Shown here: positions 1 to 32,573 of the stretch, piece after piece | Layout: each line of letters starts with the position of its first letter | Position numbering within the stretch: position 1 is the first letter of the stretch | Virus record (IMG/VR): IMGVR_UViG_3300037245_000905 | Coordinates: 1-32,573 of that record | Length of the DNA stretch: 32,573 nucleotides | Source: a virus | Reading direction: 5' to 3' (one strand) | Notes under the pieces: generated by a model | The model's input: only the letters and a program-made list of their open reading frames with translations | Database searches by the model: none | Told to the model about the DNA's origin: nothing | Position numbers and translations under genes: made by a program

Positions 1-2
1 CA

Positions 3-377
3 GAGGAAGCAGCAGCAGCACCAGCAGAGCCTTTCGATGAGTCTACGATTACGAACACCCCGGAGAAAGAGACAGTCGAGAGCGTCGAAGCTGAGATGAA
101 GGTGGATACGAAGAAGAAAACTCCTGCCCCTCCGAAACCCGGTGGAACTAAGGCAGCAGTACCAGAGCAACTCGCAGCCGAGTACGATTACAACTCCGCA
201 TGGGAAGCTTGCTGGAGTAAGAAGGCTGACACGGTTACTGATGAGACACTAGGATCGTCTTTCAGTGCAGCCATGTACCGCATCGCTCCTAACCAGAGTG
301 AAGACGATATAAGCGGCGAAGACTGGGGCCTCATCGTTGAAGCCGTTGTTGCTGAGAACGGTACGTTTGTGAAGTAA
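3..377 (+). CDS. Hypothetical protein, C-terminal part (5' end outside window)
   Basis: The reading frame is open from the left edge, so the ATG at 96 is probably internal and the gene begins upstream of the window. The visible part starts with an acidic, Ala/Pro-rich stretch (EEAAAAPAEPFDE) that looks like a disordered linker, then a Lys/Pro-rich segment (KKKTPAPPKPGG), then a compact tail domain with EYDYNSAWEACW and GEDWGLIVEAV. I do not recognise the family. A disordered linker before a small C-terminal domain is common in phage DNA-binding or annealing proteins, and the primase-helicase follows, but that is only context. The gene ends about 115 bases before the primase start, with a hairpin between. 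Confidence 0.6.
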   Translation, partial: EEAAAAPAEPFDESTITNTPEKETVESVEAEMKVDTKKKTPAPPKPGGTKAAVPEQLAAEYDYNSAWEACWSKKADTVTDETLGSSFSAAMYRIAPNQSEDDISGEDWGLIVEAVVAENGTFVK

Positions 378-383
378 GCTATC

Positions 384-414
384 CGCGATACTGAAGTTAT
401 TCGCAATACTGAAG
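384..414 (+). repeat. Short direct repeat before the primase gene
   Basis: CGCGATACTGAAG (384-396) and CGCAATACTGAAG (402-414) are 13-base copies with one difference, starting 18 bases apart. They lie between the first gene and the primase-helicase, and the second copy runs into the left arm of the hairpin at 412-466. They may be a remnant, an operator or an iteron-like pair; two copies alone do not decide. Confidence 0.5.
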
Positions 415-472
415 ACGGCTGGTGCCGGGAAGGGCGTCAGGTTTAGTACTGGCTTCCAGCCGTCTTAATTTT
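412..472 (+). terminator. Hairpin, possible Rho-independent terminator
   Basis: AAGACGGCTGG (412-422) is the exact reverse complement of CCAGCCGTCTT (456-466). The 33-base loop can extend the stem through GCC (424-426) with GGC (451-453). The sequence AATTTT follows. The long loop and short T run make this a weaker terminator than those on the other strand. It could equally be a structured leader of the primase mRNA. Confidence 0.5.
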
Positions 473-492
473 AACATCCTATGAGGCATGAT

Positions 493-2748
493 ATGCAGGT
501 ATCATTTACAAAACTTTTTGAGACTTACAGGCGTAACGTCTATCCAGCTATGTTAGAACACATCGCGGATGAGCTTGGCGTTTCGGCTGACTCCCTAAGC
601 ATGATCGGCATAGGGTACGAGTTCGAGGGTCCGTCATGGGTCTTCCCTGAGCGTGATGAAAACGGAAAAATAATAGGTCTCGTGCGTAGATTCGACAACG
701 GCAGCAAGTGTACCGTTGCTGGATCGAAACGTGGACTTACATATATAATGAATCCTGAGCATGGCAAGGATGGTGATCGGTACGCACCCGGTCGTCACAA
801 CTGGACTCGTGTATCTGCGGGTATGCCTTGTCCTGTATGCGGAAGAATCAAATGGTGTATGGTATCTTCTGAAGACTTGGAGAACCCCCCGGCTGTGATC
901 TGTGGGCAAGAAGACGGATCAGTAGGCCCTTCAGGTGAGGGTACCTACCTACACATCTTGGATAAGAGGGGGATAAAAAAATCTCATTGTGAAACTGTCT
1001 TACCCCAGACAGATTTGCCGATCCTGATTGTTGAAGGTCAGACTGACGTGGCCGCCGCCTATGATCTAGGCATGGTTGCAATCGGTAGACCTTCAGCAAA
1101 GTCAGGGCTTAAAGTTTTACGGAGGATGCCGCTGAATGGCAGGCCCGTTGCGGTCATAGGTGAGAACGATGCAGCAGGTGAAGAGGGTATGGAGTCAGCT
1201 TTTCAGACGATCAAGAGGCTTACCAGCAAGGTAGTGAAGATGCTGCCCCCGGATGGTATCAACGATTTACGTAGGTGGGTGGTAGCTGGGCTGACTCAAG
1301 AACTGTTGATCGAGAACATAGGTGGTGCTTCCAGTTGCTCTAACGAGGATGTATTCGATGATGACGTAGCTCATACCGTAGCTAAAGACTGGATGGAAAA
1401 GGAGCTACTTGAAGAAGGCCTCCCCAGCATCAGACTTTACAAGGGACGCTGGCTGCACTACAATAACGGAAGGTACGAGGTGAAAGAGCCGTCTCTGCTA
1501 CGTGGTCAGTTATACGGTTTCTTAGATGGGAAGCTCTACAAGAGGACTGACCCCACTGGTAATGTAACCGTCGAACCATACAAACCATCGCGTGCAAAGG
1601 TCAGTGATATATTTGATGCACTTAATCAGTGGTGCCCCATAACTTGTGATCCCCCTACGTGGCTGGACAACGGGCCTCACCCTCTGCCGATCAATTTGAT
1701 ACCGTTCAAGAATGGACTGCTTAACTTCGATGACTACATGGACGGCAAGATAGCTTTGTTACCATCGACACCAGCTTATTTTAATATGAATGTTATACCC
1801 TATGACTTCGATGAGAACCTTGAATCGGTAGAGTGGGAAAGTTTCCTCGGGGATATATTCAACATGGACGAGAATAAGATAGACCTGCTGGCCGAGTGGA
1901 TGGGGTACAACTGTGTGCCAGATATGTCGCATGAAAAAATGATGATCTTTACGGGCCGCCCACGGTCCGGCAAAGGAACTGTCCTCGAAGCTATGCGGCA
2001 CATGCTCGGCTTCGGGCAATGCTGTGAGACAAGCTTCCAGTCCCTATGTGGTCCGTTTGGGATGGAACACATGGAGGGTAAACTGGCTGCTATGATCGGT
2101 GACGCTAAGACGCCTCAAGCTAGCCAGTCAGACTCGGCATTGGAAAAGATATTGCAGATAGTTGGCGGTGATCCTGTCACCATTAACCGTAAAGGCATAA
2201 CGGCTCTTGCCATCGTGCAACTGAGGTGCAGATTTACTATGGCTATGAATGAACTACCGGCATTCGTTGACCACGCCAGTGCCCTTGAGCCGCGGCTGAA
2301 TATACTATCCTTCGGGAATACCTACGTAGGGCATGAGGATCGGTTCCTGAAGTCCCGGCTAAATAAGGAAGCTGACAAGGGAAAGCTAATCAACTTTGCT
2401 CTCCGCGGGCTGAAGCGTCTGCGTGAGAATCAAAAGTTTACGGTCCCAGAGTCTGCTGCTTCTCTAGCAGAGCAGTTCAGGGTTATATCAAATCCTATCC
2501 ATGAGTTTACAACAGAATGCTGCGAGTTTGCTAGGGACTGTGATGCTCCTGTGGAAACTTTCTGGGTTACAAAGTCAACGATGTTCAACATCTATCGTGA
2601 CTGGTGCAAAGCAAATGGCAGGGCTATCGGGATGAAGGCTAGATTCTTCCATCGTTTCCTCGCCGCGAATCCTAGCTTGGACGGTAAGACTAATAATGTG
2701 ATCGGTGTAAGGGTATCCGACGAAGCAAAACAAGAATATATGAACTAG
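493..2748 (+). CDS. Primase-helicase (Toprim-like primase region plus SF3 helicase)
   Basis: A likely replication protein that primes and unwinds phage DNA. A zinc motif with CPVC near residue 113 and later Cys residues (WC, IC) is followed by a Toprim-like segment: LIVEGQTD near residue 180, then AVIGENDAAGEEG. The C-terminal half is a superfamily 3 helicase: Walker A GRPRSGKGT near residue 488, a GDAKT segment at the Walker B position, and MAMNELPAF as the motif C region. This order matches the phage/plasmid P4-type primase-helicase group. The frame is open from an ATG at 481, but that ATG has no ribosome binding site; the ATG at 493 has TGAGG six bases upstream and is preferred (751 residues). 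The stop overlaps the AGGAG of the next gene. Confidence 0.9.
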   Translation: MQVSFTKLFETYRRNVYPAMLEHIADELGVSADSLSMIGIGYEFEGPSWVFPERDENGKIIGLVRRFDNGSKCTVAGSKRGLTYIMNPEHGKDGDRYAPGRHNWTRVSAGMPCPVCGRIKWCMVSSEDLENPPAVICGQEDGSVGPSGEGTYLHILDKRGIKKSHCETVLPQTDLPILIVEGQTDVAAAYDLGMVAIGRPSAKSGLKVLRRMPLNGRPVAVIGENDAAGEEGMESAFQTIKRLTSKVVKMLPPDGINDLRRWVVAGLTQELLIENIGGASSCSNEDVFDDDVAHTVAKDWMEKELLEEGLPSIRLYKGRWLHYNNGRYEVKEPSLLRGQLYGFLDGKLYKRTDPTGNVTVEPYKPSRAKVSDIFDALNQWCPITCDPPTWLDNGPHPLPINLIPFKNGLLNFDDYMDGKIALLPSTPAYFNMNVIPYDFDENLESVEWESFLGDIFNMDENKIDLLAEWMGYNCVPDMSHEKMMIFTGRPRSGKGTVLEAMRHMLGFGQCCETSFQSLCGPFGMEHMEGKLAAMIGDAKTPQASQSDSALEKILQIVGGDPVTINRKGITALAIVQLRCRFTMAMNELPAFVDHASALEPRLNILSFGNTYVGHEDRFLKSRLNKEADKGKLINFALRGLKRLRENQKFTVPESAASLAEQFRVISNPIHEFTTECCEFARDCDAPVETFWVTKSTMFNIYRDWCKANGRAIGMKARFFHRFLAANPSLDGKTNNVIGVRVSDEAKQEYMN

Positions 2749-2758
2749 GAGAACTGGA

Positions 2759-3016
2759 ATGAGTGCTATGAAATGTGGTTTGGTAGACAAAAGAAATGAA
2801 TCCACCGTCGCAAACGTTTTCTTCGATGACCTTAGCATCGGAAATGCGGTACTAGGTGAAGAGGGGTTTGTCAGACTTAAAATTTCTGACTCTGGCTACC
2901 TCTACAAGAACGGCTCTGACTCGATTATGAGTTGCGAAAAGTTTAAGTGGCCCGAATCCGGGGTGCAGGGAGAAGTTGTTAACATGAAACTTACTATGGA
3001 GGTGATAGCACTATGA
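2759..3016 (+). CDS. Hypothetical protein, 85 residues
   Basis: Not recognised. The start has AGGAG (2747-2751) at seven bases spacing, overlapping the primase stop, so it is translated in the same operon. The product is mixed polar, with no membrane segment or clear motif; the middle (FVRLKISDSGYLYKNG) looks like beta strands. Its stop overlaps the next start as ATGA. Confidence 0.65.
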   Translation: MSAMKCGLVDKRNESTVANVFFDDLSIGNAVLGEEGFVRLKISDSGYLYKNGSDSIMSCEKFKWPESGVQGEVVNMKLTMEVIAL

Positions 3017-3315
3017 GCATGAACAAATTTGGGTGGGTAGCAGTGTTAGCGTGGGCGGCATTGATCGTCGTCGCAACGATATTTATGGGATGCCAGCAGT
3101 ATGACTATATCCATGAGAAGGACGGTGAGATAACAAAGATATCGATTGACATACTCGGTACTGACTCGATCAGGTCAGGCATGAAACTGAAACTGCCTAC
3201 GGTAACATTCGAGTTAGAAGAGTCAACGCTCGATACTGAATCGATCCAGAAGATTCTCGAAGAGTTCGGGAACATGGACCTCATAGAGATACTGAAATTA
3301 CTGGGGGCGTTATGA
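3013..3315 (+). CDS. Small N-terminally membrane-anchored protein
   Basis: Residues about 8-26 (WVAVLAWAALIVVATIFMGC) form one hydrophobic segment ending in Cys-Gln-Gln, followed by a soluble acidic tail of about 70 residues. This may be an uncleaved anchor or a lipoprotein signal. The box before the Cys (FMG) is not a canonical lipobox, so lipidation is uncertain. GGAGG at 2998-3002 lies ten bases before the ATG; a second ATG at 3019 is possible. It overlaps both neighbours as ATGA. An outer-membrane spanin-like role would fit the shape, but no partner is evident. Confidence 0.65.
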   Translation: MSMNKFGWVAVLAWAALIVVATIFMGCQQYDYIHEKDGEITKISIDILGTDSIRSGMKLKLPTVTFELEESTLDTESIQKILEEFGNMDLIEILKLLGAL

Positions 3316-3530
3316 AAAAGTTATTTAAGTGGCTCTTCACAGACCAGAGCCTGCACTTTAAGTTACAGTGTAGGTACAATGAAGGCTACGCTAAAGGGCA
3401 CAGTGAAGGCAAGTCAACAATAAGTGGCTTACGTGTACGTGTTACGGTTTTAGAGGCCCGGATGGAGCGACTCGATAAGCTGGTCTTTGAGCTAAGGACT
3501 AGGGGAGCAGGCAAAAATGATAGCACATAA
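3312..3530 (+). CDS. Hypothetical small basic protein with coiled-coil tail
   Basis: 72 residues, starting in an ATGA overlap with the previous gene. The N-terminus is basic and amphipathic (MKKLFKWLF) and the C-terminal half (LRVRVTVLEARMERLDKLVFEL) has a heptad-like pattern typical of a short coiled coil. No family recognised. The stop lies inside the next gene. Confidence 0.6.
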   Translation: MKKLFKWLFTDQSLHFKLQCRYNEGYAKGHSEGKSTISGLRVRVTVLEARMERLDKLVFELRTRGAGKNDST

Positions 3531-3888
3531 TCGGACAACTCTGCTGGCATGGCTGGAAGACAACGCACCTACACCATCAGTGAAACGTGCCTTGCTCTCA
3601 GGTTTACCGATTACGATCCTCGGTGCGTTCAACCCTTTACCCGATTCAAGCTGGCCGGGATTCATCGTCATGGCTATCAGCAAGACAGGTAGGGTGTACC
3701 ATGTGGCTATAACGATGCCATCATTCCGTAAGTCTAACGCTTACATGCTTGGTTACATCGACTGGAAAAGCTACGTAGGTGGAGAGCATCCACTGTACGC
3801 CGGTGACATGCCAAGGATGGCAGCTAAGGCGAAGGAGCTTGGATCGTTTGAGAGGGTGAATGATATGAAAGAGGTGAGGCATGAGTAA
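3517..3888 (+). CDS. Hypothetical protein, 123 residues
   Basis: Overlaps the previous gene by 14 bases; AGCAGG lies about five bases before the ATG. The product has a helical N-terminus (TTLLAWLEDNAPTPSVKRALLSG) and a mixed alpha/beta body with GFIVMAISKTGRVYHVAITMP. No motif that names a function. Codon pattern and packing match its neighbours. Confidence 0.6.
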   Translation: MIAHNRTTLLAWLEDNAPTPSVKRALLSGLPITILGAFNPLPDSSWPGFIVMAISKTGRVYHVAITMPSFRKSNAYMLGYIDWKSYVGGEHPLYAGDMPRMAAKAKELGSFERVNDMKEVRHE

Positions 3889-4033
3889 AGCAAGTAAAAT
3901 AATAGCCGATCTTACTGAGTTAGTGCAGGAACATGGCGATCTGGAATGCTCCTATGAAGATGATAGCTGCTGCTCTTGCAGGGTAGATGGGTTTGAGTAT
4001 GAAAAAGACGAGGAGGAGTTCAGAATAATATGA
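3881..4033 (+). CDS. Small acidic Cys-containing protein, 50 residues
   Basis: A short gene starting at the ATG at 3881, inside the end of the previous gene, with GAGG (3871-3874) six bases upstream. It runs MSKASKIIADLTELVQEHGD and ends EYEKDEEEFRII, with a CCSC cluster (Cys 30, 31, 33) and Cys 23 that might bind metal. The stop overlaps the next start as ATGA, so both junctions fit the operon exactly, which is the main reason to accept it. Function unknown. Confidence 0.6.
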   Translation: MSKASKIIADLTELVQEHGDLECSYEDDSCCSCRVDGFEYEKDEEEFRII

Positions 4034-4437
4034 ACAGACGTAACTTCCTGAAGAACATGGCTGCTGCAATGGTGATACCGCTGGCGTTGAAAAGCGTAGC
4101 TGCTCCTGTCGCGTCAACAGGCGTTACTCAAGCACAGCTTGAAGAACTGATAGCGGTGACGCTGAAAGACATGCCTGTAGGTACGCTAGTTTTAAATCCT
4201 ACGCGGCCCTTAGAGTGGGTTAACTATTATGCGGAATATAAATTTGAATTAACGGAGTTGTACTGTGGAAAAAAGACTGATAAGACTGAGGGATGTGCCG
4301 CTGAAAATAGCGGAATTGACAGGTGTGCAGAGGTCGCGAGGGACCATCTATCTGTGGGTCAACAAAGGGTGTCGGACTCTGGATGGAAGGCGGGTGTACT
4401 TAAAGACTACTACCCGGATGGGTCAGTTATTTACTGA
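4030..4437 (+). CDS. Possible twin-arginine signal protein; 3' half overlaps another gene
   Basis: Begins with NRRNFLKNMAAAMVIPLALK, matching the Tat signal pattern (R-R-x-F-L-K, a moderately hydrophobic helix, then an AxA-type site near VAAPVAS). If it works, the product is exported folded by the host Tat system. The rest has no recognised domain; a helical segment TQAQLEELIAVTLKDMPVGT follows. The start overlaps the previous stop as ATGA. From 4265 the frame overlaps the HTH gene out of phase for 173 bases, far more than any other overlap here. A one-base shift would end this gene at the TAA at 4250-4252, just before the HTH ribosome binding site, so the 3' part may be an artefact. Confidence 0.5.
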   Translation: MNRRNFLKNMAAAMVIPLALKSVAAPVASTGVTQAQLEELIAVTLKDMPVGTLVLNPTRPLEWVNYYAEYKFELTELYCGKKTDKTEGCAAENSGIDRCAEVARDHLSVGQQRVSDSGWKAGVLKDYYPDGSVIY

Positions 4438-4477
4438 TGAGGATATGATACAAGAATTTATTGAAGGAGTCGGCTAA
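4265..4477 (+). CDS. Helix-turn-helix DNA-binding protein, DUF1580-like
   Basis: Starts at GTG with CGGAG (4253-4257) seven bases upstream. The 70-residue product has the layout of small excisionase/MerR-type winged helices: a recognition region RSRGTIYLWVNKGC, then a strand with RRVYLKTTTRMGQLFT and a C-terminal helix DEDMIQEFIEGVG. This closely resembles the DUF1580 pattern (GRRVHVSTLYRW...GVRLE...R.GG..YTS.EAL..F), a family I know mainly from Planctomycetes. Likely role: a small transcription regulator or DNA-architectural protein of the early region. Its stop overlaps the next start (TAATG), so this frame, rather than the overlapping one, carries on the operon. Confidence 0.72.
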   Translation: MEKRLIRLRDVPLKIAELTGVQRSRGTIYLWVNKGCRTLDGRRVYLKTTTRMGQLFTDEDMIQEFIEGVG

Positions 4478-4683
4478 TGGCTAAGAAACGAAGAAGCTGG
4501 AAAACTACACTATGGGAAACCGTTGAGTGCGAAGAAACCGATTGCTGGTGTATGGGTATAAAGGCGGAAACTGGATACGAAGTACAGCAACATGGATGGA
4601 TGCCCAGAGGTCTTGCTACATTAGTAGTAAAGGAACATAACGAATTACTAGAAAGCAAACTTGCTAAGAAAGAGGTGGGATGA
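4477..4683 (+). CDS. Hypothetical protein, 68 residues
   Basis: AAGGAG (4464-4469) lies seven bases before the ATG, and the start overlaps the HTH gene's stop. Basic N-terminus (MAKKRRSWK), a short Cys run (CEETDCWC) that might bind metal, and a Lys/Glu-rich helical end. No family recognised. Confidence 0.6.
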   Translation: MAKKRRSWKTTLWETVECEETDCWCMGIKAETGYEVQQHGWMPRGLATLVVKEHNELLESKLAKKEVG

Positions 4684-4946
4684 TGGCAAGTAAAAGACAT
4701 GACGAATTTAGTGCCGAGCTTAATCGGATAAAGAAGCTGGTACCCGGACTTGATTGCACAGAAATTTACTGTGACCGTGGTATGCCCTTAACATTCGTAT
4801 GCTTCCTTGAAAACCGTAATGAGGAAAAGTTCTATATGTATAGAGAAGAGGGGCCTCAAGTTATAGCAAGCCGCATACTCGAATGCTCTAAAGGACTACT
4901 CGCTCGTATACAAAAGAACGTCGATGCCTTAGAGGAGGTGGGGTGA
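4680..4946 (+). CDS. Hypothetical helical protein, related to its downstream neighbour
   Basis: 88 residues from the ATG at 4680 (ATGA overlap); a second ATG at 4683 is possible. The N-terminal helix EFSAELNRIKKLVPGL matches RFNKELDRIKEVVPVL in the next gene, and both end in a long helix (ASRILECSKGLLARIQKNVD here). The middle differs (CTEIYCDRGMPLTFVCFL). The two are probably a tandem duplication that diverged in the centre. Function unknown. Confidence 0.62.
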   Translation: MMASKRHDEFSAELNRIKKLVPGLDCTEIYCDRGMPLTFVCFLENRNEEKFYMYREEGPQVIASRILECSKGLLARIQKNVDALEEVG

Positions 4947-5269
4947 TGCCTGAGACATTGAATGAATCACAAAAGAGATTCAATAAAGAACTTGATCGGA
5001 TAAAGGAAGTGGTCCCGGTGCTGCACCTGTCTAGTATGCTACCATGCTGCGGGCAGTACAGCGTCCTACAGGGGAGCTTAGACAGGTTCGCAACATTCGC
5101 CGTGGAGAGACCAGAGGACGTAGCGGTGCTGGCTGATCGTGTCTTAGGTGCAATCGACAGGAGTATCGAAGAGCTTGTGATTGCTCGTAGACTGGTAAAG
5201 AAATATATAAGAGAGAGGAAAGATGATGGAAATGATAGCGTTGAAAACACTATTCATAGTGAGGCATGA
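4946..5269 (+). CDS. Hypothetical helical protein, paralogue of the upstream gene
   Basis: The ATG at 4946 overlaps the previous stop (TGATG) and has GAGGAGG (4932-4938) seven bases upstream, so it is preferred over the GTG at 4943. The product shares the KELDRIKEVVP helix with its neighbour, then carries an internal CC pair and a long C-terminal helix (LADRVLGAIDRSIEELVIAR) that may form a coiled coil. Its last 44 bases overlap the next gene. Confidence 0.62.
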   Translation: MPETLNESQKRFNKELDRIKEVVPVLHLSSMLPCCGQYSVLQGSLDRFATFAVERPEDVAVLADRVLGAIDRSIEELVIARRLVKKYIRERKDDGNDSVENTIHSEA

Positions 5270-5528
5270 TAAGAGTACCTTACCAATCTTAGAGATCATG
5301 GAGCCACTTGACTTCATCTCTCTGGCGGTTGGCGGTGGTGCTATCGTGTGGGTATACAAGGGTCTGTCTATGCTGGTACCGGCTGCTCGTATACAGAACA
5401 TGGTGAGGATGCTCGAATCGGAAAAGCATAACAACGGGAAAACTAAACCCATCACTATGCAGTTCCGTTCCGATGAGGCGATTAAGTTGCCTCAACAAAT
5501 TGCTAATGCCCTATTGGGCGATAGCTGA
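5226..5528 (+). CDS. Small membrane protein at the end of the early operon
   Basis: Three nearby ATGs (5223, 5226, 5232); GAGG at 5215-5218 fits 5226 best. One clear membrane segment (LDFISLAVGGGAIVWVYKGL), then a soluble tail. Last gene of the + strand run; its end overlaps the end of the XhlA-like gene on the other strand by 18 bases. The position next to a holin-like gene makes a lysis or membrane role conceivable, but no family is recognised. Confidence 0.6.
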   Translation: MEMIALKTLFIVRHDKSTLPILEIMEPLDFISLAVGGGAIVWVYKGLSMLVPAARIQNMVRMLESEKHNNGKTKPITMQFRSDEAIKLPQQIANALLGDS

Positions 5529-5696
5529 AGTATAAGTGAATACGATCAACGCCACGGTTAACGATCCTGCAATCGCTAACATGGCAAAATATAACTGGGA
5601 GTGGTGTCTTAGATGCCTCTCCCAGCTTTCTTTTAGCCACTTAACATTGACACTCATTTCCGTCAGCAATTCCCTGTCAGTCTTATCTTTACTCAT
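5511..5696 (-). CDS. XhlA/holin-accessory-like small membrane protein
   Basis: 61 residues: an amphipathic, charged N-terminal half (DRELLTEMSVNVKWLKESWE) followed by a single C-terminal membrane helix (LYFAMLAIAGSLTVALIVFT). This layout is typical of haemolysin XhlA-like phage proteins that cooperate with holins in cell lysis. It is the last gene of the long - strand run, 15 bases after the 1297-residue gene. The assignment is by layout, not by any diagnostic residue. Confidence 0.6.
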   Translation of the reverse strand: MSKDKTDRELLTEMSVNVKWLKESWERHLRHHSQLYFAMLAIAGSLTVALIVFTYTSAIAQ

Positions 5697-5711
5697 GGTG
5701 CCAGCCTCTCA

Positions 5712-8700
5712 CTAGAATGTCATTCTCTTTGTCTTCTCCTCTTCCTCGCCACCCGGCCAACCGTAGTTAGTCAGTGACCAATCAGAGTAGATCAATCGAC
5801 GGAGATCATCAGTTTCCCCTGTTACGATATCATAGACGCCTTCGCCAGTACGAATCACTGAGTTAGGTATCCTGCCAGTGAGACCACCAACAGTCTTCAA
5901 AGCATACTTCGCAGTTTTCTTCGCTGCCTTCTTACGCTCTTCACCTTCAGAAGTAATAGTCTTAATCCCTGACTGCGTAGCCTTCGAGAAGTTAGCCGGT
6001 ATGATGTCTTCAACGGATGTCTGACCACCAGCAAAGCCGAGTAAAGCATCTATGAAAATCCTGCCAACCATAAATACGGGGCTTACTGTATAGACAGCCA
6101 TATCGAATAAGGCATCCTTCCAGTCATCAGGAGGACCGCCGCGAGAGATCGCACCAAACATCGCAGATGGTAAGATGTTAGAGAACAACGCACGATAAGC
6201 AACCATCTTCTTATCAATCTTCCCCGCCTTAAACTCACCTACTATGTCATGTGCCCAGAAGTTGAGGTTGTTATTGACCTGATTCTGGAAGGTAGTCAGC
6301 AATCTTTCGATAGGACCGCCCCTGAAGAAATCGGGTAAATGTTCAACGTCGCCCATAGGCTGAGTTCGCATAATCATTTTGTCTGCGTACTCAATCGCTC
6401 CCTGCTCTGATCCGTCAAGATCAAACTGCTTCTGTATCGACTCGTTATGGAGTGCAGCATCATAAGCAGAGTTCCAGACTATGGTAGTAGTCTTGTTGTC
6501 AGCCCACCGCTGCCATGACAGAGCCTTATTAGAGAACTCTTGCTGACCTGTTAGCACTCGTGCAGTCTGGGCTTGTCGCTTAACAGCAGCCACTTCCCTT
6601 TCAAAGTTACGAGTAACCATCATATCAGATTTCTCTCTCATGCGATTCTCAAGCTGCTTGAATACCTTCGGCTTCATAGAAGACGCCATGTACTTTGTAG
6701 TGTTGGCTAACAAAGCCGGGTGCATAGCCACGTAGTTAAAGCCCGATATGAACTGCCTCGTTACTGATGGTATGTTCAAAGCGAGACTGAATATAACACC
6801 CTTCTGCCGCAGCATCAATAGTATCTTAGCGTACAAGGACGACTGCTCGATTGCATGTCCTGTGATACTGTTCTTCAACCACGAGTCAAGAATCTTAGCA
6901 CCATGACCAGCAGTAACGCTGTTCAGGTTCTGACGAAACTCCTTGGTATTGAGTATAGCACCGACACCCTTAGCAACAGGTGCCATGTGAATGAACTGCT
7001 CGATCCGCGACGTGTGATTGAGATACACACCAAACGAGTCAAGGTTCAACGGCTGTGAAGCACCTTTGATACGCTTCTTAGTTTCAGCCGGTTCGGTTTT
7101 GAATCCTTCACGAGCAGGTCTGTTCTCCAGTTCGCTAAGAAAATCCTCTGTCTTCATATCCGCGAGATCAATAACCTTGATCGGAAAATAGTTGTCCTGC
7201 TGCTCAAGCTGCCTGCCTAATCCGATCACAGCCGCCTGATTAGCACGATCAAAGTTTGTCTCAAGGTCCTTGAGGATGTACTCAGCGATGGCTCTTTCCT
7301 GCGGAGTAATCGAATCAATGATCTTCAAGAGTATGGCATCCGGGTTGCTGTACTGTGATAGATTACCAGCCTTGAGATGCTGCATACTATCAGGATTCTT
7401 CATAGCCAGAAAAGCACCAATCTTCTCAGATGCAGATAGCTCCAAAGCTGGCTCTGTGGCAGTGGCTTCAACGATGACAGACTTACCACCAGTGATGTAC
7501 TTGGCCCACAGGGAGGCCCCTACGAGCTTGCGTACTGCACGTTTAGTAAGTTTACGTGCTTTCTTACCAGCAGCGGCGTCTTCGACTGCTAGAGCCTCCT
7601 GTGCGGCCTGTAGGCCCTCCTCTGTATCCAGTTCAGGGGCCATAATGTCAGCCAGTGCGTCTCTGAATCTTGCTACTCTCTGGTTATGTGCCATTCTGCT
7701 CTGGACCAATGCTCCGTGGACAGGTCGCCAGATCGAATTATAAATCGGGCCTTCTGTGAAGCCGTCTAAAGCCTCAAGCATCCTTTCGACCCTCCTACTA
7801 CCCGCCAGAAAATGCTCTATAACTTTGCCGGGAGCTTGGAGAATAGTTTTCCACGCGGCAGGGGAGGTCCCAGATAATTCTTCTTGACTCTTCTGAGTAA
7901 CGTCACCCTTAATGGATTCAGCCAACTCGATGCCAGTAGAAGAAACGAGACCACGTTCCTTAGCTTCAGCCACGAAGTAACCCTCGACTTTTTTTGCTTC
8001 GTCAGGGGTCATGTCCTTCATGGATTTTTTACCAACAAGATCGACTTGAATCTTTTGCCGATCTTTCTTATTCATGTTCATCAGCCTTGCGAGACTGTGA
8101 ACTTTTATGAGTGAAAACTTCTTAGCCTTCTCATCGGTTGCAGGTACATCAGGATCGACACGATTCTCCGCTTGCAGTGCTTCATTTCTAGCACGTCCAC
8201 CCTTGTACTCACCGTTAAGGATAGCAGTCTTTGCAACTTCGTCACCCTCGATAGCTTTTGAAAACAGAGCCTCATAAGAAGGTAACGCTTCTTCCAGTGC
8301 CTGTTCAGCAGCCATTTCTTGGATACGCATAGCCGCGAGTTCATCGCCCTGCTCTACCAGTTCCAAGAGTTGTTCATACTCCATCTGCTGTAAGGCTTGC
8401 GTATCAGCTATAACTTCTGCCTTTGTATCCATTGTAGATTTAGCAGCGTCCTGTTGTCTTTCAGGAGTCGCTTTAGCTACGCTCTCATCAGGAGTAACAT
8501 CGAACTCGCCCTTTAGCACGCCATCTATGATCGTATCGAACTCAGCGAGTGTCGCAAGTTTCTCATCGGGTGAAAGATTCGGATCGTCTTTGATCGCGTT
8601 ATCGATTTCTGCTATATGCTTCTTGCTATCCTTGGCAGAACTTTTCTTCCTGCCATTAGTAAACATAGCCGTGGTGACACCACCGACAGCAGTTCCGCCA

Positions 8701-9605
8701 GCCATAGTAGCAGCTATGAGACCTTCTTGCAATCTGCGATCTAAGAATCCTTTCACTCCACCTTCAGGCTTCTTACCGTAGAGTATGTAAGATGTCGCTT
8801 CTCCCCACGTACCCTGTGCCTGTTCTTCCAAGGCTTCTTCAACAGCGGTCTTGAGTGTTGCTTTAGTAATCTCCTTGACTTTACCGAGCTTGCCAACAGC
8901 TTTTTTCAGCACTGTAGCATGAGCCTTTTTACCTACCTTAATGAGGCCCTTCAACTGCATAAGCTCTAACGCCGTAGCCACAGAGCCATACATAAAGTAA
9001 GCTTTCTCAGCCGTCTCTTCAGACTCGCCATCGGCTATCGCTGTGTCGTAACCAGACTGACCCTCTGCACTGAATACCAGTGTAGCAGCTACGTGCGGCT
9101 GACCGGCAGCAGTAGCCAGTCCCGCCACGACCAACAACGGTAAAGCTTCAGTGACTGCGACAGCCAGTTTATCCGGGCTGCTCACCAAGTCAAGGAAGTT
9201 CTCTGGCGGAGTAGTCTCCCACTCTGGGTGTCGATCCATCATCCTCTGTACCAATGCGTCTTCACGGTTGAGTGCATTATTGTACCACTCTTTAACACCC
9301 TCTACTACCTTAGCAGCAGGTATCTTTTTCGGGTCGTATCCCGAAGGAGCGTAAGACGGACCGGCGTGAAACTTCTTGCCGGTCTCAAGTGTCTTCGCCA
9401 TGTGTTTAGGGAGGTACCTGATTCCACGACTCATGCTCATCAGTCCACGAGTGAGGGCACCGCCCATTCTCTGCGGGAAAGTACCTGTCTGTTTTTCCCC
9501 ACCAGTCAAAGGGTCGATGCTGTCGAATATATCAGGCTCACGTACTCGCTTCTGAGCCAATGCTTGCTTTTGCTCATCTGCTATCTTATCAAATATATCA
9601 GGCAT
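5712..9605 (-). CDS. Large internal virion / DNA-ejection-like protein, 1297 residues
   Basis: The largest gene in the window. N-terminal residues 2-6 and 24-28 repeat PDIFD. Then come hydrophobic segments (LPLLVVAGLATAAG near 160; IAATMAGGTAVGGVTTAMF near 300), a long charged helical middle, a QDNYFPIKVIDL motif near 805, a helical segment ending in SRQFISGF-like residues (TRQFISGFNYVAMHP near 940), and a hydrophobic region near 1160-1195. The NYFPI motif and following helices resemble the large polyvalent-protein-associated segments found in giant phage proteins. Position after the tail genes and alternation of helices and membrane-like segments suggest a protein carried in the capsid and ejected with DNA. 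No peptidoglycan hydrolase motif was seen. Start overlaps the upstream stop (TAATG). Confidence 0.75.
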   Translation of the reverse strand: MPDIFDKIADEQKQALAQKRVREPDIFDSIDPLTGGEKQTGTFPQRMGGALTRGLMSMSRGIRYLPKHMAKTLETGKKFHAGPSYAPSGYDPKKIPAAKVVEGVKEWYNNALNREDALVQRMMDRHPEWETTPPENFLDLVSSPDKLAVAVTEALPLLVVAGLATAAGQPHVAATLVFSAEGQSGYDTAIADGESEETAEKAYFMYGSVATALELMQLKGLIKVGKKAHATVLKKAVGKLGKVKEITKATLKTAVEEALEEQAQGTWGEATSYILYGKKPEGGVKGFLDRRLQEGLIAATMAGGTAVGGVTTAMFTNGRKKSSAKDSKKHIAEIDNAIKDDPNLSPDEKLATLAEFDTIIDGVLKGEFDVTPDESVAKATPERQQDAAKSTMDTKAEVIADTQALQQMEYEQLLELVEQGDELAAMRIQEMAAEQALEEALPSYEALFSKAIEGDEVAKTAILNGEYKGGRARNEALQAENRVDPDVPATDEKAKKFSLIKVHSLARLMNMNKKDRQKIQVDLVGKKSMKDMTPDEAKKVEGYFVAEAKERGLVSSTGIELAESIKGDVTQKSQEELSGTSPAAWKTILQAPGKVIEHFLAGSRRVERMLEALDGFTEGPIYNSIWRPVHGALVQSRMAHNQRVARFRDALADIMAPELDTEEGLQAAQEALAVEDAAAGKKARKLTKRAVRKLVGASLWAKYITGGKSVIVEATATEPALELSASEKIGAFLAMKNPDSMQHLKAGNLSQYSNPDAILLKIIDSITPQERAIAEYILKDLETNFDRANQAAVIGLGRQLEQQDNYFPIKVIDLADMKTEDFLSELENRPAREGFKTEPAETKKRIKGASQPLNLDSFGVYLNHTSRIEQFIHMAPVAKGVGAILNTKEFRQNLNSVTAGHGAKILDSWLKNSITGHAIEQSSLYAKILLMLRQKGVIFSLALNIPSVTRQFISGFNYVAMHPALLANTTKYMASSMKPKVFKQLENRMREKSDMMVTRNFEREVAAVKRQAQTARVLTGQQEFSNKALSWQRWADNKTTTIVWNSAYDAALHNESIQKQFDLDGSEQGAIEYADKMIMRTQPMGDVEHLPDFFRGGPIERLLTTFQNQVNNNLNFWAHDIVGEFKAGKIDKKMVAYRALFSNILPSAMFGAISRGGPPDDWKDALFDMAVYTVSPVFMVGRIFIDALLGFAGGQTSVEDIIPANFSKATQSGIKTITSEGEERKKAAKKTAKYALKTVGGLTGRIPNSVIRTGEGVYDIVTGETDDLRRLIYSDWSLTNYGWPGGEEEEKTKRMTF

Positions 9606-10531
9606 TATAGTGAGTACCCCCGTTCAGCCGCTATCTGGCGTGCCTTTGACCTGTCACCACCAGCTTCCTGCATTATAGATACAGCGATTTCTCTGGTGAG
9701 TACTTTAGGTTCTGGTGTTTCTTCTTCCATGCCAGTTTCAATCGGTACATCGTCGTAGCTTTTCTTCGGCATCGCTCTTGCTATACTGTCATGCAAAGGG
9801 TTGCGAGCTTCAGAAGGACCTGTAGGAGTACCACGAAACTGTGCCCCGTAGCCTCGTGACAGTGGACCCTTTGCTCGTATGGCTCTTATCTCCTTTGACT
9901 CGGTATCCCACTTCCACTTCTTACCCTGCGTACCTACCCACGAATCCCACTCCGAGTCTACCTGCCGTTGCTTATTGGAGTCCATGCTATCGTAACCAAT
10001 GTTTGTACGCCACGCTTTGTACTGACGCATTATGGAAGCCTGCGAGTATCCCTTTACATCCGGTGCCAGCCTGTCCACGCCAAAGAGTTCCCTCTTCCTT
10101 ATGGTACCCTTTCCAGCCGCCAACGCAAACTCCTCAGCACTCTCCTCATACGCATCTAACTGCGAGGGGGAGAACGGAGCAGCAAACTTCTCTTGCACCG
10201 GGGGCTTCATCGAAGCTGTCCTCGCTGCCATTACTTCTTGTGGGAGGACAGTAGCCCAGTTAGACTCCACGCCTTCCTGCTCAGAGAGCAAGCCAAGGTC
10301 AATCATGTCCTGCGTCTTACGAAGGGTGTGCTTCCTCTGCATTATGTAAGCTCTCTGCTGATCGAACTCGCTCTGCATCTTCCTGATCTCTTCATCGTAC
10401 TGGTCAGGCTGAAGCTGTTGATCGGCTAATTGAGCCTGTCTTTCTCCAAAGCCCGCAACCATTCGATTGTAACTCTGCTCAAGATAAAGCCCCGGTGTCG
10501 AAGACGGTCCCATCTGATTAAAGTCTGCCAT
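9605..10531 (-). CDS. Putative virion protein, helical, 308 residues
   Basis: AGGAG (10538-10542 on the + coordinates) lies six bases from the ATG at 10531, better than the GTG at 10534. Gln/Glu-rich N-terminal helices (QAQLADQQLQPDQYDEEIRK) suggest a coiled coil; the C-terminal part has polar linkers and a helical end (EIAVSIMQEAGGDRSKARQI). Lies between a small virion-region gene and the 1297-residue protein and overlaps it by one base, so the two are probably made together. Family not recognised. Confidence 0.65.
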   Translation of the reverse strand: MADFNQMGPSSTPGLYLEQSYNRMVAGFGERQAQLADQQLQPDQYDEEIRKMQSEFDQQRAYIMQRKHTLRKTQDMIDLGLLSEQEGVESNWATVLPQEVMAARTASMKPPVQEKFAAPFSPSQLDAYEESAEEFALAAGKGTIRKRELFGVDRLAPDVKGYSQASIMRQYKAWRTNIGYDSMDSNKQRQVDSEWDSWVGTQGKKWKWDTESKEIRAIRAKGPLSRGYGAQFRGTPTGPSEARNPLHDSIARAMPKKSYDDVPIETGMEEETPEPKVLTREIAVSIMQEAGGDRSKARQIAAERGYSL

Positions 10532-10540
10532 CACTATCTC

Positions 10541-10795
10541 CTAGCCAAATATTTCTTTCGTTAGTTTCACAGCAACGTCTTGTGCCTGCATGTCTATCCC
10601 CTTATTGATCGCACGAAGTAACTTATCGGTTAGCCAAGCCTCCACCCGAATTTTGGTGTTGGGATATTTATCTATCTTCTTGCCGATATCTTCAGGGTCC
10701 TCTATAAGAGGCATCGGATGCTTCCTGAGAAAAGCTGCTGCTGCTTTTGATACATTCAAGTCAATTATCGTTATAGTTAATTCTAAATCAGCCAT
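10541..10795 (-). CDS. Small hypothetical protein, 84 residues
   Basis: Starts MADLELTITIIDLNVSKAAA and has a helical C-terminus. A short beta strand, then a helix with a conserved-looking arrangement, then VEAWLTDKLLRAINKG, is a pattern seen in small phage proteins encoded near tail genes. AAAGG lies about eight bases upstream. Its stop sits inside the ribosome binding site of the next gene. Function unknown. Confidence 0.6.
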   Translation of the reverse strand: MADLELTITIIDLNVSKAAAAFLRKHPMPLIEDPEDIGKKIDKYPNTKIRVEAWLTDKLLRAINKGIDMQAQDVAVKLTKEIFG

Positions 10796-10807
10796 TGCGT
10801 GCCTTTC

Positions 10808-13800
10808 TTATACAATCTTTGTATCGTTCCCTAAGTCATCTGTAAACCATAGCTCACAAGGATCGGCATTCTTAACCCACAACTGGCCGAACCCAGCCGT
10901 ATCACCCTCCGACGCAGCCTTCTCAGCCATACGGAGTGAGCCATGAGTCTTTATCTCTAGCAGACTCGCCGAGCCTAGAACCATCTGGTTCGACATATCT
11001 GGTTCAGCGTTATACCCTATCGCCGTGGAGTCCTCGTACACAAATTGTGGAGTGAGCTTATGCCCGGTGTAAGAGCTTGATGAAGTGATGCCCCTTGAGA
11101 TAACCTCCAGAGTATTTGCATCATAAATTAAGAAAAGTATGATCTCATCATCTGGCATACCGGGTATCGCTCCTGTACCCTGTTCAAATTTCAGATTTAG
11201 GTACGTTCCATTTGCACCAAGACCATGACCCGTTACCGTGATACGATCATTGGCAACATCAAGATCAGAGTCATCAAAATTCACAGCACTTCCTGCATCC
11301 TCCGGGAATGCGTTGAAAGACTCAACGCCAAAAGCGATATTGTTGTCACCATCATTATATCTCCCTGCATTCAATCCAACAGCAAAGCAAAAGTCTCCTG
11401 TGTTTTGTTGACCAGATAGATAGCCGAATGCAGATTGGTAATTTCCAGTGTTGTACCGACCGGCATAATAACCAACCTGTGTACCACTATGACCCAAACC
11501 ATTACGTCCTGCTAAGTACCCTACAACCGTTCCTTTTATCTGGGGTATCAAAGCTGAACCTGCTCCGACTGCTGTGAAGAATAAGTCGTTGTCGAATCTA
11601 AGATTGCCACAATAGATGTAGTCATCAATAGCATCCGTCCAGTCTATATGCTCATCCTCTACAAAGTTGGTTAAAGCATTATGATCTATAGATGCTTCGA
11701 GGTCACTTGCCGTTTCTGCGATAGTCCTCACGGCATACGTATCATCAGCAGTGAGCTTTATAAAACTAGGCGAAACGTATGCGAGTCCAGAAATTGAGGT
11801 AAGTGCAGCATCGAATGCCTGCACGTCTGTACCTATTACTAAACTTAACTCTGCTGGTGTCACTGAATGTGGGTTGCCAGAAGTCAGCAAGCTGTGGTCA
11901 TAAGCTGCTTTAACATTAGCCACGGTCAACTCATTCGTACCATCACTGAGATTACCAGCAAGATATAAATTCCGATAGGATGTATAATTATAAGTTATCG
12001 AACCAGACGACCACGTTTTGAAGTAGTAGTCAACTCCGCTTGAGGAATTCCAGAAGGTTCCATTTGGCTGACCAGAATAACATCTACGACCACCAGCATA
12101 TACATTGCCATTGTAATGCACGAAGTAGTCATCATCATCCCCGGAAGGCTCAATAGCTATAACATACTGGGTGGTTGCTGAAAGAGATATAGGCGTCTCT
12201 AGGTCAAAGTCAAAATCTTCACCAGAAGTATTGTCAGTAATAGCACTCCCGTCTACCGTCACACTTGCTAACGGGGTCGGAGTAGTCGAAGGATTAGGCA
12301 CACCACCAAGAGCAGCATAAACGTGCAGGGTAAGATTCCCGGAAGCACCAACTTTTCTACTCATCCTGAAAGTTGCTCTCCCCAGATCAAAAGCCCCTAT
12401 CGTGGTGAAGCTCTGCCCCTCCCAACGATTAGCCCTAATACCCAGTCTGTTTGTTCCGGGGTTCGTTGTACTAACTATCTCTTCTGTGTACTCTGGTGGT
12501 ACTTCTGTTCTCTCCCCTATGTCATAAGTGTCATCTTCATCAGGGATTACACCACCAGTGTTCAGGACATCATTAGCATCCATATCCAGATCACCAGTCA
12601 TAGCTCTTGTACCAGCAAGGTCAAGATAAAGCAAGTGGTCATCAACGTCACCAAGACCAGAGATAGAGCCGTGGTCAATACCACTTTGAGCCGTAAACTC
12701 TAAGGCCGTCTCGCCAACATTAACTCTTGCGAATTTCAAAGCTTGATCGACATACGTAGACGGTGTATCAGTTAATCCTAAGAATGTTGTAATGCCACTT
12801 CCACCTGCACCACCACCAGCCGTAGAGTTCGGGATGAATCCTCTCAAGTCCTGATAAGAGTCGCCACCATCATAGTTTATCGTACTGGCTTTTCTCTGTA
12901 TCGTAAACCTTCCAATGAGAAAACCAACACCCTTATACAAAGAAGGGATGGCATAGTTTGCATAATTAGAAACGTCAATCTGTGCCTGTGCTTCCGTAAC
13001 GTAATCAGTTTCAGGAAGATTGCACATCACATGAGAAACCTCACCACTCTTATTGCATATTCCCCATACAACTATACTGAGCCATCTGTTGTTTGCAATG
13101 GTCCCACCATCGGCTGTTTTCGTTATACTGTTCAGAGTAGTTATAGGATTGTATGCAGTGTCCGGGTCATTCACAACATGAAGTATATCAGTCGGCATTT
13201 CAAATGAAGGAAAAGTCTGTTCGTGCATCTGGTATACTTTACCGGAAGTTACAGATACATACGAGTTCGCTGTATCAGCTACCGTCAAAGTTGCTTCTGT
13301 ACCAGACTTCCACTCAGCGACCATCGCTCTTATTCTTTGACCGAGATGAGACAGATGCCCTTGATTGTTAACAGTACTCTGGATTTCATCATTCCAGTTC
13401 TGATTTCGTAAAGGCCCTTCTGTTCCAACAGTTGCAGCAGACTGCATTACTAACTCAGCTACTCTTATGTGTTCTGCTGCGGGCCATGACGTATCTGCTG
13501 TTAATACCTTTGTTGATTGTGGGATAAAGATATAGCATGTTAGAGGAACCGTATCAGTTCCGACATACGCAGTGATATCAATGGTTGCTCCGGGGTCTGT
13601 ATCGAGCATTGTAAAGCCATCACTGAAAATCATAGTCATATCAGGATGACTGTTGGTCGGCGTAAGTGTGCCTGTCACAGTCCCAGTATCTTCTGTTACT
13701 CTAAAATCAAATGGCTCTCTGAAAGCTCCATTCCAGAAATTCTGAATAGTATCTGTAATCTCATTCGTGATAGAGACAGTGACGTTCCCATCTTCTACAC

Positions 13801-14428
13801 CAACAACACCTACGCCACCGATCAACAAGCTATAGTTAGGGAACGCCGGTGCAGTATTTGTAAGATCACCTGCTACGGCTGCATCAAGGTAAACAAACCC
13901 CGTTGACAATCCAGAAGTATTTATGCCACGAACTTTCCCAGACCTTGTTGCAAGTCCGTATTCACCTATGGCAATAGTGGAAGTAACTACCGCTAAAGTT
14001 CCAAAGCAGTTTAGGAAGTTATCAGCTTGAGCGTATGCAACATGAGGCGTACCATCCGCGGTAACGCCACCTGTGGGATGAACTACTTTTCCATCTGTTA
14101 ACTCAGCCCCAGTATTATTATATACCTTGAACACAAACTCTTGACCCAGTTGAAGAACCGGACCAAGACCAGTCGTGACATCAATAGTATGGTCATCGGC
14201 ATTCCACTTTACTCTGCCTTCAGGACCGTCACCGGGAGTAGCTGTGATATCGAAGTCAATGTAACTGACATCGGTGATCGGATTACCTGTCATGCCCAAG
14301 CTGCCGTTAAGGGTCAGTCCCGCAAATGTAGGTGTAGCCCCAGTGTTCAGTGCAGCATCAAGTTTAGCGATAGAGTGACAGATACTGTTCACATCTTGGG
14401 GATTAGGTTTTGGTACGAGTCTGGACAT
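10808..14428 (-). CDS. Tail fiber / host-recognition protein, 1206 residues
   Basis: A long modular beta-rich protein. The N-terminal part is likely for virion attachment. Shaft motifs typical of phage fibers recur: DDHLLYLDLAGTRAMTGDLD, DDTYDIGE near 635, YRNLYLAGNLSDGTNELT near 818, and NFVEDEHIDWT. Between the two halves of the TYDIG/YRNLYL motif sits a jelly-roll-like domain of about 150 residues (about 663-810). Residues about 966-1042 hold a YadA-head-like roll with repeated Y/A-x-G-x-x-AG/SG units (GYYAGRYNTG, FGYLSGQQNTG, VGLNAGRYNDG). An ITVTGHGL domain follows, and the chain ends FGQLWVKNADPCELWFTDDL. Probably trimeric and host-binding. Confidence 0.85.
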   Translation of the reverse strand: MSRLVPKPNPQDVNSICHSIAKLDAALNTGATPTFAGLTLNGSLGMTGNPITDVSYIDFDITATPGDGPEGRVKWNADDHTIDVTTGLGPVLQLGQEFVFKVYNNTGAELTDGKVVHPTGGVTADGTPHVAYAQADNFLNCFGTLAVVTSTIAIGEYGLATRSGKVRGINTSGLSTGFVYLDAAVAGDLTNTAPAFPNYSLLIGGVGVVGVEDGNVTVSITNEITDTIQNFWNGAFREPFDFRVTEDTGTVTGTLTPTNSHPDMTMIFSDGFTMLDTDPGATIDITAYVGTDTVPLTCYIFIPQSTKVLTADTSWPAAEHIRVAELVMQSAATVGTEGPLRNQNWNDEIQSTVNNQGHLSHLGQRIRAMVAEWKSGTEATLTVADTANSYVSVTSGKVYQMHEQTFPSFEMPTDILHVVNDPDTAYNPITTLNSITKTADGGTIANNRWLSIVVWGICNKSGEVSHVMCNLPETDYVTEAQAQIDVSNYANYAIPSLYKGVGFLIGRFTIQRKASTINYDGGDSYQDLRGFIPNSTAGGGAGGSGITTFLGLTDTPSTYVDQALKFARVNVGETALEFTAQSGIDHGSISGLGDVDDHLLYLDLAGTRAMTGDLDMDANDVLNTGGVIPDEDDTYDIGERTEVPPEYTEEIVSTTNPGTNRLGIRANRWEGQSFTTIGAFDLGRATFRMSRKVGASGNLTLHVYAALGGVPNPSTTPTPLASVTVDGSAITDNTSGEDFDFDLETPISLSATTQYVIAIEPSGDDDDYFVHYNGNVYAGGRRCYSGQPNGTFWNSSSGVDYYFKTWSSGSITYNYTSYRNLYLAGNLSDGTNELTVANVKAAYDHSLLTSGNPHSVTPAELSLVIGTDVQAFDAALTSISGLAYVSPSFIKLTADDTYAVRTIAETASDLEASIDHNALTNFVEDEHIDWTDAIDDYIYCGNLRFDNDLFFTAVGAGSALIPQIKGTVVGYLAGRNGLGHSGTQVGYYAGRYNTGNYQSAFGYLSGQQNTGDFCFAVGLNAGRYNDGDNNIAFGVESFNAFPEDAGSAVNFDDSDLDVANDRITVTGHGLGANGTYLNLKFEQGTGAIPGMPDDEIILFLIYDANTLEVISRGITSSSSYTGHKLTPQFVYEDSTAIGYNAEPDMSNQMVLGSASLLEIKTHGSLRMAEKAASEGDTAGFGQLWVKNADPCELWFTDDLGNDTKIV

Positions 14429-14454
14429 TGCAAAAAGCTCCCCAAAAATTACTG

Positions 14455-15216
14455 TTAGTTACCGAAATCGAGATAGTTATTCATCCCGATATTCATGCCG
14501 TAAGCGGATGAACTTAACGGCTTCGACGAAGAAGTAGTTACTCTCGCAACGTCACCCCCTACAGGTGGACCCATTAACGGTTTCTTAGCATAGGTTGCTG
14601 CACCGAAGTAAACCCCCGGAGTCTTAACGGCTGGCTTATACGGCTGCAAGTTCAATGAAAGTGGCTTGGCCTTCTCAGTTTTCTTAGCCGGTGCCGCTGC
14701 CGTGGGTCGAGTAGGAGGCTGATAGCCCGGTGCCCTACCTGTACCGAAACCGGGAGTTGCACTGCCACCGCCGCCACCACCATAGCTCGCTGCTAGGGGA
14801 GTAGTTGAAGTCGTGGTGCGAGCAGCCATCGATCCCTCCATACCTGCTTCCTGTGAGAGTATACCAGACATAGCAGAGAGTCTCGCTGTAGTCGCTCGTG
14901 CCAATGCAGGTTGTGCTACTTCTTCTTGATACTTCTTGCTAAGTCCACCCATCATCGAGGTGCCTGCCAGTCCAGCGGCTGCGAGACCCTGCATACCACC
15001 AGCTACAGCTTTCTTTTCTCCGCGTTCAATATCAGCTCCGATACCAGCCATGTACTTACCCTCTGGGGCATAGATGGCCTTAGCCTCTTCAAACAGGCTA
15101 CGCATCTTTTTGAGTGCAGCGGGATCGGTAGTTTGTCTCGTAGTCGCGGTAGACGAGCCACCGCCGCTAGGATATACCCTAGCCTGACTTATTTTGCCTT
15201 TACCTCCAAATGCCAT
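14455..15216 (-). CDS. Low-complexity virion protein, 253 residues
   Basis: GGAGG lies eight bases from the start, which overlaps the hub stop. A helical core (AALKKMRSLFEEAKAIYAPE to about residue 115, including GGMQGLAAAGLAGTSMM) is followed by a Gly/Ser/Thr/Pro-rich tail (SYGGGGGGSATPGFGTGRAP). Position between hub and fiber suggests a small structural or assembly component. No family recognised. Confidence 0.62.
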   Translation of the reverse strand: MAFGGKGKISQARVYPSGGGSSTATTRQTTDPAALKKMRSLFEEAKAIYAPEGKYMAGIGADIERGEKKAVAGGMQGLAAAGLAGTSMMGGLSKKYQEEVAQPALARATTARLSAMSGILSQEAGMEGSMAARTTTSTTPLAASYGGGGGGSATPGFGTGRAPGYQPPTRPTAAAPAKKTEKAKPLSLNLQPYKPAVKTPGVYFGAATYAKKPLMGPPVGGDVARVTTSSSKPLSSSAYGMNIGMNNYLDFGN

Positions 15217-16853
15217 TATTTACGCCTCCCAGAATCTTTCAAGTAAACAGATAGTTCTTCAAACCCCCAGCTTTCACCAGCGGTTGTATTCTCTAACTTT
15301 ACACCAAGGTAAACTCCTCGTGCAGTTTGTCGTCTAGTCGATCCTCTCAAATTTCCGGGGCCGACAAAGGTGCCAGCGAAATTAGGACTGGTACCAGCGT
15401 TCATCTTCTCCAAGATAGCAGCAGAAGTTCTCGCTGTGAATACCTTGAAATCAACGTCATCCGAGTCAGCCTGTGAGCCATCGGGTAAACCACCAGCGAC
15501 AGTGAGATCGAGTCCAGCGATAGTGCCCTCTCTTTGTGACACATCTGACATATGAACCGGGGCGAGAGAAACCTGACTGGAGATTGCAATTTCACTTCCA
15601 GAAAAAGCTACATCGTTCTTGGTAGCTTCATCAAAGTTTCTTATGTAACCATTGGTGCCCCCAAGGACAAGTCCCTTGAGCGTAGGATCATTGGAGTCAT
15701 AGTAAACTCCAGAGTAGATGCCACACTCAGTAGGATAAGTCTCAGGGAAGAAACCGCCAACTTCATTATCATCAAGTGCGTTAAGATCGTAGAAATAATT
15801 ACTGTTAGCACCAGTCGCCAGAACAGTAATAGCAACTAAGACACCATGCCTGTCATTGTCATACAGCAATGTTACCCTGTGAGTAAGCGGGCTTGCTGCT
15901 TCGTTTTTAATCAGACGTGGTAACTTAAATTGCGAGATGCACTGTGGTACACCGGGTATCGTTGTCCTGTAGAGTCCGTTGTTCCCCCAGAAGTAAAAGT
16001 TATTGGAATTATCCCAGCAGTAAGAGTTAGCACCAAAGATGCCGGTCGTTAAAGAAACTTCCCTTATAGCACCACCAGCCATAGGATCACCAAACATGGC
16101 CCATACGCTACTGGCACATCCAAAGACAAGGTAATCATCTTTATACGGAGCGAGGCATCGGACAATATCTCCAAGCTCGCCTAGATCGCTGGCACCACCA
16201 TAGACAGGAGACCCCGGATCATTGGCTATATAAGCAAAGTCAAATGGATTAGCCTGTCTCGTCATATACCACTGCTCAGGATGCTCAGGATCACCGGACA
16301 AAACGCACCGACCATTATACAGGCATCCAAGATAAGCCCTATTAGGCATCGACCCGGAAGCCCCACCAGCATACGGTGTCCAGTCATACCAATGAGGAGG
16401 ATCGGCTACATCACTCGGAGTGAAACCAGAGCCATCGCCACTGCCAGTAACAGCAGTAGATGTATCAAATGCCTCGGCATCACCAGCGTAATAAGCGTAA
16501 CCGTAAGTAAGCGTCTTCGCAGTGTTGGTAAACTTAATTACCATGTAAGCGACATCGCCACCGCCCTGATCTTGAGTGAGGAGATCACCGAAAGCATGTT
16601 GAGTGCCAAGGGCTGAGTGCGTCAACTTCGTATTACCGAAGTCAGCTACCTTCAGGTTAGCACCATTCACTATGAAGGCACTTTGAAACGCATTGAACAT
16701 ATTAAGTTGATCGGTTGTATCGATGTCGCCATTCGCGGCGGCCAATTCTACCATAGTCCCAGCGGCCATATCTAAATCCTCATACCATAATTCATTCCTG
16801 CCGATAGCAACAAGTCGGCGTAAGTTATTATACTCCGTGAGTGTCACAGCCAT
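15216..16853 (-). CDS. Tail hub / DNA-stabilisation-like protein, main body
   Basis: 545 residues from the ATG at 16853, which has GAGG seven bases upstream; the longer frame to 16871 is less likely. Residues about 11-26 are RRLVAIGRNELWYEDL, then a beta-rich body with NGANLKVADFGNTKLTHSA and, near 178-207, YNGRCVLSGDPEHPEQWYMT followed by NPFDF. That last signature is what I would expect in podoviral tail tubular protein B/P22 gp10-like hub proteins, which plug and stabilise packaged DNA. The usual N-terminal part of such proteins appears to be missing here and encoded separately (17723-17959). The start overlaps the stop of the upstream gene as TAATG. Confidence 0.75.
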   Translation of the reverse strand: MAVTLTEYNNLRRLVAIGRNELWYEDLDMAAGTMVELAAANGDIDTTDQLNMFNAFQSAFIVNGANLKVADFGNTKLTHSALGTQHAFGDLLTQDQGGGDVAYMVIKFTNTAKTLTYGYAYYAGDAEAFDTSTAVTGSGDGSGFTPSDVADPPHWYDWTPYAGGASGSMPNRAYLGCLYNGRCVLSGDPEHPEQWYMTRQANPFDFAYIANDPGSPVYGGASDLGELGDIVRCLAPYKDDYLVFGCASSVWAMFGDPMAGGAIREVSLTTGIFGANSYCWDNSNNFYFWGNNGLYRTTIPGVPQCISQFKLPRLIKNEAASPLTHRVTLLYDNDRHGVLVAITVLATGANSNYFYDLNALDDNEVGGFFPETYPTECGIYSGVYYDSNDPTLKGLVLGGTNGYIRNFDEATKNDVAFSGSEIAISSQVSLAPVHMSDVSQREGTIAGLDLTVAGGLPDGSQADSDDVDFKVFTARTSAAILEKMNAGTSPNFAGTFVGPGNLRGSTRRQTARGVYLGVKLENTTAGESWGFEELSVYLKDSGRRK

Positions 16854-16867
16854 TATATATCCTCGTA
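16851..16867. repeat. Gene-boundary repeat, copy 1
   Basis: CATTATATATCCTCGTA. Read on the - strand it encodes the final Tyr-Glu-Asp plus one residue and the stop of the upstream gene, while its GAGG and ATG start the hub gene. Copy 2 at 17957-17973 differs by one base. Confidence 0.75.
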
Positions 16868-17704
16868 CCAAACCTCGTTATTGCTAATCGCCACTAGACG
16901 CTTGATCGTACTTAGGTTCGTTGACGGTGGCATAAGGCTTTCCACGGTGAACGTCCACACTGACCCAGTTACCACATCTACACCATCATTGCCGTCGATC
17001 CGCCACGAGTACTCTTGTCCCAGTGTCAGAGTATCTGAGATGGTGAGTGACAGTTCTCCATACCCAGTTTCTACGAGGACCATTGATCCAGTCGGCCCAA
17101 AATAAACTTCGTAGTCATCGAAGTCAGGATCATTAGGGTCGGCCCACGATAAGTCGACACCGCCAGATGGCTGTCCAGTTGCTTCATCAGCAGGCGATGG
17201 GGTATCAACTTGGCTGTTTCCTGTTGCCGCCCCCCATGCTTGAAACCACATGCCTTGCGTGTTTATAACGCCGGTCCACGTAGAACCACTATCAGATGAA
17301 GCCCCCCTGTATCCTGATGTGTTGCTAAAACCATAGGCCCACTGAAACATATTACTGCTGTTAGGTCCAGCAGATGATACTACTACGACGTACTCTTGTC
17401 CACTACTAAGTGCCAGAGGAGACGATAAAGTAAATGTTATCTCAGCCTCAGATGTCGGCAGTAACGCTTGGAGAATCTGTACGGTAGCTAGGCTGGACCC
17501 AGTTGGTTTATGTGCCCCATCAGCAGCGAATATATCTACATCGACACTGACACAGTTATTTACCCGTTTACCTTCTAGGACGATGTACTCTAAGTCATAG
17601 CCACCAGAAGGAGTAAAGGTGTTCATTTTATAAAAGGTGCTGTAAACATTTTCGTAGAGTGACCCGAAGTTATTCGGCTCGTTGTAATTGTATTTAGTAC
17701 TCAT
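16853..17704 (-). CDS. Two-domain beta protein with hub-derived C-terminal peptide
   Basis: Residues about 15-158 form a jelly-roll-like anchor domain (FTPSGGYDLEYIVLE, LSSGQEYVVVVSSAGP, MWFQAWG) similar to the domain inserted in the fiber. Residues about 165-255 are fibronectin-III-like (PSPADEATG, LSWADPNDPDFDDYEVYFGP, YSWRIDGND, VWTFTVE). The last 17 residues (IKRLVAISNNEVWYEDI) copy the N-terminal peptide of the hub gene. Probably a tail decoration or host-binding protein; fibronectin-like domains on phage tails often serve weak surface adhesion. It sits between the two apparent halves of the hub protein. Confidence 0.7.
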   Translation of the reverse strand: MSTKYNYNEPNNFGSLYENVYSTFYKMNTFTPSGGYDLEYIVLEGKRVNNCVSVDVDIFAADGAHKPTGSSLATVQILQALLPTSEAEITFTLSSPLALSSGQEYVVVVSSAGPNSSNMFQWAYGFSNTSGYRGASSDSGSTWTGVINTQGMWFQAWGAATGNSQVDTPSPADEATGQPSGGVDLSWADPNDPDFDDYEVYFGPTGSMVLVETGYGELSLTISDTLTLGQEYSWRIDGNDGVDVVTGSVWTFTVESLMPPSTNLSTIKRLVAISNNEVWYEDI

Positions 17705-17722
17705 ATCGTCACCCGATTAAGT

Positions 17723-17959
17723 TTACAAAACAGAATCCACAACGCACATAGCTACTACCGGCTGACTACTTCCACCGATGAGGTCTCCATTTCCCCACAG
17801 TGCCTGACCAGCCCGCTTACCGCCTCTCGCCTTGTTATCAAGGACATCATACAGTCTCACGTTCAGCATATCAGGAGCAGTAGCAAATGGCTGTTTTGAA
17901 GTCGCCAAGCCTTTGTTAACACCGAGCAAAGGAAACGTAATATTCTTAGGTTTACCCAT
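17723..17959 (-). CDS. N-terminal fragment of a tail hub protein, 78 residues
   Basis: MGKPKNITFPLLGVNKGLAT and the following KQPFATAPDMLNVRLYDVLD plus GGKRAGQ resemble the conserved N-terminus of podoviral hub/stabilisation proteins (pattern GGV...QP..T.PDALNVR...GR.RGG.RPG). In relatives this would be followed directly by the propeller-like body; here it stops after VVDSVL and the body is found 0.9 kb further at 15216-16853. It may be a functional split subunit or a remnant after cassette insertion. The start uses GAGG within the last codons of the upstream gene, overlapping its stop as TAATG. Confidence 0.65.
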   Translation of the reverse strand: MGKPKNITFPLLGVNKGLATSKQPFATAPDMLNVRLYDVLDNKARGGKRAGQALWGNGDLIGGSSQPVVAMCVVDSVL

Positions 17960-17973
17960 TATACATCCTCGTA
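17957..17973. repeat. Gene-boundary repeat, copy 2
   Basis: CATTATACATCCTCGTA, the same arrangement as copy 1 at 16851-16867: end of one reading frame (Tyr-Glu-Asp-Val, stop), ribosome binding site GAGG, and start codon of the next gene, all in 17 bases. Confidence 0.75.
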
Positions 17974-18813
17974 AAATATTTTGTTCTGTGCAGCAGCTAT
18001 CAACCTACGTACTGTTAGCTGGTTGTTCTCTCCTGTTGGTACAGGGTTCCCGGCTTTAAGCCGTGTTGAAACTGTCGGCGGGTAGAAAGGTACGGTAGTA
18101 AAACTCCATATCACAGAGTCAAACAGACCGCCACCCACTCTGGCTGCTTGAACTTGCCAGTAGTATGTAGTATTATATTCCAACCCGTACAAAACTTTTA
18201 TGTTAAGACTCGTCCTAAACCCTTGCAATAAATCGTCATCGGTAAAATTCGAGTCATCTTTTCTTAGGTAAATGAAAAAGAAATCGCCGTCTTCCTCTCC
18301 GCCGTTTACAGTCCATGACAGTGTAGGGTCCATCCTTACATCTATAGCACCGTTATCTGGAGACGAAAGTAGTACCTGTCCGTCAGGTACCAAAGTCGTG
18401 AACGTAAACTCTGGGGAGTCATAGCTCCTTGTTACCATCCCAAACGTATCCGTGTTATGAGTTACGTTTATCCTTATCTTCCACGTATGCTCCGTTCCGC
18501 CAGCTAAGTCAGAATTTATAGGCACGATAGTCCTTACCGACCACGGAAGGGGCTGGGACACTACTATGGTCCCATCATCTATAGCTGGAGACTCGATAAG
18601 CTGGGCCGAGTTTACAGTAACTGGCTGAACATGTGCCGTTCTCCACTCCGCACCGCCGCCCGCATCGTAATATTCGTTTATAGTTGCGAGGGCTGATAGC
18701 TGAGATAATGCCACTTCTATTTCTGTAGCGTTATCTTCTGGGGAGATGGAAAAATTATACGGAGGTATTTCTACATCTGGCTGCCCCCAAGCTGTATCAC
18801 CTATACTAGCCAT
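17959..18813 (-). CDS. Fibronectin-III-like protein with hub-derived C-terminal peptide
   Basis: 284 residues. The first half is a degenerate beta-sandwich (EHTWKIRINVTHN, YDSPEFTFTTL). The second half is a clear fibronectin-III-like domain: SSPDNGAIDVRMDPTLSWTV, then YNTTYYWQVQAARVGG and VIWSFTTV. The chain ends with VRRLIAAAQNKIFYEDV, related to the hub N-terminal peptide. GGAG lies about eight bases before the start, and a Rho-independent terminator lies just upstream. Likely a virion surface decoration. Confidence 0.7.
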   Translation of the reverse strand: MASIGDTAWGQPDVEIPPYNFSISPEDNATEIEVALSQLSALATINEYYDAGGGAEWRTAHVQPVTVNSAQLIESPAIDDGTIVVSQPLPWSVRTIVPINSDLAGGTEHTWKIRINVTHNTDTFGMVTRSYDSPEFTFTTLVPDGQVLLSSPDNGAIDVRMDPTLSWTVNGGEEDGDFFFIYLRKDDSNFTDDDLLQGFRTSLNIKVLYGLEYNTTYYWQVQAARVGGGLFDSVIWSFTTVPFYPPTVSTRLKAGNPVPTGENNQLTVRRLIAAAQNKIFYEDV

Positions 18814-18830
18814 TGTAACATCTCCCGGTC

Positions 18831-18860
18831 AAAAAATAGGGTAGAGGTTTCCCCCTACCC
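18831..18860 (-). terminator. Rho-independent terminator
   Basis: On the - strand RNA GGGTAGGGG pairs with CCTCTACCC over nine pairs (one G-T) around a GAAA tetraloop, followed by TATTTTTTG. A textbook intrinsic terminator directly after the 190-residue gene. It separates head/adaptor expression from the fibronectin-hub-fiber block. Confidence 0.85.
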
Positions 18861-18869
18861 ATTACTTAC

Positions 18870-19442
18870 TTATCTTTCATCGCCTTCATTGTAAACCAGA
18901 TCGGATCGGTAAATAACCTCGATCTCGTACACATTCAAAGCATCCGTGGTGTGGGCACTAGATGCGAAGATAAGCGTAACCGCGTCTCCTGCCTCCATGC
19001 CCAGATCGCTGGCGTCTATCTCCACCCAGTCTGCTATATCTGTGTTACTGTTTACCGCATCCGAGATAGTCGGATCAAGGTCAGACGACAAAGCTGCTCC
19101 AGCACGTTTCCGATACATGGTCGCATCGATCGTCGGTGTGTTCGTATCTCCTGCGGAGTTCGCAAGAAAACGAATGAGCAGTTCGTCGTTGCTCTTGTCG
19201 TAGTCTCTCGGAATCTTAAAGGTAAGTGTTCCAAGAGCAGTTTGGCTAGAGGGCAAGACCACTCCTTCATAGCTCGTCTCTAAAGACGCATAATTAGGAT
19301 TGCCGCTACCGGACAACAGTGGTGCCCCGTCAGCAAGACGCAACTGGTTAATACCAAGCCCGGCAATCTCTCGCTTGAACCCAAATCCAGTAATCGTACC
19401 TTCCAGCCTTTTCAAAAATGTTCCAGCATTCAAACCACTCAT
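18870..19442 (-). CDS. Beta-rich structural protein, 190 residues
   Basis: GAGGTGG lies just upstream of the ATG. Strand-rich sequence with QTALGTLTFKIPRDYDKSND, LLIRFLANSAGDTNTPTIDA and a C-terminal VTLIFASSAHTTDALNVYEI. The pattern resembles a single jelly-roll or tail-decoration domain. It sits between the adaptor and the terminator before the tail block, so a virion role is likely. Family not recognised. Confidence 0.62.
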   Translation of the reverse strand: MSGLNAGTFLKRLEGTITGFGFKREIAGLGINQLRLADGAPLLSGSGNPNYASLETSYEGVVLPSSQTALGTLTFKIPRDYDKSNDELLIRFLANSAGDTNTPTIDATMYRKRAGAALSSDLDPTISDAVNSNTDIADWVEIDASDLGMEAGDAVTLIFASSAHTTDALNVYEIEVIYRSDLVYNEGDER

Positions 19443-19511
19443 ACTTCCACCTCTTTCTCCCGGTACCCCGGAACCTTCTATAAGTTACAGTCGGTACGCC
19501 CGACCACATTT

Positions 19512-20750
19512 TTACAAATCGTGATCCGTTGTCACGTTAAGCCATGTCCTGTGATTCATGTGCCTCCTTGTACGTCTTCCATATCCATACTTCCCAACCA
19601 ACCTACGCGGGCGTGACAAGTTATCGAGTTTGTGTGCAAAGGGTAGGTGAACTTTGTAGAACAGTTCTACCGAACCTTCATTTATTTCTTCGATCTGTTT
19701 CTCGGCTTCAGCATAACATGCCGCCATGATACAGTCGTCGAACTTAACACCAGCAGGATGAAAGTTAGCTGCCGGTTCAACATAGTACACCGTAGTTGTA
19801 TCAGGTGTTGTCCCGCCTGACAGGGCCGTGAAAGTAAACGTCCCACTTGACTCAGTGTAATCGGTAATTGTGGCCGTCTGACCTAAACCAGTTCCACCTG
19901 TCACAGTGAGGACCCACGTATTAAAGTAGTCGTCAGCCTCCAGTCTGTCAGAGTCCACGAGTGTAGTAGGTGATCCGCCAGTAGCTATACCAGTTTCACA
20001 TTTCATCGCGTTGAAATGCGATGTATACGGGAACAGCAATGTATCGGCAGCTACAGGAGCAGGATCAACTTTTAGCTCCCACCGTCTGCCACCGAGTACA
20101 CCCGCTGACGGCGTATAAGGTACATACGCTGCTCTTAAAGGATAGCCGACAGTAACCCAGTTCGCTCTTAGCATACGAATTGTTGACTCATCTACCCACA
20201 TGATTTGCGATCCGTGGTTAGTGGCAGTAGCATAACTAATCGGGCCATCAACCTGACCGCTGAAATCTTCAGGTAACAAGTTAACTTTCTCGACGCGGTA
20301 GACCGATGTAGTGTCCGGGGTAGAGCCACCTGACAAAGCGGCGAAAGAAAAAGTTCCGCTTGCACTTACATAGTCAGTAACAACGGCTGATTCACCCTTG
20401 CCTTCTCCACCTATCACGATCATAATCCAGTCATTGAAGTAATCGTTAGCTTCCGTTCTACCAGAGTCTACAAGTGTGGTCGATGATCCACCAGTTGCCG
20501 TTCCACTTGCTGTAACGGCCAGAAGTATGCTGGCTATACGTTCTTTCCATTTCCATCCGCGAGGCGGAGGACTTGCATCGAATAAGCGAAACGCATCATT
20601 TACAATCCGTCTGCACTTATCCAAGTTGAAAGCGTCTACAGGCACAACGGGTTTCCCTTGCCCTGTACTTCCATAGTATGCCATGCCCGCTTTCTCTGCT
20701 ACTCGTAACAGCATGTCATAAAAAGTAATAACGCTCGTAGGCTCTGACAT
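19512..20750 (-). CDS. Head-tail adaptor with two inserted repeat domains
   Basis: The helical frame (NLDKCRRIVNDAFRLFDASP at about 42-61; FDDCIMAACYAEAEKQIEEI near 338; RPRRLVGKYGYG near the end) matches podoviral tail tubular A/gp4-like adaptors that sit under the portal. Residues 83-154 and 254-325 are two copies of one 72-residue beta domain (GxATGGSxTTLVDS ... ALSGGxTPDTTxVYxVE), about two-thirds identical by direct comparison. Both look like insertions in adaptor loops, so they would display on the outside of the tail. GAGGGG lies before the start and overlaps the upstream stop. Confidence 0.78.
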   Translation of the reverse strand: MSEPTSVITFYDMLLRVAEKAGMAYYGSTGQGKPVVPVDAFNLDKCRRIVNDAFRLFDASPPPRGWKWKERIASILLAVTASGTATGGSSTTLVDSGRTEANDYFNDWIMIVIGGEGKGESAVVTDYVSASGTFSFAALSGGSTPDTTSVYRVEKVNLLPEDFSGQVDGPISYATATNHGSQIMWVDESTIRMLRANWVTVGYPLRAAYVPYTPSAGVLGGRRWELKVDPAPVAADTLLFPYTSHFNAMKCETGIATGGSPTTLVDSDRLEADDYFNTWVLTVTGGTGLGQTATITDYTESSGTFTFTALSGGTTPDTTTVYYVEPAANFHPAGVKFDDCIMAACYAEAEKQIEEINEGSVELFYKVHLPFAHKLDNLSRPRRLVGKYGYGRRTRRHMNHRTWLNVTTDHDL

Positions 20751-20753
20751 CGT

Positions 20754-21134
20754 TTACCCCTCTGTTTCTTTCATGTTAATGACGCGGCAAATCGCTTCTT
20801 CGTGCAGTATCCCGCCGAGTTGTGCCCGGCCTTCAGCGGTCATGGCGATAAGCTTATTAGTAGCTTCTTTAAGGATTCGTGCTTCACGTTCATCGAGTGT
20901 GATGGTACTGTCACCCGTATAGTCCCTAAAATGCTTGGCGAGTATAACGGCTTCTGCAATATCTTCGCCGCTTCTAAAGATACCCATTGTGCGAAGCCAC
21001 ACAGAAAGATTTTTTGCAAGCGGGTATTCCTCTTCTTTCATCTCGATCCCGATTGACTTATCATCTTTGACTACCTGTCTAGGTGCTTCAATAGAATACT
21101 TACTTAAATCCAATAAAAATCTTTTCGTCCTCAT
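20754..21134 (-). CDS. Hypothetical small head-region protein, 126 residues
   Basis: Starts MRTKRFLLDLSKYSIEAPRQ. A strand-rich N-terminus is followed by helices (EDIAEAVILAKHFRD, DEREARILKEATNKLIAM). The layout recalls small phage proteins coded between capsid and adaptor genes, but I cannot name it. The ribosome binding site GAGG lies in a sequence that can pair with an upstream complementary stretch (see 21146-21192). Confidence 0.6.
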   Translation of the reverse strand: MRTKRFLLDLSKYSIEAPRQVVKDDKSIGIEMKEEEYPLAKNLSVWLRTMGIFRSGEDIAEAVILAKHFRDYTGDSTITLDEREARILKEATNKLIAMTAEGRAQLGGILHEEAICRVINMKETEG

Positions 21135-21144
21135 AATTTCATTT

Positions 21145-21158
21145 CCTCAACAAGTTAA
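21145..21158 (-). promoter_or_regulatory. Leader box (TTAACTTGTTGAGG)
   Basis: A copy of the leader motif shared with other late genes here; it contains the GAGG ribosome binding site of the gene starting at 21134. Confidence 0.5.
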
Positions 21159-21192
21159 GATAAAGACCCGGCCCGCTTCGTCCCTTGTTGAG
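21146..21192 (-). other. Inverted repeat able to hide a ribosome binding site
   Basis: On the - strand RNA CTCAACAAG (from 21192-21184) is exactly complementary to CTTGTTGAG (21154-21146), which holds the ribosome binding site of the next gene. The 29 bases between can form part of another hairpin (GCTTC with GAAGC), using the first copy as its loop. The two structures compete, so this may be a switch or attenuator. Confidence 0.5.
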
Positions 21193-21251
21193 AGTGAAGC
21201 AAAGCCGAGCCATACTGTTAATTAAAAAATTTACTGTCTACTGTTTAGTGC

Positions 21252-22064
21252 TTATGGATTGATCTGCAAACAGATAACAGTAGAACCGTTATTAGCGGCG
21301 TTGTTATCCACGATGAACCCAGCCCTTTGACCGTTCAGGTACGTAGCATCAGTCGTGCCCTTATGCTGCAAGGAGCCATCTTCTTTGAAAACTACGTCCC
21401 GCTGCTTTGTTGACTTACCGACTTCATTCTGCGGTGCTATCCACAGACTGCCCCATGTCTGCACCCAAAAATACATATCAGAAGCGGACACATACACAGC
21501 GGGAACCCCAGCGTAGGATTTCGACTGCGAAGACGCATCATACTTGAGGTTACTGTACGGAGAAGGCATACAGAATGCGTAGCTCGCCGTCGATACAGCC
21601 GCCGTAAGCCCGGCATCGAGGTAGATCGTAATCTCGTCGGATACCCCACCAGCAGTATTCCCAATTATACCTCTCTGTTGAAGAGCAGAATCATCGGAGC
21701 CAGTAAGCAGCTTAAAGAGGATCGTGCCACCCTTTAGGCCGTCCTTAGTCTGTGCCACTGTGCCTTGATTAGTCATAACAACCGACCTATCACCGATAAC
21801 GGCAGCGGCAGCTAAAAGTGAATAGTCGATACCAGTCGCAGGGATAGCGTTCTCAAAAGTAACACCACGACCTGTCCAACACGCCCCCCCGGACTTAGCG
21901 TAGCGAAATACCCTGCCATCAGGGAGTACCATTTTATCCCCGATATCATACTTCGGGTTCTTTTCCGTAGAAGTCGTGTACAAGAAATCCCACTGCCCAG
22001 CGGTTTCGTAACTGACCTGTCCGGGACGACCGACAGTATCAGTAATTGCTTTACCCTTACCCAT
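21252..22064 (-). CDS. Capsid-associated structural protein, 270 residues
   Basis: Directly downstream of the capsid gene. MGKGKAITDTVGRPGQVSYE opens the chain, and YDIGDKMVLPDGRVFRYAKS matches a pattern I associate with head proteins adjacent to capsid genes in environmental podoviruses. The rest is beta-rich, ending GFIVDNNAANNGSTVICLQI. Likely a head decoration or minor capsid protein. GGAG lies upstream in the leader; a terminator sits between it and the capsid gene. Confidence 0.7.
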   Translation of the reverse strand: MGKGKAITDTVGRPGQVSYETAGQWDFLYTTSTEKNPKYDIGDKMVLPDGRVFRYAKSGGACWTGRGVTFENAIPATGIDYSLLAAAAVIGDRSVVMTNQGTVAQTKDGLKGGTILFKLLTGSDDSALQQRGIIGNTAGGVSDEITIYLDAGLTAAVSTASYAFCMPSPYSNLKYDASSQSKSYAGVPAVYVSASDMYFWVQTWGSLWIAPQNEVGKSTKQRDVVFKEDGSLQHKGTTDATYLNGQRAGFIVDNNAANNGSTVICLQINP

Positions 22065-22097
22065 ATTACTTTCTCCAACAATAAATAACTAACCTAG

Positions 22098-22130
22098 AAA
22101 AACTATCTGGGGGACACAATACCCCCCAGA
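22098..22130 (-). terminator. Rho-independent terminator after the capsid gene
   Basis: On the - strand TCTGGGGG pairs with CCCCCAGA over eight bases (arms 22123-22130 and 22106-22113, loop of nine) and is followed by TAGTTTTTC. It lies 17 bases past the capsid stop and probably gives partial termination. Confidence 0.8.
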
Positions 22131-22146
22131 GAAATACTGATACTAC

Positions 22147-23232
22147 TTAGGCTGCTTTATGCAACACGAAGCCAGACTCACGCCTGTTCAAGCACAGGTT
22201 ATTGTGGGCACCGTCAAGGAACACGGTGAACGTGGTGTGCTGTGTACGGTCCGTAATAGGTTCGCCCTCTTCCATCCAGTAACCGTCATGGACGTAAGGA
22301 ACAAACTTGGCGAAGTCAAGACAGTACATAGGACTGTAAGCCGCACCATTCAACTGATTGATCGGAACAACTGGAAGCCGGTTGACGTAGACCAAACCAG
22401 TGTCGTCCATCTTGAGATTACCCAGAATGTCCTTGCCGCTGTGCCTGTCATCACGCTGGTCGGCCAAGTCCATAAGACGCGTCACCGTGTCAAAGTCAGT
22501 GTACACACGCTTGGCACCAGAACGCTTGTCAGATGGGTCCTTGACAAACAGAGGAGCTTTGAACTTGGTGTACATGAATGCAAGACGGAAGGACCGCAGC
22601 AAAGTATTATCCACGTTTGCATACAGAGCAGCGTAGTTACGCCACTTGGTCTCAGAAGCAGCATCGATGCCCGCACAAAGAGTCCCGGTACTTGCGTCCT
22701 GATAATCAATAGTAGCACCAACGAAACCGCTGGAGGAATTAACCGATCCAGCCGCGTTCTTGATGTTCATGTAGTACGGAACACCGTTGGGGTACAGATC
22801 ATCAGAAGCACTCGTGGGTGTCTTCCACGCACGATCTTCGATGAGGTTAGCCAAAGCCCAGAGACCGTCAACACGCCTGACTTTCATCAGACTGATGAAG
22901 CCCTTAGCAGAGTTCTTCTGCTGAAGAATTTCAAACTTCTCCCACGAATAGTTCGTTCCGATCTGAGTCCACGGAACCTTGATAGTGTGAATGACATCAC
23001 CGACTGTGGGATTGTCAGTATCAAAGGACCTACGATACCGAGCATTACCAGTGTTGTCAAGCATTACTTTACGCTCGATCTGCGTACCACCGTCAATAAC
23101 CATACGCTCCTGTTGATAAATTCGGCAGAACTCGTAATCGTTATTGTCCCAACCGACATCGAAAGTCTGGTTAGGGAGATCATTGATAGTGGTTGCGATC
23201 AAGTCAGCAAGATCAGCGTTTTTTACGCCCAT
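22147..23232 (-). CDS. Major capsid protein
   Basis: 361 residues, the length and position (after scaffold, before head-associated gene) expected for an HK97-fold coat protein. The N-terminus is helical (ADLADLIATTINDLPNQTFD), then a long extended region (VIDGGTQIERKVMLDNTGNA), a central domain with TKWRNYAALYANV, and a strand-rich end (THTTFTVFLDGAHNN-type segment). GAGAGG, overlapping the scaffold stop, lies seven bases upstream. The call rests on synteny and overall pattern more than on any single motif. Confidence 0.8.
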   Translation of the reverse strand: MGVKNADLADLIATTINDLPNQTFDVGWDNNDYEFCRIYQQERMVIDGGTQIERKVMLDNTGNARYRRSFDTDNPTVGDVIHTIKVPWTQIGTNYSWEKFEILQQKNSAKGFISLMKVRRVDGLWALANLIEDRAWKTPTSASDDLYPNGVPYYMNIKNAAGSVNSSSGFVGATIDYQDASTGTLCAGIDAASETKWRNYAALYANVDNTLLRSFRLAFMYTKFKAPLFVKDPSDKRSGAKRVYTDFDTVTRLMDLADQRDDRHSGKDILGNLKMDDTGLVYVNRLPVVPINQLNGAAYSPMYCLDFAKFVPYVHDGYWMEEGEPITDRTQHTTFTVFLDGAHNNLCLNRRESGFVLHKAA

Positions 23233-23243
23233 TGTTTATCCTC

Positions 23244-24278
23244 TCAAAATATTGCTTTTAGTTTAGCAGATGTAGCAGCTATTAACTGCTTCTCTGACTT
23301 CTTAGCACCCTTTTCGGGCACTACCTTTTTACTCTTCGCCGGTTTGAGCGTGACACCTTTTGCACGCTTCACAACTTTGGACTTTAACTCATTACGCAAA
23401 GCCTCTGTCCGATACTTCTCACTAACCGACAAGTGAGCCTTCTCCATTGCATCTTCCGGTGTGATCTCACGACCTTGTTTTTCACTGCCAGCGATAATCC
23501 TATCGGCCATCTCTAACATGGCCCATCGATTATTCATCTGTTCGACAGTAAGTTTATTAGCCACCTTGCCCTCACCGTAAAAATCAGCATACGACTTCAT
23601 AGCTGGATCGGTAAAAAACTTATCGACCGTGGCTTGAACCGCAGAGTCAGGCTCAGGTGCTACTACTTTTTCCTGAACCTTTGTAGCCTCTGCCAGTTTA
23701 ACCTGCATACCCTCGAAAGCTTTTACCATTGTGCTATCCGCACCGTACTCTTCCTTCAGGGCGGCGAGGGTGGTGTCCTCTTCCGTGGTCTCTGTAGCTT
23801 TCCCTTTGCCAGATTCCGCCACGGTCTTAACCTCTGGCTCAACTCTACCCAGTCGGGCGAACTCAGCACTCAGTTTGTTAGTGGACTCGTGAATCTTTGC
23901 AAAGGTCTTCATCGCTACTTCCGGTGATGCCTCGAAGAAATCCTTTACCTCTTTCTCATCCCATCCTTGGTGAACTGCCGCCCGCATGTATGCTTCAGGC
24001 AATTCGGTCCCGCCGTCTTCTTCAACAGTTTCTTCCTCAGAGGTAGATTCTTCCTCGTCGTCATCCTCGTCTGCCTGTTCTTCTTCCTCTTCTTCCTCTT
24101 CTTCGTCAGGGGTAGACTTAGATTCTTCTTCGGCCTCTTCTGTCTGGTCGTCGTCTTCTTCTTCGTCGTCGTCCTCTACGGCATCACCGTTAAGGGCGTC
24201 GAGACGAGCCTGTGTCGCTTCAACGAGTTCACCTTCGGACTCTTGAAGCTCTTCTTCTGTTGTTCCTTCTTTTGCCAT
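23244..24278 (-). CDS. Scaffolding protein
   Basis: 344 residues. Residues about 36-92 are almost wholly Asp/Glu (runs such as DDEEEDDDQTEEAEEE), then helices (MRAAVHQGWDEKEVKDFFEA) and a basic Lys/Ala-rich C-terminus (VVKRAKGVTLKPAKSKKVV). An acidic helical protein with a basic end just upstream of the capsid gene is the usual scaffold profile: it nucleates procapsid assembly, with the basic end likely binding coat protein. GAGAGG precedes the start within the leader motif. Confidence 0.8.
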   Translation of the reverse strand: MAKEGTTEEELQESEGELVEATQARLDALNGDAVEDDDEEEDDDQTEEAEEESKSTPDEEEEEEEEEQADEDDDEEESTSEEETVEEDGGTELPEAYMRAAVHQGWDEKEVKDFFEASPEVAMKTFAKIHESTNKLSAEFARLGRVEPEVKTVAESGKGKATETTEEDTTLAALKEEYGADSTMVKAFEGMQVKLAEATKVQEKVVAPEPDSAVQATVDKFFTDPAMKSYADFYGEGKVANKLTVEQMNNRWAMLEMADRIIAGSEKQGREITPEDAMEKAHLSVSEKYRTEALRNELKSKVVKRAKGVTLKPAKSKKVVPEKGAKKSEKQLIAATSAKLKAIF

Positions 24279-24287
24279 ACTGTGTTA

Positions 24288-24303
24288 CCTCTCAATAGGG
24301 TTA
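24288..24303 (-). promoter_or_regulatory. Leader box (TAACCCTATTGAGAGG)
   Basis: Shared leader motif before the scaffold start. It contains the GAGAGG ribosome binding site, nine bases from the ATG. Confidence 0.5.
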
Positions 24304-24304
24304 G

Positions 24305-24320
24305 GAGTGGTTCGCCACTC
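24305..24320 (-). other. Perfect leader hairpin before the scaffold gene
   Basis: GAGTGG and CCACTC form a six-pair stem around a four-base loop. No T run follows, so it is more likely an mRNA stabiliser or processing structure than a terminator. Next to it, TACTAATTAGTA (24326-24337) is a perfect palindrome. Confidence 0.55.
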
Positions 24321-24337
24321 GTAGCTACTAATTAGTA

Positions 24338-24697
24338 CTAGGCGATTCTCTCGCCCTTTTTCTTGATCTTCTGTGGGTGCTTCACAAACCCAGTTTTCTT
24401 CAGGTAGTCACTCTGCTGCTTCACAGAATTAAAACCTATCCGTCCATCGGGTAGTACATCTACACCCGGAAAGAGTTTTCTGTGTGCCTTTGTCTGACAC
24501 GGATTTATCGCCAATGACGCAGACGTGTGGCTGTAATCACCATCAGCTATACCCGACTCATTACGAGTGTAGACATAGTAAATAGGCTCGCCACAATCCT
24601 CGCACATCTCCCAGTCATCAGCACTCACCCTTTCGACTTTTACTATCGGCCCATGCTCTTCTTCCTTGTAGCATTTTAGGCAGGCTTCAATAAACAT
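24338..24697 (-). CDS. Zinc-ribbon protein between portal and scaffold
   Basis: 119 residues with two Cys pairs, CLKC at about 7-10 and CEDC near 32-35, followed by GEPIYY: a zinc-ribbon arrangement. The C-terminus (FNSVKQQSDYLKKTGFVKHP) resembles the tails of FmdB-like zinc-ribbon proteins in phage structural clusters. Role unknown; may assist assembly. It has a strong leader (GAGAGGG) in the shared box. Confidence 0.68.
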   Translation of the reverse strand: MFIEACLKCYKEEEHGPIVKVERVSADDWEMCEDCGEPIYYVYTRNESGIADGDYSHTSASLAINPCQTKAHRKLFPGVDVLPDGRIGFNSVKQQSDYLKKTGFVKHPQKIKKKGERIA

Positions 24698-24702
24698 AAT
24701 TT

Positions 24703-24715
24703 CCCTCTCAACAAG
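24703..24715 (-). promoter_or_regulatory. Leader box (CTTGTTGAGAGGG)
   Basis: Shared leader motif containing the GAGAGGG ribosome binding site of the zinc-ribbon gene. Confidence 0.5.
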
Positions 24716-24720
24716 AATTT

Positions 24721-24981
24721 TTATTTCTTTTTCTTCCTACGCTTCTCTGCTTCTCTCTCAGCGTCAGTCTTGAATTTAGTCCCTGCCTTTTTGAGTTCAG
24801 CCTTAGTGCCCTTGGTCCTCGCGGTCTCAAAGTGTTTCTTTACTTTACCCTTGAGTTTTGACACCCAGCTTTTCTTTTCTTTCTTCTTGGGTGCAGCTTT
24901 CTTCTTGGCTGACTTCGCATGACTGGCGGCTATCCTAACCGCTTTCTTCATTTCTTCCTTTGACATTTTCTTCTTCGGCAT
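24721..24981 (-). CDS. Lysine-rich basic protein, 86 residues
   Basis: Roughly a third of residues are Lys (for example KKKAAPKKKEKKSW and the terminal EKRRKKKK), with a few helix-forming Ala/Glu segments. Such proteins bind nucleic acid by charge; between portal and zinc-ribbon genes, a packaged DNA-condensing protein or a scaffold partner (the scaffold has a strongly acidic region) is plausible. AGGAG lies seven bases before the start, which overlaps the portal stop as TAATG. Confidence 0.65.
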   Translation of the reverse strand: MPKKKMSKEEMKKAVRIAASHAKSAKKKAAPKKKEKKSWVSKLKGKVKKHFETARTKGTKAELKKAGTKFKTDAEREAEKRRKKKK

Positions 24982-26798
24982 TAGTAAGCTCCTTGTCCTG
25001 CTTGTGGGGCACCACCTTGAGCGACTTGACCAGCCTCTTTGCCCGGCGATGCTATATCTCGTTTCATGGCGTAGCCACCGTTCTGTGCTATACCCGGTTG
25101 CGGCCCTGCCTTACGTGTTGATCCCGGTGTCCCTGCTCCAGCCTGTCCACCGCCGCCCTTGTTCTGAATCATCATCAGATACATTTCCAATTTCTGCTGG
25201 AATTCAGGATCGGTAAAAAGCTCTTGAACCCAGTCACCGATTTCGAGTTCCTCACCCGCCATAGTTAAGGCGTGCTGGAAGTTGAACGGCATACCGAGTT
25301 GCATCATCATCATGGCCGTATTAGCCAGAGCCGGTACTACATTGGTCATAAACTCCATCAAGCGTTTTGACCGAACAGCAGGGTCTAGCCGTGACATAGA
25401 CTTCGACCTGATCTTGTAGATATAGTCGTCAACGTCTCCACGCACCTGTGCGGGTGTCAACCTTACCTGCTCTTCTTCTTTTCCGGGTTGCCTACGTGCG
25501 AGTATAATGTCCATCAGGGGATCATTACGCAAGTACCAAGCACAGTCATGGCTGATGCCTGCTGTACCGTCATACAGGATGTCTCTTGAATCCTCTACAG
25601 AAATTTGAGCGTTACCCTGTAAGATGTTAGCCTGTGTAGCTGTCTCTGCTTCACTGGACGCACCGGAAATCTGATCCGGGTTGCCTGACATATAGTTGAA
25701 CCATACCTGCAACTGAGCAAGCATCTGCTCGTTACCTTTGTTCTGACCGCCGAATGATACTGTCTGGGCACCCTTCGGGTCGTCAGTAGCAACAGCTTCA
25801 CCGTTCTCAGCGTCAAGAATATCTTGAGCAACATCAGCGTGTGAAGGTTTGAACAACAAGATGTCTTTCTGGTCTTGCGACTGATCCAGAATCTTATTGA
25901 ACGTAGAGTTAGCTGCTCTGTGTAGATCGAAGTACAAACTCACAGGAGCAATAGGCATCGGGTTATCATCAACAGGAGGTGTGAAGCTCAAGTAACGATA
26001 AGGCCCAGTCTTAGGACCATAGTAATCAGTAATGCCGAGGTACTTCTCGAACGTCACTTCTCTCGGATCGGGAATAGTCACGAGAGCGTCAGCACCCGGA
26101 ACCCACAACTCGACCACATTGACTATATCCATCAGGTCTTTCATCTCGAAAGCACCAGCACGAGACCTCGATATCTCCGCTGTGGCCCGCGTATCACCAG
26201 TGTACATCGTAGCCGATGGTAACTTCATCACGAGATCATGGTCATATAAGTCACTGCCTAATAGATGGGCACGCGGTACGGATGTTCTGTTACCGACAAA
26301 CGACGACTCAGTTATGCTCTTACATAAAGGATCGATCACCCAGTCATCGAGGTCAACCAGAGAAACATAAATCTCGCCGGGATCAATCTGCTGGTTATCT
26401 ATAACGATATAACTGTCAGAAGCAGAGATACCAGTTTTCACTATGCCCATGCTGAACATGGCAGATACTACCCATGCACGCAACAGGGCTTTCAAGTTGA
26501 CCCGCTGTGCTATCTTATCCAAAGCCAACGACTGCAACTCAGCATAGTCTCTATACTCTAAGTTGTCAGTGGTAACTTCGTTACGCGGATTCCTACTAAC
26601 GATAGCCGGGACTATGGATCGAATAGCCGAGAACAGTAAGTTAATTGGCTGATCCCCGGTAAGGCCATAACTCTGCGAGTAGTACTGCCCGCAGAATTCT
26701 TTGATGAACATCGCCCTCGCACGACGAAACACTTTCAGCCGGTCGAAGCCTTTCCTCACCACTTCTTGTATCTTCATTGGACTTATTTGTTCAATCAT
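24981..26798 (-). CDS. Portal protein
   Basis: 605 residues, immediately downstream of the large terminase (two-base gap), the usual position of the portal ring that docks the packaging motor. N-terminal helices (RKGFDRLKVFRRARAMFIKE) lead to INLLFSAIRSIVPAIVSRNP, a pattern common in portals of environmental podoviruses. The middle holds GEIYVSLVDLDDWVIDPLC, then STFNKILDQSQDQ and SGNPDQISGASSEAETATQA, also typical. The C-terminus is a Gly/Gln-rich tail (QAGAGTPGSTRKAGPQPG). Start codon AT-rich with weak GGGAT upstream. Confidence 0.85.
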   Translation of the reverse strand: MIEQISPMKIQEVVRKGFDRLKVFRRARAMFIKEFCGQYYSQSYGLTGDQPINLLFSAIRSIVPAIVSRNPRNEVTTDNLEYRDYAELQSLALDKIAQRVNLKALLRAWVVSAMFSMGIVKTGISASDSYIVIDNQQIDPGEIYVSLVDLDDWVIDPLCKSITESSFVGNRTSVPRAHLLGSDLYDHDLVMKLPSATMYTGDTRATAEISRSRAGAFEMKDLMDIVNVVELWVPGADALVTIPDPREVTFEKYLGITDYYGPKTGPYRYLSFTPPVDDNPMPIAPVSLYFDLHRAANSTFNKILDQSQDQKDILLFKPSHADVAQDILDAENGEAVATDDPKGAQTVSFGGQNKGNEQMLAQLQVWFNYMSGNPDQISGASSEAETATQANILQGNAQISVEDSRDILYDGTAGISHDCAWYLRNDPLMDIILARRQPGKEEEQVRLTPAQVRGDVDDYIYKIRSKSMSRLDPAVRSKRLMEFMTNVVPALANTAMMMMQLGMPFNFQHALTMAGEELEIGDWVQELFTDPEFQQKLEMYLMMIQNKGGGGQAGAGTPGSTRKAGPQPGIAQNGGYAMKRDIASPGKEAGQVAQGGAPQAGQGAY

Positions 26799-26800
26799 AG

Positions 26801-28735
26801 TTATCCCGAAAAGTTATATTTCATTCTCCTAGTTTTATTCCTCTTGTTAAGGAATTTCTTCTTCTTCATAACCTTCTCCATCCTCGCCCCAGTAGAGTTC
26901 TGTGGGGGTTTTATGCCGGATGACTTCGACATGAGGACAGTATCTTTACCCTCCTCAAGCGTGAGTGCATCAGCAATAACACAGTCACCATGAGTCTTCC
27001 TCGCTGATGCGTTCTCCTGAACTAAATCCGCTGGCCCGATGTACCCACTTGGGAAGTAGATGTAGTAGAGAACTTCATTAAGAGCAAACTCTGAATGATT
27101 GATGTAGCCACCGTGAGCAAGTACCCTATCGTACATGGTGAGTAACGCATTCTTTGAAGTCGGGTCGGCGTGCCAACCATATTTCTTCGTTTGGGTATCG
27201 GTAGTTTGTCCCTCGACTAATTTTTTGAAGTAGTGAGGGTACTCGAACTTGATGACTACCATACGCCCGAAGTCCCAGCCGGGTCCATTCATTTCCCACT
27301 TCAGCAGCGGGAGACGATGTGGTAGCTTACCACCAACCCAGATGGCTAACGCTACGGCCACCCTTGCGAGTTCATACGCTGGGGTATTCGCGTCTCGCCA
27401 TTCAGCTATCTTCTCGCCGGTCTCCCTGCACTTCACGGATAAAACTGAATTGGACGCTCCCTGTCCTTTGCTGACATCGATACCAATCCGGTATGATAAG
27501 GACTGATCTGGCCTCCCCATCACAAGATGAGTCCAGACTCGGAGAGGGCCGCTTGCGTTACGATTGATGTTAACGCAGTTCAAGTCCCTGCGTTTAACGT
27601 AGTCTGCAACATCGTCATTAGATATAGTTTTCTTAATATCGATGACGTGTCTCGTCAGCGGCTCAGAAGCGTGAAACGCAAGATGCTTCTGAATATTTTC
27701 AGCGGAAAAGAACATCTCACCAGACTCGACATCCTGTGCAAGAACTTCCTGTGCGAGATGCCTCGGACTACGGATAGACTCCTCTATGTCGAACCACGGT
27801 GATCTGATCTCGTAGCCGCCGAGTGGTTTCTCTTCGACATGCCTTCCAGCACCCTTCTCAGGATGCTCCCAGTAAGGTAGCTGGAAAACTTTGATCTGCC
27901 CTGATTTTTTCCAGCGACTGTACTCTGTACCAGCACCGGCAGGAGTTGAATTGATGATACGCATCAGTGCGACATCTCGTGTTGCTGATCGCATCTCGTT
28001 ACCAAATTCCACTTTTGAAAATTCGTCGAGCAGGGCAATCAATCTCCTATCGCCTGATCCTGCGTGCTTCGTCGTGGATTCCCCATCGATTGTGGCCCCT
28101 GTCAACGAGTTGTGCATGTGCATTTTGGTTCTGTTCTTATCGCCCGGTAGAATATCCGGTGGTAGCATCCAGTCAGGAAGCCACTCATTTATCTTATCAT
28201 GTTTCTGAAATAGTGCCTTGTGATTTCCAGTCTGATCCACGTAGTCTCGCGTCCTAGACATCTCAAGTAACTGCGGTCCTTTAGGGTGGAACAGCCACAG
28301 CCAGTGGAGGAAAACCACACAGCACCAAGAGGCACCCATGTCACGGCACTTAGAAATAAGTATATCTTTGGCATGTTTAAGGTGATCCTCAAACCTATTA
28401 AATAGATCATCTTGTATCTCCCACGATATAAAAGGAACGTGAGGGCTTAAAGATTCGATACGCTCACCAGTAACCGGGTCAACGTCAAACTGATGGTACG
28501 TCCACACAAAAGCGTTTACCCAGTATAGTAAGGATTCACTACATGCGGCCATCAAGTCACTTTGTAGGATCGGGTCATTTTCAGCTTCAGCTAAAATTCG
28601 TCCCTTCCAAGCTATATTTTCATCAGGGCCTTTCGGCAGGATCAACCCGGTCTTTGGGTCTTTCCAAAACCTGTCATTCTTCGGGAAGGGTGTCGATAGG
28701 CTCGGCTTGCAATTTTGCGTCAAGATCATTGTCAC
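26801..28735 (-). CDS. terL: Terminase large subunit
   Basis: The packaging ATPase-nuclease. Walker A-like SKCRDMGASW near residue 128, Walker B LIALLDEF near 230, then the RNase H-like nuclease domain: GIDVSKGQGASNS near 415, LKWEMNGPG near 480, and HGDCVIADALTLE near 581, which supply the acidic residues. The first 62 bases overlap the small-subunit candidate. The frame opens with GTG at 28735 and an ATG at 28729; neither has a strong ribosome binding site, so translation may be coupled. Confidence 0.92.
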   Translation of the reverse strand: MTMILTQNCKPSLSTPFPKNDRFWKDPKTGLILPKGPDENIAWKGRILAEAENDPILQSDLMAACSESLLYWVNAFVWTYHQFDVDPVTGERIESLSPHVPFISWEIQDDLFNRFEDHLKHAKDILISKCRDMGASWCCVVFLHWLWLFHPKGPQLLEMSRTRDYVDQTGNHKALFQKHDKINEWLPDWMLPPDILPGDKNRTKMHMHNSLTGATIDGESTTKHAGSGDRRLIALLDEFSKVEFGNEMRSATRDVALMRIINSTPAGAGTEYSRWKKSGQIKVFQLPYWEHPEKGAGRHVEEKPLGGYEIRSPWFDIEESIRSPRHLAQEVLAQDVESGEMFFSAENIQKHLAFHASEPLTRHVIDIKKTISNDDVADYVKRRDLNCVNINRNASGPLRVWTHLVMGRPDQSLSYRIGIDVSKGQGASNSVLSVKCRETGEKIAEWRDANTPAYELARVAVALAIWVGGKLPHRLPLLKWEMNGPGWDFGRMVVIKFEYPHYFKKLVEGQTTDTQTKKYGWHADPTSKNALLTMYDRVLAHGGYINHSEFALNEVLYYIYFPSGYIGPADLVQENASARKTHGDCVIADALTLEEGKDTVLMSKSSGIKPPQNSTGARMEKVMKKKKFLNKRNKTRRMKYNFSG

Positions 28736-29186
28736 CCAATGCTAATGAATTTAACCGTTTCTTGTTTTCTGCCGAGACCTTCTTTGGCAACGTCATTCTC
28801 TTATCATCACTTGTGTCAGTCTGCGCAGCCCTACCCTCGATACGATCCCAGATAAGTGCGATCATGCCACGGTCAGGAACTGATATGATCTCAACACCGT
28901 TCTTATCGACGACCTTACTGCCGAGTGCGAGCTTGAACATCGTCCTAGCCAGTGCCTCGGCTTTAGTAACCATGTCACCTTCCGGGCCTAGCTCGGTATC
29001 TTCCTGAGCGATCACGCGAAGGTGGTGTGAAAGTAGACGCCCGGCACGAGCCTTAGACCCAAGTACCGATGGCACTTTAGGTTTAGGTGGTGGGGGAATT
29101 TTTTTGGTTTGGATGTCTACAACTTTAGGTTTGCTTTTTTTAGACGGCTTTGGCTTGTCATCCGGTGTCGGTGGGTTTGGTGCCAT
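28674..29186 (-). CDS. Putative terminase small subunit
   Basis: 170 residues just upstream of the large terminase and overlapping it, the usual place for the DNA-recognising subunit. A Pro/Lys-rich N-terminus (PKPSKKSKPKVVDIQTKK) precedes a helical core (ARAGRLLSHHLRVIAQEDTE; TKAEALARTMFKLAL; PDRGMIALIWDRIEGR). AGGAG lies seven bases before the ATG. No diagnostic motif is visible, so the name rests on position and helical content. Confidence 0.6.
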   Translation of the reverse strand: MAPNPPTPDDKPKPSKKSKPKVVDIQTKKIPPPPKPKVPSVLGSKARAGRLLSHHLRVIAQEDTELGPEGDMVTKAEALARTMFKLALGSKVVDKNGVEIISVPDRGMIALIWDRIEGRAAQTDTSDDKRMTLPKKVSAENKKRLNSLALGDNDLDAKLQAEPIDTLPEE

Positions 29187-29622
29187 ATTTCATCTCCTGT
29201 ATTTCATTCAAGTAATAGGATGCAGCATTGGCGGCCCACTCAAGAGTTATCTCACAGTCCTCTTCACTCAGTTCCATCAGCTTAAAGACATACGGCTGAC
29301 CGTACTTTACTTCCATGAATCGAAAATACTTCAGCCACTCACCCTGTCTCTCGATGTTGCACTTGTAACATTGTGAATGAACGCACGTAGGGTCGAACAG
29401 AATTGAATCCATCCGACCCGGAATGAAATGACCGGCTTGTAGTTTTCCCATTGGATACTTGCTGCCACACGTACAGCACTTACCGTGAGTAAGAGTTCCA
29501 GTGGTCTCAAGGCAATCACGCAATCGGATGTAGACTGAGAAAATTTTCCAGAGTGCCGTCTTAAACTTCGTCGGTGTGAAATCACCAGTCTTAGTTCTCT
29601 TCTTACGCTTGGCCTTTGCCAT
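29158..29622 (-). CDS. NinG-like zinc recombination protein
   Basis: 154 residues from the ATG at 29622 (GGGGTGG just upstream; the longer frame to 29682 overlaps a neighbour heavily). Basic N-terminus (MAKAKRKKRTKTG), then ALWKIFSVYIRLRDCLETTG, a CCTCGSK zinc knuckle, GKLQAGHFIPGR, DPTCVHSQCYKCN and a KYG end. This is the layout of lambda NinG (Rap), which acts on branched recombination intermediates; the AGHF and CxxC pairs look like an HNH-type zinc fold. Its place beside the terminase is unusual; it may resolve DNA branches before packaging. Confidence 0.8.
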   Translation of the reverse strand: MAKAKRKKRTKTGDFTPTKFKTALWKIFSVYIRLRDCLETTGTLTHGKCCTCGSKYPMGKLQAGHFIPGRMDSILFDPTCVHSQCYKCNIERQGEWLKYFRFMEVKYGQPYVFKLMELSEEDCEITLEWAANAASYYLNEIQEMKYGTKPTDTG

Positions 29623-29797
29623 ATCCACCCCCCGCTTTCTTACGGAAGAAGTCACGCTCCCTTCGCGTGGCCTCGACATCAAATTTCAGGTAGGTGATTG
29701 CGATACTCATTTCGCCGAATAACCTTTTCATCGACTCTAGGACTGCCATGTATTCAGCGATTGTTTTTGGTTCTGGTTTTTCGTCTTTAGCATCCAT
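29603..29797 (-). CDS. Small helical protein, 64 residues
   Basis: GGGAG lies about five bases before the start. A single long helix (IAEYMAVLESMKRLFGEMSI and TRRERDFFRKKAGG) with a Gly-rich tail. It overlaps the NinG-like start by 20 bases. Family unknown. Confidence 0.58.
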   Translation of the reverse strand: MDAKDEKPEPKTIAEYMAVLESMKRLFGEMSIAITYLKFDVEATRRERDFFRKKAGGGYGKGQA

Positions 29798-29811
29798 GTT
29801 GCTCCCAATGT

Positions 29812-30144
29812 TTACTCAGACAACTTGCGTAGATACCCGACTCCACTGTTTACGTTAGTGGCGTAATGTAGAGTAGTTACCCCGTTTGGTATAGTTATGA
29901 TGATAGTCCCGTAAATAGGACAGGCCCAGATGATGTTAGCCGGGGTAGTAGTCGCAGCTATACCAAAGATAAAGCCGCCGAGTATCATCGAAGTAAATGC
30001 GTATGTGGCACCAGCTACAACCGTTGCTGTGCCGTTAGCTAATGCAGTGCCGTTAGTGAGAGTCTGACCCGATGCTGCAATGGGATCAGGTGCATCGGCT
30101 GGAGGTACTCTGTGACCAGCGTTATCGGATAAAAAAGTTTCCAT
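29812..30144 (-). CDS. Hypothetical protein, 110 residues
   Basis: GAGGAG lies just upstream of the ATG. An N-terminal polar part is followed by a hydrophobic beta-rich domain (ATVVAGATYAFTSMILGGFI, IIITIPNGVTTLHYATNVNS). I recall similar small domains (YAFT...GG...TTLHYATD) in phage accessory structural proteins, but the role is unknown. Could be a minor virion component. Confidence 0.6.
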   Translation of the reverse strand: METFLSDNAGHRVPPADAPDPIAASGQTLTNGTALANGTATVVAGATYAFTSMILGGFIFGIAATTTPANIIWACPIYGTIIITIPNGVTTLHYATNVNSGVGYLRKLSE

Positions 30145-30160
30145 GTTAACTCCTCAAAAA

Positions 30161-30433
30161 TTATTTTTTAGTTCGGCGAAATCCAAGTCGCCAGAGAAAT
30201 CTGGCTACGTCTTCTGTCTGGCTAAATCCTTCTTCGTCATGCAAATATTTATCAGGTACACCAATCGCGTGTAGAGCTTCGTGCAAAGCTGCATTAAGGT
30301 GTCTCTGTTTCTTTCCGGGTACTAATAAAATCTCAGGGGCAGTTTCATCGTCAGGCACGTCACACACGCCGTCTATCCTATCGGCGAATTCTATCTTGTA
30401 GGTCACTCCATTGAATGTGTGCGTCCTAATCAT
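30161..30433 (-). CDS. Zinc-metallopeptidase-like small protein
   Basis: 90 residues. HEALHAIGV near 51-59 fits HExxH, the zinc site of zincins, and EDVARFLWRLGF downstream has acidic residues placed as a possible third ligand, as in small phage metallopeptidases. The N-terminus is beta-rich (HTFNGVTYKIEFADRIDGVC). The substrate is unknown; assembly cleavage or action on a host factor are both possible. It lies just after a terminator, with its start 10 bases beyond the T run and only GGGGG as a ribosome binding site. Confidence 0.7.
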   Translation of the reverse strand: MIRTHTFNGVTYKIEFADRIDGVCDVPDDETAPEILLVPGKKQRHLNAALHEALHAIGVPDKYLHDEEGFSQTEDVARFLWRLGFRRTKK

Positions 30434-30442
30434 GGTGCCCCC

Positions 30443-30485
30443 AAAAAATTAAAGTGGGGGCGGCCCGCAGGCTCAACCCCCCACT
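30443..30485 (-). terminator. Rho-independent terminator
   Basis: On the - strand AGTGGGGG (30485-30478) pairs with CCCCCACT (30460-30453) over eight bases around a GC-rich loop that has its own GCC/GGC pairing, followed by TTAATTTTTT. It lies between the 40-residue membrane gene and the metallopeptidase-like gene. Confidence 0.8.
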
Positions 30486-30544
30486 ATTCATTTACGGTGT
30501 AAACGGTTCTGGCAGATTTCCCCGCCCCCCTGTTGCCTACGCCG

Positions 30545-30667
30545 TTAATTCATGTGCTTATCGTATATTTCCTCTAACTTCTTCCTACACTTGGCGTAAT
30601 TACAGTACGCAAATACAAATAACGCAGTTTGAGCTACTGCTATCGCTACGAGCAAGTAAATAACCAT
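30545..30667 (-). CDS. Small membrane protein, 40 residues
   Basis: Starts MVIYLLVAIAVAQTALFVFA, one membrane segment, then a short basic tail (CNYAKCRKKLEEIYDKHMN). The ATG overlaps the previous stop (TGATG) and GAGG lies eight bases upstream, so it is a genuine short gene. The membrane segment with charged C-terminus could be a holin-like or membrane-regulator peptide; nothing more specific is visible. Confidence 0.6.
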   Translation of the reverse strand: MVIYLLVAIAVAQTALFVFAYCNYAKCRKKLEEIYDKHMN

Positions 30668-31026
30668 CAGTTCATCCTCTTCTTCCGCATGGCGTAATCG
30701 ATACCTGCTCGTCTCGCATTACCCATTTGTTTCTGGTCGATGATCTTGGAAAGAGTACTCTGCATAACGCCGGGATTCGACATCATCATCATCTCTACAC
30801 AGAACTCATCGAAGGGCATATCTTTCTTCTCGAAGCCATCGTACAACTTTTTGAAAGCCTTCTTCGTCTCATGCGGGATGCTCGCGAATATTTCATCCTT
30901 GGTGGTCGGCTGCGACTTGATAGGCTCTGTCGGCTCTTTGACCCCTTCATCAACTTCTTGCTCGCCCATGCAACCAAGCATCTCAGGGGTGATGTCTTCT
31001 TGTTTGAAATCTTCGTTACTTACCAT
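30667..31026 (-). CDS. Hypothetical protein, 119 residues
   Basis: The ATG at 31026 has GGAGG six bases upstream; the frame stays open further up, but that would overlap the previous gene heavily and start without a ribosome binding site. Acidic N-terminus (EDFKQEDITPEMLGCMGEQE), then helices (ETKKAFKKLYDGFEKKDMPF, EFCVEMMMMSNPGVMQSTLS) and a basic tail. Unknown. Confidence 0.6.
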   Translation of the reverse strand: MVSNEDFKQEDITPEMLGCMGEQEVDEGVKEPTEPIKSQPTTKDEIFASIPHETKKAFKKLYDGFEKKDMPFDEFCVEMMMMSNPGVMQSTLSKIIDQKQMGNARRAGIDYAMRKKRMN

Positions 31027-31675
31027 CGGTGTCCTCCGAATCGGTAATAGTTTTTTCCTCAACAGGAGAAGCAGCCTCAATCGAGGAAATCTCAAGAGCT
31101 TTCTGCAAATCGGCAAACTTCTGGTCATGCTTCACGATTGCGGTCTCTGGTTCCACCAACTTTACATAAGTTAGCTTACGCCCTTGCTCGTCTATCTTTG
31201 TGTCGCCGGGCTTCGGGTCATCAATCTTACTTTTTTCATGGGCTTCAATGCACTCGGCCCGGAGCTTTTCGGAGCAGTCTTCGTATGAATCTTCCTTCCA
31301 CATATCCTCAAGGACCTCGATCCTCTTCTGATACCCAAGTAATTGCTTCTCGCTCTCAGCTATTTCGTCAACGAGCATGTTGTTCGTCTCTTTTGCCTTC
31401 TCAAGATCACGAAGGAGATTACTATTCGTCTCCATTATCTCAAGGAACTTCTCTTGCGATACAGTGCTAAGATACTTATCCCTAACAGTGAAGGCACACT
31501 CGATCTCCACAGTCTCCCAGTTCATTTTGAACTTGTTCACGGAAACAATGACTAGATCGGGATTCAGCTTCTGAAAATGTCGGATGCCCTGCGACTTACT
31601 AATCACTGAACCTTCTTTTCCGATGTCGTCACGAGGGTAGTTCACCTCAACTTGTCTTACTGGTGCTGCTGCCAT
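31016..31675 (-). CDS. Coiled-coil protein, 219 residues
   Basis: N-terminal beta-like part (VEVNYPRDDIGKEGSV; LVIVSVNKFKMNWETVEI), then a long charged heptad region (FLEIMETNSNLLRDLEKAKE; ESEKQLLGYQKRIEVLEDMW) and a polar acidic C-terminus. Likely dimeric or trimeric. Function unknown. Its end overlaps the next gene by 11 bases. Confidence 0.62.
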   Translation of the reverse strand: MAAAPVRQVEVNYPRDDIGKEGSVISKSQGIRHFQKLNPDLVIVSVNKFKMNWETVEIECAFTVRDKYLSTVSQEKFLEIMETNSNLLRDLEKAKETNNMLVDEIAESEKQLLGYQKRIEVLEDMWKEDSYEDCSEKLRAECIEAHEKSKIDDPKPGDTKIDEQGRKLTYVKLVEPETAIVKHDQKFADLQKALEISSIEAASPVEEKTITDSEDTDGK

Positions 31676-31682
31676 AATTTTT

Positions 31683-31700
31683 CTCTCAACAAAGGGTTAA
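31683..31700 (-). promoter_or_regulatory. Leader box (TTAACCCTTTGTTGAGAG)
   Basis: Shared leader motif before the coiled-coil gene; GAGAG ends eight bases before-range of the ATG at 31675 and would serve as ribosome binding site. Confidence 0.5.
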
Positions 31701-31708
31701 CTACTAAT

Positions 31709-31993
31709 TCAGAACTGACACGGCTCGCTAGGATTCTCCGGTACCCATGATACCACACAGTATCCTATAACGTCTCCTTCGTGGTCCCTCACTACTCCGG
31801 GGGCCGGGCATAGCATTACATGAACGCCATTGAATACCCGATGGAAGAAATGGCCGATCCCACAGTATAAAGTTTCAGGGCTGTTAATCACTATCGTTGC
31901 CAGTGTCCCGCCTTCGAGACCATACACTGTGTAGGTGCGACTGGTCTCACCAGAGATATCGTGTGCTTTGACTTCGCCTTTTCCTGTTAACAT
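31709..31993 (-). CDS. Hypothetical protein, 94 residues
   Basis: Beta-rich (SRTYTVYGLEGGTLATIVIN) with a central HFFHRVFNGVHVMLCPAPG and a C-terminal VIGYCVVSWVPENP. No family recognised. GGAGAG in the shared leader box precedes its start; the tRNA lies just upstream. Confidence 0.58.
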   Translation of the reverse strand: MLTGKGEVKAHDISGETSRTYTVYGLEGGTLATIVINSPETLYCGIGHFFHRVFNGVHVMLCPAPGVVRDHEGDVIGYCVVSWVPENPSEPCQF

Positions 31994-31998
31994 TTTTA

Positions 31999-32016
31999 CT
32001 CTCCAACAAGGGTTAA
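31999..32016 (-). promoter_or_regulatory. Leader box (TTAACCCTTGTTGGAGAG)
   Basis: Shared leader motif between the tRNA and the 94-residue gene; the strongest match to the consensus. Confidence 0.5.
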
Positions 32017-32024
32017 TTATTAAG

Positions 32025-32096
32025 TCCGACCGATGGGACTCGAACCCACACCCCCTGATCCACAGTCAGGTACTCTGCCGATTGAGCTACGGAAGG
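32025..32096 (-). tRNA. tRNA-His (GTG), imperfect acceptor stem
   Basis: A 72-base cloverleaf on the - strand. D arm GCTC/GAGT; anticodon arm CCTGA/TCAGG with loop CTGTGGA, anticodon GTG (His); T arm GTGGG-TTCGAGT-CCCAT. The acceptor stem CCTTCCG / CGGTCGG has two mismatches (positions 3-70 and 4-69). There is no encoded CCA, position -1 is A rather than G, and the discriminator is A rather than the C usual for bacterial tRNA-His. It may be a decayed or unusual tRNA. Confidence 0.75.
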
Positions 32097-32100
32097 TATC

Positions 32101-32106
32101 ATTATA
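32101..32106 (-). promoter_or_regulatory. Possible -10 element upstream of the tRNA
   Basis: TATAAT on the - strand, four bases before the tRNA 5' end. No good -35 hexamer is seen at 16-18 bases (ATAAAT at 17), so the promoter is uncertain. Confidence 0.3.
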
Positions 32107-32168
32107 AGGGAGAACCCTGTGGGATTTATTCATTACCCAATTTTTCCGTGTGTGCTTTACGGCAGGGA

Positions 32169-32528
32169 TCATTTATCTTTTCTTACAAAAAATTCCAAGA
32201 AAGGAAAAGGCTTCGGCTCCTCAACTGTTCCACCGCCTCCATACGAAGTGTCGATAAATAAATCTGCATACGGGATCGGAGTAAGCTCTACATTAAATTC
32301 ATCGTCGAACCCGATTTTTGTTATTCCCGGCTTGAGCATGTCATCATGCAGCCCGAACACTTTAATGTGGTCATCGACAATATACTGAATGACTCGCTCG
32401 AAAGTTTTTGCCTTTTCCTTCAGTTCCTTTTCTTCTGTAGTCACCGAAACTTTAACTGGCGGGTGGTCAAAGTTACCCACGCACTTGTGCATCGCCATTA
32501 AACTTTTTACAAATCCCTCAGAATCCAT
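32169..32528 (-). CDS. Hypothetical protein, 119 residues
   Basis: The ATG at 32528 has GAAAGGG five bases upstream and overlaps the upstream stop (TAATG); the longer frame to 32549 would need a TTG start. A polar helical N-terminus (EKELKEKAKTFERVIQYIVD) is followed by a beta-rich end (FDDEFNVELTPIPYADLFID). Unknown. It is followed downstream by the tRNA. Confidence 0.6.
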   Translation of the reverse strand: MDSEGFVKSLMAMHKCVGNFDHPPVKVSVTTEEKELKEKAKTFERVIQYIVDDHIKVFGLHDDMLKPGITKIGFDDEFNVELTPIPYADLFIDTSYGGGGTVEEPKPFPFLEFFVRKDK

Positions 32529-32573
32529 TAGTACCCTTTCAGTCTCCAAAAATCATAACCGCCAGCAGCACAA
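32528..32573 (-). CDS. C-terminal end of an unknown protein (5' end outside window)
   Basis: Only the last 14 residues are visible (CAAGGYDFWRLKGY, then TAA). The stop overlaps the next start as TAATG, the usual junction here, which is the reason to accept it. Nothing can be said about function. Confidence 0.42.
   Translation of the reverse strand, partial: CAAGGYDFWRLKGY

Follow-up and report, generated by a model that had tools for sequence, protein, structure and literature searches.

A phage tail nozzle encoded in several genes, with a portable hairpin and a conserved internal start, suggests a plug-in system for changing tail-tip display

The hub protein encoded in the window, the whole stretch of 32,573 nucleotides analysed here (IMG/VR record IMGVR_UViG_3300037245_000905), is, judging from its predicted fold, a tail nozzle of the P22 gp10/SU10 gp17 type, a beta-propeller, which is encoded in pieces. 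A separate 78-aa gene is the nozzle's missing N-terminus, a peptide shared by three proteins of the region is the hairpin with which the propeller starts, and variable domains lie between the two. Comparison with relatives shows both the division of the nozzle into genes with a portable hairpin and, directly behind the hub's own hairpin, a conserved putative internal start, which depends on the presence of genes donating a hairpin. We infer that both hub forms, with and without the hairpin, are probably made, that the hairpin docks in trans and that one nozzle ring holds mixed subunits. To the reading as a whole, a split nozzle with two hub starts in which the hairpin-less hub is completed in trans by the hairpin of a decoration protein, we would give a probability of about 0.7.

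The relevant features are collected in Table 1. The hub sits in a virion structural block together with the portal and major capsid genes.

Table 1. Features of the hub region and of the surrounding structural block, in positions of the window
Feature	Position	Strand	Remarks
Hub / tail nozzle protein, long form, 545 aa	15216..16853	-	Own N-terminal hairpin; starts MAVTLTEYNNLRRLVAIGRNELWYEDLDMAAG
Predicted short hub form, 517 aa	15216..16769	-	From internal ATG, without hairpin; MAAGTMVEL...
Internal start codon ATG	16767..16769	-	Codon 29 of long hub, in-frame
GAGGAT	16776..16781	-	Glu-Asp codons of hub hairpin; Shine-Dalgarno sequence for internal ATG
Hub copy of hairpin, RRLVAIGRNELWYED	16776..16820	-	Predicted strands 15-18 and 21-25; block pLDDT 84-88
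Decoration (donor) protein 1, 283 aa	16853..17704	-	Beta-sandwich domain, Fn3-like domain, flexible linker, C-terminal hairpin; C-terminus KRLVAISNNEVWYEDI, then stop
C-terminal hairpin of 283-aa protein, KRLVAISNNEVWYED	16859..16903	-	Two strands, pLDDT 50-58
Gene boundary, TACGAGGATATATAATG	16851..16867	-	Hairpin end, Shine-Dalgarno, stop overlapping long-form hub start
78-aa gene, detached nozzle N-terminus	17723..17959	-	Last strand PVVAMCVVDSVL precedes insert
Decoration (donor) protein 2, 284 aa	17959..18813	-	Ig-like domain (Big_5 match, E 4e-4, below cut-off), insert-type C-terminal hairpin; C-terminus RRLIAAAQNKIFYEDV, then stop
C-terminal hairpin of 284-aa protein, RRLIAAAQNKIFYED	17965..18009	-	
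Gene boundary, TACGAGGATGTATAATG	17957..17973	-	Ahead of 78-aa gene
Portal gene	24981-26798		PHROG 1216; SU10_portal match below cut-off
Major head protein gene	22147-23232		PHROG 9953

The ten best Foldseek matches of the AlphaFold2 model of the hub (mean pLDDT 85.6) are all phage tails, with E values from 4e-12 to 2e-7, and its matches in the PDB are the nozzle proteins Pa223 (9nwi), SU10 gp17 (7z47), VP1, GP4 and P22 gp10. Alignment with Pa223, SU10, P22 and VP1 gave VIA-align Z scores of 18-19.5 over 376-417 residues; unrelated propellers also reach a Z of about 18, but over 250-280 residues. At the sequence level, there are matches to PHROG 376 ('tail protein') for 16 of 44 hubs and to PHROG 578 ('head closure Hc3') for one unsplit relative. 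Sequence searches gave no useful match to solved structures in the PDB, the profile of the 78-aa N-terminal part included, and tblastn found no cultured-phage relatives of the hub (E limit 1e-3) or of the 78-aa protein (E limit 1). For the model of the insert, Foldseek returned only general Fn3 matches and phage fibre or baseplate matches.

From its residue 7 onward, the hub model aligns with the solved nozzle proteins starting at residues 59-84 of the latter (65-73 in SU10, P22 and Pa223), and the part which the hub lacks is therefore about the size of the 78-aa gene product. In homologues encoded by a single ORF, it is the N-terminus that the 78-aa profile matches, and only once the 78-aa gene is added is the nozzle chain complete, including the N-terminal part that precedes the propeller. 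In the single-ORF relatives, the N-terminus, variable domain, hairpin and propeller all lie in one protein, with the hairpin directly after the variable domain. Given this order within a single protein, the separate hairpin-tailed genes most likely arose by the cutting of such an unsplit protein. Strand pairing was read from predicted secondary structure and from homologues.

An earlier sequence-only reading of the window had pointed to the peptide common to the N-terminus of the hub and the ends of the 283-aa and 284-aa proteins, and its peptides and coordinates were correct, as were the two 17-base gene boundaries, which differ by a single base. Against the hub peptide, those of the 283-aa and 284-aa proteins have BLOSUM62 scores of 64 and 49; because no other 15-mer in the six frames of the window scores above 25, and none in 20 shuffled windows above 31, the likeness is far above chance. 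The corresponding 45-nt DNA segments, compared in pairs, are identical at only 29, 25 and 22 of 45 bases, and are therefore not recent DNA copies. The same reading had held that hub DNA was copied to the gene ends as a cassette. We rejected such recent copying on account of this low identity and because the insert hairpins have a residue pattern of their own (A8/K11, consistently different from the G8/E11 of the hub type). They form a mostly separate lineage, most of them resembling inserts from other phages more closely than the hub of their own genome, and the unsplit relatives already have the hairpin behind a variable domain. The hairpin of the window's 283-aa protein is an exception, being nearest to its own hub. 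The 17-mer was likewise rejected as a DNA element: its match consists mostly of the Tyr-Glu-Asp codons, which double as a Shine-Dalgarno sequence, and of the TAATG stop/start overlap, both of which vary among relatives. The hub's copy of the hairpin has the same arrangement minus the stop, GAGGAT being followed by the in-frame ATG. In the hub model this hairpin is ordered; on the model of the 283-aa insert it is a low-confidence tail, behind a linker with pLDDT below 50. Neither the split nozzle with its 78-aa N-terminus nor the conserved internal start had featured in the sequence-only reading.

By comparison of the homologous genes, the hairpin peptide is a family-wide feature, not an oddity of the window. 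The relatives are metagenomic contigs, except for one MAG, and their class labels were set by eye over the automatic ones for L007, L020, L047, L057, L063, L070, L126, L155, L158 and L178. A search of these relatives for the peptide at gene ends recovered about 49 separately encoded proteins, unrelated in other respects, which end in the hairpin, 0-3 residues before the stop. When 47 of these are aligned, the only columns conserved at 90% or more are Met1 and the L, Y and E of the hairpin. Domains of the same types have kept the hairpin both as hub fusions and as separate proteins, and relatives which retain the fibronectin genes and have lost the cassette were not found among them. All 24 hubs without a hairpin are preceded by a separately terminated gene with the hairpin as its C-terminus, that is, each lacks a structural element which its partner protein carries. 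These hubs start at the position of the internal start, with no longer form present. Docking by strand exchange, as the earlier reading had supposed, is thus strongly argued for as the probable function of the hairpin. Each of the three possible frames relative to the upstream ORF occurs among the 24 hubs (17, 5 and 2 cases), the gaps vary, and the upstream stop is TAA, TAG or TGA; stop and start share a frame in five cases. In locus L066, the ORFs of the 78-aa part, insert and hub are all in one frame, a natural three-part read-through.

Where the hairpin is carried on a short hub N-terminus, all 47 relatives have ATG or GTG as the codon that immediately follows it, a pattern seen in 29 loci of the first set which then held in 18 new ones. 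Val in this boundary column is encoded by GTG in 31 of 31 cases, compared with a mean of 15% and a maximum of 38% in 33 other Val columns. Hub codons are otherwise saturated (43% shared at identical residues), and the codons around the boundary vary freely apart from the start codon. A Val-Ala or Asp-Val context was ruled out as the cause of the boundary GTG, the share of GTG in such contexts being 17-19%. The median energy of the Shine-Dalgarno duplex is -5.6 at the boundary and -1.2 at 660 control in-frame ATG/GTG codons (p about 1e-25), a signal which is made by the hairpin's own Tyr-Glu-Asp codons and is partly forced by their conservation. The Glu codon itself, however, is GAG in 37 and GAA in 8 cases, against 5 and 13 in fused hubs with no donor, and the Shine-Dalgarno sequence outlasts changes of residue, as GGAGG in L023/L024 and as a GAGG shifted upstream in L005, L021 and L028. 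All 49 hubs that lie downstream of a separate gene with a hairpin tail have the internal start, whereas none of the 21 without such a gene has it (Fisher p 2.6e-18); eight independent tree contrasts are all concordant with this association (p 0.008). A search of the open-licence literature found neither a split nozzle nor an internal start of this kind described, which is weak evidence of novelty.

We propose that the 78-aa gene supplies the N-terminal part of the nozzle and the first propeller strand, and the hub gene the remaining propeller, whilst the hairpin between them would be either the hub's own or the C-terminus of a separate decoration protein. Initiation at the first start would give a hub bringing its own hairpin; initiation at the second, directly behind the hairpin, would give a hub with an empty hairpin slot, which the C-terminal hairpin of a decoration protein could enter beside the strand of the 78-aa protein. 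Docked in this way, the decoration protein would join the propeller and be displayed on the nozzle. Since the last codons of the hairpin, Tyr-Glu-Asp, would also be the ribosome-binding site of the next gene, one short stretch of DNA would be both docking tag and translation restart, such that modules can be added or exchanged. The gene arrangement thus suggests a plug-in system for changing tail-tip display. A further step, which we hold tentatively and at a little short of even odds, is that the nozzles are mosaic: empty slots would be filled subunit by subunit by any hairpin-tailed protein, so that a virion would carry several decoration or receptor-binding domains along with bare subunits, in proportions set by the two starts, and nothing more than a gene ending in the hairpin/ribosome-binding module would be needed to gain a new tip protein.

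The two residue patterns of the hairpin may mean that there are two docking sites and not one shared slot. It is possible, though rather unlikely, that the decoration hairpin docks outside the hub's slot, on the edge of another blade or subunit or on the 78-aa protein alone, and that the short hub has some other purpose. Besides the two patterns and the closeness of most insert hairpins to the inserts of other phages, such a site would be consistent with the tendency of split genomes to keep one hairpin of each kind, the terminal hairpin which adjoins the hub in the captured class being of the hub type. However, in the 24 genomes with hairpin-less hubs the separate protein is the only neighbouring source of a hub-type hairpin, and at least that hairpin must therefore act in trans, in its own slot; the dependence of the internal start on donors also speaks against docking elsewhere. 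The set of genes lying between the 78-aa gene and the hub changes rapidly, with 25 or more changes of class on the hub tree, which might instead indicate that the peptide and boundary are a DNA-level exchange point, where short homology allows tail modules to recombine, with no docking role. This we consider improbable, because the DNA of the window's peptides is so little alike whereas the protein pattern is conserved, and because the boundary codons vary freely, the start codon excepted.

The remaining explanations concern the starts. Own-hairpin and hairpin-less hubs can be closely related (L027/L186, L013/L029), as would be expected if the boundary GTG or ATG were the unused relic start of a hairpin-less hub which later gained a hairpin. 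The chances of this seem slim: the Val GTG has been kept without exception amid otherwise scrambled synonymous codons, the Shine-Dalgarno sequence persists in spite of residue changes, and the start is absent from every hub without donors. Programmed frameshifting or stop read-through, which would fuse insert and hub so that the genes are not truly split, could draw on the short TAATG overlap and on the five hairpin-less cases with stop and start in-frame, but was rejected as hardly credible given that every frame relation and every stop codon occurs, with varying gaps; moreover, own-hairpin hubs would then have two hairpins per chain.

The reading we prefer, completion of a hairpin-less hub in trans, can be set beside several known systems. 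The nozzles of short-tailed phages (SU10 gp17, P22 gp10, T7 gp12) are seven-bladed beta-propellers with a 'velcro' closure at blade 1. A loop of this blade is where the short tail fibre attaches in SU10 (PMC9509320), and in T7, too, blade 1 is built from both N- and C-terminal strands (PMC6702177). SU10 gp17 and P22 gp10 are direct matches of the hub model. Unlike these three, which are single polypeptides of fixed composition, the chain here is divided among two to four genes, with the cuts lying around the hairpin, the hairpin appears to be suppliable by other proteins, and the hub has a predicted internal start. The short product of M13, G11p, comes from an internal start. It is in-frame with G1p and joins the same ring-like complex as the long product (PMC9228878). 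Similarly, there is here a conserved in-frame putative internal start with a ribosome-binding site, the use of both products being our proposal; the M13 short form, however, is not completed by the tag of a third protein, whereas here the start is placed at a structural seam, and its presence goes with that of donor genes. The extended capsid isoform of T3/T7 and Kuravirus is a case of one structural protein in two forms, with and without an Ig-like decoration domain (PMC9965538). That isoform arises by a -1 frameshift which adds a C-terminal domain, in contrast to the internal start and proposed trans complementation in the present family. In the donor-strand complementation of chaperone-usher pili, a strand of one protein completes the fold of another, the N-terminal strand completing an Ig fold in the polymer; in the present family it would be a propeller blade that is completed, by a C-terminal hairpin, and the two systems are not homologous.

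If the proposal is correct, these phages would have a natural plug-in system: unrelated domains would be attached to the DNA-ejection nozzle by a short tag at the C-terminus, and the codons of that same tag would let translation resume at the following gene. The internal start would owe its maintenance to a partner protein which provides the part absent from the fold, and virions are predicted to contain two hub N-termini, with a hairpin-tailed partner in the nozzle. The hairpin tag could also serve in the laboratory for attaching proteins to nozzle rings. For the phages themselves, such a system would explain how tip domains can be exchanged or added, even several at once, with no rebuilding of the nozzle gene.

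The 15-residue hairpin peptide occupies hub residues 12–26 (RRLVAIGRNELWYED) and recurs at the ends of the 284-aa (RRLIAAAQNKIFYEDV) and 283-aa (KRLVAISNNEVWYEDI) proteins; the sequence-only reading had located it correctly, all coordinates being confirmed on recheck. Scored against the hub peptide with BLOSUM62, these ends reach 49 and 64 respectively, where the best other 15-mer reaches 25 in the window and 31 in 20 shuffled windows. A recent copying of hub DNA to the gene ends is contradicted, as only 22–29 of 45 bases are common among the three segments. The relation is therefore an old one, at the protein level. Positions 10808–14428, 3' of the hub, encode a 1206-aa fibre-like protein with no Pfam match, and long proteins resembling it also come after the hub in relatives.

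Genes of the window around the shared peptide, in minus-strand order
Gene	Coordinates	Strand	Order
284-aa gene	18813-17959	minus	first
78-aa gene	17959-17723	minus	second
283-aa gene	17704-16853	minus	third
Hub gene	16853-15216	minus	last

Searches of Pfam and PHROG gave no family for the window proteins around the peptide, save a weak Ig-like match in the 284-aa protein; capsid and portal genes in the same block did obtain matches. The AlphaFold2 model of the hub (built with 44 relatives) has a mean pLDDT of 85.6, and its ten best Foldseek matches in the PDB all fall on tail or portal-tail structures of phages, namely Pa223, SU10, LME-1, VP1, E1004, GP4 and Carin 1. With VIA-align, the model gave Z scores of 18–19.5 over 376–417 residues against Pa223, SU10 gp17, P22 gp10 and VP1, whereas unrelated propellers gave similar Z over only 250–280 residues. 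By its predicted fold, the hub groups with the P22, SU10 and T7 nozzles. The match begins at residues 65–73 of the solved nozzle proteins, so the hub lacks an N-terminus of roughly the length of the 78-aa protein. A profile of the latter matches single-ORF homologues (e.g. L074, L087, L091, L096) at their N-terminus; these homologues run from N-terminus through variable domain and hairpin (for example SRELIAVCGGDIYHGD) to propeller. Taken together, these matches indicate that the window genes are a single nozzle, divided around its first hairpin. Separately, the hubs of L007 (6001-7899), L051 and L057 each give two overlapping profile matches within one protein, a partial tandem duplication of the propeller start.

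Searching relatives for the peptide at gene ends, as the sequence-only reading invited, found it terminal in ∼49 separately encoded proteins on ∼40 contigs, 0–3 residues ahead of the stop and mostly with the next gene's start directly 3'. Their Pfam domains vary (fn3, Laminin_G_3, DUF4082, He_PIG, Big_5 and others), and in an alignment of 47 of these proteins only Met1 and three hairpin residues are at least 90% conserved. These sequences show the hairpin to be a portable tag at the C-terminus. Hairpins on such inserts tend to have Ala at position 8 (34/40) and Lys at 11 (26/40), and those of hubs Gly at 8 (21/28) and Glu or Asp at 11 (17/28); that of the window's 283-aa protein is intermediate, nearest to its own hub. 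HNH-endonuclease-like ORFs lie between tail genes (L003:3179-3898 and 12451-12918; L126:925-1608 and 1972-2265; L164:35-484), one of which, in L126, appears to split an Fn3-type decoration gene into two halves. A ∼140-aa tail-like protein (FSNYLE..LDH..GVGAYSAPT..) recurs directly ahead of the last decoration gene or fused decoration-hub gene (L155:3-434, L158:1110-1529, L188:3943-4347, L126:2303-2803).

On 24 contigs the hub has no hairpin and starts directly at a MAAGTM-like sequence. The ORF ending just upstream carries a C-terminal hairpin in all 24, so that here another protein bears a constitutive hub element. The frame relation of the two ORFs is 2, 0 and 1 in 17, 5 and 2 cases, and the upstream stop may be TAA, TAG or TGA; with all three frames and all three stops represented, recoding is ruled out as a general explanation of the split. 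The sole match in a cellular genome collection, the hairpin-less-hub contig L188 (WTBT01000015.1), belongs to a Candidatus Aegiribacteria MAG, a hint as to this phage family's host range.

In all 47 hubs whose short N-terminus bears the hairpin, an ATG (7) or GTG (40) codon aligns with the hairpin-less hub start, a pattern first seen in 29 loci and then confirmed in 18 further ones. Val codons in this column are GTG in 31/31, compared with a mean of 15% (maximum 38%) in 33 other well-populated Val columns, 17% for Val before Ala/Ser and 19% for Val after Asp/Asn. Synonymous sites are scrambled, since identical residues share codons in only 43% of cases. The anti-Shine-Dalgarno energy upstream has a median of −5.6, against −1.2 for 660 in-frame ATG/GTG codons elsewhere (p ∼1e-25). 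The hairpin's Glu-Asp codons (GAGGAT) themselves supply the ribosome-binding sequence, which is kept despite residue changes, as GGAGG in L023 and L024 and as an upstream-shifted GAGG in L005, L021 and L028.

This putative internal start accompanies donors, the separately encoded hairpin-tailed proteins. It is absent from all 21 fused hubs (those with a variable domain) lacking a donor, and present in L123 and L126, the two fused hubs with a donor upstream. Overall, with some automatic class labels corrected by reading the sequences, the start occurs in 49/49 loci with a donor and 0/21 without (Fisher p 2.6e-18). In eight independent pairs differing in donor presence, taken from a tree of 92 hub propellers with the hairpin region left out, the start differs in the same direction every time (p 0.008). 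The donor-less L164 retains GAGGAT but has ACT where the start codon would be, as expected after loss of the start's use, and looks like a recent loss. Donor-bearing genomes each have two or more hairpins where enough of the locus is present to judge (the exception, L050, yielded one), and fused genomes without donors encode one.

Phage structural proteins made in two forms, such as M13 G1p/G11p, are familiar, as is fold completion in trans in pili. T3/T7 and Kuravirus produce a capsid isoform with an Ig domain by frameshifting (PMC9965538), and in T7 gp12 strands from both propeller ends close blade 1 (PMC6702177). The SU10 short tail fibre docks on nozzle blade 1 (PMC9509320), which is also the predicted blade of the hairpin here. 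Our search of open-licence papers turned up neither a nozzle whose fold other proteins' hairpins complete nor a start codon at such a seam kept only with partners present.

The comparisons demonstrate, at the level of sequence, a split nozzle, a portable hairpin, hubs without it and a conserved putative start that depends on donors. The hub model shows an ordered hairpin (pLDDT 84–88); in that of the 283-aa protein, well-ordered domains lead through a linker (pLDDT <50) to a terminal hairpin modelled as a low-confidence two-strand tail (pLDDT 50–58), which supports completion in trans. We infer that long and short hub forms would both be produced. The long form would complete itself and stay bare, and a decoration protein would complete the short form in trans with its C-terminal hairpin, so becoming part of the propeller and being displayed on the nozzle.
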